Assembly: GCA_958296295.1 (NCBI GenBank)
Contig: OY282460.1
Location: forward strand, 930,001-994,000
Reading direction: 5' to 3'
DNA: 64,000 bases
From: an uncultured Pseudomonadales bacterium
GTDB taxonomy: Bacteria; Pseudomonadota; Gammaproteobacteria; Pseudomonadales; Azotimanducaceae
In this document: positions 1-64,000 of the stretch, piece after piece
Layout: the number at the start of each line of letters is the position of its first letter
Numbering within the stretch: the first letter of the stretch is position 1
Notes under the pieces: generated by a model
What the model was told of the DNA's origin: nothing
Database searches by the model: none
The model's input: only the letters and a program-made list of their open reading frames with translations
Made by a program: the position numbers and the translations under genes

Positions 1-452
1 TTGTGCTCCCACAGGGCGGTCATGTGGCTCTGCACGTGGGCGCTCGCGCGCGGGCCGCCGATCTCGTTGACGTCGTCCAAGCCGTAGGCGTTCAGCAGGT
101 GGGCGCGGTCGCGCAGATCGCCACGATGCGGATGCAGGTGCGTCTTGCCGAACAAGCTGGTGCGATAGCCCAAATCGCGGATGGCGCGCATCCATGTGGG
201 CGCGTCGGCCGGCAGCGTGTAATCCACGTTGTGCCACACCGCGTTGTTGTGCGGATAGCGCCCGGTGGCGAGCGTTACCCGCGCCGGAACGCAGATCGGC
301 GTGGTGGTGATGCACTGCGTGAAGCGCACGCCTTGCGCGGCGATGCGGTCAAGCGCCGGCGTGCGCATCCAATCCTGCGCGCAGCCGAGCGCGTCCCAGC
401 GCTGCTGATCAGTCATCACGAAAAGAATGTTGGGTTTGTCGGAATTGCTCAT
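1..452 (-). CDS. Sulfatase, N-terminal part (gene runs off the window)
   Basis: Reading the minus strand from ATG at 452 gives about 150 residues and no stop before the window edge. The start MSNSDKPNILFVMTDQQRWD is the typical alkaline-phosphatase-superfamily opening, with the metal-binding Asp in the TDQQR stretch. CVPAR near residue 50 matches the sulfatase C-x-P-x-R signature, whose Cys becomes formylglycine; TGRYPHNNAV follows as in the family. No signal peptide precedes the motif, so the protein is probably cytoplasmic. It should hydrolyse sulfate (or phosphonate) esters; the substrate cannot be told from the N-terminus. The next gene in the same direction starts nearly 1 kb upstream, so this gene may have its own promoter in 453-637. 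Confidence 0.9.
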   Translation of the reverse strand, partial: MSNSDKPNILFVMTDQQRWDALGCAQDWMRTPALDRIAAQGVRFTQCITTTPICVPARVTLATGRYPHNNAVWHNVDYTLPADAPTWMRAIRDLGYRTSLFGKTHLHPHRGDLRDRAHLLNAYGLDDVNEIGGPRASAHVQSHMTALWEH

Positions 453-637
453 GGCGTTCAAGCGAGGCTGTTGGCGGTGTTCGCAGCGAGAATATCGCCT
501 TGTCCCGTATATCCTCTTCCCTGTTGTGGCGCTGCCTTGGCGTCGGCGACAGCTAATCTAGCATGGTTTCTTCGCGTCCCGCCTCGTCCCGAAAACCAGC
601 GTCCCTCGACAGCACCGCCGGGCACGGCGGCCTTGCG

Positions 638-1444
638 TTAGAGCGGATTGTCGGCGATGAACCGCAACACCGCGGTCGCCAGTTCCGAGGGCTTCTCCTC
701 TTGCAGGAAGTGCCCCGCCCCGGCGATCGTGACGTGTTCTTGGCGTTTGGCGCCCGGGATCGACTCTTGAAAACGCACGTGTTGGCCGGCGGTCACGGGG
801 TCGCTGTCGCTGAAGGCGGTGAGGAAGGGTTTCTGCCACTGTTCCAGCGCCCGCCACGCAGCCCGGTTGGCGGCGATGGCGGGATTGTCCGGCATGATCG
901 GCACCAAGCTCGGAAACTGACGCGCTCCCGCCATGTAGCTGTTGTCGGGAAAGGGCGCGTCGTAAGCGGCGGCCTCCGCATCGCCGACTCGTCCCGCGGT
1001 GCTGAACCGCACGATTTCGCTCACCTTGAGCAGCGGCGTTTCGGCGCAGAACTTCACCCAATGCAGGAATCCCATGCCGGATTGGTCGCCGCGCATGGCC
1101 GCGCCCATCGCATTGGCGGTCTCGTGTACCGGCAGCGTTGCGTAGTAGTCGCGCATGGCCGCGCCGATGCGGCTCGCTTGCGCGTCGTCGATGCCCTGCG
1201 CGGCCGGCAGGGCCGTGTTCGCGGCAACAATGCGGCCGAAGCGGTGGGGCTGTTCGGCCGCTGCGCGCAAGCCGATCAGCCCGCCCCAGTCTTGGCAGAC
1301 CAACGTGATGTCGCGCAAATCCAACGTTGCCAAGAAGGTCTTCAACCACTCGACGTGGCGAGCGTAGGTGTAGTCGTCGCGGCGCAACGGCTTGTCGGAA
1401 CGGCCGAACCCGATGAAGTCCGGCGCTACCACTGCGCAGGGCAT
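638..1444 (-). CDS. Haloalkane dehalogenase-like alpha/beta hydrolase, N-terminally truncated
   Basis: The 268 residues match the core of haloalkane dehalogenases. VVAPDFIGFGRSDKP is near the start, the nucleophile is Asp52 in VCQDWGG, a likely acid is Asp215 (FSDSDPVT), and the base is His245 in GAGHF. Family members have some 50 further N-terminal residues carrying the HGxPTW oxyanion/halide-binding loop. That region is absent, because the stop of the upstream hydrolase lies only about 20 bp before the first ATG. No frame in the gap encodes the missing part. The gene therefore looks like a deletion product and is probably inactive as a dehalogenase, though the frame stays open and could be translated from the ATG. 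Confidence 0.75.
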   Translation of the reverse strand: MPCAVVAPDFIGFGRSDKPLRRDDYTYARHVEWLKTFLATLDLRDITLVCQDWGGLIGLRAAAEQPHRFGRIVAANTALPAAQGIDDAQASRIGAAMRDYYATLPVHETANAMGAAMRGDQSGMGFLHWVKFCAETPLLKVSEIVRFSTAGRVGDAEAAAYDAPFPDNSYMAGARQFPSLVPIMPDNPAIAANRAAWRALEQWQKPFLTAFSDSDPVTAGQHVRFQESIPGAKRQEHVTIAGAGHFLQEEKPSELATAVLRFIADNPL

Positions 1445-1464
1445 TGGTCATGGGGGGAGTTCCT

Positions 1465-2520
1465 TTAGGCCGAGGGCTCGTGGATGCGAATGGCGGCACT
1501 CCCGGCCGGCAACTCGAACACCATCCCGTCCAACGCCAGCACCGCTTCGGACGGCAAGTCACGCCTGAACACTTGCCGCAACAGGTAGTTTCTCGGCACT
1601 GGCACGAAGTGGTAGAGCGCCAGTTGGCGCACGCCAGCGCTCTCGGCCAGCGCCCCTAGCTGCGCCGCATGCGCGTGGTAGCTCGGGATGTCGGCCATGA
1701 TCTTGGCTTGGCGCGCACGCCCGGCGTTCGTTGCGCCAGCTTGCAGCGCTTGGACGATGGGCAGGGAGAGGGCGTCGTGCAATAACAAGTCCGCGTTCCT
1801 CGCCGCTCCGCGCAAGCCGTCGGTAACCACGGTATCGCCGCTGACCACCACCGACCGGCCACGGTAGTCGAAGCGGTAGCCAAATGCCGGCTGAACCGGC
1901 GAGTGATCCACCGAAAAGGCCGTGATGGTCAGATCGTCCCGCTCCAACACCACGCCGACAACAAGAGTTTCGGCTTGCAGCGGGGCCAGTTCCGGCGGCA
2001 ACAACTCTGCGCCGTGGTGCGCGACTCGATAGCCGTAGTCGAAGGCGAGCACCGCGTTGAAGCCGTCCACGATCCGCTCGACGCCCACCGGCCCCATCAC
2101 CACCAAGGGCTGCGGCCGTCCGAAGACCCAAGAGTTGAGGTTCATGTCCGGAATGCCGGTGATGTGGTCCGAGTGGAAGTGCGTTAGCAGAATGGCCCGC
2201 AGCGGCGCCAGCGACTCGCCAGCGAATTGGAACGTGCCAGCCGACCCCATGCCAGCATCGACGACGTAAAGGTCGTCGCCCGCCAACACTCCGATGCAAG
2301 CCTGGGCATGGCCCGGCGCCACCAAAGGCGAGGCGGAGCCGCAGACGAACACCCGCAAGCCGTCGAACGACACGATGGGCGTGTTGGCGAACAACGTCTG
2401 CGCGGTGCGCGACAACAACCAATCCTGGCCGCTGCGCGTGTGCGCCACGAGCCAAAACCCCGCAGCCAAAAGCGCGGCTAGGGCCGCCACGAACGCCAAA
2501 GACGCCTTAATCCGCCGCAA
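1465..2520 (-). CDS. Membrane-anchored metallo-beta-lactamase-fold hydrolase
   Basis: This is a metal-dependent hydrolase of the MBL superfamily, about 351 residues from the TTG at 2520. A GAGGGG Shine-Dalgarno stands six bases before that TTG, and the frame upstream overlaps the preceding gene, so longer starts are less likely. Residues about 7-26 form a single hydrophobic segment, so the enzyme is probably anchored with its domain outside the cytoplasm. The metal site is THFHSDH at 113-119, with the later Asp in SGDTVV and the final His in LYHF. The overall pattern resembles arylsulfatase-like/AtsA-type MBL proteins. Substrate is unknown. The truncated dehalogenase follows about 20 bp downstream and may be cotranscribed. 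Confidence 0.8.
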   Translation of the reverse strand: MRRIKASLAFVAALAALLAAGFWLVAHTRSGQDWLLSRTAQTLFANTPIVSFDGLRVFVCGSASPLVAPGHAQACIGVLAGDDLYVVDAGMGSAGTFQFAGESLAPLRAILLTHFHSDHITGIPDMNLNSWVFGRPQPLVVMGPVGVERIVDGFNAVLAFDYGYRVAHHGAELLPPELAPLQAETLVVGVVLERDDLTITAFSVDHSPVQPAFGYRFDYRGRSVVVSGDTVVTDGLRGAARNADLLLHDALSLPIVQALQAGATNAGRARQAKIMADIPSYHAHAAQLGALAESAGVRQLALYHFVPVPRNYLLRQVFRRDLPSEAVLALDGMVFELPAGSAAIRIHEPSA

Positions 2521-2671
2521 GCTGAACCCCTCGGCCCGATGTGTTGCGTGTAGCCCATCGTAGCCGATGGACTGCTCCCGCGTGCGGCGTGAATTGCGCG
2601 GCACGGTCGCTTCTTTGGTGTTGAGGGGCAAGTCACCGGGAAGTCGCAAGGCGGAGCGGAGGCAGCGGGGG

Positions 2672-4363
2672 CTACTCCCTCTTGCGGCGCAACAGGTGCC
2701 AGTGGTCGTTTTCCGCGGCCTGTGACCATTCATCGATCAGCCTAGGGCCTTGCGCTTCCAGCAACAAGCGCGTGGATTCCCAGCGCAAGGGAAACTTGGG
2801 GATCATGAGCCAATCGGCGTCGCCAAGCGTCAGCGTTGGGTCCGCCGCGGTACGGCGGTCCACCTGCCTACCCAGGAACATGCTGAACAGGACGCCCTTG
2901 GGCGGCGGGGCGTCCAGCAGTGCGGGGAACGGGTTGCCGAAGTCCAGTGTCATCACGCGCCCGCGGTCGGCGCCCGCCTCGCGCAGCAGGCTTACGCCAG
3001 AGCGCAAGTTGAAGAGCAGCTCCGATGAGGAGAGATGGCCGTTGGAGTAGCTCGCCCGCCGCCCCCACATCATGGCGTCCAGCGGATCCCGCCACTCGGC
3101 GCGCCCTTTCTCGAAGGCGTTGACATTGACGCCGGGGCCGCCGAACCACACGCCGTCCATGCGCGTCAGACCGGACGCGAAATCGTGGAACCCGCCCGAA
3201 GTCGCCACGGAGAACACCACGCCGGCCAGCGTCTGCCGGAACAGGCTCGGCAGCAGGTGCAGGCCCATTGCGAGCGCCGCCAGCTTGCGGATTTGGCCTC
3301 CCGCGCTCGATTCCGCCGCAAGGCGCGTTATGCAGGCCATTGCGGCGGGAATGGCGGTCGGCGCCAAGGCATCTTGGGTTAGCGCCGCAACGCCTGCGGC
3401 CAGGGCGAACAGGCCGTACAGCGCTGTTCGGTGCCGTAGGCCGCCCGCCAGCGCCGCCGCTAGGCCCAGCGCAAGGACTATGGCGATATCGCCGTAGGCG
3501 CCCAACGCCGCATGCAGAGTGGGGATTGGCGTGAACCCGCCGGATTGTTGCGGATCGTGCGAAAGCGCGATCCCGGCGGCGCGGACAACGTCCATGCCGT
3601 AATCGTCCATCCAGCCACCTGCCGCTTGAACGGCGAGGGCGCAGGCGGCGCACAACCCCAAGCCCCAACAGGCTGCGCGCCTGAACTCGCCAAGGACGAC
3701 TCCAAAGAGAACGACAAAGCCCAAGCAAGCGAGAAAGTGGGTCGCCTTGGTGAACAACGCCAATGACAACAAGGCGCCGACCACCACCGCCATGATTCGC
3801 CATTTCTCCTGACCGCGGCCGGGCAGGCCCAACAGCAAGACGATGGTCATCAAGGCCCAGCCCCAATGGTTGTAGTGCAGTCCCGGGTCGGCATGCCAAC
3901 CGACCTCGCCCATCCGCCAAGGTGCCGCGACCAGGCCGAACAGCGCCACAAGGACGCACACCGACGCCCAAGTTGGAGCGCGTCCGGCCAAGACGACGCA
4001 CGCCAAAGGCAGCAGGGCAGCCAGCATGAGCATGTCCGCGGCCTCCAAGGCGCCCGCGAAACCGCCTTGCAACAGGAAGCCGGCGTAGGGCAGCCAAATG
4101 GACAGCCAACCCATTGGCGCATGAAAGTCGACATGCGGAGTTTGACCGGACGCCACGCGGTGGATGAGATCCGCCAGTTGCATGAAGTCCTCGGGCGAGA
4201 CCGAGACGTAGGTTGCGCCGGGGCGGACGAACCACGCCCAGTCCAGCAGAAGAAGCGCCGCGGACAGGGCCGCCAGCAGCCATGGCGGTGAGCGCCGTTC
4301 GGTCACGCCGCCTCCCGCCGACGCAGCAGCGTCCAGAGCTCGTTCGAGGCGGCGAACCTCCAC
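2672..4363 (-). CDS. Multi-pass membrane protein, paralogue A (GT-C-like)
   Basis: A 563-residue protein with about ten hydrophobic segments, then a soluble C-terminal part. It is one of three related proteins in this window (others at 28620-30311 and 32202-33890). Shared landmarks are PHVDFHAPMGWLS in the first loop, HYNHWGW, FGVVLGEFRRAA, GGWMDDY, NPFPALLDAPPPKG and WLMIPKFP. An acidic Asp-containing motif in the first extracytoplasmic loop followed by many helices is the layout of GT-C glycosyltransferases, so lipid-linked sugar transfer is possible, but this is inference. The start used is GTG at 4363; another GTG at 4306 behind a GGGAGG sequence is equally plausible. Its stop overlaps nothing, and the MBL gene follows after about 150 bp. 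Confidence 0.75.
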   Translation of the reverse strand: MEVRRLERALDAAASAGGGVTERRSPPWLLAALSAALLLLDWAWFVRPGATYVSVSPEDFMQLADLIHRVASGQTPHVDFHAPMGWLSIWLPYAGFLLQGGFAGALEAADMLMLAALLPLACVVLAGRAPTWASVCVLVALFGLVAAPWRMGEVGWHADPGLHYNHWGWALMTIVLLLGLPGRGQEKWRIMAVVVGALLSLALFTKATHFLACLGFVVLFGVVLGEFRRAACWGLGLCAACALAVQAAGGWMDDYGMDVVRAAGIALSHDPQQSGGFTPIPTLHAALGAYGDIAIVLALGLAAALAGGLRHRTALYGLFALAAGVAALTQDALAPTAIPAAMACITRLAAESSAGGQIRKLAALAMGLHLLPSLFRQTLAGVVFSVATSGGFHDFASGLTRMDGVWFGGPGVNVNAFEKGRAEWRDPLDAMMWGRRASYSNGHLSSSELLFNLRSGVSLLREAGADRGRVMTLDFGNPFPALLDAPPPKGVLFSMFLGRQVDRRTAADPTLTLGDADWLMIPKFPLRWESTRLLLEAQGPRLIDEWSQAAENDHWHLLRRKRE

Positions 4364-4427
4364 TCCGCCATCTAACGACAGTAACTATCTGATTTCAATG
4401 TAATTGTTACTTCTGACATGCTATTGG

Positions 4428-5050
4428 TTATGCCACCTGGTATGCCACGGCATGCGCCTGTTCGCGCTCGGCGGCTATCTCGAGCGACCGCTGGTAGTCC
4501 TCCGGCGAGAGGTTTTCGGCGCGAGTCAGCGCCTTCGGCTTGCCGCGCTGGAACTGAACCCGACCACGGCCGAGTTCCCGGTTGGCCCACTCCGTCCACG
4601 AGTCCTGCATGGCCGAGTAGGAAATCTTGCGGCCACGTCGTTGACCGAGTTCGTGCAGCGCCTTTGATGGCGCGACCATCCTGCGCATGGTCCTGCCGCG
4701 GCCGACGGCGTACTCGCGGACGGGCGCGCAGAAAAACGTCGACGACGCCGCCGCCCTTCTCGTCCACGTCGTACCTTGCCGCGAACGCGCCCCCAAAGCT
4801 CGGCGTTGGCCCACTGGACGGCGGACTCGAGTAGGCGACGCACGCGTGGACTCGCCGGGTCGTGGACGCCGTCGCCCAGCCACGCCGGAGAGACGCCGGC
4901 GAACATGTGCATCACAGGCTTCACGCCGCGCTTCTCCGCCGCCCCCTGCCGCTCCTTGTGGCGCTTGTAGGCGACCTTGATGGCGTAGGGGTCGAAGCCG
5001 TCCTGGTTGCCGTCCTTGCCCTTGTCGTCGGGGGCGTCCTTGTCGGCAGG
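4428..5050 (-). pseudogene. Relaxase/MobV-like gene, frameshifted relic
   Basis: Three minus-strand frames join into one protein-like reading. The first (about 5050-4775) reads DPYAIKVAYKRHKERQGAAE and then HMFAGVSPAWLGDG. The second (about 4780-4740) reads AARYDVDEKGGGVVDVF. The third, ending at 4428, reads CAPVREYAV and SYSAMQDSWTEWANREL. At least two frameshifts separate them, so no intact product is made. The arrangement, with a DVDE core followed by a hydrophobic strand, resembles the catalytic region of Pre/MobV plasmid relaxases, but the PH-x-H part of the motif is not present and the assignment is tentative. An HNH fragment and an IS4 piece lie immediately upstream, which fits a decayed mobile-element region. 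Confidence 0.4.
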
Positions 5051-5071
5051 GGCGCAGACGCGACCACGGAG

Positions 5072-5284
5072 TCGCCTGCCCGCGACGACTGTTCGGAGCG
5101 CCCCGACCACAACTCCAAGCTGGACATCGAGCACATCGTCGCGTGGGCCGAAGCGTCGTGCGACCGAGCGAGCGAGTTCATGAACGATCCGCTGAACATC
5201 ACGGTCGCGTACCCCCGTGTGAACCGACACCAGAAAAGCGACAAGGACGCTGCCCGGTGGCTGCCCCAGACGCGACGCGGGTGA
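5072..5284 (+). pseudogene. HNH/DUF1524-type nuclease C-terminal fragment
   Basis: A 70-residue open piece contains LDIEHIVAWAEAS, then FMNDPLNITVA and NRHQKSDKDAARWLP. This is the order seen in DUF1524 HNH domains, where the conserved His starts the metal-binding fold and the N-x-x-K-x-D-x-DAA segment closes it. Nothing recognisable precedes it, so the N-terminal part of the original protein is lost. The frame runs into IS4-derived sequence at about 5263, which ends the homology just after the WLP residues. Such domains occur in GmrSD-like type IV restriction enzymes and in secreted nucleases; which of these it came from cannot be decided. Confidence 0.55.
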
Positions 5285-5945
5285 CGGTGCTGGCGGATCG
5301 GGGCTTCGCGGACTGCCGCCTGCTGGAGTTTCTGGAGGAACCGGGCTTCGGCTACGTGATCCGGCTGCGCGGGGACTATCTGGTGACGAGCGCGTCCGGG
5401 GAGAAGCGGAAGGCGGCGGATTGGGTGGGGCCGGGAGGCCGTGCGCGGACGCTGCGCGGCGCGACGGTGACGGACGCGCACCGCTGGAAGGCGGCGACGG
5501 TGGCGTGCCTGAAGGACAAGGACATGAAGGAGCCCTGGCGCCTGGTGGCCAGCGAGCGGCGCGGCGCCCGGGCGATGGCGGCGTTGTACGCGAAACGGTG
5601 GGGAATCGAGACGAGCTTCCGGGACGTGAAGAACCCGCGCTTCGGGATGGGCCTGAAGGAGGCGCGGGTGGGTCGCGCCGACCGGCGCGACCGGATGCTG
5701 CTGATCGGGGCGATGGCGCTTGCCCTGCTGACGCTGCTGGGCGCGGCCGGCGAACGGCTCGGCTACGACCGTTGGCTGAAGCCGAACACCGTCAAGCGGC
5801 GGACGCACTCGCTGTTCCGCCAGGGAGTCATGTTGTACGGCCACATTTCCCAACTGGCCGGACGAGCGTTGCGACCGTTGCTCGAACAGTTCGAGGAACT
5901 GCTTCTTGAGCAACGCGTCTTCCGAAACGTATCGGCGTCATCTAG
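5263..5945 (+). pseudogene. IS4-family transposase, 5'-truncated
   Basis: The frame reads VLADRGFADCRLLEFLEE, FGYVIRLRGDYLV, then YAKRWGIETSFRDVK. The last fits the IS4-family Y-(2)-R-(3)-E-(6)-K signature, whose Glu is the third catalytic acid; the Asp of LADRGF is the second. The N-terminal region with the first catalytic Asp is missing, so it cannot be active. Near the 3' end the frame is shifted: a GVI-stop ending (TAG at 5943-5945) is reached only with a one-base shift. Sequence just after, around 5946-5965, may be the right terminal end of the element, but the left end has been lost. Confidence 0.8.
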
Positions 5946-6330
5946 GTCGTCAAAAATGAGGGGATACTTGAGGCCCTGCCCCCGTTCCGGCCGACCGTCC
6001 CCTCAGGCTCACGAACGGGCCTCCAAGGAGGACAGCCCACGCCGGCAACGCCTTCCTTTGTTCCGCCGTGTCCTGCCTGAGACAGCACGCGACTCGCTTC
6101 CCGCGACCACCAACCGCGCCGGTCCCCCGGTGCCGTTATGCCTCGGTCACTACGACCCTCCGGCGAGCCACCCTGCTCCGTCTCGTCGTCAACACTTGCT
6201 GCTGCGACGAAGAGAGCGCCAGACCAGCGCAGAAGGCAAGCTGGATCATCACATAGCAAGAGAACCTGCGCATTTCCGTCTTCCGTTCCTTATCCCCCGT
6301 CGACCCCAAGCCGCACAACCTCTTCCGCGC
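5946..6330 (+). other. Region without a supported gene
   Basis: Between the IS4 relic and the end of the CBASS operon no frame shows family motifs or a Shine-Dalgarno with start. The sequence is GC-rich and open in several frames on both strands. It is probably remnant mobile-element sequence and includes the 3' flank of the CBASS operon; no clear intrinsic terminator is visible. Confidence 0.4.
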
Positions 6331-7596
6331 TTACTCGTACGCCAAACTCGATGGCTGGAACGTGTGCATGCGTGCGTACGACGGACGCTTCACCGGATCA
6401 TGCTCGTAGAGGTGGCACACGGAGAACGTGTTCAACTTCTGTCCCAGTAGGACCGCCATCGCCAACGGGCAAGCCAGGAACAGGTGCAAGTTCGCCCGTC
6501 GCATGCCGAGCTCCTCCCGCAGCTCACGGACCTTCTGTATCGCCGACAGCACGAGGCCGACACCCTCTTCGGGCTTCAGCACCCTTCCCGGCGTGTACGA
6601 CCCCGTTTCCGGCGCCCAGTGCACGCACGCTCTGGGATGCAGCCGCTGAGCCGACAGACATTCTGCAACGGCCCGTTCGATGTTCGCCGACACCCCGATA
6701 GCGAGCACCAGCTCCTCGGACGCCGGATCGCCCCACGTGACCCTCTCCGTCACTGCGCTCTCCGCCGCCGGGGTGTCCAGAGACCAGCGCTGCGGTTCGC
6801 GGCCCTCGACTGGCTGGACCCACGCCAGCCGGAACCCCGCCCTCGGCGAGTAGACGGCCCCCAACAAGGCTCCCAGCGGCAACGGCGCCATCCCCCGGCC
6901 AACCACCTCTGCCTGCGGCATGGTCGCCAGCACGCGACCGGCCCCGTCCAGGAGTCCGTTCTCGAACTCCGCGTACGCCCCCTCTGAAACCTCCCGACCG
7001 TTGAACCGCGCCGAGAAATCGTGCGTCAGCCCCAGAGCCTCCCCCGGCGGCCGGCGCGCGAACACGCCGATCTGAAACGGGCTCTCTCCGTCCGCGTTGC
7101 GGATCGCTCGAAGGCGCGCCTCCACCGCCCGCCGCGCAACGGCCCGTCCGTCCGTAGCGGTAAGCGTCTCGCCATCCAACTTGTGCATGTTCCAACGGTC
7201 TAACTCCTGAAACCCGTCCGGCGACCCCAGTACCTCGTCGGCTTCCGCGTAGTCGACGCCGATCAACACCGGTATCACCCAGAACACGTCGCAGCGGGCG
7301 TGTCGTTTGAAGATTCGGAGGGCCTCGACCTCGCGAATGATCGCCGACCTCTGCACCTCCGGCGAAATCAGCAGGATGGCTCCCGCCAGGGATGAATCGT
7401 TGATGGCGGCGACGACCGCCTCCTCCGTGGGTTCATGCTCCAGATCGTCGAGATCCCGCCACGTGGGCACCCCAGCGTGCCGCAGTGCGTCGCGCACCAA
7501 TGCCGCCTCGTCGTTCCCCGCCGCTCGTGCCGGAGCCCGTCGATACGAGATGAACACGCTCCCGGTCGGGTTGGTCAGGCCGAAACCCTCATCCAC
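6331..7596 (-). CDS. TIR-SAVED effector of type III CBASS
   Basis: This 421-residue protein joins two domains. Residues about 12-125 are a TIR domain, starting SVFISYRRAP and continuing through LLISPEVQ to the REVEAL segment, which probably holds the catalytic Glu. Residues about 190-421 are a SAVED domain ending in the typical LHLFLACPLAMAVLLGQKLN and CHLYEHD. TIR-SAVED proteins are known to bind a cyclic trinucleotide made by a CD-NTase, assemble, and degrade NAD+, stopping phage growth by killing the infected cell. It is the last gene of the four-gene operon, 39 bp after the TRIP13 gene, and starts at GTG 7596. Type III CBASS loci more often carry NucC nucleases, so this effector choice is notable. 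Confidence 0.88.
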   Translation of the reverse strand: MDEGFGLTNPTGSVFISYRRAPARAAGNDEAALVRDALRHAGVPTWRDLDDLEHEPTEEAVVAAINDSSLAGAILLISPEVQRSAIIREVEALRIFKRHARCDVFWVIPVLIGVDYAEADEVLGSPDGFQELDRWNMHKLDGETLTATDGRAVARRAVEARLRAIRNADGESPFQIGVFARRPPGEALGLTHDFSARFNGREVSEGAYAEFENGLLDGAGRVLATMPQAEVVGRGMAPLPLGALLGAVYSPRAGFRLAWVQPVEGREPQRWSLDTPAAESAVTERVTWGDPASEELVLAIGVSANIERAVAECLSAQRLHPRACVHWAPETGSYTPGRVLKPEEGVGLVLSAIQKVRELREELGMRRANLHLFLACPLAMAVLLGQKLNTFSVCHLYEHDPVKRPSYARMHTFQPSSLAYE

Positions 7597-7635
7597 GCCA
7601 TCGTTCCACTCGCGGCCCTGTACCCTGCATCCGAA

Positions 7636-8622
7636 CTACCTGTCTGCGCCCCGGCGTACCGCTTCGCCGCCACGGCTCTCCCGCCCGAATGCCCGCGTCG
7701 GGCGCATCGCCTTGGCGATCTCCAACGCCGCCTTGCCCTCCACCGGACGCGACGGGAAGGCCTTGAGCACGATCGCCGGCAGCAGCCGCTGTGTCAGGTC
7801 CGAGAACGTGAACCCATCCCTTTCGGGATCCTCGCCGGCGTTCGCCGAACCGGTCGCCTCGACGATTGACTCGATATCCGCGTCGCCAAGCCCCAGCTCC
7901 CGCAGCGGCCCCTCGAGCACCGACTCCCGCTGATTCCGGTCGGGTCGGTGGAACTCGAGGATGTCGGCCGCGCGGCGTTGCACGGCGGGATCCAGGGCTT
8001 CCGGCCTGTTTGTGCACATCACGACGGCCACCGGCAGACGCGCGTTGGCGAGTCGGTCGACACCCCGAATGAGCGCGTTGACCCCTGCGCGGTCCTCGTG
8101 GTGCATCTGCGCCGCCTCGCGCGACTGCGCCAGCGCGTCGGCCTCGTCGATGAGAAGGACCACGGCCCCGCGCGATGGCCCGCAGTCAAGGTCGACCAGC
8201 TTCGACGCCTCGCTGCACACGTGATCGAACGCTGCGGACAAGAGCTGCGTCATCTCTCCGACCGCGCCTTTGCCCCGCGCCGACAGGCTCATGGGAAACA
8301 GCGTGATGTCGATCCGCTGTTCACGCGCCACGGTGTCCGCTATCGACTCTGCCAGCGCCGTCTTCCCGCATCCCACGTCCCCGGCCAGAATCACGAGCGG
8401 CGGTCTCGCAAGCACCGTGGCGACCACGCTCCGTGCTCCCCTGTGAAACCGGTGCGCCCATTCCCGCAACGCTTTCGGCATCACTAGGAGAGTCAGCATC
8501 TTGCCCAGCCGCTCCTTGTGGTCCTCGAGCCCGACCAGGCTCGCTAGGCGCTCCGCCGCGTCCGGGTCGGGGTAGGTGAACACAGGATCGAACAGATCCT
8601 CCGTTTCCAGCGCCTCCGTCAT
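7636..8622 (-). CDS. TRIP13/Pch2-like AAA+ ATPase of CBASS
   Basis: A 328-residue AAA+ ATPase with Walker A GDVGCGKT (81-88), Walker B VVLLIDEADALA (Asp159, Glu160) and a sensor region VVMCTNRPEALD followed by the Arg pair RR in AVQRRAAD. In type III CBASS the TRIP13 homologue disassembles the HORMA-CD-NTase complex and so limits signalling. The ATG at 8622 overlaps the HORMA stop as ATGA and has GAGGAG upstream; this start is preferred over a longer frame that would run back through the HORMA gene. Tight coupling to HORMA fits a fixed stoichiometry. The substrate-binding N-domain of eukaryotic TRIP13 is reduced here, as in bacterial members. Confidence 0.88.
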   Translation of the reverse strand: MTEALETEDLFDPVFTYPDPDAAERLASLVGLEDHKERLGKMLTLLVMPKALREWAHRFHRGARSVVATVLARPPLVILAGDVGCGKTALAESIADTVAREQRIDITLFPMSLSARGKGAVGEMTQLLSAAFDHVCSEASKLVDLDCGPSRGAVVLLIDEADALAQSREAAQMHHEDRAGVNALIRGVDRLANARLPVAVVMCTNRPEALDPAVQRRAADILEFHRPDRNQRESVLEGPLRELGLGDADIESIVEATGSANAGEDPERDGFTFSDLTQRLLPAIVLKAFPSRPVEGKAALEIAKAMRPTRAFGRESRGGEAVRRGADR

Positions 8623-9134
8623 CCCCAACTCCTCACCATTTCGCGTCGCACCCCGCGTCCGCCTGCCGAGTACGCAAGGTCTCTCTGCAAGTAGCCGTCC
8701 ACACCAGGTTCCGGCGCAACTACGCGTTTCACTCGGAGATCCGCAGTAAAGGTCGCCTGCTCCCCCGAAGTCAGCTTGTCCCACGCGCTCGAATACGAGA
8801 GGTAGCTCCAAAACGTCGCACCGTTGACGTCCGCACCCCGCGGCACGCGGCCGGGATCGTCCCCGAAGCCGGGGTCAGACAGCTCGAACGCCGTGTAGCG
8901 TAGCGTCGGCTCTTTCCACTTGTCATTTAGTCTGAAGCCGTAAGTAACGGTTCCCAAGTACCCGGCCGTCAGCAATTCGATGAGTTCTTCCTCGTAGTCG
9001 TCGATCTCTTGATCCGTCGGGCACCCGTACAACCTCTGCATGCGCTTCAGGTCGGTGGCGACACGATGGGAGATCTTCTTGGCATGCGCCCGCGTGAAGG
9101 TCTGGGTACTCGTTTGTGTGAGTGTGGTGCTCAT
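8619..9134 (-). CDS. Bacterial HORMA-domain protein of CBASS
   Basis: The product is 171 residues from the ATG at 9134, which follows the CD-NTase stop by ten bases and has a GCAGG sequence before it. The N-terminal helix reads HAKKISHRVATDLKRMQRLYG, followed by IDDYEEELIELL and LGTVTYGFRLND, the pattern of CBASS HORMA proteins. Known members bind peptide motifs, wrap a C-terminal safety belt, and switch on the CD-NTase when engaged. There is a single HORMA gene, so this is the simpler type III arrangement rather than the two-HORMA form. A longer frame extends upstream but lies inside the CD-NTase gene. Confidence 0.85.
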   Translation of the reverse strand: MSTTLTQTSTQTFTRAHAKKISHRVATDLKRMQRLYGCPTDQEIDDYEEELIELLTAGYLGTVTYGFRLNDKWKEPTLRYTAFELSDPGFGDDPGRVPRGADVNGATFWSYLSYSSAWDKLTSGEQATFTADLRVKRVVAPEPGVDGYLQRDLAYSAGGRGVRREMVRSWG

Positions 9135-9144
9135 CCTGCTCTTC

Positions 9145-10110
9145 TCAAACGTGAAACGACGGGCCGAACACGCGGCGCCAGTAACGCACGGTGTCCTGTT
9201 TTGTCGGGGCCGCAAGCGCTGCGTCGACCGCGTCGCCGGCGTCCAAGGCAGCGTCGACGATGGCGTCCGCCTGGGTCTCGGTGTAGAGCCGGGCCACGTT
9301 GTTCTCCTCGTTGACCGGGTCGATGATCTGCACCGGTTGGGTCAACTTCCCGACCTTGCTCGCAGCGTAGTAGTCGTTGAAGACGATCTTCTCGCGGAGG
9401 TTGCTGCGGGCCAGATAGGTGAAGAAATGCTGTAGCGCTTCCGGGTAATCGGAAAACTCGAGGCCCTGGTCGCACAGCAGCGAGAGGATCATCTCGACCA
9501 TGAAGGACTTGAACCGGAAGCCGGGGTTCTCTCGCTTCAGGTTGCCGACCCAGAACTTGATCAGACGGACCACCTGGGCGAAATCCTGCGGCTGCGCGTG
9601 CTTACGCTTCTTCGTGAACTCTAGGTGGCGGGGGATGCAGGTCTTTAGGTACGAGCCATCTTCCTGGCTCACCAAGTTGCCGTACCAATCCGGGTCGCCG
9701 TCGTAAAGGATGGGAACGACGTCCACATCCAGCCCCGTCCCGCGGAACGACACCGTCACGCTATACGTCTGCGGTCGTACCTGGTCCGGCTGGAAGTTCG
9801 GGTACGCGCTCCGCAGCCTCTCCGCCAAGTACTCGATCAGTTCCGCCACCTCGGACGGCACGTCGGCGCCCGAGATGTAGCAGGCCACGTCTATGTCGTT
9901 CAGCGACCGGAGCGCGGTCCCTTTGGCTAGACTCCCGGACAGCAGCATCTTGCGCAGCTTGAAGTCGGGGTTCTCTGAGAGATAGCGGTCCAGCCGCTCC
10001 CGGAGTCGCCCTGCCTGAGCTCGGTAGAGCTGCGCCCTCTCCCGGGGCAGGTTGACTCGTTCCTGCGCGAAGCGAGCGATCTCGCGGTGATCCACATGCT
10101 GGCGGGCCAT
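9145..10110 (-). CDS. CD-NTase (cGAS/DncV-like nucleotidyltransferase)
   Basis: The first gene of the CBASS operon encodes 321 residues. The active-site strand is LLSGSLAKGTALRSLNDIDV: GS at 59-60 binds the triphosphate, and Asp72 and Asp74 form the first metal site. The third acid lies in GLDVDVVPIL (Asp128/130). A helical C-terminal core with VRLIKFWVGNLKRENPG follows, as in CdnC/CdnD-type enzymes. It should make a cyclic oligonucleotide on infection; pairing with a SAVED effector points to a cyclic trinucleotide, but this is inference. The start has an excellent AAGGAGA Shine-Dalgarno seven to eight bases upstream. Three downstream genes follow at +10, -4 and +39 bp. Confidence 0.9.
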   Translation of the reverse strand: MARQHVDHREIARFAQERVNLPRERAQLYRAQAGRLRERLDRYLSENPDFKLRKMLLSGSLAKGTALRSLNDIDVACYISGADVPSEVAELIEYLAERLRSAYPNFQPDQVRPQTYSVTVSFRGTGLDVDVVPILYDGDPDWYGNLVSQEDGSYLKTCIPRHLEFTKKRKHAQPQDFAQVVRLIKFWVGNLKRENPGFRFKSFMVEMILSLLCDQGLEFSDYPEALQHFFTYLARSNLREKIVFNDYYAASKVGKLTQPVQIIDPVNEENNVARLYTETQADAIVDAALDAGDAVDAALAAPTKQDTVRYWRRVFGPSFHV

Positions 10111-10166
10111 GGTTTCTCCTTGTTCTTATTCGGGCCGCCCGGGAGGCGACTGAGTTCCAAGCTCCG

Positions 10167-10195
10167 TCTATGGGGACGGACCCTGAAAATGTCAA
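10167..10195 (-). promoter_or_regulatory. Putative promoter of the CBASS operon
   Basis: On the minus strand a consensus -35 box TTGACA (10195-10190) is followed after 17 bases by CATAGA (10172-10167), a weak -10. It lies about 57 bp upstream of the CD-NTase start, in an otherwise non-coding gap. No operator or regulator gene is obvious next to it. Confidence 0.4.
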
Positions 10196-10329
10196 CCCCT
10201 GTTGGCCAACCTTGTTGGATTCGTGCCTACCGCGCTCCACGCCCGAGTCGCGCATCCGTCCCGGTGCTGTCGGCGAGCTCCACTCCAGCCGATGCCGCAG
10301 AACAGCCCTTCCATCTGACGGCCTACACC

Positions 10330-10687
10330 TCATGCCGGCGATCCCTTCGGGCCGGCCCGCACCTTGTCGACGCCGCGCCCGTCCATGCCGGCGAGCGCGC
10401 GCGAAACCGTCGACACGTCCGGCAGCCGGGCAGCAGGTGAACCACGAGCAACAGCACGATGGCGTGCGGCGGATAGGCGCACTCCGGCAGGTGCCGGAAG
10501 CACTGCCGCAGGCTCTCCTTCAGCCCCAGCCGGGCGAAAAGCCGCTGGAAGACCACCAGCTCGGCGTGCGACGTGCGGCGCTGCGCCTCGAACGGATTTC
10601 CAGCGCCCGGTTCGCTTTTCCGCGCACGGCGTTCCCGCCAAGCTTCACTTCGGCGGCCTCTTTCGATGTTTGTTCAACAGCTTCCAT
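10330..10687 (-). pseudogene. IS1380-family transposase, N-terminal relic with frameshifts
   Basis: Minus-strand pieces in three frames follow the order of an IS1380 transposase N-terminus. MEAVEQTSKEAAEVKLGG starts at 10687. Then comes VVFQRLFARLGLKESLRQCF, continuing to AIVLLLVVHLLPGCR. The last piece is LPDVSTVSRALAGMDGR, ending near 10330. The P-D-x-STVSR segment is typical of the family. Two indels or frameshifts and the loss of the catalytic C-terminal half make it non-functional. It separates the CBASS operon from the AlpA-type regulator. Confidence 0.6.
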
Positions 10688-10994
10688 CGTGCCAAGGGGG
10701 CCGCCGCTTCCGGGATCAGCAGAACGATTCGGCATCGGTTTTCGAAAGAGCGAAAAGCGCCGTCGAAGCGGCGCCGCTTAGGCCAACCGCCGGTGTGTTT
10801 AAGCGACAACGCCGGAAAACCGCATGGGATCCAGTTGGGGCGAGCGCCGAATCGCCTTTGCCGAGCGTCATCGTCACGCCTTTCCTTGGCGTGCGACTAC
10901 TCTTCCGCCGCCTCGTTTTCCGTTGGAGAATCCAGTTGTGACTCGCTATGCCTCCCATCCGAGGCGATAGATTGAGAATCTAATGCAACAATAG

Positions 10995-11426
10995 GGTAGA
11001 GCGAGCGCCGATGTCGATTTCACGAAGTTCGACGACGGGTATCTCCTGTTCGACCTTGCATACGAGAACGCAAGCGAGCGTCCGCTATATGTAGGCGTGA
11101 TAGGAGGCGGCCACACTCATGTGAACCGGGCCACGGTGGTCACTTTTTCTCCGGCGAGTCGCGGAATGACGACTTACGCGCTGGACATGTCCATCGGCAA
11201 CATGAGCGGTGCCATGCTGGACGCCACGTTGAGGGCGTTCATTCTAGAAACCGTCAACTTCACGGGCGACGAAACGAAGATGGTTCTGGACAATGTGCGC
11301 TGGTCGTTGGAATCCGAGGGCGCCGAGTTGGTGAACGCGCCGTGGCACACCACATGGCGGGAAAGAACGCCGCCGCCAACCATGCGAGATACTTCTGTTC
11401 GCGGCGATGTGGGCTCCCGTCGCTAA
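10995..11426 (+). CDS. Hypothetical protein fragment, no recognised family
   Basis: The frame is open from just after a TAG at 10992 to a stop at 11426. Protein-like sequence begins well before the first usable start (GTG 11097): FTKFDDGYLLFDLAYENASE precedes it without a start codon. The rest reads MSGAMLDATLRAFILETVNF and MVLDNVRWSLESEGAELVNA, with amino-acid composition normal for a real protein. This suggests a gene whose 5' end has been lost. No domain, signal peptide or membrane segment is recognised. The C-terminal dozen residues (RTPPPTMRDTSVRGDVGSRR) look like read-through into unrelated sequence. Confidence 0.4.
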   Translation, partial: GRASADVDFTKFDDGYLLFDLAYENASERPLYVGVIGGGHTHVNRATVVTFSPASRGMTTYALDMSIGNMSGAMLDATLRAFILETVNFTGDETKMVLDNVRWSLESEGAELVNAPWHTTWRERTPPPTMRDTSVRGDVGSRR

Positions 11427-11723
11427 ACACTGATAGCTAGGCCGACAGCGCGGATGGCCTCGAAGTAGGCGGCCTTGAGCGCCTAGGCGATCAGAAGTCG
11501 TGCGACGCGCTCAGGCTCGGCTGGTAGAGGTACACCGTCCCCCGCGTCCACGCTGCGGAATGGTTTTAAGTCACAATTTTCAAAGTGAGACAGTACCCAA
11601 AGTCCCGTCCAAGAGATTGTTGCCAAAAGGGTGTTGGATGCCCGCAAAGGGGCCGCGAAACCCGAACAGATCAGAATAGATCCGCCGTTGCCCACCCCCG
11701 ACATTTGCTGTATAGTTCGTCCC

Positions 11724-11738
11724 CACTACTGTGTAGTG
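11724..11738. promoter_or_regulatory. Perfect inverted repeat upstream of the AlpA-type gene
   Basis: CACTAC-TGT-GTAGTG is a perfect 6-bp inverted repeat with a 3-bp spacer. It lies 41 bp upstream of the GTG start of the AlpA-type gene, within its likely promoter region (a TATAGT sequence precedes it at about 11711). It is a reasonable operator for autoregulation or another repressor. Confidence 0.45.
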
Positions 11739-11779
11739 ATGTGGTGCGGAGCAACAACCTCGACCGAGGAGGAACGCTC

Positions 11780-12007
11780 GTGCCCCATCCCGAAACCCCA
11801 ACCCCCGAACTTTATCGCTTGCCGGACGTCTGCGCCGTTCTCGGCGTCGGCCGCAGCACTGTGTACAAGTTGATGGAGACCGACCCCAGCTTTCCAGATC
11901 AAGTCCGCGTCACTAGCCGCGCAGTGCGATGGCGCCGCTTGGAAATCGAGGAGTGGGTTCGAAACCGTCCCGCGGCCGGCCGTCCGTTGAAAAAACCGTC
12001 TAGCTGA
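11780..12007 (+). CDS. AlpA/excisionase-family DNA-binding regulator
   Basis: The 75-residue protein starts at GTG 11780 behind a strong AGGAGG placed seven bases upstream. It contains a single winged-helix MerR/AlpA fold: LYRLPDVCAVLGVGRSTVYK is the helix-turn-helix and VRWRRLEIEEWVRNRP the wing and following helix. AlpA-type proteins activate integrase expression or act as excision factors for prophages and P4-like islands. The nearest relevant genes are a scrap of an integrase C-terminus at 12471 and the complete integrase at 30913, so this regulator is probably left from an element whose integrase was lost. Confidence 0.8.
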   Translation: MPHPETPTPELYRLPDVCAVLGVGRSTVYKLMETDPSFPDQVRVTSRAVRWRRLEIEEWVRNRPAAGRPLKKPSS

Positions 12008-12181
12008 GGCGCTGGCACGGCGCTCGCCGCAGTGAGGCCCAGCGCCAGTGACACCTGCCCAGTGGTGTGACCGCCGAGAGAGATCGGCATCGACGGCGGA
12101 CGAACATCCTGAGAATCAGGGTTTGAGACCACCGGGGCGGGGCAAGACCCAAGTTGGGGAATTGAGGCGTCTCCGGGCATC

Positions 12182-12225
12182 GCGCCAGAGCGCCCGTAAG
12201 CCCCTGTGCGGGGCGTTCGCGCCAG
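12182..12225. repeat. Dispersed palindromic repeat, copy 1
   Basis: A GC-rich 44-bp sequence with the core GCCCCTGTG flanked by AGCGCC on the left and GCGTT..GCGC on the right. Related copies occur at 18204-18246 and 27567-27600. It lies between the AlpA-type gene and the integrase scrap, in a gap (12008-12470) with no supported gene. Confidence 0.6.
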
Positions 12226-12470
12226 ACGTTGCCTACTATGGCAATTCGGGGTCGGCAACATCGTTTTGCGGGAAAACGAAGTTCAGCGCGTGTGCGCACC
12301 GCCGCCGCCATCGGCAGTCCGTGGCGTTTTCACGTCCGCCGTCGCCGCGTTGTACCTGTCCACATCGTCCTCCTATGGCGGAAGTGCCATCTTTGTGTTT
12401 CGGGAACGCATTGATGGCACAAGCGCCTATAACCTTCACCAAGGCGCGAAAGTGCGCCTCGTCGGCCGGA

Positions 12471-12527
12471 CTCGAGCGGCGCAGGGCGCTGATGGACGCC
12501 TGGGCCGACTACCTGTCGCCTTGCTGT
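12471..12527 (+). pseudogene. P4-type integrase C-terminal scrap
   Basis: The frame reads ERRRALMDAWADYLSP, which closely matches the extreme C-terminus RRGLMDAWAAYVA of the complete integrase at 30913-32091. Nothing of the catalytic domain remains upstream. It marks a second element end or an old recombination point. Confidence 0.55.
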
Positions 12528-12675
12528 GGGCGGTGACCCACGGCTGGCGGCAGGTCGACAGGCGGAACGCCAAGGAAATCCAGGCGGCCGGGCGGGAACT
12601 GCACGAAAGCGTGCCGCGCTTCGTCCTCAAGAACCAGCGGCCACGTCCCCAAGCGGAGGTGGTGGCGTTCAGGGA

Positions 12676-12927
12676 GCGCCGCGCCCGCAGCGGGTTCGCC
12701 CGCGCCAGCGGCAGACCCGCCCCGGCGAGCGCCTCCTCGAAGGCGCGGTGGCAGCGCCCGGTCGCCTCGTGGACCACGCGGTCCGCCGCGCCGATCCAGC
12801 CCGCCAGCTCCTCGAACCCGGCGGCGTCGTTGCCGAACCGCGCCGCCTCGCCGGTGCGCAGCCGGTGCGCGTCCAGATGCGACTTCGAGATGTCCACGCC
12901 GACCATGTTCGGGGTATTCTCCCGCAT
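12676..12927 (-). pseudogene. IS110-family recombinase, N-terminal fragment
   Basis: From ATG 12927 (preceded by AGGAGG and a second GGAGG) the frame encodes about 84 residues typical of the DEDD RuvC-like domain. VGVDISKSHLDAH holds the first Asp and DRVVHEATGRCH the Glu; LARANPLRARR follows. After about 12676 the homology ends although the frame remains open to 12436. The remaining two catalytic Asp residues and the serine-containing domain are absent, so it is inactive. Confidence 0.75.
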
Positions 12928-13065
12928 CCTCCTTCCTCCTGTGCTTGTCTTGCGAGCCACGATGCTCATGTGTCCGTTCAGGACGTCGAGGGAAGACGGT
13001 GGCCGACCAAAACTCGCCCGCGGCCCTTTTGCGGCCAACGCCTGAAACGGTCCGACCACCGCCTG

Positions 13066-13095
13066 CCCTGCGGCGCCTCGAAGGGCGCCGCAGGG
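13066..13095. other. Perfect 12-bp-stem hairpin upstream of the IS110 fragment
   Basis: CCCTGCGGCGCC (13066-13077) pairs perfectly with GGCGCCGCAGGG (13084-13095) around a 6-base loop. No T-run follows on either strand, so it is not a standard terminator. It lies about 140 bp before the IS110 recombinase start, the region where IS110 elements encode their structured bridge RNA. Confidence 0.45.
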
Positions 13096-13327
13096 TGGGA
13101 CCCTCCCGAAGGTCCACGGGGGAATCTAAACAGACAAGCCTGAAATGTCCCGACATGCGCTGGAGCAGGGCCGGTGCCAACGACGTCATGGCCTTGCGTT
13201 CCCGCATCCGCAGCGAACGGTGCGAGGACTTCTGGCGCATCGCGCAAACCACCGCAAATGGCTGCCTGACGGCTCGCGCACAAAAACGTCGCACACCCGG
13301 CGTTTACCCCGGCGTTTTTCAGGCCCC

Positions 13328-13380
13328 TTGACGGGCCCGCTTGCCCGTGCGTTAATGGCGCAACTATATGCACCTATAGG
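13328..13380 (+). promoter_or_regulatory. Putative promoter and palindromic operator of the methyltransferase genes
   Basis: TTGACG (13328-13333), a 17-bp spacer and GTTAAT (13351-13356) form a plausible promoter. CTATA/TATAG arms (13364-13368, 13375-13379) and the perfect palindrome CCTATAGG (13373-13380) end 12 bp before the first methyltransferase ATG. That protein begins with a helix-turn-helix domain, so it may bind here and control its own synthesis. Confidence 0.4.
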
Positions 13381-13392
13381 CGCGAACGAGGC

Positions 13393-14757
13393 ATGGATGA
13401 CTTCCTCTCTACGGCTCAAGTCGCTGCAACGGCGGGCGTCCATCGGGACACACTGTTGCGCTGGCTACGCGAGGGCCGCGTACGGGAACCCGCCCGAGAT
13501 GGCCGCGGCTGGCGTGCGTTCACGCGAACCGAGGCCGAAGCCATCGCCGCCCATGCCTCCGACACCAGCGCCCTGGTCCAGCAACCGACCACCATCTCAA
13601 GACTCGAGGCGGCCGACTGGGATCTTGCTTCCGCCACCACGTCGTACCTCACGCACAACATCCATCCCTATCCGGCAAAGTTCATTCCCCAGATACCCAA
13701 CATGCTCATCCAAGAGTTGTCCTCCGTCGGCGACACGGTCGCGGACGTATTCTGCGGAAGCGGTACCACCTTGCTCGAGGCGCTGCAGCTCAAGCGCCAT
13801 GCCATCGGCGTCGACGCCAACCCGCTCGCCACTCTGATCAGCCGGGCCAAGACGACGCCGCTCGCCGCTTCCGCTCTCGAAGCCTTGGCGGAACACCGCT
13901 TCTCCGCGGAACGCTTGGCAGCGTCCATAGAGCCGAACGCGGCCGACCTGTTCAGTCAAGGTCTGCCTTTCAAGTCTCGCGCCTGGCGGCCTGCCGCCGA
14001 CGTGTGCGAGACGTGGTTCGAGCCCCACGTCGTCGAGGAACTAGCGGAACTGAGGCGACTCGTGGACGATGTGCCGAACGACACCGCACGCACTCTGTGC
14101 GCGGTCGCCTTCGCGTCGATCATCGTGGCCGTGTCCCTGCAGGACTCCGACACCCGCTATGTCCGCCGCAAGAAACAGATCGCCCCAGGCGGAGCGGTGC
14201 GGAAGTATCTCAGGCAACTGCAAGCCGCGGCGGCCGCAGCCGAGAAGCTCGCCGACGTCGTCGAGGCGCGATTCTCGTGCAATGTCGTCACGGCCAATGT
14301 TCTCGATGCGCCGGAACTGCCGCCTTTCGACCTCGTCGTGACGTCGCCACCGTATCCCAACGCCTTCAGCTACCACCTCTACCACCGCACGAGACTGCTC
14401 TGGCTCGGCCTCGACCCCGCGCCGTTCAAGGCGATCGAGATCGGGAGCCATCGCAAATACAGCGCCAAGGGCCCGCGCCGAGCCACGGTCGCGACCTTCG
14501 CGACCGAACTCCAAGCCATCTTCCGCTGGCTACGCACACAAATGCGCCACCGCGGCCATGTCTGCTTCGTCGTTGGCGACTCCACCCTTGCCGGTCAACG
14601 GGTCGACAACACCTCGTTGGTCGCCGATGCCGGCGCTGATCACGGTTTCGTCGAGCACGCTCGCATTGGTCGCTCGATCGCCGCCACGCGCAAGGCGCTG
14701 AACCCCAAGATCGGTGGCATCAAGACCGAGCAAATCGTCATCCTCCAAAAGGCCTGA
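13393..14757 (+). CDS. DNA amino-methyltransferase with N-terminal HTH
   Basis: A 454-residue methyltransferase. Residues 1-45 form a MerR-like helix-turn-helix (FLSTAQVAATAGVHRDTLLR). SAM-binding motif I is DVFCGSGTT at 118-126, and the catalytic motif IV is TSPPY near 317. The motif order I to IV with a long insert between them, probably target recognition, is typical of one class of N6-adenine/N4-cytosine enzymes; the TSPPY form favours N4-cytosine but does not prove it. A second methyltransferase starts 3 bp downstream and a PLD nuclease converges on them, so the three make a restriction-modification system. The HTH suggests autoregulation through the palindrome just upstream. Confidence 0.85.
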   Translation: MDDFLSTAQVAATAGVHRDTLLRWLREGRVREPARDGRGWRAFTRTEAEAIAAHASDTSALVQQPTTISRLEAADWDLASATTSYLTHNIHPYPAKFIPQIPNMLIQELSSVGDTVADVFCGSGTTLLEALQLKRHAIGVDANPLATLISRAKTTPLAASALEALAEHRFSAERLAASIEPNAADLFSQGLPFKSRAWRPAADVCETWFEPHVVEELAELRRLVDDVPNDTARTLCAVAFASIIVAVSLQDSDTRYVRRKKQIAPGGAVRKYLRQLQAAAAAAEKLADVVEARFSCNVVTANVLDAPELPPFDLVVTSPPYPNAFSYHLYHRTRLLWLGLDPAPFKAIEIGSHRKYSAKGPRRATVATFATELQAIFRWLRTQMRHRGHVCFVVGDSTLAGQRVDNTSLVADAGADHGFVEHARIGRSIAATRKALNPKIGGIKTEQIVILQKA

Positions 14758-14760
14758 ACC

Positions 14761-16350
14761 TTGCCCGCCGTCCTCTGCCGGATCAAAGACTACATTCAGC
14801 CGTTCGAACGGAAGCTCGCGCTTCAAGAATTGCGCGCCCTTTGCCCTGGTACGTTGAGCCCCGTCGACGGGTCCGAGCAGACGGCTTCCGTCTTCTCCGT
14901 GGTGGCCAACGGATCTGCCGACGCGCTCCGCGAAGGGCTGACGTACTGGCGGTCGGTTGGGCCCGCCGAGGAGGACTTGACCTTGCAGGTGCGCGGCGAG
15001 GCCACGTCGTTGATCGGTCCACACGCCCGTTCCTCCATGCTCGCCTCCAACGGCGCCCGCACTGTCAATGTCCCCCGCCGACGATGCCTACGCTACGCCA
15101 CCCACGGCATGCACGAATACAGAGGCAAGTTCTTCCCCCAGCTCGCCCGGGCCCTGATCAACATCGCAGGCGTTCCGTCCGACGGGATCATCGTCGATCC
15201 GATGTGCGGCAGCGGGACCACGCTCGTGGAGGCCAAGCTGGCGGGCCGGTCAGCATACGGGCTTGACATGAACCCGCTCTCCGTCTTCGTGGCTCGGGTC
15301 AAGTGCCAGGCCCTGTCCATTCCGGCCGTAACCCTCACCAAGGCATACCTCCATCTCGAATCGACGCTGGCCAAGTCGAGCCCGAAGGGTCAGCGCCACG
15401 CCGACTTGCCCGCCAGGGACCAAGACTATCTCAGGCGCTGGTACGCCTTGTCCGCATTGCGCGAGCTCGACGAGGTGCATGCGGCGATCCAGACGCTCGG
15501 CACGGCGCCTCTCAGGGATTTCTTTCTCGTCTGCCTAAGCAACGTCCTGCGCTCCGTCTCTTGGCAGAAGAACGACGACCTGCGCGTGCGCAAGGAAGCT
15601 GTCGACGTCGGCCGCGGGGAGGTCATCCGCCGCTTCCTTGCCCAGGCGCTGCGCTCGACCACCACGGTGTCGGCGTTCACCGCCGAGCGCGGGCGACTGA
15701 AGGCCGGTGGTTTTGACGTGTCCGAGGCCGACGCACGCGATGCCGTCGCCGCGCTCAAACCGTTCGCAGGCAAGGTCGACGCCGTCATCACGTCGCCGCC
15801 ATACGCGACCGCACTGCCCTACATCGACACCGACCGGCTCAGTCTGATCTACTTGGGCCTATTGTTCCGAACCGATCACGCTACGCGCGACCGACTCATG
15901 ATCGGCAATCGCGAGGTCTCGACCCGCCTGCGAGACGACTATTGGGATAGGTACACGACTGCGAAGGACCTTCTGCCCCCTGACACACGTCGCGTCATCG
16001 ACCGCGTCCACCGCCTAAACAGCGAGAACCCGGCGGGCTTCCGGAGGAGAAACTTGGCCGCGCTGCTCTCCAAATACTTTTTCGACATGCGCGAGGTCCT
16101 GCTCAGCATCCGTGGTCTGCTGCGCCCTGGCGGCAACGCCTTCCTGGTCGTCGGGAGCAACCGCACAACCGCCGGCGGCGAACTCATCCACATCCAAACC
16201 GCGGACCACCTCTCGGCGATTGCCCAGGATCTCAGGTTCGACGTTGTCGAGTCCCTGTCGATGGACATGCTGCCGTCCCGCGACATCTTCCGCAAAAACG
16301 CCGTTCCATCCGAGAAGATCATCAGGCTGAGGGCTCCCCAGCCTGTCTAG
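14761..16350 (+). CDS. Second DNA amino-methyltransferase of the R-M system
   Basis: This 529-residue protein starts at TTG 14761, three bases after the stop of the first methyltransferase, with AAAAGG upstream. Motif I is DPMCGSGTT (about 146-154) and motif IV is TSPPY (about 344-348), the same order as in its neighbour. HGMHEYRGKFFPQLARALIN before motif I parallels NIHPYPAKFIPQIPNMLIQE in the first enzyme, so the two are distant homologues. Two methyltransferases beside one nuclease usually mean that an asymmetric site is protected on each strand by a separate enzyme, as in BfiI. The gene ends 8 bp before the nuclease gene that converges from the other strand. Confidence 0.85.
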   Translation: MPAVLCRIKDYIQPFERKLALQELRALCPGTLSPVDGSEQTASVFSVVANGSADALREGLTYWRSVGPAEEDLTLQVRGEATSLIGPHARSSMLASNGARTVNVPRRRCLRYATHGMHEYRGKFFPQLARALINIAGVPSDGIIVDPMCGSGTTLVEAKLAGRSAYGLDMNPLSVFVARVKCQALSIPAVTLTKAYLHLESTLAKSSPKGQRHADLPARDQDYLRRWYALSALRELDEVHAAIQTLGTAPLRDFFLVCLSNVLRSVSWQKNDDLRVRKEAVDVGRGEVIRRFLAQALRSTTTVSAFTAERGRLKAGGFDVSEADARDAVAALKPFAGKVDAVITSPPYATALPYIDTDRLSLIYLGLLFRTDHATRDRLMIGNREVSTRLRDDYWDRYTTAKDLLPPDTRRVIDRVHRLNSENPAGFRRRNLAALLSKYFFDMREVLLSIRGLLRPGGNAFLVVGSNRTTAGGELIHIQTADHLSAIAQDLRFDVVESLSMDMLPSRDIFRKNAVPSEKIIRLRAPQPV

Positions 16351-16358
16351 CGGGCGCT

Positions 16359-17528
16359 TCAGAAGTACCCGAAACGTTTCGTCGAGTTCCGTACGCGCTG
16401 ATCACACCTCGCGAGCATTGTCTGGTACTCCGTACTTCCGTTCGAGACCACTCGCACATCGTATTCAAAAGCGGTGCCGCCGACCTTCTTCATGACCAGG
16501 ATGTCTCCGATCCCTCCCAAGCTCCGCAGCGTCTCGCTTCGCAGGCGGAAATCGTGTTTCACTGGCCAAGTCATCATGTTGACCTCCACCACCTCGTCGC
16601 CGACGCGCATCCTGACACCTCTTCGATCGAATTTGCCCGTTCGTCTGGGGTCCTCCTCGAAGCCGTCCTGCCAGTCCCAGAATTCTGGCTCCGCATCCCG
16701 AGCGGTCAGCGGCACGTAGATCTCCGGCGACCGCTTCGACGTCCCAGTCGTCGTCTGACCCACGCCAACGTCGGTGGGCCGAAGCGTCATCACAAACGTA
16801 CGACCCGCTCTCCGCTGACCGGTGGTCGGCGTGCGGGCAGGCTGAATCCCAGACGGTGCAGCCGGAACCGGTACCGCTTCGAAGTGAACCGCGTCGTTTC
16901 CGCTAGCCGCGAGCAGCACGTCCGAACCCAAGCCGCCCTCGTCGATGGCGACTCCGGCCATCTCCGCTTCCTTCGGGACCAACCCGGCCTGAACCAAAGA
17001 CTCCAGATGCGCATCGTTGAGCTCCATCGACGTCCCGCTTTGCGCATCGGCCCACCCGTCCAAGGCTCCCTCAATGCGCTCAAGTACCTCGCGGTCCGTC
17101 TCCTCTCTCCGGTCAAGCGCGACCCGTACGCCCGCCTCGTAGTTCGTGTAGAGGCCGCCTTCAGTCAGGTTTCCCGATCCGACGACGATCTCGGCCCGAT
17201 CCGCAGACTTGAACAGGTACACTTTCGGATGGAACGTGTGGGGCAACCGATTGTGGAAGATCACCAACCGACCGTTGGGGGAGACCGCGTCCATCAGCCC
17301 CTTCAATCCTTCGTAGGACGTCCCCCGATGGTCCATTCCCGCGATCAACTGGACCCGTCGCGACTCCGCGAAGGCCGCCAATCTCGCAGCAATGTGCTTC
17401 ACTCCCGACTGCTTCACGAATGCGACGGCCGCTCTGAACTCCGTCCAATTGCCGTCCAAGTTGTCGTTCAGCCAGTCGCCGAGCCTTAGTCCTCCCGGTT
17501 GTTCAACCAGTTTCACGCATTCGCCCAT
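16359..17528 (-). CDS. PLD-fold restriction endonuclease (BfiI/NgoFVII-like)
   Basis: The 389-residue protein has an N-terminal phospholipase-D nuclease domain with a single catalytic set. HPK gives His100 and Lys102, and the GSGNLTEGG stretch gives Ser118 and Asn120. BfiI-type enzymes also have one such motif per chain and act as dimers without metal. A Pro/Ser-rich linker at about 200-235 leads to a C-terminal domain starting TFVMTLRPTDVGVGQ and containing VNMMTWPVKHDFRLRSETLR, which probably recognises DNA. The gene converges on the two methyltransferase genes with an 8-bp gap. The start at 17528 opens with MGECVKLVEQ. Site and cut position are unknown. Confidence 0.82.
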   Translation of the reverse strand: MGECVKLVEQPGGLRLGDWLNDNLDGNWTEFRAAVAFVKQSGVKHIAARLAAFAESRRVQLIAGMDHRGTSYEGLKGLMDAVSPNGRLVIFHNRLPHTFHPKVYLFKSADRAEIVVGSGNLTEGGLYTNYEAGVRVALDRREETDREVLERIEGALDGWADAQSGTSMELNDAHLESLVQAGLVPKEAEMAGVAIDEGGLGSDVLLAASGNDAVHFEAVPVPAAPSGIQPARTPTTGQRRAGRTFVMTLRPTDVGVGQTTTGTSKRSPEIYVPLTARDAEPEFWDWQDGFEEDPRRTGKFDRRGVRMRVGDEVVEVNMMTWPVKHDFRLRSETLRSLGGIGDILVMKKVGGTAFEYDVRVVSNGSTEYQTMLARCDQRVRNSTKRFGYF

Positions 17529-17764
17529 CGGTCTTTAGCGCCTCGCCGGCGATGTCATGCAGCGGAGCCGCACTCGATGCTGCCCGGCCCTGAACGGGCG
17601 ATCGCGCGGTTCACATCGCCCCTCGCCGGCCGCAGCCGTACCAAGACGGCAGACCGCCCGACAGGACCTCTCTACGGCCTCTTCGCTCATCCGTTAGAGT
17701 ATGCCACTTCAAGCTAGCTTCGCGTTGGTGCGGGGAACGGGCGGCCACCCTCGGATCGCGGGGT

Positions 17765-17986
17765 TTGGGGCGCAGCGGGGACGGCGACGAGCTGCGCGGG
17801 AGCGGCCTCCGGATCGTCACGCGGGGACTGACCAGCGTCGGCAGCGCGGCGGCCGTGATCCTTTCGCTCGGCGACCGGCGCGAAGCCGGCCGGAACGCCC
17901 GCCTGCTCTACCACGGGGCGCGGGTGGCGGGGAGCTGCGCCCTGACCGCCGAGCGGGCCGCGCACCAGGAGGCGCTGGCCCGGTAG
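17765..17986 (+). pseudogene. ClpP-like serine protease fragment
   Basis: The frame reads RIVTRGLTSVGSAAAVILSL, then GDRREAGRNARLLYHGARVA and LTAERAAHQEALAR before a stop. The GSAAAVI segment followed by GD-R, a loop and a Y-H resembles the nucleophile strand and catalytic His region of ClpP/SDH-type proteases. Such domains are found in some mobile-element proteins. Both ends are missing, no start or ribosome-binding site is visible, and the family call is weak. Confidence 0.3.
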
Positions 17987-18203
17987 GCCGAACGCAAGCG
18001 GCGGCCAGGATGGAAAGGGGTGTATGGCCACGACGGCGTTTATGCGACGGGGGACGGTTTTTTCGTCACGGTCTTGATGTTCGAATGAGGTGATACGACG
18101 GGTTTCGGAGCAGCGAATTCCAGTCGGAACTGGCCGAGGCGCCTGCGCTCCATTTCGTCCGTCTTGATCCGATTGGTTGCCGATGTGCCGCCGCAAGGGG
18201 ATC

Positions 18204-18246
18204 GCGCCAGAGCGCCTGTTAGCCCCTGTGAGGCGTTTTGCGCTAG
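18204..18246. repeat. Dispersed palindromic repeat, copy 2
   Basis: It shares ATCGCGCCAGAGCGCC and AGCCCCTGTG with copy 1 at 12182, and the right end GCGTT-TGCGC-TAG with one-base length differences. It lies just upstream (plus-strand sense) of the coiled-coil membrane gene region at 18339. Confidence 0.6.
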
Positions 18247-18338
18247 GGGTGGCTATGGGCGTTTCGGGGGTTTGAGCGCCCTGTGATGGCTAGGGTGTGT
18301 GTCTGATAAGCGTGTGTGCCTATCGGTGGCTTTCGTCT

Positions 18339-18812
18339 CTAACAACTCGCGCTCGGCGGGAGTGCGTTGGCTGGAGCGGCGGCCAGCTCGGCGCGAAGTC
18401 GCTCAATCTCCACATTCAGTCTCGCGTTTTCCTTCTTCAGCCACAAGTATTCATCCACTTTCAAACTCGCCGCCGCGACTTGCGCTCGGCCTTGTACGAG
18501 TTTGAGTTCGGCGGCCAGCTGAGCCGTCTTCGCGGTGGACAAGTTCAACTTCGCGGTGGACAACTGCAATTTCGCCGCTTGACGATCTGCGTTGATGGTG
18601 ACGTTGGCGATGGACAACATCCATGCTAACGGAGCGACAACCACCAAGAACGTGGCACTCACCCCCACGAAGTTGGACGGGTCGATCCTAAACAACTCAA
18701 TCGACACCCACCCCGTAACAACCACGATCACGCCCATGACCGTGTAGCCGCCCGTCATAGACACCCTGATCTGTTTGACCTTCGTCATCAAACGCTTCGC
18801 TATTGCCCACAT
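18339..18812 (-). CDS. Small membrane protein with C-terminal coiled coil
   Basis: ATG 18812 is preceded by AAAGGA and follows the stop of another frame by one base. The 157 residues start MWAIAKRLMTKVKQIRVSMT. Two hydrophobic segments follow (about 20-40 and 48-68: VMGVIVVVTGWVSIELF and GVSATFLVVVAPLAWMLSIA). The C-terminal half is a long Ala/Leu/Lys-rich coiled coil with a repeated LSTAKLNLSTAK unit, ending LKKENARLNVEIERLRAELA. No family is recognised. The position next to mobilization relics suggests an accessory function of the element, such as surface exclusion or holding a complex at the membrane; this is speculation. Confidence 0.65.
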   Translation of the reverse strand: MWAIAKRLMTKVKQIRVSMTGGYTVMGVIVVVTGWVSIELFRIDPSNFVGVSATFLVVVAPLAWMLSIANVTINADRQAAKLQLSTAKLNLSTAKTAQLAAELKLVQGRAQVAAASLKVDEYLWLKKENARLNVEIERLRAELAAAPANALPPSASC

Positions 18813-18813
18813 C

Positions 18814-18978
18814 TCACATCCTTTGCCATTCTTCCGCCCAATACGCCTTGTCGTCCTCCAAATCCACCTCCACGATCCCCCCGGCCTCGCGCCGCTCGAA
18901 CAGATCCCACAGGCAGTCCGACCGATGCTCGGACCGGAGCGAGCGCAGCGCCCCCGTCTCGTCCGTGTATCGCGGCGT
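18814..18978 (-). pseudogene. Short relic ending one base before the coiled-coil gene
   Basis: This 54-codon piece reads LRSLRSEHRSDCLWDLFERR, then GGIVEVDLEDDKAYWAEEWQ, with composition like a real protein. It terminates at TGA 18816-18814, one base before the next gene's ATG, as expected for an operon partner. An in-frame TAG at 18981-18979 cuts it from the upstream frame, so it is either a decayed gene or one with an amber mutation. Family unknown. Confidence 0.4.
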
Positions 18979-19180
18979 CTATTCCGACGTCGCCCACGGC
19001 CCCGAATTCGAGGCGAAGGCGGGGCGTCCACCCTGGCGCTCGAAGGGTGCATGGCGGCCGAGTTTCGGACGAGCAAGGAGCGGCGGAGAGGCGCGGGCGT
19101 TTGCGTTTTCGTCCGAACTTCGGCGGAATGTATCACAGCAGCGGAATCCCCGCGCTGGCGGACGCGAGTACCCACCGCGG

Positions 19181-19637
19181 CCTGTCGCTCCCCCTTGTCG
19201 CGTTTCGGCGCGGCGCTGGCGGGCGGCTTGACGAACAGCGCCGCCACGTCGGCCCGCTCCCTCTCGTCGCCGTGGAGGGCCAGATGCGCCCTGTCCATCC
19301 ACACCTCGGCGTCGTCGATCCGCGGGGAACCTAGCCCCTCGTCCACGCACTTCGTCGCCATGCGGATGCGGTCGAGCATTTCGCGGTTGGCCAGATCGGC
19401 CCTCTCGGCGGTACGGAGCTTGCGCTCGGCGATCTCGTCCGTGCGCTTGATCGCCCGGCGCTGCTCGATGAGCGTGCTGTGCGCCCTCTCGTGCGCGTCA
19501 AGGTGGCGCTTGCGTTCGGCCTGCCGCTCCTGTTCGGCCTTCTGGAGTTTCTCCCGGTCGTCCAGCTCGGCGACGCGCTTCTTGTGCGCCTCGCTCCGCG
19601 CCTTGAGCTTCGCGGTGAGCTCCCGTGACGGCCACAC
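19181..19637 (-). pseudogene. Second MobV-type gene, C-terminal relic
   Basis: About 150 residues from 19637 align clearly with the C-terminal third of the mob gene at 23962-25350. Both contain AERKLR-AER-DLANRE, then LGSPRI-DA--WMDRAHLA and HGDERER--VAALF-KP. The relaxase domain with the histidine motif is missing, and the reading frame continues past the homology into unrelated sequence. It lies on the opposite strand from the intact copy, so the region received at least two related elements or was duplicated and inverted. Confidence 0.7.
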
Positions 19638-19639
19638 GC

Positions 19640-20459
19640 TGGATCAGGCTGCTGCTGCGTTGGGTATCTCGGTGGCGGCGCTCTGTCACTGGCGCCAGAA
19701 GCACGGCTTTCCGCTGGACGGCCGGCGCATCACTCTCCCAACCGCGTCAAAGGCGTTTGGCTCCGCCTGCGCATTCGGCTGGCCTTGTGGAGGGAACGGC
19801 GCGGGGAAGGCGCATGACGGACGCTCTGGCCGCGGTGGTGATCCCGATGTCCGCCGCGGCATGGTGCATACCCGGCTTCGTCGCGTTGGCTCGCACCCAT
19901 CCGCAGTACCCATCCATCTGCGCGATCAACGTGCTATCGGGAACGCCCGGGGTTGGGCCCGAACTTCCTCCTCCGTTTCCCGTTTGGAGGAGGAAGTGCC
20001 GCTATTGCCGACTCGACCTCGGCAACCGTTTCCATTGTTAGCTTGCCAACGGGTTGGCACACGCCTTCGGGACCGTCCGTCGCGCCGTTTCGTGTCCGAA
20101 TCCGTGTACCGCCACGACCGCGGACGGAATGTGGAACCGTTCCGTATTCACAAGATTTCTCCCAATCCAAGATGCCAGGAACACTAGCGCAGCCCATACG
20201 CAAACGCCCCGGAAGCCGAGGCGCTTGGGTGGCGGGGCGAGACCGCCGGTTTGCTCCAAAAGGATGAGCAAAATAACTGTACCACATTTCGCCAGCGCCT
20301 TCCAGCTCGGACACCGCTAGCGACGTGTACGCGGACGCAGCGTTTAGTCTATGTTTGCGGGTGTTGACATTAAAACATAAAGTGGGAGGATAGTTCATTT
20401 TGGCGTTGATATTATTGACGAAAACGCGGTTTGAAAAAAAGTCGACTAACGTCACCGAA
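19640..20459. other. Gap upstream of the primase-helicase gene
   Basis: No full gene is supported. A plus-strand piece near 19635-19740 reads LDQAAAALGISVAALCHWRQ, which looks like a helix-turn-helix from a lost protein. From about 20330 the sequence turns AT-rich, as expected for a promoter or replication region. A TTGACA at 20364-20369 with GATAGT 19 bases later is a weak promoter candidate. Confidence 0.35.
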
Positions 20460-20489
20460 GCCGTATGATGTGAATGAATCGCATACGGC
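20460..20489. promoter_or_regulatory. Inverted repeat upstream of the primase-helicase gene
   Basis: GCCGTATG (20460-20467) and CATACGGC (20482-20489) are perfect 8-bp arms around 14 bases, ending 38 bp before the ATG. A related GGTATGCGG follows at about 20491. It could be an operator for copy control of the replication gene. Confidence 0.45.
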
Positions 20490-20527
20490 GGGTATGCGGA
20501 TGATACTCCAAAAGGACATCTCACCAC

Positions 20528-23023
20528 ATGAGCGACTTGGCGCGCTTGGACCAGCTCGAGGGGCATCCCGGCGTGGTGGCGGACGACGCGCAATCCAACG
20601 GCGCGACCAACTGGACCGAGCGGTACCCGACGGTTGTCGTCGCGCTTGCCGAACTGCGACGCCGATTCACAAACCTTAGGTTTTGCGCGAGCAGGGGCAA
20701 AGGCAAGGCGTTGGAGGCCGCATGGCAAACGCGGATACGCGCCGCCGATCCGAAGCGGTGGCCCGTGTCGTGGGCGGGAAGAGACGAGTATTGCATCGTC
20801 CCGTCAACCGCCGGACTTTTCCTTGTGGACATCGACGCCGCCTTTGACGACCCCGATGATCCCGATAGCGAGCGGAAGCCGACACGGGAAGAGGCCGTGG
20901 CGTTGAAGGACGCGCTTGGCGGCAAGGCGCTTCTCTACGAGTCCACCAAAGGGAAATCCTCGTGGCACATCCTCTTCGCGGACGCGGCAAATGGTGGTCA
21001 AGACTGGAGGGAGTTGAAGGGGGCCACCAGTGCCGGATTCGCAAGCGCCAACGGACTGCTGCACACGCTGGACGACGGCATCGTGTTGAAATTTGATACC
21101 CGCGGCGGCGGCGTGAATCGTGGCGGGGTGAATGCGGGGAAAGTGAACGGCGCCCGGATAGACGCGAACAGACGGCGCGTCGTCAAGATGCTGCAAGCCC
21201 TGGACGGCGGCGTCACGCCAATCGAGCGACCGCAAGTGCTCGCCGATGCGCGGGCGGCTAGGAAAACATGGGGGAAGGCGTTCGTGTCCACCGCGAAGGG
21301 CGGGGGATGCCATCCGAAGATCCTCGAGCGCACTGCCGCAATGGTCGGACTCCCCCCAGACGACGTCAAAGCGGCAATGGCGGAACTTGTTGACGAAATC
21401 GCGCAGACGCGAGCGGAACGGGACAAGTCGCCCGGACTGGAAGCCGAGCGGGAGATCGCGCAAGAGGAGGCCGCCCGTGCGTACAAGGGAGCGAAGGACC
21501 GCGCTGCCGGGGAACGCAATGCGCGGGCCGCGGCTGATGCGGCAGGGCGCAAGCGGCGGCGGGAACAGGCGGAGCCTTCCCCCGTCAAGGACGAGAATCA
21601 GTTCGAGTCGCAACTGGTCTACGACTCGGTCGACCAACTGGTGAGCGCCTTCAACGACAGGTACGCCTGCTACCACTCGAAGGAGGCGCGCGTCATAGAC
21701 CTTCTGGCGACGGCGGTTTCGGACTCCATCTGGCCGGAGATGATGAGCTACACGTCGTTCGAGCAAGCCGTCGAGCATGTGAAGGTCCGCAAAGAGGTCA
21801 ACGGCGAAATGATGCTTGTGAAAGCGGCGCCGCAGTGGCTGAAGCACGGCGACAGGCTGCGCTACAAGGGAGGCATGGAGGTGCTAGGCCCGAACGAGCG
21901 GCGGCGCAACCCGTATGCGTTTCCCGTGATCGTTAGTCCGCCCACCGACTTGAAGGAAGGCAACGCCGAAACGCTTGAAAAGTTCCTGCGCGAAATCGTG
22001 TGCGGCGGCGACGAGCATGTGTACGAGTGGTTGGCAGACTGGCTCGCGGACTGCGTCCAACGCCCTCATGCATCCGGACCGGGAACGGCGGTTCTGTTGA
22101 CGGGATGGGTTGGCAGCGGCAAGTCCATCGTCTACGACAGAATAATGCTGCCCATACTCGGACAAAAGCATTGCGCGAAGATGACGGATGTGGCGAATGC
22201 GCTCGGCGGCGGCTTCAATCACGATTTAATGGCGAAAACTCTCTGCTTCGCGGACGAGGTCATTTTCGAGCGCGACCGGCGAACCATGCAGCGGCTGAAA
22301 GACTGGTGCATGGCACCGACCTTCCGCTACGAGCGCAAATTTCAAGATCCCATCACCTGCCGCAACACGAACCGGCTGCTCGCCGCGACGAACTCGGCCG
22401 TGGCGGCCGCGCTCGAAGCGGGGGACCGGCGCTTCCTAGTCGTCGAGACTCCGATCCGGTTCACCGACACGCAGATAGCGGCGGGGGAGAGCGTCAAGAT
22501 GTTCAAGCCGTACTTCAGCTGGTTCGAGGCGAACGTGGCCGTGATGGCGCGGTGGTTCATGGACAGGAAGGTCGACATTGACCGCTTGCGAACGCCGCCC
22601 ATAACGGACGCCAAGAAGCGCGCGATTCTGGGGACGGACTCGGTGCTGAGCGCTCTGGCGGAACTCGCCGCTGACGGAGTGATCGAAGGCGACAAGGAAG
22701 GCTTGGGCGCGATCACTTCCGGCGCGCTGCTGAGCATGACCGGCGACCGCCACATGTCGCGCCGCAACGTCATCAACCACACGCGGGAGTTGCTTGGCGA
22801 AGGCAACGTGGCCAAGACGATCAACGCCTACGAAATCGTCCAACGGGCGCGGGACAAGGACGGGGAATGGGTAGTTGCCAGAAGGCAGAGGGGCAAGGGG
22901 CTGCATTTGCCAACCCCCAAGCGACTCGCCGAACTCGTCAACCCGCGCCTGCCCGAAGCCGACCAAATCCACGATGCCCCCGCCGAGTGGCGTAAATGGA
23001 AGCCCGACGCCACGCCGTTCTAG
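20528..23023 (+). CDS. Primase-helicase replication protein of a plasmid/integrative element
   Basis: An 831-residue protein with two enzymatic parts. The N-terminal third looks like an archaeo-eukaryotic primase/prim-pol: LFLVDIDAAFDD gives Asp101 and Asp103, and SSWHILFADA supplies a conserved His. A charged, Ala/Arg-rich linker spans about 300-360. The C-terminal part is a superfamily-3/DUF5906-type helicase with Walker A GWVGSGKS (about 526-533), then CFADEV and LLAATNSA (sensor). Such fusions initiate replication of plasmids, satellites and P4-like elements. Start ATG 20528 has AAGGA upstream. It stands 5' of the tandem repeats and the mob gene, so the three form a replication-mobilization core. 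Confidence 0.8.
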   Translation: MSDLARLDQLEGHPGVVADDAQSNGATNWTERYPTVVVALAELRRRFTNLRFCASRGKGKALEAAWQTRIRAADPKRWPVSWAGRDEYCIVPSTAGLFLVDIDAAFDDPDDPDSERKPTREEAVALKDALGGKALLYESTKGKSSWHILFADAANGGQDWRELKGATSAGFASANGLLHTLDDGIVLKFDTRGGGVNRGGVNAGKVNGARIDANRRRVVKMLQALDGGVTPIERPQVLADARAARKTWGKAFVSTAKGGGCHPKILERTAAMVGLPPDDVKAAMAELVDEIAQTRAERDKSPGLEAEREIAQEEAARAYKGAKDRAAGERNARAAADAAGRKRRREQAEPSPVKDENQFESQLVYDSVDQLVSAFNDRYACYHSKEARVIDLLATAVSDSIWPEMMSYTSFEQAVEHVKVRKEVNGEMMLVKAAPQWLKHGDRLRYKGGMEVLGPNERRRNPYAFPVIVSPPTDLKEGNAETLEKFLREIVCGGDEHVYEWLADWLADCVQRPHASGPGTAVLLTGWVGSGKSIVYDRIMLPILGQKHCAKMTDVANALGGGFNHDLMAKTLCFADEVIFERDRRTMQRLKDWCMAPTFRYERKFQDPITCRNTNRLLAATNSAVAAALEAGDRRFLVVETPIRFTDTQIAAGESVKMFKPYFSWFEANVAVMARWFMDRKVDIDRLRTPPITDAKKRAILGTDSVLSALAELAADGVIEGDKEGLGAITSGALLSMTGDRHMSRRNVINHTRELLGEGNVAKTINAYEIVQRARDKDGEWVVARRQRGKGLHLPTPKRLAELVNPRLPEADQIHDAPAEWRKWKPDATPF

Positions 23024-23177
23024 AGTTGTTCCCTTGTTCCCTTTGAGAGGGGGTTTCCGCCCTTGTGGGATGGGTACCCCCCTAGTAAGACCGAGTCACC
23101 CCTTCAAAAGGGAACAAGGGAACAAATCCAGTGTTATGGCGTTTGGCGGCGTTGGGCCATGTTGAGGAGACCGTGAA

Positions 23178-23630
23178 GTGAGCATTGAGCATGATCAAGC
23201 CCCGATGTCGGCGCTTCTCAACCAAGCGCGACAGCGGCGCGCGCAGCCAGCCAAGCCGTCCCCCGAAGCGCCGGCGCAAACTCCACCCGCCCGCCCGGAT
23301 GGAACGCCGACCAACGCTGCCCGGCTCGTTGAAGTAGAGCGCGGACTGGCCGCCTTGACCGATGACACCGGCAGCAGGTTGTCCGCCGTTGAAGGCGAGT
23401 TGGCCGTCCGCGAACTGGAGCCGCCCGGTCCGCTCACCGAGCAGCAGTTGTACGAGCGGATGCTGCGGAACGGCGCGACCGAGGACATGGCGAGCCGGAA
23501 CGCCAAGGCCATCTTCGACAACCTTGAAGGCTACGACGGCCCCGGCTGCGTTCCACTCCAACGCCGCGGTCAACCATCACCATCGGCGACGGCAACGGAG
23601 CGTAGCGAAGGCGCAGTCCCCGGCCAATAA
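23178..23630 (+). CDS. Hypothetical accessory protein of the rep-mob module
   Basis: The 150-residue frame starts at GTG 23178 with GAGGAGA seven bases upstream. The first 60 residues are Pro/Ala/Gln-rich and probably disordered. A folded-looking segment follows: EVERGLAALTDDTGSRLSAV, LTEQQLYERMLRNGATEDMA and NAKAIFDNLEGYDGPG. No family is recognised. The position between the primase-helicase and the repeats suggests a replication or mobilization accessory protein. The last 20 residues may be read-through: a gene ending nearer 23560 cannot be excluded. Confidence 0.55.
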   Translation: MSIEHDQAPMSALLNQARQRRAQPAKPSPEAPAQTPPARPDGTPTNAARLVEVERGLAALTDDTGSRLSAVEGELAVRELEPPGPLTEQQLYERMLRNGATEDMASRNAKAIFDNLEGYDGPGCVPLQRRGQPSPSATATERSEGAVPGQ

Positions 23631-23762
23631 AACCACCTCGTTTTTGTTGGCCGTCCGCCTCCGGGCGGGGGAATCCAAAGGGGGCGCAGCGCCCCTTGGC
23701 GCAACACCCGAAGGGTGCCAATTCAGCGAAGCGACCTGCGAAGCGGGTGAATTGGGGATTAC

Positions 23763-23888
23763 GTTCCCCATTAAGGGCCGCTTGTTCCCCATTAAGGGCC
23801 GCTTGTTCCCCATTAAGGGCCGCTTGTTCCCCATTAAGGGCCGCTTGTTCCCCATTAAGGGCCGCTTGTTCCCCATTAAGGGCCGCTT
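23763..23888 (+). repeat. Six perfect 21-bp tandem repeats (iteron-like)
   Basis: Six identical head-to-tail copies of a 21-bp unit, with core TTCCCCATTAAGGGCCGC, lie between the replication gene and the mob gene. The unit length is two helical turns, so a protein bound to each would line up on one face, as with plasmid iterons. Each unit contains the near-palindrome CCCC-ATTAA-GGGC. There are no spacers, so it is not a CRISPR array. It may be the origin of replication or the transfer-origin region. Confidence 0.85.
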
Positions 23889-23961
23889 GCGGCCCGGATG
23901 CTTCAAACAGACATTCTCCCCGCGTGAACGCGGGTTTCCCCTCTGGTGATACATTCCCCCC

Positions 23962-25350
23962 ATGCCCCATGCGATCGGCATAAGGCGCGGACTCATATCC
24001 GGCGCGAACATCCCTCCCCGGAGGGCGCATGTCCGCGGCGAGACACGAAGCCTCGCCACGAAGCTCGCCAACCCCGAAGCGGAGCGGCCCGACGTGGTGA
24101 CGCTCTCTCCCGAGATCGATCCGCTGAAACTCGCCACGCTCGAGAAGATGCGGCGCAGATACCTCCGGGGGAAGCGCGGCGCGCGGCCGAGCCCCCTGGC
24201 CGAACTCGTGCTCTGGGGGCCGCCGAGACACGCCGCCGAGGACGCGTGGCCGAGGGAGAGATCCCAAGAGTGGGGGGAGGCGTCCCTGAAATGGGTGCGG
24301 GCGCACTTCCCGGACAGCCCCGTCACGGAGTCCGCGTTGCACATGGACGAGGGCAGCCCGCACGTCCACGTCTGCCTGTTTCCGCGCTACACGGACGCCG
24401 CGGGGGAGACGGCCTACGGCTGGAAAAGGGCGGAAAGAGCGGCCACGGACAGGCTGAGGGGCGACGAGCCGCTGTTGAATGCGGGGCGCCAACACGTCCG
24501 CGGCAGGGAACGCGCGGGGGACGCCATGACCATGCTGCTCGACGACTACCACAAGTCGGTCGGCGCGCGGTTCGGCCTCGCCCGCGGCGAGCGCGGATCG
24601 GGGCGCAAGCACAGGGCCATCACGATCGACGAGGCCACCCGGCGCCACGCCGAGGACAGGTCGGCGAAACTCGACGTGCGGGAGGCCGAGATCGCGGAGG
24701 CCGACGCGGAGTCCAAACGGACGGACGCCGCGTCCAAGAGGCGGAAGGTCCGGCTCGACAAGGAGATCGCGCGCTTCAACCAGCATGTCGGGGAGTTCAA
24801 CGCCAACGTCAAGGCGCGGGCCGCCAGGTTCGAAGAGCGCGAGAACGGGCTCAAGGCGCGGATCGCCGCCCAGGTGGAACGCGACAAGGCCGAACGCGAG
24901 CGGTTGAACGAGCGCGCACGGCACATCGAGGCGGACGAGCGGGCGCACGGCACACTCGTCGAGCAGCGCCGGCGCGTCAAGCGTAGGGGGGATGTCGCCG
25001 AGCGCAAGCTCCGCATCGCGGAGAGAACCGATCTGGCCAACCGCGAAAAGATCGACCGCATCAGCATGGCGATGAAGTGCCTGGACGCCGGCCTCGGCTC
25101 GCCGCGGATCGAAGACGCCGGCCTGTGGATGGACCGGGCGCACCTGGCCGTCCACGGCGACGAGAGGGAGAGGGCGGCGATCGCCGCCTTGTTCGCCAAA
25201 CCCGGCGCCGCGCCGGCGGCGAAGCGCGACTGGGGGCAGGCGCTCCGCAGCTCCAGCGCGGTCCGCCGACCGGGGCCGGCGAGCGCTCATCGGCCAATCC
25301 GCCGTTTCGACGAACCGCGGGCCGGCGGCTTTGGGGGAAGTAGGCGTTAG
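23962..25350 (+). CDS. MobV/Pre-type relaxase
   Basis: A 462-residue mobilization protein. The catalytic three-histidine motif is HMDEGSPHVHVCLFP (His127, His134, His136), the MobV form of H-x-DE-x-x-PH-x-H. The N-terminal region carries the conserved Arg/Asn-containing start of the fold. From about residue 205 the protein is a long charged coiled coil (EAEIAEADAESKRTDAASKR onward), and the end is Pro/Arg-rich. The relaxase nicks the transfer origin and pilots the strand into a recipient using a helper conjugation system; no mating-pair genes are present here. The tandem repeats lie 75 bp upstream. A relic of a second copy lies at 19181-19637 on the other strand. Confidence 0.88.
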   Translation: MPHAIGIRRGLISGANIPPRRAHVRGETRSLATKLANPEAERPDVVTLSPEIDPLKLATLEKMRRRYLRGKRGARPSPLAELVLWGPPRHAAEDAWPRERSQEWGEASLKWVRAHFPDSPVTESALHMDEGSPHVHVCLFPRYTDAAGETAYGWKRAERAATDRLRGDEPLLNAGRQHVRGRERAGDAMTMLLDDYHKSVGARFGLARGERGSGRKHRAITIDEATRRHAEDRSAKLDVREAEIAEADAESKRTDAASKRRKVRLDKEIARFNQHVGEFNANVKARAARFEERENGLKARIAAQVERDKAERERLNERARHIEADERAHGTLVEQRRRVKRRGDVAERKLRIAERTDLANREKIDRISMAMKCLDAGLGSPRIEDAGLWMDRAHLAVHGDERERAAIAALFAKPGAAPAAKRDWGQALRSSSAVRRPGPASAHRPIRRFDEPRAGGFGGSRR

Positions 25351-25496
25351 CTTTCAGTCGTTCCAACGATTAGGGGGTTTCCAGTCGCAATCTCTCCACT
25401 GGCCACGTTTGGAGCAATGGAACACGCAACTGCTTTGCGCGCTGTCCGCTGACCAGCAGCCATAAGCTCCTAGCTTTCCGGAGATCGTGACAACCT

Positions 25497-27020
25497 GTGT
25501 TCTTCGAACAATGCTTTGGGCTCGGGGCCAAAGTGTTGCGCCGGGCCGTTGGCGGTTCCAACCAGTTCGCCACGGTGGAGCTGGGCGAAAAGACCGGCAC
25601 CCATGGCGACTCGTCGCTCTGGTGGACATGGCAGCCGGCAGCCGGCGACACCTGGTACCGCTTCGCGCTGGAGACCGGTCGCGACGTTCTCACCGTGTAC
25701 AAGATGACCGGCGCGGGGTTCGAGGGCTTGGAGTTGGTCGCCGTGAGCCAAGAACCCGTGGGCCCGCACGAGGCAATCTTCCAAGCCGAGCAAGGCGCGC
25801 GCTACGTCATCCGGCTGGGCGCGCTCTATCGGGACATCGACGAGCGCCAAGATGGCGCGCGTGGCGACTTCGAGATCCGCTGGGAGGTGAACGGCCCGCC
25901 GGTCTGGCTGCTTTCCGCCGGCCGGGTAGCGGCCGGCGTGCCGAACGACGACGGCGTGCCGCTGGATCTGCCGCCTGTGTTCGACGGCGCGTTCAATGCC
26001 GACGGCGCCGCGCTGTACGCGAACACCGCCTCTGGCCTGCGGGTCTTCCAACGCGACGCGGCCACCGGCGCCCTGACGTGGGCGCAGGCGTTGGATCCGG
26101 TCGGCCCCAGGCCGGACGCCTTGCTTTGGGACCAGGATTCGCGGTCGCTGATCACCGGCTCTTGCGCTGGATGGCACGCGTTCGCCGCCGGCGCCGATGC
26201 CGACGGGGTGCCGACGCTCGCCCACGCGGGCGCGATGGGCGGCGTCGCGCCGTGCGCGAGTTCGTGGGACGGGTTCAGTCCGCACCCGGGGGGCCGACTG
26301 ACGTTCCTGACGCCTGGACGCGCGTTTGTTTCGCTGGTGCAGGCGGGCCGCGCCATCGAAACCCACGCCTTGGACGAGCAGCGCGCTTCGCTCGCGCTGG
26401 TCGACAGCTTGGGCTACTTCGACTTCCAGCACGCCGCCGCGCACGGGGACGGAGTACACGTGTACGCGGCCGCCGACGATCAGCTGCTCGTGCTGCGACG
26501 CGACGAAGCGGGCGCATTGCGCGTGTCGACGGCGCTGGGCGACGGCGACGGCGAGTTCGGCGCCGAGATCCAGGGCATGACGTCCCTGCGGATGCTCGCC
26601 GTCGACAACAGCGGCGAGCACCTGTTCGCGTTCGCCGAACAAGGGAAGCGCACGCTGGCGTTCGATCTGCGGGAAGACCCCTCGCGCCCGCGCTTCATGG
26701 GGGGCGTTCGCGTCCAAACAGGCCCGTCCTACAACCAGCCCGCCGAAGACGACGAATGCCTCAGCGCGCAAGTGCGCAACACCACGCCCGCCGTGGACGT
26801 GTTCTGCACGCGGTTCGCCTACACCGTCGCCTTGCGGCCCGACGGCAGCGTGCGACAAACGGACTACGTCGCCCCGGGAAAGTGGGATCGGATGGGAAAC
26901 CGAATGCCGAGATACGCCTCACCTTGGCAAATCGGCTTGGCGAGCCCCGACGGCAAGCACATCTACGCCATCTACGGTTTGGATCAGATCACGATACTCG
27001 AACGCTTCGAGAGCCATTGA
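25497..27020 (+). CDS. Beta-propeller-like protein, N-terminally truncated at an element junction
   Basis: The open frame of 507 residues starts at GTG 25497, right after an in-frame TGA and without a Shine-Dalgarno. It opens in the middle of a beta-sandwich of pre-peptidase (PPC) type: FATVELGEKTGTHGDSSLWW and WYRFALETGRDVLTVYK. The rest is a series of 40-50-residue repeats such as GAFNADGAALYANTASGLRV and VDNSGEHLFAFAEQGKRTLA, which look like propeller blades. A secreted parent protein is likely, but no signal peptide remains. The 5' part was probably removed when the rep-mob element inserted or recombined at about 25350-25490. No enzymatic motif is seen. Confidence 0.6.
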   Translation: MFFEQCFGLGAKVLRRAVGGSNQFATVELGEKTGTHGDSSLWWTWQPAAGDTWYRFALETGRDVLTVYKMTGAGFEGLELVAVSQEPVGPHEAIFQAEQGARYVIRLGALYRDIDERQDGARGDFEIRWEVNGPPVWLLSAGRVAAGVPNDDGVPLDLPPVFDGAFNADGAALYANTASGLRVFQRDAATGALTWAQALDPVGPRPDALLWDQDSRSLITGSCAGWHAFAAGADADGVPTLAHAGAMGGVAPCASSWDGFSPHPGGRLTFLTPGRAFVSLVQAGRAIETHALDEQRASLALVDSLGYFDFQHAAAHGDGVHVYAAADDQLLVLRRDEAGALRVSTALGDGDGEFGAEIQGMTSLRMLAVDNSGEHLFAFAEQGKRTLAFDLREDPSRPRFMGGVRVQTGPSYNQPAEDDECLSAQVRNTTPAVDVFCTRFAYTVALRPDGSVRQTDYVAPGKWDRMGNRMPRYASPWQIGLASPDGKHIYAIYGLDQITILERFESH

Positions 27021-27126
27021 CCGACGCGGGCCCTGGGAGGCGTCCGACCTGCTACGCCGCGAATTCCCGCAAACGGGCCTTCACCGCCACCACGTCCGCG
27101 GGACAGCGCTGGACGCTCGGCGAGCG

Positions 27127-27330
27127 GCTTGCGGAGCGTTACGCGAAGGGCGGGCCTGCGGAACGGGGACTGGCGCACAAGGGCGCAACCCCGGCCCTTC
27201 GAGGCGCGGGATAGGTTGCTAGAATCACCATTCTAACATCCTATACAGCATCGCGAAGCGACGGGGTTGCGCCTGTATACGCCAGTCCCCGCTCCGCCGC
27301 GCCGCCCTTCGCGTAACGTCGCGCAAGCCG
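27127..27330. repeat. Imperfect inverted duplication of about 100 bp per arm
   Basis: The left arm (about 27127-27228, plus strand) and the right arm (about 27229-27330, reverse complement) are alike over their whole length. Shared blocks include GTTACGCGAAGGGCGG, CGGGGACTGGCG and GGCGCAACCCCG. Each arm encodes the same C-terminus on its own strand: RLAERYAKGGPAERGLAHKG on plus and RLARRYAKGGAAERGLAYTG on minus. Confidence 0.7.
27210..27246. repeat. 37-bp palindromic element, copy 1
   Basis: GATAGGTTGCTAGAATC opens the 37-bp sequence; its arms ATAGG/CCTAT and TAGAAT/ATTCTA are self-complementary. An inverted copy with 33 of 37 bases identical lies at 27703-27739, so the pair brackets about 530 bp. 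Confidence 0.7.
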
Positions 27331-27507
27331 CTCCTTCGCGTCGGCGTCGCCGTCGATGGTCGCGCCCGCGTCCCGGATCAACGCCAACGCCTCCGCGGCG
27401 TGCTCCCGGCTCTGCTCGTGGGTCAGCAGCAGCTTCGGCCTCCCGGGTCGCTTTCCGCGTCCCCCGCGCCGGCGGTCCCACGCCTTCGCGCCTTCAAGCG
27501 CGGCCAC
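27241..27507 (-). CDS. Small basic hypothetical protein inside the inverted 37-bp pair
   Basis: The 88-residue frame from GTG 27507 reads KRPGRPKLLLTHEQSREHAA, then EALALIRDAGATIDGDADAK and ERLARRYAKGGAAERGLAYT. GRPKLLLTHEQ resembles the linker into the helix-turn-helix of serine resolvases, but the rest does not follow that domain, so the function is unassigned. The frame is open further upstream (EKWREAVAALEGAKAWDRRR), and a longer protein beginning near 27590 is possible. Its C-terminus lies in the right arm of the inverted duplication, and the corresponding C-terminus is encoded in the left arm. Confidence 0.4.
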   Translation of the reverse strand: MAALEGAKAWDRRRGGRGKRPGRPKLLLTHEQSREHAAEALALIRDAGATIDGDADAKERLARRYAKGGAAERGLAYTGATPSLRDAV

Positions 27508-27566
27508 CGCCTCCCGCCACTTCTCCGCAACGGCTTCGTCGCGAGCGTGCGCGTATCCCTCGGGGG

Positions 27567-27600
27567 AGCGCCTGTGCGCCCCTGTGAGGGCCGTTTGCGC
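27567..27600. repeat. Dispersed palindromic repeat, copy 3
   Basis: AGCGCCTGTGCGCCCCTGTG and the right part CCGTTTGCGC match copies at 12182 and 18204 with few changes. It is inside the 530-bp segment bracketed by the 37-bp elements. Confidence 0.55.
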
Positions 27601-27702
27601 CGGTGGCGGGGGAATCAGCCAGCTCGCGCCCTGTGCGTCGGCGTGCGCGCCGAAAACCTGAAAATCAAGGTTTCAAGTTCAAGGGCTGGATTGGGCGGTT
27701 CG

Positions 27703-27739
27703 GTATAGGGTGTTAGGATGCCGATTCTAGCAACCTATC
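27703..27739. repeat. 37-bp palindromic element, copy 2 (inverted)
   Basis: GATTCTAGCAACCTATC ends this copy, the exact reverse complement of the start of copy 1 at 27210. The other half (GTATAGGGTGTTAGGATG) differs from copy 1 at a few positions. Confidence 0.7.
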
Positions 27740-28007
27740 CGAGGTGACGGCAGCGACATACCCGTCAAGGTGATGTCACGCCGGCGAGCAGTGCTTGCCT
27801 ACACGTAGATGCGTGTGTGACGCTGACTTGATAGATTGATGCTGGGCCGCAAAAGTTGGCGGCCGCTGTGGTGGACGGGAGGATAGGAATGCCCTATTCG
27901 GCTGCGGTTCGCGTGTACGCCCTGCTTTGGCTGACGAGCGAGTGCGAAGCGCGAGTCGCGCGGTTTCTGACATCGGAGGGGTTCGTGCGCCGGCGGTGCA
28001 GAGACGC

Positions 28008-28529
28008 ATGCACCTCACGGTTTACCATGCCCGGCGGCGGTTGCAAGGCCTTGAACCGGGCATGCGAGATGTAAGAATCATCGCGCCTTCGTGCGAGACA
28101 CGGTTCATGGTGCTGGCTCCTGGTGGAGAGAATCCTCGTCGCGACTTGGAGCCGAGGAGAAGGTCTGTAGGTGTACGCCTCACAAGGAGGAATGCTTGTA
28201 TTGATGAAATATTGCAATTGCGCCGCGCCTGCTACAAGCATGAAACTCCCGAAATCGTCGGCAGTCGCGACGCCACGACCGATAGGAGAAATTGCTTCGG
28301 AGCGCGCCACTACCAGCCCCATGTGAAGCTGCTCAATCCGGGCAGCGAGATCAATAGGAACCTCAGACCGCTGGGGGACGCTTTTCGTGCGGCCATAAAG
28401 ACATTGGAATTCGGTGCTTATGAGGTCAAGGTCGCAACTTATGAGGTCAAGGTCGCAAGTCGCCAGACATCTGGGCACCAAGTCCGAGGCGCTCGGCTGA
28501 GCAAGGCCGGTCGTCGCTCGAACGGCTAA
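28008..28529 (+). CDS. 2H phosphoesterase-like protein, probably 5'-frameshifted
   Basis: The frame from ATG 28008 encodes 173 residues with two H-x-T/K motifs typical of the LigT/2H phosphoesterase fold: MHLTVYHARR at the start and YQPHVKLLNPGS near residue 105. It could hydrolyse cyclic phosphodiesters of RNA or nucleotides. A better start, ATG 27889 behind AGGATAGG, is in another frame: it reads VYALLWLTSECEARVARFLT and would join before the first motif after a one-base shift near 27995. The gene is therefore probably frameshifted, or the short form is the true one. The 3' end carries a 21-bp duplication and then unrelated-looking residues. Confidence 0.45.
   Translation: MHLTVYHARRRLQGLEPGMRDVRIIAPSCETRFMVLAPGGENPRRDLEPRRRSVGVRLTRRNACIDEILQLRRACYKHETPEIVGSRDATTDRRNCFGARHYQPHVKLLNPGSEINRNLRPLGDAFRAAIKTLEFGAYEVKVATYEVKVASRQTSGHQVRGARLSKAGRRSNG
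28417..28458 (+). repeat. Perfect 21-bp direct duplication
   Basis: Two adjacent identical 21-bp units (28417-28437 and 28438-28458), each containing TTATGAGGTCAAGGTCGC. The duplication keeps the frame and repeats a seven-residue YEVKVAT-like unit in the 2H protein. Confidence 0.8.
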
Positions 28530-28619
28530 ACGGCGGCCCGCCGGACCACCTCAAGGAAATCCATCGATCTTCTGGCGTTGCGCCCGTTGTGCTGTTTGTT
28601 TGGGTCAGGTGGTGGAGAA

Positions 28620-30311
28620 ATGTCCGGGTTAGGCAACGCGGGTCGAGGCGATTTGAAGTGGCTGACGCTGGCGGTGGCCATTGGCTGCCTTTTGACCTTG
28701 AACGTCGTCCTGTTCGTGCTGCCGGGGGCTACTTACACTGCCACGGTGCCGCACGACCTTTTTGGCTACTTCGACGCCATGCACCGTGCTCGGCACGGCC
28801 AGTCGCCTCATGCGGACTTCCATACGCCAATTGGATGGCTTTCCTATGGACTACCTTATTTAGGGTATCTGGCTTTTGACCAGTTCGGCGGCGCGTTGGA
28901 GTTCGGCAACGCGGCAATGCTCGCAATCCTATTGCCGCTCGCCGCCATCGGGCTCCATGGCCGTGTCCCTACCGGGCCGGGTCTGCTCCTGCTTTGTGCG
29001 GTGTTCGCCGTGGTCACCGTGCCTTGGCCGCTAGGCGAGTCGGGTTGGGTCTCCACCCAAGTCACGCATTACAACCGGTGGGGCTGGGCACTGCTGACCA
29101 CGTTGATGCTATTCGGCCTGCCGTGGACGCGGGGCGATGGGCAAGGTCAAGGCACTTTTCGCACCTTTTTGGACTCGGCAGTCATCGCCGCCCTCCTCTC
29201 GCTACTGTTCTTTGTGAAAGCGACCTACTTCGCCGTTGGTTTTGTCTTCGTTCTGTTGTTCGGCGTTGCTTTAGGGCGCTTTCGGCTCACAGGCGCTTGG
29301 GGGTTGGCCGGTCTTCTTCTGGTGGTCTTGGGTTGCCAAGGGGTCGGCGGTTGGGTGGACGACTACCTGAGCGACTTGCTGCGGACTTCCGAGGCGGTGG
29401 GTGAACCGGGCACTGAAGCCCACGATGCGACGCCTAGCATCCTAAGTGTTCTGTCCGCGACGCTAAGCACGACTGGTTTGGCCGTCATGGCATGTGCATT
29501 GGCGGGGCTAGTCAGGCGTCTGCAATATCTGGACATACTGTTGGCCGGCTACATCTTTGCATCTTGCGTCCTCTTGGCGAGCCAAAACTCCAACGCTCCG
29601 AACGTCCTGTTCGCGCTGTTGGTGCTATTTGTTTGGCTGGCGGCTCGTTGTCCCCGCGGTTCCACTCATCGGCGGCTGATCCTGGCCGGCATGTGGATAT
29701 TCCTGCTGCCCACCTTTGCCCGTCAGGCTCTTGCGACCGCAGCGTTCCTCACGGCCGCCCACGGCGCTTGCCCCGGCTGCGAATCCGGGCTGCCCCGCAT
29801 GGGAGGGGCTTGGTTTGGCGGCTTGGGAGGCCCCAACGCTTTCGAGGCAGGGGTTCTGCAAATGTCCCCGCAGGACGCGCTTCTGTGGTCGCGTCACAAT
29901 ACGTTCGTCAGCCACATGGACCTTTCCAATGCTGAATACCTGCATACCTTGAGAACGGGGTTGACGCTGCTCAAAACCGCTGATGCGGGACAGGACCCCG
30001 TGGCAACAGTGGGCTATGTGAACCCCTTCCCGGTGCTGCTTGACGCCCCACCACCCAAGGGCGTGGCCCTCATTTTGCATGTCGGGAGGTTCATCAACCG
30101 CCACTCCGCGGCGAACCGGACGCTCGTGTTTGGAGACGCGAAATGGCTGATGATCCCGAAATTTCCGATTGCGCATGAAACCACCGAGCTCATTTTGGAG
30201 GTGCATGCGACCCACCTCAAAGCCGCTTGGGAACAGGCGGCGGAGAACGAGCACTGGCGGCTGCTGCGCCATATGGATCACTTGCCAAGTCGCCAATCTC
30301 ATGGCAAGTGA
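28620..30311 (+). CDS. Multi-pass membrane protein, paralogue B (GT-C-like)
   Basis: 563 residues from ATG 28620 (GGAGA just upstream). It has the same layout as the proteins at 2672 and 32202. PHADFHTPIGWLS is in the first loop, followed by HYNRWGW, FVKATYFAVGFVFVLLFGVA, GGWVDDY, NPFPVLLDAPPPKG, WLMIPKFP and a final HWRLLR. About ten hydrophobic segments precede a soluble C-terminal part of about 170 residues. It is more divergent from A and C than they are from each other. Glycosyl transfer from a lipid donor is a reasonable guess from the GT-C-like layout, not a shown function. It stands alone, between the 2H gene and the integrase. Confidence 0.75.
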   Translation: MSGLGNAGRGDLKWLTLAVAIGCLLTLNVVLFVLPGATYTATVPHDLFGYFDAMHRARHGQSPHADFHTPIGWLSYGLPYLGYLAFDQFGGALEFGNAAMLAILLPLAAIGLHGRVPTGPGLLLLCAVFAVVTVPWPLGESGWVSTQVTHYNRWGWALLTTLMLFGLPWTRGDGQGQGTFRTFLDSAVIAALLSLLFFVKATYFAVGFVFVLLFGVALGRFRLTGAWGLAGLLLVVLGCQGVGGWVDDYLSDLLRTSEAVGEPGTEAHDATPSILSVLSATLSTTGLAVMACALAGLVRRLQYLDILLAGYIFASCVLLASQNSNAPNVLFALLVLFVWLAARCPRGSTHRRLILAGMWIFLLPTFARQALATAAFLTAAHGACPGCESGLPRMGGAWFGGLGGPNAFEAGVLQMSPQDALLWSRHNTFVSHMDLSNAEYLHTLRTGLTLLKTADAGQDPVATVGYVNPFPVLLDAPPPKGVALILHVGRFINRHSAANRTLVFGDAKWLMIPKFPIAHETTELILEVHATHLKAAWEQAAENEHWRLLRHMDHLPSRQSHGK

Positions 30312-30912
30312 CAAGACCGCACCAAGCCGAGGCGCAGAAGTGTAGAAGAACGATGGTGTCGGTCACGGGCGTACACATGGACCTCCGCAAGTTCGCGGCA
30401 TCCGCGACGTGATCGCCATCCTCGCGCCTAGGCGAAGCGCCGCTCTGCATTGGTTCGAGCTGCGCCACCGCGTGGCGTGGGCGGCAACCGGAACGTAGTG
30501 GAGGGCGCAGCGAGCGCAGCGGGGGATTCAAGGGGGACTCCCCCTTGACGCGCTAGAGAGCGAAGCGAACGGAGACCATTGAAGCGGAGCGGTCGGCCGA
30601 AGGCCGATCAATGGGCAGTGCGTTGTTGCTCATTGATCGCACAATGGCCCCACCCGCCCGGCGTGCTGCGCACCCCCGGACATGGGAGACCCCACCACCT
30701 CCGCACGCGATCCGCACGCGATCCACACGGCAATTGCGGGAGTTCGCACGTGGTTGCCGTGCGGACGAGATCTGGCAGGGGCGGGGAGCAGGGCGCGGGG
30801 GTCGGGGTACATCCGCGTCTCGCTCGCCAACACGCGGGATGTCACCAGCATCTTGTCGAGTCGTGGTGGGCAGCGCAGGCAGCGCCCGCGATCGCGCGGG
30901 ACGGCGAGCGCC
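30312..30912. other. Gap between paralogue B and the integrase 3' end
   Basis: No gene is supported. A GGGGGA...TCCCCC hairpin sequence lies near 30523-30545, and short direct repeats of CGCACGCGATC occur near 30700-30725. The right or left attachment site of the integrase could be on either side of the integrase gene, but no tRNA gene or duplicated end was found here. Confidence 0.35.
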
Positions 30913-32091
30913 TCACGCGACGTAGGCGGCCCATGCGTCCATCAGCCCGCGCCGCCTGGCGAACAGGTCGCTCCTCGCGTAGGCGGCTTCGGCCTGGTTG
31001 CGGATCGCGTGCGCGAGCGCCGCCTCCATCACCGCGTGCGGCGCGTCCGTGCATTCCGACGCCCAATCGCGGAAGCTGCTGCGGAAGCCGTGCGGCACGG
31101 CGTCGACCCCGCAGTCGTGCAGGAGGTCGCTGACGGCCCTGCTGGTGAGTCGGCGGCCCCGGACGCTCGGAAAGACGAGATCGGCGGCCGCGCCCGTTCG
31201 GGGGAGGTCCCGCGCCTCGGCGAGGATGGCCAGGCAGCGCGGCGACAGCGGCACCCGGTGCTCCGTCTTGGCCTTCATCCGGTCGGCGGGGATCGCCCAC
31301 GTCTTCGCCTCGACGTCGATCTCGTCCCACGTCGCGCCGCGCGCCTCGCCGCTTCGGCTCGCGGTCAGCACGATGAACTCGAACGCGAGCTTGGTGCCGA
31401 TCCAGGCATCGGACGCCTTCGCCGTCGCAACCGCGCCGGCGACTTCGGCGTGCGGCAGCGCCCTGTGGTGCCGCTTCACCCCGCCTTCGCCCTTCGGGAG
31501 CGCCTGCAGCACCGCCGCGCCGGCCGGGTCGTCGGCGCGGTGGCCGTGCGCCATGCTCCAGCGCATGACCGCCGAAATCCTCTGCCGGACGCGGCTCGCG
31601 GTCTCGCGCTTCGCGCCCCAGATCGGCGTCAGCACCCGCATCACGTCCGCGCTCGCGACGGCGTCGACCGGCATGTCGCCGAGCACCGGAAAGGCGTAGG
31701 CCGCCAGCGTCGACTCCCAATCCGCCCTGCTCCTGCTGGCCTTCTTCCACGCCGCGGCCTGGGCGTCGACAACGTGCGCGGCGGCCTCCGCGAACGTGGG
31801 GGCGGACGGCCCGCGGCGGTCCGCGAAGGGGTCGCCGCCGCGCCGGGCGGTCCGGCGGTTGGCGAACGCGGCGTCCCTCGCTTCGGCGAGCGTGACGAGC
31901 TCGAAGCTGCCGAGGCCCATGGCGCGCCTCCTGCCCTTCACCACGATGCGCTGCACCCAGCTCTTCGCGCCGCTCGGCTTCATCGCCAGCATCAGTCCGT
32001 GCCCGAGGCCGTCGGCGAGCCACTCCACGTGCCGGGTCTTTCCGGAGTGCGTCGCGGCCTTGGCGGCCTTCGCGGTAAGCGGTCTGCGCAT
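30913..32091 (-). CDS. P4-type tyrosine integrase
   Basis: A 392-residue integrase from ATG 32091, which has AAGGAG nine bases upstream; a longer frame upstream lacks support. The N-terminal 90 residues form the DUF4102 arm-binding domain (ADGLGHGLMLAMKPSGAKSW). The SAM-like core-binding domain follows. The catalytic set is complete: Arg246 (TASRSGEARG), His334 and Arg337 (HGFRSSFRDW), His361 (LAHAI) and nucleophile Tyr371 (AYARSDLF). P4-type integrases insert islands into tRNA or similar sites. It is probably the integrase of the rep-mob element 5.5 kb away, although other material now lies between. Scraps of similar integrases occur at 12471 and 38801. Confidence 0.92.
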   Translation of the reverse strand: MRRPLTAKAAKAATHSGKTRHVEWLADGLGHGLMLAMKPSGAKSWVQRIVVKGRRRAMGLGSFELVTLAEARDAAFANRRTARRGGDPFADRRGPSAPTFAEAAAHVVDAQAAAWKKASRSRADWESTLAAYAFPVLGDMPVDAVASADVMRVLTPIWGAKRETASRVRQRISAVMRWSMAHGHRADDPAGAAVLQALPKGEGGVKRHHRALPHAEVAGAVATAKASDAWIGTKLAFEFIVLTASRSGEARGATWDEIDVEAKTWAIPADRMKAKTEHRVPLSPRCLAILAEARDLPRTGAAADLVFPSVRGRRLTSRAVSDLLHDCGVDAVPHGFRSSFRDWASECTDAPHAVMEAALAHAIRNQAEAAYARSDLFARRRGLMDAWAAYVA

Positions 32092-32201
32092 TTCGCGGCT
32101 CCTTTTCGAGTCGATTGGTTCAGCCACGTAATATACCAGTTGGACGCGGATGACCGCAAGCGCCAACGGAGTGCGGCGGAACACATATCAAGAAAAATCA
32201 A

Positions 32202-33890
32202 TTACTTGATGAACAAATGCGGATGCCTGCGGAACGATGCGAACCAATGCTCGGCCGACCTCCACTCGGCTTCCAAATGCCCGGCCAGCGCCTCAAGCAG
32301 CAGCGCCTTGGTGTCCTGCATGTAGGGCAGGTGGGGGATCATCAGCCACTGCGCATCGCCCAGAATCAGGTCGGCGTCGCCGGCGTTGCTGCGGGCAAGG
32401 TGCCGGTTGATGTGCAGGCAGATCAGAATGCCCGCGGGTGGCGGGGCGTTGAGCAGCGCTGGAAAAGGGCTTTGGAAGTCGAACGTTGCCACGCGACCCT
32501 TTTCGGCACCCGAAGCCCGCAGCAGGTCTACCCCGGATTGCAGCGACGCCCGGTACTCCGCGGAGGACAAGTGCGAGTTGCCGATGCGTCCCCGGTGGCT
32601 GCGCCCCCACACGAAGGCGTCATCCAAGCTCCGCCAAGACGCCCGCTCGTCAGTGACGTTGACCGACCGGACACTCTCCTGTCCGAACCAAACGCCTTCC
32701 ATGCGCGGCAGGGACGCGGGCAGCCAGCTCTCCGCGCTCACCGTCATTGCGGCGACGAACGCCGCGGTCGCCGCGGCCTGCCTTGCGAAGGCGGGGGCCA
32801 AGTGCAGCGCAAGCCCGGCCAACGAAAGGCGCCGCGTCCCGGACCCCGCGGGGGCCTCGGCCGCCAAGCGGACAAAGAATGCGGCCAGCGCTCCCATGAG
32901 GTTCGGCGCGTGGCTGTTCTGCGTCATCAACGCAACGCAGGCGGCCAGCGTGAACAACCCGTGCAACGCGGTTCGGCGGGACAGGCAACCCCACAGCGCC
33001 GCGGCCGCCGCAACCAGCGCGGCCAACGCCGCGTCCGCCCGGGCACCGTGCAACACGCCCATGATCGAGACCGGCCTGTGGCCGCCTTCCGATGACAGCG
33101 GCTCTTGGGCGATACGCACCGCGGCGAGCACGTCGCGGACGTAATCGTCGATCCAGCCGCCGGCCGCTTGAACGGCCAAGACACATGCGGCGAACAGCGA
33201 AAGGCCAAGCGCAGCCGCCCTGCGGAACTCGCCCAAGGCGAGCCCGAACAACAAGACGAACCCCATCCCAACCAACCAATGGGACGCCTTGACGAAGAAC
33301 ATCAAGGAGAGCAGCGCCCCGACCACCGCGCCATCCGCGAGCCACCGCCGCCTGCTCTCGCCCGGCAGTCCCACCAGCAGCAGAATGGTCATCAGCGACC
33401 AACCCCAATGGTTGTAGTGCAGGCCAGGGTCTGTGGCCGAGCCGGATGACCCTATCCACCAGGGTGCCGCCGTCATGCCGAAAACCGCCGCGAGCACGGC
33501 GATTGCAGCGCCCGTCGGAGCGCGCCCCGCAAGGACGATGCAAGCCAGCGGCAGCAGCACGGCTAGCATGAGCATGTCCGCCGCCTCCGGCGCGCCAGCG
33601 AAGCCGCCTTGCAGTAGGAAGCCCGCCCGCGGCAGCCACATCGAAAGCCACCCCTTCGGCGCGTGGAAGTCCACGTGCGGGACTTGGCCGGAGGCCAAGC
33701 GATGCGACATGTCCGCGAACAGCAGGAAGTCGTTGGGTGCAACGGCGGCGTAGCTCGCCCCCGGGCGAACGAAAAGCGCCCAGTCCAGGACGAGCAGCGC
33801 AACGGACAGATACGCAAGTACCGCCGGGGATGCCCAACGGCCCGGCTGCGCTGTCAAGGCGGTAGCGCCAGTGCGGGCCGAATGGAGCAT
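32202..33890 (-). CDS. Multi-pass membrane protein, paralogue C (GT-C-like)
   Basis: 562 residues from ATG 33890. It is closely similar to paralogue A: ALFVRPGASYAAVAPNDFLL, PHVDFHAPKGWLS, LLQGGFAGAPEAADMLMLAV, DPGLHYNHWGW, GGWIDDY, SPFPALLNAPPPAG and WLMIPHLP. A longer frame to 33953 exists, but the shorter start makes the length equal to the other two. Many hydrophobic segments and the acidic first loop again give a GT-C-like picture. The gene ends about 110 bp from the integrase start, with both genes transcribed leftward; the AT-rich gap 32092-32201 is likely the integrase promoter. Confidence 0.75.
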   Translation of the reverse strand: MLHSARTGATALTAQPGRWASPAVLAYLSVALLVLDWALFVRPGASYAAVAPNDFLLFADMSHRLASGQVPHVDFHAPKGWLSMWLPRAGFLLQGGFAGAPEAADMLMLAVLLPLACIVLAGRAPTGAAIAVLAAVFGMTAAPWWIGSSGSATDPGLHYNHWGWSLMTILLLVGLPGESRRRWLADGAVVGALLSLMFFVKASHWLVGMGFVLLFGLALGEFRRAAALGLSLFAACVLAVQAAGGWIDDYVRDVLAAVRIAQEPLSSEGGHRPVSIMGVLHGARADAALAALVAAAAALWGCLSRRTALHGLFTLAACVALMTQNSHAPNLMGALAAFFVRLAAEAPAGSGTRRLSLAGLALHLAPAFARQAAATAAFVAAMTVSAESWLPASLPRMEGVWFGQESVRSVNVTDERASWRSLDDAFVWGRSHRGRIGNSHLSSAEYRASLQSGVDLLRASGAEKGRVATFDFQSPFPALLNAPPPAGILICLHINRHLARSNAGDADLILGDAQWLMIPHLPYMQDTKALLLEALAGHLEAEWRSAEHWFASFRRHPHLFIK

Positions 33891-34216
33891 TGCGGCACAA
33901 TAACATCCCGCAAACCGGGGCTGGACTGCGCCGCTTCGAGGAGTTGCAGGCACAAGGCGAAGATGGCGCAGGCGTTGGAAGGTGATCCTCGGAATCGCTG
34001 GCCGCCGCCAGAGGCGTCAATATCCGTCGCTGCGCTGGATGGGCGCCCCGGACTACCTCGAGACGCTCAACGCCGAAGACGTCCAACTCGCGCCGCAGCA
34101 CGCCGCTCGGTTAGTCGCCGAAGCGTTCGGCCCCCAGCGCGTTCGACAGCACCCCGTTTACGAAGCGGCGGTTGTGCTGGCCGCCGCGCCCGGTGCTCCC
34201 AAGGCGGTTCGGCCAA

Positions 34217-34702
34217 TCAAGCCGGATGCGGACCGCGCTGGCCGTGCGGCGCGTAGTAGCCGTGCTCGGTCAGCGCCATGCCCTCGATCGCCCATGCGGG
34301 TGGGTCGTAGCGCCCGGTTGGACCGCACAGGGCCGGGTCCGCGAACTGGTTGAGCCACTCGACGAACGGCTTGTGCCGGCAACCGGCTTCCATGCACACC
34401 TCGGCCAAGTCGTAGATCGACAACGCCTCCTCTCTCACCAGCGATCGAAGACCGAACCACGGGTCCGCGGATGCGGAGACGAGCACGTCGGCGCACCACG
34501 CGAGTTCGTGCCCGGAGCGCTTGTCGGCGGAAAACCATCCCTGGAGTTCGCCGGCCGAAGGCCTGTCGGCGGCGCCGGCGAACCATCGGCCCAGCACCAG
34601 CCGCAACGCCATGTGATCGGGGTCGGCGTGGCCTCGCCGCCGGCACCACGCGTTGTCGAACGCGGCCAAGGGGTGCATGTCCAGTTTCGGAAAGTAGTTC
34701 AC
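34217..34702 (-). CDS. Hypothetical partner of the AbiEii-like gene
   Basis: A 161-residue frame from GTG 34702, which begins just after the stop of the AbiEii-like gene. The sequence starts VNYFPKLDMHPLAAFDNAW and continues ELQGWFSADKRSGHELAWCA, SLVREEALSIYDLAEVCMEA and PFVEWLNQFADPALCGPTGR. No family is recognised. Strict adjacency behind a nucleotidyltransferase of the AbiEii type suggests a cotranscribed pair, but typical AbiEi antitoxins carry a helix-turn-helix that is not visible here. An ATG at 34678 would also be a possible start. The reading overlaps several open frames but has protein-like composition. Confidence 0.5.
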   Translation of the reverse strand: MNYFPKLDMHPLAAFDNAWCRRRGHADPDHMALRLVLGRWFAGAADRPSAGELQGWFSADKRSGHELAWCADVLVSASADPWFGLRSLVREEALSIYDLAEVCMEAGCRHKPFVEWLNQFADPALCGPTGRYDPPAWAIEGMALTEHGYYAPHGQRGPHPA

Positions 34703-34712
34703 CGGCTGAAGT

Positions 34713-35423
34713 TCATTGTCCGCGCCTTGGGCGGCGTGACTCCACGTGTCCCGCCATGTGGAGAAACACGCCACTGCCGCAGTCTGCCAGATTCGACGCG
34801 ATCTCGTGGTGCGTCGGTTCAATCAAAGGCTTGCCGCCGACGCCCCCTTCCCTATGGAACGTCAACTCGTCGGCCGCCTGCCGCAACAAACCGGCAGGAA
34901 CGCCGCTAGTCGCCGCCAGCATCGCCTCGGGATCTTCCTTCTCCGCCACGCACAGGTCGTAGACGTCCCTCGCCGTGACCTCGTGCCGGTCCATCAAGCG
35001 CCCGATCATCTTGCGTCTCAATATGGTCGCCGTTGTCTGCGTCCCCAAGGCGCAAGCGCCCACCACATCGTCCGAGCGCTCGTCGTCCGTGGTCGCTCCA
35101 TGCATGGTGTCGTGGATGCCAACTTCCACATCGCCCTCGCGCATCACGCATTGAACGTGATGCGCTCCGACGAACACGGCGAACGCCACATGCCGCAAAG
35201 CGGACCGCAGTTCGTCCTCCTGTTCCGCGACCGTGCCGTAGAAACTCTCGCGGGGCGCGAAGATGTCGAGATCAGTGCTGATGCGATGCCGCCATCGCGC
35301 CGCCAGCACGGTTCCACCGCCAAGCAGGGCGTCGTCAAGGAGGCCGAATGGCGAAACCGCGTCCGCGAACGTGTCAAGTGCTGTTCCCAAAGGTCTCGGC
35401 AGATGGAGTTTGCGCATCATCAT
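34713..35423 (-). CDS. AbiEii/AbiGii-type nucleotidyltransferase
   Basis: 236 residues with the DUF1814/AbiEii signature. LLGGGTVLAARWRHRISTDL is followed by DIF, in which the GG-x-T...S-x-D-x-D strand carries the metal-binding acids. In the second half, LRRKMIGRLMDRHEVTARDV matches the K...R...RD-x-YDL helix of the family. AbiEii toxins are NTP-dependent nucleotidyltransferases that stop growth during phage infection and are held by AbiEi. A canonical AbiEi is not next to it; the following small gene may be the partner. The gene sits between the third membrane paralogue and the ADP-ribosylglycohydrolase gene, all on the minus strand. Confidence 0.75.
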   Translation of the reverse strand: MMMRKLHLPRPLGTALDTFADAVSPFGLLDDALLGGGTVLAARWRHRISTDLDIFAPRESFYGTVAEQEDELRSALRHVAFAVFVGAHHVQCVMREGDVEVGIHDTMHGATTDDERSDDVVGACALGTQTTATILRRKMIGRLMDRHEVTARDVYDLCVAEKEDPEAMLAATSGVPAGLLRQAADELTFHREGGVGGKPLIEPTHHEIASNLADCGSGVFLHMAGHVESRRPRRGQ

Positions 35424-35496
35424 CGGTGCGGATGGCCGAGCCCTCAGTCAATCGGCGCGAGCTCCTCGGACAGTGCGACTGGCGCGAAGAACCGCG

Positions 35497-37143
35497 CTAG
35501 CCGCTCTCGTGTTCAACGTCGCCCATGCGCACCGCGGTCACCTCGAACTCGAAGCCACCACTGGCGCATTCGCCGCTTAGACGGTCGCCGGCGACTCTGC
35601 CGTCGAACTCGACGTCCACCTCCGTTTCGCCTTTGTACATGATGAACACGAACCGGACCCGGTCTGCGTCGATGCGAACGTCGCGGATCTTCGAGACCTC
35701 GTCGTAGGCCTTGAATTCCATTTCTCCGGACAAGTCCGGGCGCACGGTAAGCACCGGGTCGCCCCATGCGAGGTTGAGTTTCCATCTTCCAGGTAGCTCG
35801 CTGTTCATTGTTGCGGCCACGGCAGGCTTGGCCGGCTCCGGCGCTGGCGGAGCGAGCATGTCCATGGCGACGCGATAGGTGCGTTCGGACAACTCCGAGA
35901 TGCGGTTGTCGTTGCAGTCCCGCACGCAAGACAGGAGCCGGTCGCCAAGCACGCCCGTCCACTTCCGCGGCAACGCCGCGGCGCCGAACCTTGCGCCGAG
36001 GATCGAGCCGACCGTGGCGCCGTTGCAGTCGGTGTCCCAACCGCCGCGCACGGTGGCCACGATGCCCGCCTCGTAGTCCTCGGCGCCGAACGCGAGACCC
36101 ATCACCACGAGCGCCGCGTTGTTGATGGTGTGGACGCCGTGGTAGTGGCCGTACTTTTCGTTGACGCGATCCCAAACCGCTTCCCAATTGGATTCCTCGT
36201 GGCACCACGCCAACGTGTCGCGCACCGCCTCCGCCAACCGGCAGCGCGCGGGTATCTCGCTAAGGCCGATGCGCACGATCTCGTCCATGTCGCTCACCAC
36301 GAATGTGGCGGCCAGCATCGCGGCGACGAACATCTCGCCGTAGATGCCGTTCTTGACGTGCGAAATGCTGGCATCCCGGTACGCCAGTTCCGCCGCCTTC
36401 TCCGGCCAGCCCGGCGTTACCCAACCGAACACGTCGGCGCGGATCTGCGCGCCGATCCACTCCCTGTACGGATTGCGCCAGGCAGCGCTCTCCGGCGGCC
36501 AGCGCCCGTTTACGAAGTTGCGATAGGCGGCCGACTCCGCCGTGTACACAAAGTGGAACGGCATGCGGCCGAGCCAGGTGTTGGCCATGTGGCGCGCCCT
36601 TAGCTCCGCGCCTTTGGTCTCCAGCGTGAGCAGGCCGAGAATGGGGTAGTCCATGTCGTCGTCGCGGGCCATGCACTCGATGTTGCCGCGCGTGCTGGTC
36701 TTCAGGTGTGGCGAAATCGCGCCTTCCTTGAACGGTATGTAGTCGTCAAGCGGCAGCGCATCCGTCGATTCCAGATACGCGTCGATCCGCCGGCGCGGCC
36801 AGCCCTCCACGGGCTTGCCCAGCGAGCAGCCGGCCGCGCGGCCCAGCCACGCGCCGTGAATGCGATCGCGGATCGCGTCGCTGCCGGGATCCAAGGCCAT
36901 GCGGCGAGGGCCATCCGGCCGCAACGCTTGGATCGCGTCGAGTGCGGAGGGCTCCTCAAAGGGGAAAGACGCCGCCGGCTGCAATGCGTCGAGCTCGTCG
37001 TAGAGCGTGTCGAACAACGCGTCCGCGCTGTTGTCGTTCGCAAGCGCCGCGTGTATGCGCGGCTCGATGCTCGATGTGTCGCAGCCTTCCTCGCGGCGCT
37101 GAACCAGCTCCGCTCGGATGAGTTGTCGTGCCAGGTTTGCCAA
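35497..37143 (-). CDS. ADP-ribosylglycohydrolase-family protein
   Basis: A 548-residue protein. The core starts at about 95 with DRIHGAWLGRAAGCSLGKPV, the usual opening of the DraG/ARH fold, and has the metal-binding acids in RDDDMDYPILGL. The closing motif GGWDTDCNGATVGSILGARF supplies the D-x-D of the second metal. Family members remove ADP-ribose from proteins or small molecules, but large members with N- and C-terminal extensions like this one are poorly characterised. The last 110 residues form a separate beta-rich domain (LPGRWKLNLAWGDPVLTVRP), which may bind a substrate. No signal peptide, so cytoplasmic. It is a single gene with about 100 bp to each neighbour. Confidence 0.82.
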   Translation of the reverse strand: MANLARQLIRAELVQRREEGCDTSSIEPRIHAALANDNSADALFDTLYDELDALQPAASFPFEEPSALDAIQALRPDGPRRMALDPGSDAIRDRIHGAWLGRAAGCSLGKPVEGWPRRRIDAYLESTDALPLDDYIPFKEGAISPHLKTSTRGNIECMARDDDMDYPILGLLTLETKGAELRARHMANTWLGRMPFHFVYTAESAAYRNFVNGRWPPESAAWRNPYREWIGAQIRADVFGWVTPGWPEKAAELAYRDASISHVKNGIYGEMFVAAMLAATFVVSDMDEIVRIGLSEIPARCRLAEAVRDTLAWCHEESNWEAVWDRVNEKYGHYHGVHTINNAALVVMGLAFGAEDYEAGIVATVRGGWDTDCNGATVGSILGARFGAAALPRKWTGVLGDRLLSCVRDCNDNRISELSERTYRVAMDMLAPPAPEPAKPAVAATMNSELPGRWKLNLAWGDPVLTVRPDLSGEMEFKAYDEVSKIRDVRIDADRVRFVFIMYKGETEVDVEFDGRVAGDRLSGECASGGFEFEVTAVRMGDVEHESG

Positions 37144-37248
37144 GATTCTCTCCTCGAGTTCCGGGATTGTTCCCGGATTAGCCTAGATTGCGTTTGTCCC
37201 GCGTGTTGCGGCGGATCGGGTTTTAGATTCGATGATCGGGCCGCGCCG

Positions 37249-38634
37249 TTAAAGCGCGGCGTCGTCGCCCGGCTTCTGCGCGTCCAAGCGCGTTGCCCAC
37301 GCCGCTGCTCGCGCCTGCATCGCCGCGGCGTCCTCGGGCAAGACCATGCCCTGCCCGATGGCGTGCTCCAAAGCGGCGTTCCAAGCGTCCAGGTAGTGCT
37401 TGTTGTCCGGGTACAGCGCTGCCAGCTGATCGGCGTCGAAATCGGTCGCGATGCCGTACAGGAAGCCGAATCGCGAGCCCTCCCGGCGCGTCCCGAAGCC
37501 GCTGTGCGCGGCGGTCGGCACCTCGATGTCCGGTAGGCGAATGCCACCTTGGGCGTTGCCATGCTCGTCTCTCACCACTGTTGGCCGGGGTGTGCCGGGC
37601 TTCACCTCCACGCGCGGCATCTTGGGTGGCGCCACGCCGTCCTTGATCCATCGGTGCAGATGCCGGATCGCGGCGTTGTAGACGGGCGAGTAGGACATCC
37701 AGTTCGAGCCGCCGTCGGTGGGTTCGGCGGGCCTCGGAACCGACACGTGCGAAGTGCCGGGCACTTCCCAGAGCCGGAACCGGGGCGAATCGAGCTCGCG
37801 CACGCCGTAGTAGCTCATCACCTCCGTCTCGGAGTTGACGACGATCACGGGAACGTCGAGATCGGCCCTGATCGATGCGTCCGCACGACCGCGTCGGGCG
37901 GCGAGATCGCCTGCGAATGGCACGACCCTGCCGAAGTCGATGAACGGCAGGTAGCCGTCGAACAGGCCGGTCAAGTGGTGTACGCCGTTGATGTAGGTGC
38001 GCAAACGCGCGGCGGATTGGGATGCGCCCACCGCCATCAGCCGCTCGACCGGGAGCCCTGCCATGGGGTCTAGCGCCTTGGCGTCCCGCTCGGGCCCTAC
38101 GGCGCTCGCCGCCTGGGTGAAAATGTCGTAGGAGTAGGCGTCGCCCGGGTGAACCAGCGAGCCGTAGCGCTCGGCATCCCACGCCTTCAAGCCTTGCGGA
38201 TTCTGGGGGAAGCCGTCGATGCCGATCTTCTGCGCGGAAACGCCGACCCAAGCGTAGCCGCGCAACGCCTCGCCGCTCGCTGATCCCAGCTCGAAGCCGG
38301 CGGTGACGTTCATCCAGAAGACGACCACCGTGCCGTTGAACGCCGCCGGGTCTTCCGGGCGGACCACCAGAATGCGCGTCTTGAAGCTGGCTTTGTCCGC
38401 CGCGGGGCGCGTTCGCCAGGCGCCGTCGGGCGTGTGTTCGCCCTCGCTCAATTCGTAAGCCGCCGCTTCGCCGGCCAGGAAGTACTCCTCGGTCACGTAC
38501 CCCAGCTGCGCCACCTCCGCGGCCGCAAACGGCGCCCCCCGCGTGCCGCCCGTGACCGGGCCGGACAGCGTCGCCGCGTCCACCGCGACAGCGAAGCCGA
38601 CGCCAAGCGCCAGCAACGTACCCGTTAATCTCAT
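37249..38634 (-). CDS. Secreted alpha/beta-hydrolase domain protein
   Basis: From ATG 38634 (GAGGGG just before it) the protein has 461 residues. MRLTGTLLALGVGFAVAVDA is a signal peptide, so it is exported. The body resembles the large alpha/beta-hydrolase family PF20091. It contains RILVVRPEDPAAFNGTVVVF, then LMAVGASQSAARLRTYINGV as the nucleophile elbow (G-x-S-x-S), and later VPGTSHV with the probable catalytic His. The natural substrates of this family are largely unknown; esters or lactones are likely. It ends 105 bp before the ADP-ribosylglycohydrolase gene. The longer frame to 38757 has no ribosome-binding sequence and would hide the signal peptide. Confidence 0.72.
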   Translation of the reverse strand: MRLTGTLLALGVGFAVAVDAATLSGPVTGGTRGAPFAAAEVAQLGYVTEEYFLAGEAAAYELSEGEHTPDGAWRTRPAADKASFKTRILVVRPEDPAAFNGTVVVFWMNVTAGFELGSASGEALRGYAWVGVSAQKIGIDGFPQNPQGLKAWDAERYGSLVHPGDAYSYDIFTQAASAVGPERDAKALDPMAGLPVERLMAVGASQSAARLRTYINGVHHLTGLFDGYLPFIDFGRVVPFAGDLAARRGRADASIRADLDVPVIVVNSETEVMSYYGVRELDSPRFRLWEVPGTSHVSVPRPAEPTDGGSNWMSYSPVYNAAIRHLHRWIKDGVAPPKMPRVEVKPGTPRPTVVRDEHGNAQGGIRLPDIEVPTAAHSGFGTRREGSRFGFLYGIATDFDADQLAALYPDNKHYLDAWNAALEHAIGQGMVLPEDAAAMQARAAAWATRLDAQKPGDDAAL

Positions 38635-38800
38635 CCCCTCGCCCCCGGTTCGTGTTCGACTGCGAGTGTAACAACCGTTGCGGCAACTGGTGTCAAGGCC
38701 GCTGCGGGCGGTGCGCGACGACTGAACCTTGCGCCCGCTCACTCTTGTTAGACTCATCGTTAGTCAGCAGCCACCCTCCTCGACCCCACAGGAACCGCCA

Positions 38801-38878
38801 ATGAGACCGGCCATCCGCGACTGGGCGACCGAGCGGACCGATACGCCGCACGCGGTCATGGAGGCCGCTCCGGCCCAA
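38801..38878 (+). pseudogene. Integrase fragment with catalytic HxxR-flanking region
   Basis: The short reading IRDWATERTDTPHAVMEAAP matches FRDWASECTDAPHAVMEAAL of the complete integrase (residues 340-359), just after its HxxR motif. Nothing else of an integrase is recognisable around it. It lies between the hydrolase and the glycan cluster, in the gap 38635-39056. Confidence 0.6.
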
Positions 38879-39056
38879 GGACGCTGCGCAAAGCACCTGC
38901 CGCAAAAAGCCGGAGCAGCGGGGCCGCAGCAACTGCAGCAAGCTATGCCGTTACGGTCGACGTGTCGAATGAGGTCCCAGTGCTCGGCCACATCCGCAGC
39001 CAAGAGTAGGCGTGGTTTTCAAGTGCGACTCCACCGAGTCGCGGAGCAAAGTTGAG

Positions 39057-40715
39057 GTGCAGATCGTCATTCCCATGTCCGGCTTCGGAGAACGCTTTCG
39101 GCGAGCGGGCTACAAGACGCCTAAACCGTTAATCGAGATCGAAGGCAAGCCCATCATCGCGCATGTGGTGGACATGTTTCCCGGCGAGAGCGACCACGTC
39201 TTCATCTGCAACCAGGAGCACCTCGACACGCCTGCTTATCGGATGGAACAGACGCTGCAGGCGTACTGCCCGACGGGACGCATCGTGGGCATTCCACCGC
39301 ATTCGCTCGGTCCGGTACACGCGGTGCGCCAAGCCGAGCAGCTGCTTGATCCAGACCAGCCGGTCGTCGTCAACTACTGCGATTTCTCCTGCTACTGGAA
39401 TTGGCATGATTTCCGACGCTTCGTGCGGGAGACTGGCTGCACAGGGGCGATTCCCGCGTACAGAGGTTTCCATCCCCATTCGCTGGGGAACACCCACTAT
39501 GCCTACTTGCGCGAGACTGCAGGTTGGGTTGAGGACATCCAGGAAAAGAAGCCCTACACCGACAATCGTATGCAGGAGTTCGCCTCCAGCGGTACCTACT
39601 ACTTCGCCTCGGCCCGCATCATGCTCGCCGCCTTCCAGGCTGTCGTGGAGCAAGACCTGCGGGTAGGTGGGGAGTACTACGTCAGCCTAGCCTACAAACC
39701 GCTACTCGCAGAGCGTAGGCCAGTCGCCGTGTATCCGTTGCAGCACTTCATGCAATGGGGAACGCCCGAGGATTTCGCCGAATACCGAACTTGGTCGCGA
39801 ATGTTCCGAAGCCTCGTGGCAACACCGGAAAGCGAGCCCCCAAAGGATCGGCCGAAGGGATCGATAGTCCTGCCCTTGGCCGGAGTCGGCAAGCGCTTCC
39901 GCGATGCCGGCTACGCGCAGCCCAAACCGCTGATCCCTGTGTCCGGGAAGCCGATGGTGGTGCAGGCGATCCTAGCGTTGCCCCCTGCCGACCGCCACGC
40001 CTTCGTGTTGAGGGCGGATATGCCGGGGGCCAGTACGACCGCGGCCGAGCTGACACGTCTCTATCCGCAGGCAGTTGTCGAGATGGTTCCCCAAGCCACC
40101 AGCGGGCAGGCCTGCACAGCATTGCTCGGGCTTGACGCACTAGAACGCGGCTTGGGTGACAGCGCGACGGGCCCGGTAACCTTCGGCGCCTGCGACCATG
40201 GCGTCCTCTACGACCACCGGAGCTGGTGGCATTTGGTCGAAGACGACGAAGTGGACGTGATCGTCTGGGGTGTCCGCGGCCATGCCAACGCGCTGCGCCA
40301 CCCGGAGATGTTCGGCTGGATCGAAGCCGACCAAGGACGGATAACAGGCATCTCGGTCAAGAAGCCGCTGAGCTCGCCGGCCACGGACCCAATCGTCATC
40401 GGTACCTTCACTTTCGGCCAAGCCGACGACTTCCGGCGTTGCGTCAAGCGGTTGCTCAAGCACGACGATCGGGTGGGCGGCGAGTTCTATATCGATTCCT
40501 GCGTCAATCACGCCCTGGCCTTGGGGCTGCGCTGCCGCCTGTTCGAGGTTGACGACTATTTGAGCTGGGGGACGCCGGACGACCTTAAGACGTTCGAGTA
40601 TTGGCAGTCGTGCTTTCACAAGTGGCCGAGCCATCCCTATCGGCTGGAGCACGACTCCCGGGTCCGGCCGGGGCGGTCGCAGAATTTGATGCAGACATGG
40701 GATTCATGTCCGTGA
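39057..40715 (+). CDS. Tandem double nucleotidyltransferase (sugar-phosphate activating)
   Basis: The protein contains two complete NTP-transferase domains. The first starts VQIVIPMSGFGERFRRAGYK with TPKPL; the second, about residue 268, starts IVLPLAGVGKRFRDAGYAQP with KPL. Each has the G-x-G-x-R-F signature for the nucleotide and ends with a GGE-(Y/F)-Y-(V/I) strand, where the Glu/Asp binds metal. Such enzymes couple a sugar or polyol phosphate to an NMP. Start GTG 39057 gives the usual M-x-I-V-I-P opening and has GGAG upstream; a frame from 39012 exists but adds unconserved residues. It is the first gene of the coupled cluster and overlaps the next by 10 bp. Fusion of two such domains is unusual. 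Confidence 0.78.
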   Translation: MQIVIPMSGFGERFRRAGYKTPKPLIEIEGKPIIAHVVDMFPGESDHVFICNQEHLDTPAYRMEQTLQAYCPTGRIVGIPPHSLGPVHAVRQAEQLLDPDQPVVVNYCDFSCYWNWHDFRRFVRETGCTGAIPAYRGFHPHSLGNTHYAYLRETAGWVEDIQEKKPYTDNRMQEFASSGTYYFASARIMLAAFQAVVEQDLRVGGEYYVSLAYKPLLAERRPVAVYPLQHFMQWGTPEDFAEYRTWSRMFRSLVATPESEPPKDRPKGSIVLPLAGVGKRFRDAGYAQPKPLIPVSGKPMVVQAILALPPADRHAFVLRADMPGASTTAAELTRLYPQAVVEMVPQATSGQACTALLGLDALERGLGDSATGPVTFGACDHGVLYDHRSWWHLVEDDEVDVIVWGVRGHANALRHPEMFGWIEADQGRITGISVKKPLSSPATDPIVIGTFTFGQADDFRRCVKRLLKHDDRVGGEFYIDSCVNHALALGLRCRLFEVDDYLSWGTPDDLKTFEYWQSCFHKWPSHPYRLEHDSRVRPGRSQNLMQTWDSCP

Positions 40716-41497
40716 GACCATTCGGATTGCTCTCCCGGTTGGAGTTTTTGCAGAACTGGGCTTCGGCGCTCATTGCTGGCCTGAATCCCGCGGTCATCCA
40801 CAACTTGGCGAAGTACTACGCGATCAAGAAGGTCTGCTACCTGTCCGCAATCGAAGACACCGAAGGCGACTACCTCGAATTCGGCGTGTTCACGGGCAGC
40901 TCGTTTTGCCATGCGCTGCGCTGTCTGAGGAAGCTGTCCAACATCCATCCGAGTGTCGCCACGACGAAGTGCTATGGTTTCGACTCGTTCGCAGGCTTCG
41001 GGGCGTTGGAGGAAGAAGATCAACATCCCTTTTACACCAACGAGAATTTCAGCACGAGCCTGCCGCAGGTCGAACGCCGCGTTCGCAGGGCCGCGGGCCA
41101 CATGTCGTTTCGATTGATCCCCGGTTTCTTTCGCGAGTCACTGCAGCGCGGCGCAAAACAGCATGGCATCGAGAAGGCCCGCATCATTTTCATAGACAGC
41201 GACACCTTCGCTAGTACCCGTCTTGCCCTTGCCTTCTGCCACCCGGCACTCCAGCAGGGCACTTTCATCATGCTGGACGACTACTTCTCCTATCGTGGTC
41301 GAGAAGACAGAGGAGTCCGGGGTGCTTTTGCCGAATTCGTCAGGAAGGCGGGCGTTGAGACGAGGCAGGTGTTCACATACGGCATGGGCGGCGTCGTGCT
41401 GGTCGTTTCGGAAGGTGTAGAAGGTATAGAAGGTATAGAAGGTATAGAAGGTATAGAAGGTGCAGCAGGTATAGAAGGTGTAGAAGGTGCGGACTGA
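40706..41497 (+). CDS. TylF/macrocin O-methyltransferase-like protein
   Basis: 263 residues from ATG 40706, ten bases before the previous stop ends. The SAM-binding strand is YLEFGVFTGSSF; KCYGFDSFAGFG follows, and ARIIFIDSDTFAST and IMLDDYF carry the metal-binding acids of the TylF family. Family members methylate sugar hydroxyls in natural products and polysaccharides. The final 27 residues are the low-complexity string coded by the 9-bp repeat (EGIEGIEG...), which is not part of the fold. An alternative start at ATG 40697 is possible. The next gene's start codon lies within the last repeat unit. Confidence 0.75.
   Translation: MSVRPFGLLSRLEFLQNWASALIAGLNPAVIHNLAKYYAIKKVCYLSAIEDTEGDYLEFGVFTGSSFCHALRCLRKLSNIHPSVATTKCYGFDSFAGFGALEEEDQHPFYTNENFSTSLPQVERRVRRAAGHMSFRLIPGFFRESLQRGAKQHGIEKARIIFIDSDTFASTRLALAFCHPALQQGTFIMLDDYFSYRGREDRGVRGAFAEFVRKAGVETRQVFTYGMGGVVLVVSEGVEGIEGIEGIEGIEGAAGIEGVEGAD
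41414..41494 (+). repeat. Nine imperfect 9-bp tandem repeats at a gene junction
   Basis: The units are GGTATAGAA (five copies), GGTGTAGAA (two), GGTGCAGCA and a final GGTGCGGAC. They code the Gly-Ile-Glu tail of the methyltransferase. Each unit includes AGAAGG across its junction, which resembles a Shine-Dalgarno, and the last unit contains the GTG start (41487) of the next gene. Copy-number change keeps the upstream frame but shifts the distance of nothing else. Confidence 0.85.
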
Positions 41498-42194
41498 GCT
41501 TTCTCTGGTCATCCCCTGCTACAACGAGGCAGCCAATCTTCCTTTGCTGCTGGAGCGTTGCGGCGCGCTGGTGGTCGAGCCAGGCGTAGAGGTCATTCTG
41601 GTGGACAACGGCTCGACGGACGAGACGCCGGGCGTGCTGCGCGAGCTGCTGCCGAAAGTTCACGGCTGCCGCAGCGTACACGTGCCAGTCAATCGGGGTT
41701 ACGGCTTCGGGGTTCTGGCGGGGTTGTCAGCCGCCGACGGTGACATCTTGGGCTGGACGCACGCTGACATGCAGGCGGACCCGCAAGACGCTCTGCACGG
41801 GCTGGCGCTGTTCCGACACGCGGGGCACGACATCTTTGTCAAGGGCCGCCGTCGTGGTCGGCCGCTGGCGGACGCCATGTTCACCGCTGGCATGAGCCTA
41901 TTTGAAACTCTGCTGCTGACCCGGCGGATGCGGGACATAAACGCGCAGCCGACGCTGTTCAGCCGCGACTTCTACCGCATGTGGCAGTCGCCGCCCAACG
42001 ACTTTTCGCTCGATCTGTTTGCCTACTACCACGCTTTGGTCGCCGGCCTTGATGTGCAGCGCTTCCCGGTGCGCTTCGGCGAACGCGCTCACGGCGTTTC
42101 GCACTGGAACGTCAACTGGATGGCCAAGTGGAAGTTCATCCGCCGTACCGTGGCCTACAGCCTGCAACTGAAAAGGACCCTGAAGTCGCCATGA
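41487..42194 (+). CDS. GT2-family glycosyltransferase
   Basis: 235 residues from GTG 41487, overlapping the previous stop by 11 bases. The N-terminal fold is ELSLVIPCYNEAANLPLLLE; the metal-binding strand is GWTHADMQADP, with VILVDNGSTDETPG before it. This is a small GT-A glycosyltransferase of the DPM/DolP-type group, which uses a nucleotide sugar. There is no long membrane domain, but the C-terminus NWMAKWKFIRRTVAYSLQLK is amphipathic and could bind the membrane. Its ribosome-binding sequence comes from the 9-bp repeat. It overlaps the following gene as ATGA. Confidence 0.85.
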   Translation: MRTELSLVIPCYNEAANLPLLLERCGALVVEPGVEVILVDNGSTDETPGVLRELLPKVHGCRSVHVPVNRGYGFGVLAGLSAADGDILGWTHADMQADPQDALHGLALFRHAGHDIFVKGRRRGRPLADAMFTAGMSLFETLLLTRRMRDINAQPTLFSRDFYRMWQSPPNDFSLDLFAYYHALVAGLDVQRFPVRFGERAHGVSHWNVNWMAKWKFIRRTVAYSLQLKRTLKSP

Positions 42195-42817
42195 AGCTCA
42201 TCGCGCATCGGCGCAACACGGTGCCAGAGCTTGCCGCCACGCCACGAGAATACGGGGTCGAAATCGACTTGCGCACTGCCGGCGACTCGCTCGTGCTTCA
42301 CCACGACGCGTTCGCCGCCGGCACTGATTTCGGGCGCTGGCTCGACGCCTATCGGCACGGCACGTTGATTCTCAACGTCAAGGAAGACGGGCTGGAGCCT
42401 TCGGTAACCGCCCTGCTGCGGGAGCGGGGCATTGAGGACTACTTCTTCTTGGATCAGGCGTTCCCCACGTTGGTGCGCTGCGCCAAGGCAGGCGAGCGGC
42501 GTTGCGCGGTGCGCGTGTCGGAGTACGAATCGATCGCGACCGCCCTGACCTTGGCGGGGCGAATCGATTGGATTTGGGTGGATTGCTTCACCCGCTTCCC
42601 GCTGACCTCGCAGGAAGCGCACCAGCTCAGGTCGGCCGGGTTCAAGCTCTGCATCGTCTCGCCGGAGCTGCAAGGGCGAGACGCGGCAGTCGAAATCCCC
42701 GCACTCGCGAAACTGTTGCGGGCAAGAAACATTCGTCCCGCCGCGGCCTGCACGAAGCACCCGGACTTGTGGGAGCGCGAAGCCAGGAATCCGCGCCGCG
42801 GAAACGGCGCGGTATGA
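42191..42817 (+). CDS. GDPD-like phosphodiesterase-fold protein
   Basis: 208 residues from ATG 42191 (ATGA overlap). The sequence opens MKLIAHRRNT and continues GVEIDLRTAGDSLVLHHDAF; the H-R, E-x-D and H-D residues match the glycerophosphodiester phosphodiesterase barrel. Later strands are TLILNVKEDGLEPSVTALLR, YFFLDQ and WIWVDCFTRFPL. Members cleave glycerophosphodiesters, but small cluster-encoded relatives may act on other phosphodiesters or a polysaccharide backbone. The whole barrel is shorter than usual. It is coupled on both sides, so it belongs to the pathway. Confidence 0.7.
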   Translation: MKLIAHRRNTVPELAATPREYGVEIDLRTAGDSLVLHHDAFAAGTDFGRWLDAYRHGTLILNVKEDGLEPSVTALLRERGIEDYFFLDQAFPTLVRCAKAGERRCAVRVSEYESIATALTLAGRIDWIWVDCFTRFPLTSQEAHQLRSAGFKLCIVSPELQGRDAAVEIPALAKLLRARNIRPAAACTKHPDLWEREARNPRRGNGAV

Positions 42818-44883
42818 GGCTCTTTCGCATACGGCCGCATACGGCTTCGCATCCGCTGTTCTTCGTCGGCGCGGCCGTGCGCATCGGGCTGGTGCTCGCT
42901 TTGGTTCCCGTCGCCCTGGACGATTGGTACGCGCCCTTCATGCAGGCGAGCGTTAGCCAGCTTGATTTCGACCCTTGGGGCAGTTGGCTGGCCGCCGGGG
43001 GTGACCCTCTCGCTTTTCCCTACGGCTACGTGATGTGGCTGATCTTCCTGCCGTCGGCTTGGCTGGCGGAGGCGCTGGCCTTGCCCGCGCAGTACGGATA
43101 CTGGTTGACGCTGGTAGCGGTAGACGTTGGCATGCTGTTCAGCCTGCGCCGGCTGGTGCCCAATATGCCGACGCAGCGGCTCCTCGTCTGGTACTGGCTG
43201 TCGCCCTTCGTCCTGCTCGCCACCTATGGGCTCGGGCTCAACGACCTCGTCCCGATACTGCTGCTGACCGTTGCCCTTGTACTGGTGCGCCAGCCGGCCA
43301 CAAAGGCGCACAGCGCTTGCGCTGGGGCCGTCTGCGCGCTGGCGGTTTCCGCCAAGCTCAGCATGGTCATCTGCATCCCTTTCTTCCTCGTCTACCTGCA
43401 CAACGGGAAGTTGCTGCGCCCGCACCTGCCGGCGTTTCTGGCGGGATTGTCGTTGAGTGTCCTCTGCGTCATCGGGCCGTCTCTGTTGTCGCCGGGTCAC
43501 ATACACATGCTGTGGGACAACCCGCAGATGCAGAACATCTACCAGCTCATGTTCACTTTGAACAACAGCCTGTCGCTCTACATCGTCCCGGCCCTCTACG
43601 TCCTCACGCTCTACTCCGTGTGGGCCATAGGACGCCTCAACTTCGATCTGTTTCTCGCCGGCACGGGCGTTTCGTTCCTGCTGGTGACGCTGTTCGCATC
43701 CACCTCCCTTGGCTGGTTCATCTGGAACATGCCCTTCCTGTTGTTCTGCTTGTCCATCGGTCGCCCATCCACCCGGCTGCTGGTGGGAGTGTTTGTCGTT
43801 TGCTTTTTGCTCAGCGCTTTTGTCTCCACCCCCTTCCCTCTAGCAGATGGCGCGCGATTCGATGTCGGCGGTATTGTGCCAGCGCAACTGTCTTCTCTGT
43901 TTCATACCGCCTTCGTCGTGACCGGCGTCGTTCTCGCCCTCCACACTTGGCGGCACTTCGTCAACCGCAACGACTTCTACCGGCTTAGTCGCAAACCGTT
44001 TGTGCTCGGCATTGCCGGGGACTCCGGCTCGGGTAAGAGCACCTTGGCTGACGCCCTGACCAAGCTGCTCGGCGCACATTCCGTTGTGGAGGTGTCTGGC
44101 GACAACTACCATCGCTGGGACCGACACGATGGAATTTGGAAGGCCCTGACCCATCTGAACCCAGCGGCCAACGACTTGGGCCGCCTCGGCAACGATTTGG
44201 TGGCCATGACCAACCGATCGCCCATCTCATCGCCCAAATACGACCATGCGATCGGGAAATTGAGCGAAGCCGTCTCTATCTCGAGCAACGATTTCATCAT
44301 TGTCACCGGATTGCACGCCTTCTACTCGTCGGCCTTGAGGCCGCTGTACGACATGCAGATCTACCTCGACATGGATGAACCGCTGCGCCGCCATTTCAGG
44401 CATGTACGGGATACCGAGCAGCGGGGCCATTCGCCACAGGCGGTGGCGGAAAGTCAGCGTCGCCGCGAGGAAGACGCCCGCCGCTTCGTTCATCCGCAGC
44501 TAGCCCATGCCGATCTGGTCTTCTCTCTGCGACCAGCACGGCCGGAAGCGCTCAACGCTTCGGTCGCTACGCCCGCCGGCCCCCTACACTTGATTCTGAA
44601 GGTTAGCGGGACGCGCACCGTGAACGACATCTCTCTGATTCACGCCCTGATCGGCTTGTGCAACATGCATGTGGATACGACGCCTGATGACGACGAGAAG
44701 ATGCACATGACCATCGAGGGCGAAGTCTCGGCCGCTGACATCGCACTGGTGGCCGAGGTGACGTGCAGCCGGGTTCTGGCGCTCCTGGATGGGCGGCCGC
44801 AGTGGCAGGATGGCGTCACGGGCTTGATGCAGGTCATCACCCTGTGTCACATTGATCACGCTCTGGCGAGACGCGTCATATGA
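42814..44883 (+). CDS. Fusion of a GT-C-like membrane domain and a P-loop kinase
   Basis: 689 residues from ATG 42814 (ATGA overlap). The first 390 form a membrane domain with about ten helices. It starts HPLFFVGAAVRIGLVLALVP, with an acidic loop LDFDPWGSWLAAGGDPLAF, as in GT-C glycosyltransferases. At about 398 a uridine-kinase/phosphoribulokinase-like domain begins: VLGIAGDSGSGKSTLADALT is the Walker A, VSGDNYHRWDRHD is the metal and substrate segment, and DEPLRRHFRHVRDTEQRGHS is the lid. About 80 more residues follow with no recognised motif. A kinase attached to a polytopic membrane domain is rare. It may phosphorylate a precursor next to the membrane-bound acceptor. Confidence 0.78.
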   Translation: MRLFRIRPHTASHPLFFVGAAVRIGLVLALVPVALDDWYAPFMQASVSQLDFDPWGSWLAAGGDPLAFPYGYVMWLIFLPSAWLAEALALPAQYGYWLTLVAVDVGMLFSLRRLVPNMPTQRLLVWYWLSPFVLLATYGLGLNDLVPILLLTVALVLVRQPATKAHSACAGAVCALAVSAKLSMVICIPFFLVYLHNGKLLRPHLPAFLAGLSLSVLCVIGPSLLSPGHIHMLWDNPQMQNIYQLMFTLNNSLSLYIVPALYVLTLYSVWAIGRLNFDLFLAGTGVSFLLVTLFASTSLGWFIWNMPFLLFCLSIGRPSTRLLVGVFVVCFLLSAFVSTPFPLADGARFDVGGIVPAQLSSLFHTAFVVTGVVLALHTWRHFVNRNDFYRLSRKPFVLGIAGDSGSGKSTLADALTKLLGAHSVVEVSGDNYHRWDRHDGIWKALTHLNPAANDLGRLGNDLVAMTNRSPISSPKYDHAIGKLSEAVSISSNDFIIVTGLHAFYSSALRPLYDMQIYLDMDEPLRRHFRHVRDTEQRGHSPQAVAESQRRREEDARRFVHPQLAHADLVFSLRPARPEALNASVATPAGPLHLILKVSGTRTVNDISLIHALIGLCNMHVDTTPDDDEKMHMTIEGEVSAADIALVAEVTCSRVLALLDGRPQWQDGVTGLMQVITLCHIDHALARRVI

Positions 44884-45650
44884 AGCTCAATCACCCCGAC
44901 AGGTTCCTGACCCGGCCGGACGCGGTCCTGTTCGATCTGGACAACACGTTGTATGCCTATGATCCGGCCCACGCTGTCGCTTGGCAGGCGGTGAAGAACA
45001 AGCTGTCCGATAGCTTGTCCTTCACGCCACAACGCTCGGACCATCTGTTCGAGGAAGCCAGAGGCCAAATCAAAGCTCGACTCGGCCGCTCGGCATCGTC
45101 CCACAGCCGCCTGCTCTATTTTCAGCGCATGATGGAGATCGAGGGCTTGGGCAGTAGAGCCCTGCTGGCGCTCGACCTCGAACAGACCTACTGGCGAACC
45201 TTTCTTAGGAGCGCGGTGCTGTTCGACGGCGTGAGAGAACTGCTAGACGACTTGCGCCTAGCCAACATCCCGGCGGCGCTCGTGACCGACCTGACCGCAC
45301 AAATCCAGTTCAGAAAACTCGTGTATTGGCAACTGGACGACCGCTTCTCCGCCATAGTCACCAGCGAGGAGGCTGGCGTCGACAAGCCGCATGGCACACC
45401 GTTCCGGCTCGTCCGGGAGAAAGTGCAATCCGCCGACGGCGTCCTGTGGATGATTGGCGATGACGCCGAGACCGATATTCGGGGAGCACGAGACAGCCTC
45501 GGCGCGGTAACGCTGCAAAAAGTGCATCCCGGCGTCCAGAAAGGGCGCGACGCCGCCGCGCCCGACGCCTGGTTCACGAGCTTCTTGGCGCTACGCCAAT
45601 CCATGCGGCGCATGGGTTTCACCTCTGGCGTGCCGGGCGGCGTGCGATGA
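44880..45650 (+). CDS. HAD-family phosphatase
   Basis: 256 residues from ATG 44880 (ATGA overlap). HAD motif I is DAVLFDLDNTLYAYDP (Asp19 nucleophile, Asp21); motif II is in AALVTDLTAQ; a Lys in GVDKPHGTPF is motif III; GDDAETDIRGARDSLG is motif IV. Residues between I and II form an alpha-helical cap. The fold is that of small-molecule phosphatases that act on sugar or polyol phosphates. In this operon it could remove a phosphate from an aldolase product or a pathway intermediate. The C-terminus overlaps the aldolase gene as ATGA. Confidence 0.82.
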   Translation: MKLNHPDRFLTRPDAVLFDLDNTLYAYDPAHAVAWQAVKNKLSDSLSFTPQRSDHLFEEARGQIKARLGRSASSHSRLLYFQRMMEIEGLGSRALLALDLEQTYWRTFLRSAVLFDGVRELLDDLRLANIPAALVTDLTAQIQFRKLVYWQLDDRFSAIVTSEEAGVDKPHGTPFRLVREKVQSADGVLWMIGDDAETDIRGARDSLGAVTLQKVHPGVQKGRDAAAPDAWFTSFLALRQSMRRMGFTSGVPGGVR

Positions 45651-46666
45651 GGCATGACATCCGCAACTACTGCGCGCGCGTCGGGCAGGAACCGCTGTTG
45701 GTGCAAGCTGCGGGGGGCAATGTGTCATGGAAGGAGAGCGGGACGTTGTGGATCAAGGCATCCGGGGCTTGGCTGGCCGATGCCGGCAAGGACGACATCT
45801 TTGTCCCTGTGGCCCTGGACGCGCTACGGGCTGCCTTGGCGGCGGGGCCATCTCACCTTCGGTTGCCCGAGGCCACCGAAGGCCATGCCCTGCGGCCTTC
45901 GATCGAGACCTTCATGCACGTTGTCATGCCGCAGCGGATCGTGTTTCATCTCCACGCGATAGAGGCGTTGGCGGTCTTGGTGCGGGCCGACGCGCAGGAG
46001 ACATTGCGCGCCCGGCTTCAAGACCGCTTTCACTGGGAGTGGGTGCAATACCGGCAGCCCGGCGCTCGGCTCGCCCGATCCGTCGCGGTCGTTCTGGGCC
46101 GCTCGCCGGACACCAACGTCGTCTTGCTGCAGAACCACGGCATCCTGGTGGGCGGCGACACGATCGGCGAAATCGATCGGCTCGTCAAGGCCCTCCTCTT
46201 GGCCCTGAAGCAGGACATCGCTTCCACCGAGTCGGGTCCGCAGCAAATCCACAAGGCCCCCAACACACTGCCCATTGGATCGTTTGAGTATGTCGCCATT
46301 GAAGACGCGCGGATTCAAAACCTGGTTCACACGCCGGAGCTGTACCGAAGGCTGTCTGAGGCTTGGGCGCTCTATCCGGATCATGTCGTCTTTCTCGGAG
46401 AGAGCGCCCCGGCATTCGAGAACCGGTGCGAGGCGTCGAGATATGGCAGGAGCCGACGGCCGCCGCTGCTCTTCATCCGCGGCGAAGGTGTCTTCGCGAA
46501 GCCGGATTTCAGCCAAGCCCAACGAGCGCAACTCGTCTGCTACTACGAGATTCTGACCAGGCAGAAACCCCAAGACGTCCTAGTCGAACTGACCAAGGAG
46601 GAAATCCACGATCTGCTTCATTGGGAAGCGGAACGGTACCGCGTAAACGCCAGGCCCCACGAATGA
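45647..46666 (+). CDS. Class II aldolase/adducin-family protein
   Basis: 339 residues from ATG 45647 (ATGA overlap). The family marks are QAAGGNVSWK near the start, the metal-binding HLHAIEA (His101 and His103), and LLQNHGILVGG with the third His (164). Glu87 in IETFMH is the likely catalytic acid. These are zinc-dependent aldolases or epimerases of sugar phosphates such as fuculose- and ribulose-phosphate. A C-terminal extension of about 140 residues follows the domain and has no known motif. In context it probably makes or isomerises the sugar phosphate that the first gene activates. Confidence 0.8.
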   Translation: MRHDIRNYCARVGQEPLLVQAAGGNVSWKESGTLWIKASGAWLADAGKDDIFVPVALDALRAALAAGPSHLRLPEATEGHALRPSIETFMHVVMPQRIVFHLHAIEALAVLVRADAQETLRARLQDRFHWEWVQYRQPGARLARSVAVVLGRSPDTNVVLLQNHGILVGGDTIGEIDRLVKALLLALKQDIASTESGPQQIHKAPNTLPIGSFEYVAIEDARIQNLVHTPELYRRLSEAWALYPDHVVFLGESAPAFENRCEASRYGRSRRPPLLFIRGEGVFAKPDFSQAQRAQLVCYYEILTRQKPQDVLVELTKEEIHDLLHWEAERYRVNARPHE

Positions 46667-48678
46667 AGCCAAGCATTTCCAAATTGAACAATCGGATAAA
46701 GAAGCTCGACTGGCCGCCCGTTCTGAAGAGCGGACAAACGTACATCCGCATCGTCGACTCGCCGGCTACCGGCATAGTCATGTTGCTGTTGTTCTTTCTG
46801 GTGGCCTCGGCATGGATCGTCAATCTGAACAGCCGCTCCGTTAGTTCTCCGCACGACGGCGACGAATGGCATACGTTGGTTATTGGAACGCAATATCTCA
46901 GTCCGGTAGCTGAATCCGTGCCCAGCGCGCGCGTTGGCGAGACGAACCGATGGTTCGTCCGATTGCTCCATCCAGTGGGATTGTATTACATGAACAGCCA
47001 CATGGGCGGCGAACATTACGAGACCGGTTGGGACTACGCGGGTGGCTACTATCTGCGAGAGCACTTCCGGCAGATGGACGCGGTTCGTCACGATCCGAAC
47101 GTCCAAGATTATGTCTACTCTATGAGGGTCTCGTTCGGCGTTGTAGCCGTCTTTTCTTTCTGCATGGTCATTTGGGTACTGTTCCGCCGATTTGGTGCCG
47201 CCGCGTCGGCAACGTACGCAAGCCTCGTACTCGTGAATCCTATCGTGTTTTCGCAATTCGATGAATTCTATTCCGAGACCACGCTGTTCATCCTCTTCAA
47301 CACCGCCGCGTTTCTCTGTCTCCGTGCCCGACCGTCGACAACATACCTCCCTCTGGTGTTGTGGGGGTTGCTGTCCGCCGCGGCGTTGGCCACTAAGCTG
47401 ACGGGAGTCCTGATCGCCGTGCCGTTGTTCGTTCACGTGGTCGTCCACGCGCTGAGAAGTCGTCGCGACGTCGGGGTGGACGTCCTGATCTATCTCTTGT
47501 CTGCAGCTATAGCCTTTGGTGTCTTGAATATGTATTCGGAGTCCATATTCTCTCTTCTCAATGAGACCTTAGCTAACGTCTATCACTTTAAGACCGGACA
47601 CCTCGTGACCGCAGAGGGTGGTGTGCAGTTCATTCAATATATGCTCGATGATCTGGGTTACGTGCTGCCCATTTTGTTTGTGGTGAGCCTGCTGTGGCTT
47701 GCGAGGCGTCCAAGAATGCGCCTCGCGCCTATCTATATCCTCGGCCTGCTCCTCGTCGTCGTGAGCTGGAACTTGCTGAACTCCGCGGTCTATTCGAGCA
47801 GAAACATGGCATCTGTTTACGTCGCCATGAGCTTAGTCGTCGCTCTTGGCGCCGGCAGTATCGTCGAGAGCATTAGGTCGAAGCACAAGTACGTTGCCGC
47901 GGCGTGCTGCTGGCTGGTCGTCGCGCTGATGGCCAGCGAGCTCGTTCGCCATCAATACCAGATGCCGGCACTGGAAGACACGTTTTTCGAGAGGAACGTC
48001 GAGCAGATGAACACGTGCAGCACCATAGGAGCCGTCGGCTTGTCGAAACCGGCTCTCCCGGCGTTGTCCTTTAGCTGGGACGGCTACGTCACCGTTTTGG
48101 ACAGAGTTGAGGGCCCATTTAATATCTCAGAGAATCCCGGCGTATTCGATGAGTACGTCCAATACGACTGTCTGATTGTGCATCGGCAAGGACAAAGCAA
48201 GCAGATATCTAACTTCGTTGCACCGCGGCACTACCAACTGTCGGATCGAGTCGGAAACCTGTTTTTCTTCTCCCGCGAACCGAGGGATAAAACGGCCTCC
48301 GGAGGCGATCGGGTGTCGGGGCTGCTGCCTAGTGGCCGGCCCATCATCAGCTCCGACTGGGATGTGTATCTCGTTGAAAACAGCCTCATCTTCGCTAAGG
48401 ACGACCAGTGCAGCGCGGAGGCTGAACCACTGTTCTTCGTGCATTTGTACCCGGTTGACATTAACGACCTCCCCGGCCATCGCCAGCAGCACGGCTTCGG
48501 CGGCTTCAACTTTAGCCTTGATTCCACGAACGTCCTTCTCGACGGAGGAGTCTGCGTAGCGAAGGTGGAGCTGCCCGATTACGCCATCGCCGCGATCCGC
48601 ACCGGCCAGTTCACCGACGAGGGCCAGAACATCTGGGAGGGCAGCTTCGATGTTGTCGAATCGGCGGATGGCGGATGA
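46663..48678 (+). CDS. GT-C-type membrane protein with IRTGQF module
   Basis: 671 residues from ATG 46663 (ATGA overlap). The first helix is GIVMLLLFFLVASAWIV, and the following loop has SVSSPHDGDEWHTLVIGTQY, an acidic motif as in GT39-type GT-C enzymes. Ten or so helices follow, up to about 430. A soluble region comes next, and the last 110 residues form a module: SSDWDVYLVENSLIFAKDDQ, VDINDLPGHRQQHGFGGFNF and AIAAIRTGQFTDEG. The same module ends the product of 48881-50850 and is encoded alone at 50900-51340. Transfer of a sugar or polyol phosphate from a lipid donor is the likely role. Confidence 0.75.
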   Translation: MKPSISKLNNRIKKLDWPPVLKSGQTYIRIVDSPATGIVMLLLFFLVASAWIVNLNSRSVSSPHDGDEWHTLVIGTQYLSPVAESVPSARVGETNRWFVRLLHPVGLYYMNSHMGGEHYETGWDYAGGYYLREHFRQMDAVRHDPNVQDYVYSMRVSFGVVAVFSFCMVIWVLFRRFGAAASATYASLVLVNPIVFSQFDEFYSETTLFILFNTAAFLCLRARPSTTYLPLVLWGLLSAAALATKLTGVLIAVPLFVHVVVHALRSRRDVGVDVLIYLLSAAIAFGVLNMYSESIFSLLNETLANVYHFKTGHLVTAEGGVQFIQYMLDDLGYVLPILFVVSLLWLARRPRMRLAPIYILGLLLVVVSWNLLNSAVYSSRNMASVYVAMSLVVALGAGSIVESIRSKHKYVAAACCWLVVALMASELVRHQYQMPALEDTFFERNVEQMNTCSTIGAVGLSKPALPALSFSWDGYVTVLDRVEGPFNISENPGVFDEYVQYDCLIVHRQGQSKQISNFVAPRHYQLSDRVGNLFFFSREPRDKTASGGDRVSGLLPSGRPIISSDWDVYLVENSLIFAKDDQCSAEAEPLFFVHLYPVDINDLPGHRQQHGFGGFNFSLDSTNVLLDGGVCVAKVELPDYAIAAIRTGQFTDEGQNIWEGSFDVVESADGG

Positions 48679-48753
48679 AGGGAACGCCGATCCTGCCGGC
48701 AGCGCCCAACGCTAGCCCGTTCAACGGGTCGCGGGCTTCCTTCCCGCCAGCCT

Positions 48754-48864
48754 GGCTGGGTGAGCGTGGGCGTGGACCACGACACGGCGACGTTCGCGGC
48801 GGAGACGCTGCGGCGCTGGTGGCGCCGCATGGGGCGCGCGACGCATCCCGAGGTCCGGGCGTGA
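48754..48864 (+). pseudogene. ISAzo13-like transposase fragment
   Basis: The frame reads GWVSVGVDHDTATFAAETLR followed by RWWRRMGRATHPEVRA and a stop. The V-DHDTA-FA--(S/T)-RRWW pattern is typical of ISAzo13-type transposases. Only this 36-residue piece remains, in the gap between the two GT-C genes. Confidence 0.6.
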
Positions 48865-48880
48865 GCCGCGGGGAGCCCCG

Positions 48881-50850
48881 ATGCAAGCGATAGGGATGTG
48901 CGCCGCGCTCCGGCGCATCGTCCGTTTCAGCCGCAACCTCAAGGCGTGTCTGTACTACGCCGCCTGTATCTGCCTGCTTGTCGCCGCGACCGGGCTGCGC
49001 TTCCACGACCTTTCCGAGAAGTCTCTACGGTTTGACGAAGCGGTAACGGCCAATATGTCCAGAGGCGCACTCTCGGAAGTCGTCCGCGATATCCGTTGCT
49101 GTAACAGCTTGCCGATCCTGCATCCCCTGGTCCTGCACGCGGTGCAGAAAGTCGAGAGCACGATCTTGAGCGTTCGAATCGTGCCGGCGACGGCCAGCGT
49201 TCTGACCATCGCCTTGATGCTCTTCTGGCTGCCGCGCCTCGGCGTCGCCCGGAGCGCCGCGTTTCTGGCGGCGCTGCTCGCCACGCTTTCCGTTGAAGCG
49301 ATCCGGCACGCCCAGGATGCGCGGGAATACTCCATTGACGCGCTGCTGGCCCTGCTCATGGTGGCCGGGCTGCTACGGTATCTGCGAGACGGCAGGACGG
49401 CCCTGCTCTGCGTCTTCCTGTTCCTCGCGCCGCTTCTCCAGTACGGCTTGGTCCTGTTCGGCGCCGCCGTCATTGGCGCCGCCATCGTGGTCCCCCCCCC
49501 CCCCGCGTCTCCGCACAGGAAAGGCGGCGCCGGATTGGGGACTGGCTGAAGAAGCGCCTGGACTTGGCCGCGCCCTGTGGGTTCTTCCTAGCCGGGGGTG
49601 CCTTGAGCTACTTGACGACTTTGCGCCATCAATGGCAGGAAGGGGGGTTCGCCTCGGGTAGCTATTTGTCGGCGTACTACTATCAGGGAAAATTCGACGC
49701 GTACTCGATCTTCGAGTTTTCGATTGACGGGATTTGGAGCTTGTTGAAGTATCATTTGCCGGACGTTGTTGCGATTGCGGCGCTTCCCGCATTCGCGATC
49801 CTCTTGGTCGCGGCGTTCCTCAGAAAATTTCAAGACGGCGCCATCGTAGTCTTATTCTCGTTTTGCATTGCGGTTTCCGTCGGCGCTGCCGTGCTGGGCC
49901 TATATCCGCTTGGGGGCATTCGCCAAGGCATCTATCTGGGTCCGATTGTTTTCCTAGCGGTCGGTTTGGCGTTTCATTCAGGAGCTGACGCGCTGGCGTC
50001 GGCCGCACGGCAGGCATGGCTGGGGCTCCCATTGATCGCGTTATCCGCAAGCGCAATAGTGCTTGTCGGAGAAGATGCCATACAGCGGACAAATTTGTAC
50101 CGGCCCCATGACAAAGGCGAGGAGATTGTTTCCGTACTACAGGAGCGCGCACAAGAAGATGATGTTTTGTACTATCACAGAGATATGCGGGAATCTATAG
50201 AATTCCATGGAAAACAAAATCGAGGAAGGTTGATGCTTGATGGAAAGGTGGGTTGTTGGTATGGAGAAGAACTATGTTTACAAGAAATGATCGACGAGAT
50301 CGCCCCGTGGATTGGAAGAAGTAGACTCTGGTTGGTTTCCGAATACCCTCGGCCCTATCTGGGAATGCTGCAAACGATGGCCCCGAACGTTCTGGTTGAG
50401 CACGTCGTTTCTGGTGGAACACCCAATCTCTATCTGATTGAAGATGCGAAGTCCTTGATTCAAATCGCCGCCGCTACTGATATGTTTCGAGACATAAAGC
50501 CAATTCTACCTCGCGAGCCGTTGATCCGCTCCACCTTCGACGTCTATCGCCGCGGGAACACGCTGGTCTATTTCAAGGAGCCGTGCGGCCCAGAGTACAT
50601 GCGGGCAACCTTCTTCCTGCACTACCAGCCCGTTCACGGGGACGACCTGCCGGCTGATCGCCAACAACACGGCTTCGACGGCGTCCACTTCCACATCTTC
50701 AACATTCCCCAAGGGCTAGTCGAGCAATGCGTCGCTGGGCAAGAGTTGCCCGACTACGCCATCGCCCTCATCCGCACCGGCCAGTTCCTCGGCAACGAGG
50801 ACGGTTCGTACGCAAACCTCTGGGTAGAGGAACTTCGCTCCGATGAGTAG
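48881..50850 (+). CDS. GT-C-type glycosyltransferase with IRTGQF module, frame broken at a poly-C tract
   Basis: Two frames form one gene. Frame 1 starts at ATG 48881 (GGGGAG upstream) and contains the GT39-like first loop LSEKSLRFDEAVTANMSRGA and several helices; it ends at 49549. Frame 2, open from the poly-C tract through about 49507-50850, continues with IGDWLKKRLDLAAPCGFFLA, more helices and the module RSTFDVYRRGNTLVYFKEPC, DLPADRQQHGFDGVHFH and ALIRTGQF. The join lies at a run of 13 C. One more C (14) or two fewer (11) would restore a single frame of about 655 residues. As sequenced, the product is cut after about 222 residues, so the gene is either phase-off or misread. Confidence 0.8.
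49492..49504 (+). repeat. Homopolymer of 13 C inside a GT-C gene
   Basis: A run of 13 cytosines is far longer than expected in coding sequence and sits exactly where the reading frame changes. It is typical of slipped-strand phase-variable contingency loci, and also a common place for sequencing errors. Confidence 0.85.
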
Positions 50851-50899
50851 CCGGACAATGGCCGGTCACCCGGATGCCTGGAGTGCAAGTGGACGGGGA

Positions 50900-51340
50900 T
50901 CACCGGATGCCTGCTCGTCGCCGAAATAGGTACCGCGTCCAAAACGACACGTTGACGCATTTGCCGACCGCACGGCATCGCGCACACTTGCGGTAGGCCA
51001 CCGTGTTCTCGCCGGCATAGACGTCGAAGACGGAGCGGGCCGCCGGTTCGCCGGACGCGACGGACTCGTCGTCCGTCCGCCGGGACGGTTCGCCTTCCGC
51101 CGCGCCGATCGGGAACGCGGCCATCCAGACGAGGTCGCCTTCGGGGTTGAACTGCCCGGTACGGATGCGGGCGACGGGATAGTCGGGGAGCGTCCGCTCC
51201 CCGACGCACTGGCCGCCAAAGGCCAGGGCGGCGGTGTTCCCGTAATGGAAATGCATGTTGTCGAAGCCGTGCCGCCGGCGATCGGCCGGCAGGTCCTCCA
51301 CGTCTTCCGGGACGACTTGCAGGAAGAACTCCGCTTGCAC
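50900..51340 (-). CDS. Stand-alone IRTGQF-module protein
   Basis: 146 residues from GTG 51340 with GGAGG seven bases upstream. VQAEFFLQVVPEDVEDLPAD starts the module, RRRHGFDNMHFHYGN and PVARIRTGQFNPEG finish it, and a partial second copy follows (ARSVFDVYAGENTVAYRKCA, with Cys pairs). In the two GT-C proteins the VYRRGNTLVYFKEPC-like part comes before DLPADRQQHGF. Here it comes after, so the order is permuted or two modules are joined. No signal peptide. It converges on the cluster with about 50 bp from the stop of the last GT-C gene. Function unknown; binding of a glycan is one possibility. Confidence 0.6.
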   Translation of the reverse strand: MQAEFFLQVVPEDVEDLPADRRRHGFDNMHFHYGNTAALAFGGQCVGERTLPDYPVARIRTGQFNPEGDLVWMAAFPIGAAEGEPSRRTDDESVASGEPAARSVFDVYAGENTVAYRKCARCRAVGKCVNVSFWTRYLFRRRAGIR

Positions 51341-51453
51341 GTCGCCGCCTCCGATGAGCCCGCGTCGCGGGAGATAAAGGTACAAGAATTGGCACAAACA
51401 GCGTCCCGTTGAACAAAAAAGAGCATTATAATCAATAGCATAAATCATGGTAG

Positions 51454-51541
51454 TGGCGGAGAGGGAGGGATTCGAACCCTCGATGGCTTGCGCCATACAC
51501 ACTTTCCAGGCGTGCTCCTTCGGCCGCTCGGACACCTCTCC
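51454..51541 (-). tRNA. tRNA-Ser (anticodon GGA)
   Basis: On the minus strand the 88 bases fold as a class II tRNA. The acceptor stem is GGAGAGG/CCTCTCC, with discriminator G and encoded CCA. The anticodon loop CTGGAAA has GGA, a long variable arm is present, and the T arm has GGGTTCGAATCCC. It lies about 50 bp downstream of the SRP RNA, so both are probably made together. Confidence 0.95.
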
Positions 51542-51589
51542 GGTTGGCTTGCCCGCGCTTCTGGCAACTGCCGGGCGCGCACCGCGTTG

Positions 51590-51704
51590 GGTGGCGACCA
51601 GTGCCAGCCGCACCCCGGCGCCCGAACCCGCTGCTACCGCTGCTCCCTTCCGGGCCTGACGGGGTTTGCAACGGCTCCGTCGCGAGGAGGCCGGCACGGT
51701 CACC
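51590..51704 (-). ncRNA. ffs: Signal recognition particle RNA (4.5S type)
   Basis: The minus strand contains the conserved SRP tetraloop domain GTCAGGCCCGGAAGGGAGCA followed by GCGGTA. The flanks GGTGACCGTGCCGGCC (5') and GGCTGGCACTGGTCGCC (3') pair to close the long hairpin, giving about 115 bases. This is the small bacterial SRP RNA that binds Ffh for membrane protein targeting. The exact ends are estimated from the terminal pairing. Confidence 0.92.
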
Positions 51705-51780
51705 ATCGACTCGCGCACGCCAGTGTAGTGCCTTTCGGCAGACAAGCCAAACGCTGAGGCGGGGCCGACTGTCGAGCCGG

Positions 51781-52587
51781 CTATTGCCGCGGCAGACGAA
51801 ACGACGAGGGCTGGCGCGGGGAGGTGGATCGCAACGGGTTGATGTCTATGCCGCCGCGGCGCAGGAAGCGCCCTTCCACGACGATCGACGTCGCCGCCGC
51901 CGCATCGCGGACGTCCACGAATATGCGCTCCACCGTGTCTTCGTGGAAGCCGGGGCTTGTGCGGTAGGAGACCAGATAGGCCAAGAGGGCGGCGCGGTCC
52001 AATCGCCGTCCGCGCCAAGCGATGGCGATGGCGCCGTGGTCGGGTTGGCCGGTGATGGGGCACACGCTGCGAAAGAGGTGCGTGCAAACCGAATCGCTGC
52101 CCGCACCCGGCATCGTGGCGAGGAGTGTGGCAGACACCTCGTAGCGCGTGAGCGACACCGGCAACTCGTCCAAGCAGAAAGCGTCCCAATCACCAATCGC
52201 GGGCAAGTTGTGCGGTGGCGTTACATCCACGGCCACGGGGCAGCCGACGACGGCTGCCAAGTCTTCGGCGACTATCGCCGCCACTTCATCGCGGGATTCG
52301 AACCGGGTCTGGGCGAAGCCGCCAAAATACAGTTTGAGGGATTTGCTCTCCACCATGCGCGGCGACGCGCAGGGCACGCGCAGCGTGAGGACGCCAATGC
52401 GCGGCCGACCCTCCGGCCCCAGCCAAGTGAGTTCGTAGGCGTTCCACACGTCCTCGCCAACGCAAGGCGGCGGATCTCCAAAGCCGATCCGGGCGCGCGC
52501 TGGAGCGCGGTCGATTGGGCGCAGAACGCCGGTGTCCCGCGTTGTGGGGAAGGAAACGGGCCGTCCCAGGGGCAAGTCGCCGGTCAC
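51781..52587 (-). CDS. queF: NADPH-dependent 7-cyano-7-deazaguanine reductase QueF
   Basis: 268 residues from GTG 52587, overlapping the transporter stop as GTGA. It is the long, E. coli-type QueF. The NADPH/substrate signature ESKSLKLYF is at 80-88, and the catalytic Cys176 is in SVCPITGQPDHG. The acid in CLDELPVSLTRYEV and the C-terminal FHED complete the site. It reduces the nitrile preQ0 to preQ1 for queuosine in tRNA. The coupled MFS gene is not a known queuosine gene, so the link may be only transcriptional. Confidence 0.93.
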   Translation of the reverse strand: MTGDLPLGRPVSFPTTRDTGVLRPIDRAPARARIGFGDPPPCVGEDVWNAYELTWLGPEGRPRIGVLTLRVPCASPRMVESKSLKLYFGGFAQTRFESRDEVAAIVAEDLAAVVGCPVAVDVTPPHNLPAIGDWDAFCLDELPVSLTRYEVSATLLATMPGAGSDSVCTHLFRSVCPITGQPDHGAIAIAWRGRRLDRAALLAYLVSYRTSPGFHEDTVERIFVDVRDAAAATSIVVEGRFLRRGGIDINPLRSTSPRQPSSFRLPRQ

Positions 52588-53801
52588 GCCGCCTGCGCTC
52601 CCGCGGCTCGCCAACCACCGCGCAAATGCCACAACTCGGACCTGGCCGCCACCACCAGAACAACGGCCAAGAGGGCCGCGGACGCCAATCCCAACGCCAT
52701 CGGCGCGCCAACCGCGCCCACCAGTTGTCCGCACACGAGCGCGCCCACGGGACCGGCGCCCATGAAGGAAAACGAGAAGAAGGCCATCACGCGGCCGCGT
52801 TGGCCGTCGGGCGCGGCCTCCTGCATGATGGCGCGGGACATGCTCATGGCGACGCCGCCGCAAACGCCCCACAAGTACAGGCAGAACGCCGCCGCGCCGA
52901 TGCCGAACCCCAAGCCGGCCGCGGCCAGGAAGACGCTGCCGAGCCCGTGCGCGATGAGCAGTGAGCGTCCGGGCCGCCGCAGATCGCCAACGAACAAGAG
53001 CGCGACAAGGGAGGTGACGAGGCCCAGCACGTTGCATGCGTTCACCAGCGCCAAATGGGCCGCGCCGCCGGCGTACACCTCGCGAATGAGCAAAGGCACC
53101 GAAACCATGTAGGAGCCCATGAAACACACGCCCATGGCCATGTTCTGCGCCACTACCGGACGCATCACCGGCGAGCGCAGCACGAAACGGCACGCCTGCC
53201 CCACAGACGCCATCAGCTCGCCCGCCGGCGGGAAGGCGAACCGCAACGCCGGCCCGGCCGGCAGGCGGCTGTACGCGAAGACGCCGCCCGCCAGCACGAC
53301 GACTTGGAAGCCCACCACCGCCTCCGGGCCCACCCAATCGGCCATCCCGGCCACGAGGAAGCCGAGCATTTGCACGCCGAACTGGATGAGGCTCACCAGC
53401 ACCACCGTGCGCTGAATACGCCCGTCCGCCACGGCGTTCAGCAGGCTGTCGCGCGCCGGCGTGAGGAAGGCCACAGCGCATCCCATCGCCACGGCGTAGG
53501 CGATCATCAACGGCAGGCTGACGGCGTCGAGGGCCAAGGCGGCGAGCAGCCCAACGCCCGGCAAGACGGCGAGCATCTGCGCCGCCACCGCCACGCGGCG
53601 TCCGCCAAGCACATCCGCCACGCCGCCGCCGACCAGCATGAGCAACGTCACCGGGGCCAGCAAGGCCATCTGCGCGACGCCAACCATGCCCGGCGGCTCG
53701 CGCAGCACCATGGCGACCAGCCAGGCGAACAGCACGTGTTGCATCCCGTGCGCCGCGAACCACGTGCCGGTGGCAATGCAGTAGTGGTGGATGGGTTTCA
53801 T
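52584..53801 (-). CDS. Major facilitator superfamily transporter
   Basis: 405 residues from ATG 53801 with about 12 transmembrane segments. HHYCIATGTWFAAHGMQHVL opens the protein; GGGVADVLGGRRVAVAAQML is the loop 2-3 motif A form of MFS drug or siderophore exporters (EntS/MdfA-like). The second half repeats the layout with FVGDLRRPGRSLLIAHGLGS. The substrate cannot be read. A longer upstream frame begins at 53876 but has no advantage. QueF is coupled downstream by a 4-bp overlap. Confidence 0.8.
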   Translation of the reverse strand: MKPIHHYCIATGTWFAAHGMQHVLFAWLVAMVLREPPGMVGVAQMALLAPVTLLMLVGGGVADVLGGRRVAVAAQMLAVLPGVGLLAALALDAVSLPLMIAYAVAMGCAVAFLTPARDSLLNAVADGRIQRTVVLVSLIQFGVQMLGFLVAGMADWVGPEAVVGFQVVVLAGGVFAYSRLPAGPALRFAFPPAGELMASVGQACRFVLRSPVMRPVVAQNMAMGVCFMGSYMVSVPLLIREVYAGGAAHLALVNACNVLGLVTSLVALLFVGDLRRPGRSLLIAHGLGSVFLAAAGLGFGIGAAAFCLYLWGVCGGVAMSMSRAIMQEAAPDGQRGRVMAFFSFSFMGAGPVGALVCGQLVGAVGAPMALGLASAALLAVVLVVAARSELWHLRGGWRAAGAQAA

Positions 53802-53998
53802 GGTTGCCACGGTGTGCGCGCACGGTGGTCGGAGACTGTCGCGCCGGCGCTCAAAACGGCAACTTCGTTTCGCCAATCGCTACCCAAGCGCGCTTGGTTG
53901 CGATCATCGACGGGAAGATCGCACTCGCTCCAACTCGCGGTTGCTTACATGCGGGACGCTTTGTGTTTGCCGTTGGTGTTGGCGTCTTCCGTCCGCGG

Positions 53999-55108
53999 CT
54001 AGTTCCCCATCGCCCGCGAAGGCAGAGCGACGATGGCGGTGCCCAGCGCGGTGGCGAGGCCGGCCTGGTTCTCGTTGCGTATCCGCACTTCCACCAGATG
54101 TTCGCCGTTTGCCACGGACTTGGCCGCTACTTCGCCGCGCACGGTGTTGGTGTCGCCCACCACGTTGGGGTGGCGGATGGACGCTTGCAGCCTCTTCAGG
54201 GTGCCGTCGTCGCCCATCCAGTCCGTGACGATTTGGGCGAGCCAGCAGACCCGTTGCGGGCCGTAGTCGAACTGGCCGGGCATGTTGCGGCGCTTCTGCG
54301 CGTGCTCGGCGTCGAAGCGGCCACCACCGCCGAGATCTGGTGAGCCCTCGGCTTCCAAGGCGGTGCGCGAACTGCGCCCGGTGCCGAGGACGCCGTGGGT
54401 GAAAAGGAACAGTTCGGTCACCGAATAGGTGCCTTTTTTCAAGGCCGGCAGCACGTCTCCTTCCGCGACATCTTCAAAGTAGAGCGTATCGGCGCCGCGC
54501 CGTTCGCGTTCCCAAACGAGCGGATCCGCAGGTTCCGCTACGGGGCGGTTGGTTGGGCCGCTTTCGGTTTTGGCGGAACGGTCGTAGTCCAAGGTGTGGC
54601 CGGTGTTCTGGTAGCGGGCCATCGTCGTTTTGATGGTGGCCACGGTTTCGCGGCGCTGATTGGTGAACAGCACAAGGCCGGTGTTGAAGTTCAGCGGCCC
54701 GATGCGGCGGCTGGTCTTGCGCACCGTCTCGCCCACGCGCTCTTGCGCCGTGATCCGGTCGCCGCGCCAGATCGGGCGGACGAACTCGATCTCCGCGCCG
54801 GCGTAGTTGACCGGCAGGTATTGGGTGGAGACGCGGCGGCGATCGATGGCGCCGGTTTCGCCGGCCACCACGCCAAGCGTCACGGCGTAGAGGAACGGCG
54901 GCGGCGCGGTGATCATGCCGAAGCGGCTCTTCGCGGCGTGATCCTCGTTTCGCCAGAGCGGGTTGTAGTCGCCAACGCCGTCGCCGAAACGGCGGATGTT
55001 GTCCAAGCTCGCCTCTTTCGATGGGCGATGGGGCAGCACGGCGCCGATGCCTTTCTTGTATTCGGCTTGGAACTCGTCGATGGTTTTGATGAGTGGCAAT
55101 TCGCTCAC
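53999..55108 (-). CDS. Double-hotdog dehydratase (MaoC/FAS1-like)
   Basis: 369 residues from GTG 55108, which has GGGGAG seven bases upstream; an ATG at 55123 is less well placed. The N-terminal half fits the MaoC_dehydrat_N hotdog: YNPLWRNEDHAAKSRFGMIT is a D-x-x-x-x-H-type motif, and FVRPIWRGDRITAQERVGET follows. The C-terminal half repeats the fold with DTLYFEDVAEGDVLPALKKG, then FDYGPQRVCWLAQIVTDWMG. These proteins hydrate or dehydrate acyl-CoA thioesters such as mesaconyl- or enoyl-CoA. The second-half active-site residues look changed, so one half may be structural. It follows the pnp gene in the same direction after about 120 bp. Confidence 0.72.
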   Translation of the reverse strand: MSELPLIKTIDEFQAEYKKGIGAVLPHRPSKEASLDNIRRFGDGVGDYNPLWRNEDHAAKSRFGMITAPPPFLYAVTLGVVAGETGAIDRRRVSTQYLPVNYAGAEIEFVRPIWRGDRITAQERVGETVRKTSRRIGPLNFNTGLVLFTNQRRETVATIKTTMARYQNTGHTLDYDRSAKTESGPTNRPVAEPADPLVWERERRGADTLYFEDVAEGDVLPALKKGTYSVTELFLFTHGVLGTGRSSRTALEAEGSPDLGGGGRFDAEHAQKRRNMPGQFDYGPQRVCWLAQIVTDWMGDDGTLKRLQASIRHPNVVGDTNTVRGEVAAKSVANGEHLVEVRIRNENQAGLATALGTAIVALPSRAMGN

Positions 55109-55229
55109 GGTTCCGCTCCCCATTCGATCTTTCGGGTGGAGAGTTTAGCCAACATCGCGGCGATGTTCCGGCCCGGCGGGGCGAACGGCGCGCGTTTGCT
55201 CCTCGCCGGAAAACCGATCCGTCCGCCTC

Positions 55230-57335
55230 CTAGCCGGCTTGGGCGTAGCGCTTCACGTCCTTCATCGAGAGCTTGATGCGCCCGCGCTGGTCCGTGTCCA
55301 AGCAAACCACTTCCACTTCTTGGCCTTGCTTGAGGTAGTCGGTCACCTTCTCGACGCGTTCCTCGGCGATCTGCGAGATGTGCAGCAGGCCGTCCTTGCC
55401 GGGCAGGATGTTCACGAAAGCGCCGTAGTTCTCGATGCGCTCCACGCGGCCGCGGTAGATCTTGCCCACTTCCGCTTCGGCGGTGATGGCGCGGATGCGT
55501 TCCACCGCGGCGTCCTTGCCGGCGCCGTCCTCGGCGTAGATGCGCACGCTGCCGTCGTCTTCCACGTCCACTTCCGCGCCGGTCTCCTCGACGATGGAGC
55601 GGATGGTGGAGCCGCCTTTGCCGATGATGTCGCGGATCTTCTCCGGGTCCACCTTGAGCACCACCATGCTCGGCGCGTTTTCGGACACCGTCGGCCGCGA
55701 TGCCGAGATCACGTTGTTCATTTCGCCGAGAATGTGCATGCGCGCTTCCAAGGCCTGCCCCAAGGCGGCTTCCATGATCTCCTCGGTGATGCCGTCGATC
55801 TTGATGTCCATCTGCAACGCCGTGACGCCAGCGCCGGTGCCGGCCACCTTGAAGTCCATGTCGCCCAGGTGATCCTCGTCGCCGAGGATGTCGGTGAGCA
55901 CCGCGAACCGCTCGCCTTCTTTCACGAGGCCCATGGCGACGCCGGCCACGGGCGCCCGCATCGGCACGCCGGCGTCCATCAACGCCAGCGAACTGCCGCA
56001 CACCGTGGCCATGGAACTCGAACCGTTGCTCTCGGTGATCTCCGAGACCACGCGCACGGTGTAGGGGAAATCCTCTTCGCTCGGCAAGCACGCCTTGAGG
56101 CCCCGCCGGGCGAGGTTGCCGTGACCGATCTCGCGGCGGCGCGGGCCGCCGAGCCGCCCTTCCTCGCCGACGCTGTACGGCGGGAAGTTGTAGTGCAGCA
56201 TGAAGTTGTCCTTGTAGGTCTTCTCCAAGGCTTCCACCAGCTTGGCGTCGCGCAGCGTGCCCAAAGTGGCCACCACGATGGCTTGGGTTTCGCCGCGTTG
56301 GAACAGGGCCGAGCCGTGCGTCTTCGGCAGCACGCCCACCTCCACGCTGATCGGGCGCACGGTTTTGGTGTCGCGGCCGTCTATGCGCGGGGCCCCGGAG
56401 AGCACGTTTTCGCGCACCAGGCGCTTTTCGAGCTTCTGGAACGCTTCGACCACATCCTCCTCGCCGTAAGCGCCGTCCTCGCCGCCGAGGGTGGCGGTCA
56501 CCGCGTTCCGGGCCGCCCGCACGGCGTCTTGGCGCTGCTTTTTCTCGGTGACGCGGTAGGCGGCTTGGATGCTGTCGCCCGCTTGCGCCTCCACCGCGGC
56601 GGCGAGCCCTTCCGCCAACGCCGGCGGTTGAAAATCCCAACTCGGCTTGCCGGCTTCGGCCGCCAGATCGCGAATCGCCGCGATGGCGGCTTGCATCTCC
56701 ATGTGGCCGTACAAGACGCCGCCGAGCATCTGATCCTCGGAGAGTTCCCGCGCTTCGGATTCCACCATCAAGACGGCGGATTCGGTGCCCGCGACCACCA
56801 TGTTGAGAGCCGATTCGGCGAGCGCCTCGTGGCCGGGATTCAACAGGTAGCGGCCATCGGCGTAGCCGACCCGGACGGCGGCGATGGGGCCGTTGAAGGG
56901 AATGCCGGAGACGGCGAGCGCGGCCGAGCAGCCGATCATGGCGACGATGTCCGGATCCGTGTCGCGATTCGCGGACATCACCGTGGCGATCACCTGCGTG
57001 GGGTTCATGAAGCCTGCCGGGAACAGCGGCCGGATGGGGCGGTCGATCAGCCGCGACGTGAGGGTTTCCTTGTCGGTCGGCCGTCCTTCGCGGCGCAGGA
57101 AGCCGCCGGGTATCTGGCCGGTGGCGTAGAACTTCTCCTGATAGTCCACGGTGAGGGGGAAGAAGTCCTGCCCGACGTTGGGCTTGGTGTTGGCGACCAC
57201 GGTGCAAAGGACGACGGTGTCGCCCATGGAGGCCATCACCGCGCCGGTCGCTTGGCGGGCGATCTTGTTGGCTTCAAGCGTCACGCGCTGGTCGCCGAGC
57301 TGGAATTCCTTCCTGACGGGTTCGTTTGGATTCAA
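55230..57335 (-). CDS. pnp: Polyribonucleotide nucleotidyltransferase (PNPase)
   Basis: 701 residues from TTG 57335, which has AGGAG six bases upstream; an ATG further up (57368) lacks one. Two RNase PH domains ([20 protein letters not shown] and the later [20 protein letters not shown]) flank the alpha-helical domain. The KH domain is at [20 protein letters not shown], and the S1 domain is [20 protein letters not shown]. The enzyme degrades RNA 3' to 5' by phosphorolysis and is part of the degradosome. A CCGCC-GGTT-GGCGG hairpin between rpsO and pnp (57374-57387) is in the place where PNPase autoregulation acts in E. coli. Confidence 0.96.
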
Positions 57336-57397
57336 TGCGTTCTCCTGGTGTTTCGTTCTAGTGTTCATTCGCGCCGCCGGTTGGCGGAAACGTGAAT

Positions 57398-57667
57398 CTA
57401 CCGTCGCAGCCCCAATCGGGCGATGAGCGACGCGTAGCGCTGCCCGTCCTTCCCTTTCAGGTAGTCGAGCAGCTTGCGGCGGCTGTTGATCATGCGGATC
57501 AGGCCCCGTCGCGAGTGGTGATCCTTGCCGTGAGCGCGGAAATGCTCCTGCAAGGAGTTGATATTGTAGGTCAGCAGCGCCACCTGCACCTCTGGGGAGC
57601 CGGTGTCGTCGTCGTCCCGTCGATAGTCCCGCACTATCTTTCTTTTCGTTTCGGCGTTAAGTGCCAT
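57398..57667 (-). CDS. rpsO: 30S ribosomal protein S15
   Basis: 89 residues, the normal length. [60 protein letters not shown] and [20 protein letters not shown] match S15 throughout. It binds 16S rRNA helices 20-22. The start is ATG 57667. It follows truB and precedes pnp, the classical order. Confidence 0.97.
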
Positions 57668-57733
57668 GTTGCTTCTCTCCCGTTTTCCGTCCGCCTTTCG
57701 GACGGCCGGGGCCGCGTGGCCCCGCGTGTTTGC

Positions 57734-58696
57734 CTACTTGCCTACCACCAGACGTCGGGGCGCCACCCGCCCGTCTTCAAGAATCTCGCCAACGCCGAGG
57801 AACTCGCCGTCGGCGGCGTCATTGGCCGGATGATCCTGCCCATGCCCGATCCGGCGCTCGTAAAGCCGCACCCATCCGCACGTGGGGGCGTGGGGAACAA
57901 ACACCGGCTGGCCCTGTTTCAGGTAGAACGCCGGCGCGTCGGCCAACTCCACGGGCGGCCACTGACCTACCGCGGTGGCGACCGGTCGCAGCAGCTCGTC
58001 CAAGCTGCGGCCTTCGCCGCGCACGGCTTCAAGCTCCGCCAGCGTCACCAGATCCGCCTCCAGGTACGGCCCCGCTTGGGTGCGGCGCAGCGCATGGACG
58101 TGGGCGCCGCAGCCCAGCTGCTCGCCCAAGTCGTGGGCGATGTTGCGCACATAGGTGCCCTTGCTGCAATGGATGTCCAAAACGAGCTCGTCGCCTTCGA
58201 AGGCCACGATCTCGTTGGTGTGCACCGTCACGGAACGGGCCTCCCGTTCCACCTCGACGCCTTGGCGGGCGAGCTTGTAGAGCGGCTTGCCGTGGTGCTT
58301 CACCGCCGAGAACATGGAGGGCACCTGTTCGATTGGCCCGCGAAAGGCGTCCAAGGCGCTGTCCATCGCCGCCCGGGTGATTTCTCCCACCTCGCGCTCC
58401 GCGATCACTTCGCCGTCGGCGTCGCCGCTGTTGGTGGCAACGCCCAAGCGCACCTTGGCGTGGTAGCGCTTGTCCGAATCCAAGAGATACTGCGAGAACT
58501 TGGTGGCCTCGCCGAGGCAGAGCGGCAGCACGCCGGTGGCGAGCGGGTCGAGGCTGCCGGTGTGGCCCACCTTGCGGGCGCCGAACAGCCGTTTGACGCT
58601 CTGCACGACGTCGTTCGAGCTGGGGCCGGCCGGCTTGTCGATCACTATGATGCCACTCACATCCCGGCCCCTGCGCTTGCGCGGACTATTGGACAT
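57734..58696 (-). CDS. truB: tRNA pseudouridine-55 synthase
   Basis: 320 residues. The catalytic Asp50 is in [40 protein letters not shown] and [20 protein letters not shown] are typical TruB strands, and a PUA domain closes the protein ([20 protein letters not shown]). It isomerises U55 in the T loop of tRNA. The start ATG 58696 overlaps the rbfA stop by 11 bases. Confidence 0.96.
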
Positions 58697-59066
58697 CCGG
58701 GGCTCCGGCTGGCCGCTGGGCGTGAACGGTGGCTTCGATCAGCGCCTCCAAGCGTGGCCCGCGCTCCATCAGCTCGTCGTAGTGGAAGCGCAGGCGCGGT
58801 GTCGCGGGCAACGCTTGGCGGGCCGCCAGCCGATGGCGCAAGAAACCGGCGGCGCCGGTCAAGACGCGCACGAGATCGCCTTGCGCGGCGGTGTCCGAGG
58901 CGGCCAGGGAGGAGACGTAGACGTCCGCGAAGGCGAAATCCCGGCTGACGACAACGTCCGTGACGGAAACCAGTTTGGCGCGCGGATCGGCCATTTCGCG
59001 CTGCACGATGGCGGCGAGTTCGGCGCGGATGGCGTCCGCGACACGCTCTTGGCGGTCGGCGTTCAC
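58686..59066 (-). CDS. rbfA: Ribosome-binding factor A
   Basis: 126 residues from GTG 59066, overlapping the infB stop as [41 protein letters not shown] and [20 protein letters not shown] are the single KH-like domain of RbfA. It helps mature the 30S subunit by binding 16S rRNA. The C-terminus is slightly extended by APDVQ-type residues. Confidence 0.95.
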
Positions 59067-61852
59067 ACGGCTTCCTCGCGCAACGGCTGGGCGGCCGGTT
59101 GACGTTCCACGTCGGAGCGGCCTGGCGGGGCGCCGTTCTTGCCGTGCGTGGTGGGGGCCAGCGCTCGGGCGACTTCGCGGGACTCGAACACCTCGATGAG
59201 ATCGCCGGCCCGCACGTCGTTGTAGTTGCGCACGCCGATGCCGCACTCCAAGCCGTTGCGCACTTCCGTCACGTCGTCCTTGAAGCGGCGCAGGGATTCC
59301 AACTCGCCCTCGAAGATCACCACGTTGTCGCGCAGTACGCGAATCGCCTTGTTGCGGGCAACAGTTCCCTCGGCGACCATGCAGCCGGCGATCTGCCCGA
59401 AGCGCGGCGAGCGATAGACTTCGCGCACCTCGGCGATGCCGACGATCTCCTCGCGCAACTCCGGCGCGAGCATGCCTTCGAGCACGGCGCGAACGTCGTC
59501 GAGCAGCTCGTAGATCACGCTGTAGTAGCGCAGGTCGATGTTCTCGCGCTCGATGAGCGCCTTGGCCGCGGTGTCGGCGCGGGTGTTGAAGCCGAAGATC
59601 GCGGCGCCGTAGGTGAGCGCCATGTTGGCGTCGGATTCGGTGATGCCGCCAACGCCCGAGCCGAGCACGTTCACGGACACCTCGTCGTTGCCGACATCCG
59701 CGCATGCTTGCACGATGGCCTCCAGCGTGCCGCGCACATCCGCCTTCACGATGAGTTTGAGCACCCGCTTCTCGGCGGTGGCTTGGCCCAAGGTGGCCAG
59801 CATGCTTTCCAAGGACACGGCCTTTTGGCTGGCGTGCCGTTGGGCTTGGCTGCGGTCGGCGCGGAAGCTGGCCACTTCCCGCGCTTGCCGCTCGTCGCCC
59901 GCCGCCGAGAACTGGTCGCCGGCGTCCGGCGTGCCGTTGAGGCCGAGCATCTCCACGGGAATCGACGGCAGGGCGTCTTCCACGGACTCGCCCCGTTCGT
60001 TGGAAAGCGCCCGCACGCGGCCGTAGAACTGGCCGGCGATCACCAGATCGCCACGTCTCAAGGTGCCGTTCTGCACCAGCAGCGTGGCCACCGGGCCGCG
60101 CCCGCGGTCCAGCCGCGATTCGATCACCACGCCCTGTCCCGGCGCGCTTGGCGCGGCGCGCAGCTCCAGCAGCTCGGCTTGCAGCATCACCGCCTCGAGC
60201 AAGGCGTCCACGCCTTCCCCGGTTTCGGCCGAAACGTTGACGAACTGCACATCGCCGCCCCACTCCTCGGGAATGACGTCCAAGGTGCCCAAGTCGTTGC
60301 GCACGCGATCCGGATCCGCGCCTTCCAGATCCATCTTGTTCACCGCCACGACGATGGGCACCGAGGCCGCGCGGGCGTGGTGGACGGCCTCCTCGGTCTG
60401 GGGCATCACGCCGTCGTCCGCGGCCACCACCAGAATCACCACGTCCGTGGCTTTGGCGCCCCTGGCCCGCATGGCCGTGAACGCGGCGTGGCCGGGCGTG
60501 TCGATGAAGGTGAGATCGCCGTGCTCGGTCCGCACGTGGTAGGCGCCGATGTGCTGCGTGATGCCGCCGGCCTCGCCGGCCACCACGCGGGTGTCGCGGA
60601 TGTGATCCAACAGCGAGGTCTTGCCGTGATCCACATGGCCCATCACGGTGACCACGGGTGGTCGCGGGCGGCGCTCGCCATCCACCTGCAGAGATTTCTC
60701 CAGCACCTGCTCCACTTCGTCTTCGACGACGATCTTCGCGTTGTGGCCGAGTTCCTCCACCACCAACACCGCGGTGTCTTGGTCGAGACTCTGGTTGATG
60801 GTGGCCATCACGCCCATGCCCATGAGCGTCTTGATGACTTCGCCGGCTTTCACGCTCATGCGCTGGGCCAGATCGCCGACGGTGACCATGGCGCCGATCT
60901 CCACGTCGCGGACGATCAGATCTTGCGGCTTCTCGAATTCGCCGCCTTGCTTCTCGACCGTGAGGTGGCGCCGTTTCGGCCGCTTCCCCTCGCTCTTGAG
61001 CGACAACTCGCGGCGCCGAACATCGCGGCCGGTGCGGAACTCGTCACGCCCGCCACGTTCGCGGGTGCCGGCTCGGCCCGGCGAACGCCGGTTGCCGCTG
61101 GCCGCGGCCCGGGCGGCCGCTTGCGCCTTCGCAGCGGCTTCGGCCGCGGCGCGCGCGACCTCTTCGGCGGTTGGCGGCTTCGGCTTCTCGCGCGATGGCG
61201 CGGCCGGCGCTTTGGCGGGCGGTCGCGTCTTGGCGGCGGCCGGGCGCGGCTGGCGCGGGGCCGGCTTCGCGCGTTGCGGCGGCGCCGGCGCCGGTGCGGG
61301 TTCGGCGGTGGCGGCCGTTTCGATTCTGGGCGCGGCCTGGGCGTCGGCTGCGGGTTCTGGGCGCGCGGCGGCCTCTTGCGCCTCCTGCCGGGCCTTGGCC
61401 TGTTGTTCGGCCTGGGCGGCTTGTTCGGCTTGCGCCCGGGCGGCGGCTTGCGCCGCGGCGGCCTCGGCGGGAGGCTGTTCGGTGGCCGCCGTCGCCGTCG
61501 CCGTTGGCGCGGGTGCCGGCGCCGGGGGCTCGGCGGTGGCGGTGCGCACGACGACTTTCTTTCGCTTCCGGGTCTGCACGGTGACGGCTGTGCCGCGGCC
61601 GCCTTTGCCGCGCAACGTGCTCACTTCGGTGTCGCGCCGGCGCAAGCGGCTGAGCTTCGCGCGTTGCGGCGGAGGGGCCGTTTCGGCCTTCACGCCGCTA
61701 CGGACGAACGCCAAGAACAAGCCCTTCTGCTCGTCCGAGACCATCTCGTCCTCGTTCTGGTGCGGCAGCCCGGCGGCCCGCAGCCGCCGCAGGAGCTCGT
61801 CGGGCGGCAGTTTCACCGTCTGCGCGAGATGTTTCACGGTCACGTCAGCCAT
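59063..61852 (-). CDS. infB: Translation initiation factor IF-2
   Basis: 929 residues. The N-terminal IF2_N domain ([20 protein letters not shown]) is followed by a long Ala/Pro/Glu/Lys-rich linker (about 90-290), then a second IF2_N and the G domain. G1 is [14 protein letters not shown]2 region [12 protein letters not shown]3 DTPGHAAF and G4 NKMDLEGA. Domains II-IV follow to the end. IF-2 brings fMet-tRNA to the 30S subunit and promotes subunit joining. The start overlaps nusA by 8 bases. The linker is long and low complexity, as in gammaproteobacteria. Confidence 0.97.
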
Positions 61853-63419
61853 GGGCCGCGCCTTCCGTGCCGTCGTCGGAATCGTCGTCGTCCTCGAACC
61901 ACGGCGCGCGGGCGGTCAGGATGAGCCGGGCGGCGCGTTCCTCCCCGATGTCCTCTTTGAGGTCCAGCAGATCGCCCACCGAGAGATCGGCCAAGTTCTC
62001 CATGGTGGCGACGCCGGCGTTGGCCAGCTCGAACGCGAGGGCACGGTCCATGCCTTCCATTTGGAGCAGATCATCGGCCGGCGCGCGACCGCTGATCTCC
62101 CGCGTCAGCAGAGCGTCTTTGGCGCGATTGCGCAGTTCTTCCACGATCTCGCGATCGAACCCCTCGATGGCGGACAGCTCCTCGGTGGACACGTAGGCGA
62201 TCTCGTCGATTCCGGTGAACCCCTCCTCCACCAGCGCCACCGCGACGTCCTCGTCCACCGACAAGGTCTCCATGAACTCGTTGACGTTGCCGAGCGCCTC
62301 CTCTTCCTGCTTGCTCGCCGCCTCTTGCTCGTCCATCACTTGCAGTCGCCAGCCGGTCAGTTCCGTCGCCAAGCGCACGTTCTGGCCGCCGCGGCCGATG
62401 GCTTGCGCGAGGTTTTCTTCCGGCACCACGATGTCCATGGCGCGGGCGTCCTCGTCCTTGACGATCGAACGCACGTCGGCCGGCGACATGGCGTTGATGG
62501 CGAGCTGGGCGGGATCGTCGTCCCACAGCACGACGTCGATCTTCTCGCCGGCCAATTCGCCGGACACGGCCTGCACCCGGGAGCCGCGCATGCCAACGCA
62601 GGCGCCCACCGCGTCTATGCGGCCGTCGTTGGTGCGCACGGCTATCTTGGCGCGGGAACCGGGGTCCCGCGCCGCGGCGCGAATCTCGATCACGTCCTCG
62701 GCGATCTCCGGGACTTCGATCTTGAACAGCTCGATGAGCACCTGCGCGGTGGTGCGGGTGAGGATGAGCTGCGGCCCGCGCGCTTCCGGGCGCACTTCGG
62801 TGAGCAAGGCGCGCACGCGGTCTCCGACGCGGAGGGCGTCGCGCGGGATGAGGTTGTCGCGGGTGAGCACGGCCTCGGCGTTGTTGCCAAGATCCACGAT
62901 GACGCTGTCGCGGGTGGTCTTCTTAACGGCGCCGCTGACCAGATCGCCCACCCGCGGCGCGTACATCTCGATCACTTGGGCGCGTTCCGCTTCGCGCACT
63001 TTCTGCACGATCACCTGCTTGGCCGTCTGCGCCGCGATGCGGCCGAACGCCACGGACTCCACCGGAACTTCGTGGTGGTCGCCAATTCCGAGCGCGGGAT
63101 CCTTCTCGGCGGCTTGTTCCGGGGTGAGCTCGGCGTCCGGGTTGGGCACTTCATCCTCTTCGAGCTCGCGGTCCGGATCCATCACCACCCAGCGCCGGAA
63201 GGTCTCGTAGTTGCCGGTGGCGCGGTCTATGTGCACGGCGAACTCGGCGTTCACCTCGCGCCGCAGGCCGTCCTCGTCGATGACGAACTCGCGGTGCTTC
63301 TTTTTGGTGGCCATCGCCAGCGCGGATTCGATGGCGTCGAAGATGACCTCTTCCGAAACGCCTTTCTCGTGGGAGACGGACTCCACGACCAGCAGCACCT
63401 CCTTGTTCATCTCGGCCAT
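61845..63419 (-). CDS. nusA: Transcription elongation/termination factor NusA
   Basis: 524 residues from ATG 63419. The N-terminal RNAP-binding domain ([20 protein letters not shown]) is followed by S1 ([20 protein letters not shown]) and two KH domains ([40 protein letters not shown]). Two C-terminal acidic repeats contain helix-hairpin-helix units, ending in [20 protein letters not shown]. The C-terminal repeats are characteristic of gammaproteobacterial and related NusA. It modulates pausing, termination and antitermination. It overlaps infB by 8 bases and follows rimP by four. Confidence 0.97.
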
Positions 63420-63423
63420 CGAT

Positions 63424-63921
63424 CTACCCCTGCGCCGCCGCCGGTGGGCGTTCCCGAGCGCCCTCGAACTGCGGCACGATGCGCGTGCGTTGGATCTGCT
63501 CCAAGGGCAGGAGATACTCGGCTTCCTCCGCCTGCACCACCACCTCGTCGCCTTCGATGCCGGCGAGCAGGCCCTCGATGCGGCGGTGGCCCTCGAACGG
63601 GAAGGCCAAGCGCACCATGACGCGGCAGCCGACGCTGGCCTCGTACTGCTCGCGGCGAAAGAGGGTGCGGTCGAGGCCGGGGGAGGACACTTCCAAGCGG
63701 TAGGAATCCACGATGGGATCCTCCACGTCGAGCAAAGCGCTCACCTGCGCGCTGACGCGCTCGCAGTCTTCGATGGTGACGCCCGTCGGCGAATCTATGA
63801 ACACCTTGAGTGTGGAACGCCCTCGGCCCCAAGGGCTGTACTCGATGCCCCAGATCTCGCAGCCGAAAGCGCGGGCGGTGGGTGCGATCAGCGCTTCGAG
63901 TTCGCGTTCCTTCTTGGTCAT
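63424..63921 (-). CDS. rimP: Ribosome maturation factor RimP
   Basis: 165 residues from ATG 63921. The N-terminal domain reads ALIAPTARAFGCEIWGIEYS and VFIDSPTGVTIEDCERVSAQ; YRLEVSSPGLDRTLFRREQY is the conserved family core. The C-terminal Sm-like domain is GLLAGIEGDEVVVQAEEAEY. It aids assembly of the 30S subunit. It opens the block, with nusA four bases after its stop. The remaining bases to 64000 show no gene; a T-run near 63990 on the minus strand has no stem that can be seen within the window. Confidence 0.95.
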   Translation of the reverse strand: MTKKERELEALIAPTARAFGCEIWGIEYSPWGRGRSTLKVFIDSPTGVTIEDCERVSAQVSALLDVEDPIVDSYRLEVSSPGLDRTLFRREQYEASVGCRVMVRLAFPFEGHRRIEGLLAGIEGDEVVVQAEEAEYLLPLEQIQRTRIVPQFEGARERPPAAAQG

Positions 63922-64000
63922 GGCTAGGTCTTGGCCTCTCTTTCACCATGCCGCGCGGCCCGCCGTTCGCTTTGGCCGCAAACAAAAAAAGGGCAAAGAT

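Follow-up and report, generated by a model that had tools for sequence, protein, structure and literature searches.

Most known cases of homopolymer phase variation come from cultured pathogens and commensals that are associated with animals. In Neisseria, the protein-glycosylation genes pglA, pglE, pglG, pglH and pglI contain repeat tracts that are toggled by slipped-strand mispairing, and the surface glycans are thereby diversified (PMC11130364). The contingency genes of Campylobacter, such as Cj1295, carry intragenic and intergenic G/C mononucleotide tracts and include glycan-modification genes (PMC8355987, PMC3068675); phase variation by slippage is known from both genera (PMC11130364, PMC8355987, PMC11868660). 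The gene described here, which is located in a window of 64,000 nucleotides from an uncultured Pseudomonadales bacterium, resembles the Neisseria pgl system in the presence of repeat tracts of a phase-variable type in glycosyltransferase genes (PMC11130364) and the Campylobacter genes in the presence of G/C mononucleotide tracts in glycan-related genes (PMC8355987, PMC3068675). It is distinguished from the former by its enzyme families, lineage and habitat and by the fact that switching has been demonstrated in Neisseria, whereas we infer it for the gene in the window. Campylobacter, in contrast, belongs to a different phylum, and our tracts reside in GC-rich genomes of several phyla, where one of them recurs at a single codon of a GT-C-like family. 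Our literature search found no report of homopolymer phase variation for these lineages or for sponge symbionts. The mechanism itself is known; novel are the lineages concerned and the fact that a single codon is affected repeatedly in different phyla.

The tract interrupts a gene that starts with an ATG at 48881 and extends to 50850, and it is the only C or G run of at least 8 bases in the window, whose GC content amounts to 60-69%. The preliminary description had noted a run of 13 C at the point where the reading frame changes and had calculated that 14 or 11 C would provide one continuous frame and 13 C a truncated product. This arithmetic was confirmed in all its parts: the run comprises exactly 13 C and is found precisely where the frame shifts, the N-terminal open reading frame of this allele terminates at a stop 45 bases past the tract after 222 residues, and setting the tract to 14 C fuses both halves into a single frame of 656 residues, with in-frame lengths n = 2 mod 3 (11, 14). 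Apart from the tract, the frame is open across the 656 codons. The C-run replaces a proline codon in the loop following the motif LFGAAVIGAA.

Table 1. Features of the window at and around the C-tract (positions refer to the 64,000-nucleotide stretch).
Feature	Position	Strand	Basis or remark
C13 homopolymer, proposed slipped-strand switch	49492..49504	+	Pro codons, loop between predicted helices (low-confidence model of homologue L106)
N-terminal part of GT-C-like gene; 222-aa truncated product at C13	48881..49549	+	ORF list; weak PMT_2 match
C-terminal part of GT-C-like gene, other frame; joined to N-terminal part at 2 mod 3	49507..50850	+	ORF list, continuous homologues
Upstream glycan/sugar-nucleotide-type cluster: NTP transferase, methyltransferase, GT2, membrane/uridine-kinase-type fusion, HAD, class II aldolase	39012..46666	+	Pfam
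Upstream multi-membrane protein gene, tractless; same C-terminal domain at 48343-48666	46363..48678	+	
C-terminal ~107-aa Ig/FNIII-like beta-sandwich domain	50527..50847	+	model pLDDT 88.7

Both halves are parts of one protein, because tractless homologues, carrying VAPRVS or a similar sequence at the site, read continuously through it. These include L056, L057, L060 and two paralogues of the same genome (at C1:1839275 and C1:1820549, with 76% and 55% identity), besides others. The nearest relative of the window copy is L056, which is 86% identical (83% over the C-terminal part), and the identity of L057 amounts to 77%; a further copy in the same genome, at C1:1798832, is decayed and contains two stops. 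The assignment of both halves to a single family, for which an origin in different families had been considered as counterevidence, is thus borne out by intact homologues spanning both, and two separate genes were dismissed as an explanation on the same grounds. A role of the tract as promoter spacer was equally discarded, in light of its location deep within the gene. In a homologue of the same genus (L065, G013:C1:297698-301456), an inserted segment of roughly 1.7 kb, perhaps an insertion element, splits the sequence at about residue 244. In a sample of 369 genomes from the class of the window, the A2 profile yielded no additional carriers.

The protein had initially been described as a GT-C glycosyltransferase. 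Its multi-membrane topology and its affiliation with a single family stand, whereas the match to Pfam PMT_2 remains below threshold (E = 0.0013, 19.4 bits at a cut-off of 26.1) and the fold was not confirmed, and we thus refer to it as GT-C-like, a designation that the topology and the sub-threshold matches weakly suggest. PMT_2 is also matched by 2 of 9 homologues. The structure model of the homologue L106 is of low confidence (pLDDT 53, pTM 0.34) and a fold search with it against the PDB was without match at E ≤ 0.001; a sequence search for relatives with solved structure found none. With the PMT_2/PMT-type members of the GT-C superfamily (PF13231, PF02366) the protein shares the multi-membrane topology, an acidic DE motif in the first loop and weak profile matches, in contrast to which it falls below the curated cut-offs and contains an unnamed Ig-like domain at its C-terminus. 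This domain of about 107 residues has neither a Pfam match nor a fold match in the PDB at E ≤ 0.001. About 20 copies are found in the genome of the window, mostly within C1:1734148-1841308, and it is common to several phyla, where it is also attached to GT-C-like proteins and a GSDH/cytochrome lipoprotein (L104). A remnant of the domain in opposite orientation, at 50987-51441 of the minus strand, forms imperfect inverted repeats with the two plus-strand copies of the window. The proposed location of the gene at a glycan cluster was verified by the genes preceding it (Table 1).

A poly-C tract at the same codon is present in four genomes, the window included, which represent different species and not strains. 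While the window copy with 13 C is off, a Dehalococcoidia homologue (L058, OY282441) contains 15 C and is out of frame, with a tractless paralogue next to it, a homologue from Candidatus Entotheonella (L106, OY282375) contains 13 C, which is in frame there, and a copy in G728 (L249/L190), a genome belonging to the same class as the Dehalococcoidia MAG, contains 21 C and is out of frame. The named relatives are single-chromosome MAGs of one record series, assigned to Candidatus Entotheonella, Pseudomonadales, Dehalococcoidia and Chloroflexota. The comparison of tract lengths between relatives, which had been suggested as a check, has thus revealed no fixed in-frame length and many homologues devoid of a tract. 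In three further homologues (L101, L182 and L186), poly-G runs of 13, 9 and 12 are located at the start of the gene. Two GT2 genes of Entotheonella (L106, L111) contain a C12 at their start and are on. The one in L106 is found directly upstream of the tract-bearing GT-C-like gene, so that in this region (L106:1677-4716) a C12 right after ATG-TA and a C13 follow each other, both in frame.

Exact homopolymer counts are error-prone in long-read assemblies, whose consensus is weakest above about 10 bases, and since a single extra C restores the frame, the true run might comprise 14 (or 11) C, in which case the gene would always be ON and the frameshift an assembly error. We consider this improbable, as a miscount accounts for the count only, but not for the fact that four genomes share a C-run at one codon alongside tractless sisters, and as the lengths of 13, 15 and 21 differ by far more than one. 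The count of 13 could still be off by one, although a slip-prone tract would remain regardless, and the objection thus mainly touches the current state of the gene.

In a tree of 24 sequences, well-supported branches require the tract to have been gained or lost at least four times, and the window copy, L058 and the G728 copy are each paired with a sequence that lacks it. The topology would be compatible with four gains or with fewer gains combined with losses. It is conceivable that a stretch of prolines would instead have been selected as a protein feature, either as linker or for translation pausing, with the frame maintained by programmed frameshifting at the C-run. The tract is located between helices in the low-confidence model and would encode a proline run in all four carriers, whereas most homologues lack a proline run at this site. 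Moreover, CCC accounts for 24-39% of proline codons and CCG would be expected too, yet the tracts consist of pure C, and the poly-G tracts found elsewhere encode glycine, which together renders this explanation highly improbable.

A census of C-runs on both strands of the 4.33-Mb genome of the window counts six C8, three C9, one C10, no C11 or C12 and then single runs of C13, C16 and C21 and two of C14. A first-order Markov model derived from the window predicts about 207 runs of at least 8 and 0.29 runs of at least 13 bases genome-wide, compared to the five observed in the latter class. Runs of intermediate length (8-12) are thus rarer, and very long runs more frequent, than predicted. The C21 comes just after ATG GAC AGC AAT, at the 5' end of a gene assigned to GT2 by Pfam (E 1e-18), and is out of frame by one; it is probably a second switch in this genome. 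The start of this gene (L032:6266-6296, G000:C1:2052265) reads ATGGACAGCAAT-C9-T-C21. The C16 precedes the gene for a secreted PPC-domain protein, one C14 is located upstream of an open reading frame that, by its sequence, is HPr-kinase-like and the other C14 near a gene read as GT8-type and sulfotransferase-like. These three tracts may be of promoter type or neutral.

The genome of the window contains 5 runs of at least 11 bases, its congener G013, which is closed, contains 2, and ten further genomes carrying the family contain between 8 and 42; the counts for fragmented relatives are unreliable since many runs are found at contig ends. The placement of 141 tracts from twelve genomes was determined by an analysis of spanning open reading frames, which were called mechanically and might be wrong in single cases, with random positions in the same loci as null; a codon score in short windows for the coding flanks of tracts had proven too noisy and was replaced by this approach. 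Of these tracts, 11 are located in the first 15 codons of a long open reading frame (2.6 expected, p=6e-5) and 16 at codons 16-50 (6.4 expected, p=7e-4). Tracts are thus enriched about threefold to fourfold at the 5' ends of genes. Gene interiors are depleted (52 compared to 84.5 expected) and no long open reading frame extends across 56 of the 141 tracts (about 40%), from which it follows that tracts also arise without an evident switch, a circumstance that counts against our interpretation.

Pfam searches on 50 tract-bearing open reading frames have identified four GT2, GT8, a bacterial sugar transferase, a PMT-type protein, two sulfatases, a sulfotransferase, a carbamoyltransferase, three LRR, two Calx-beta, a reprolysin-type protein, a TonB plug, GSDH, PD40 propellers and a few metabolic enzymes. 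Glycosyltransferases, sulfatases, leucine-rich-repeat and secreted proteins recur in this set, which describes a recurrence and not a tested enrichment. That some of the tracts are found in genes of metabolism (enoyl-CoA hydratase, SDR, acyl-CoA dehydrogenase) speaks against a switch. Shared tract positions were observed in a second GT-C-like family of 800 residues, whose members from two genomes are 72% identical and carry poly-G runs of 11 and 14, both in frame, at a matching N-terminal position, in a family of GSDH lipoproteins from three genomes (67-86% identical) and in a membrane protein from two genomes (84% identical). Pairs whose runs share a position immediately ahead of the signal peptide were found for LRR proteins of a Chloroflexota genome (L144 and L146, OY282448, C-runs of 11 and 23) and for other large secreted proteins (L119 and L123, OY282430, C-runs of 15 and 11).

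These patterns bear on a neutral origin, according to which the genomes gather long C-runs by slippage and one of them has disabled a redundant member of an expanded family. The two paralogues and the decayed copy in the same genome attest to this redundancy, and many long tracts are located outside genes. However, decay would hardly be reconciled with a frame that is otherwise open over 656 codons, with the same codon being hit in four lineages, including one copy in frame, and with the 5'-end enrichment and the recurring position in homologous genes of other families, so that we regard this origin as unlikely.

We thus favor, with a probability of about three in four, the C13 as a contingency tract that switches the GT-C-like gene by slippage. 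The frame logic, the presence of tracts of various lengths at one and the same codon in several genomes and comparable tracts in further glycosyltransferase genes all support the pattern of a phase-variable surface-glycan gene that had been recognized at the outset. In the proposed mechanism, slipped-strand mispairing during replication would add or remove C's from the run; lengths of 2 mod 3 (11, 14) would lead to the full membrane glycosyltransferase of 656 residues, and at all other lengths translation would end after about 220 residues and the enzyme would be lost, with the stored genome representing the OFF state. In a symbiont-type bacterium, switching would affect a single step of an exported or surface glycan, and relatives of the gene in other phyla would use the same device. 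Switching in vivo, the loss of function in the OFF state, the effect on the glycan and a sponge as host are features that we infer.

On a wider scale, it is possible, though we rate it somewhat below even odds, that uncultivated symbionts of several phyla in one habitat keep a common and partly horizontally shared set of poly-C and poly-G contingency genes, comprising GT-C-like and GT2 transferases, sulfatases and leucine-rich-repeat or other secreted proteins, whose tracts would evolve repeatedly at the same codon, and that this set underlies a community-wide phase variation toward one kind of host. The habitat is probably that of sponges, as we presume from the Entotheonella carrier. The occurrence of one device at one codon in uncultivated bacteria of different phyla would suggest that bacteria also switch their surface glycans for the sake of symbiosis, of escape from phages or of recognition by an invertebrate host. 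Genes that appear frameshifted in such assemblies may be OFF alleles rather than errors or pseudogenes.
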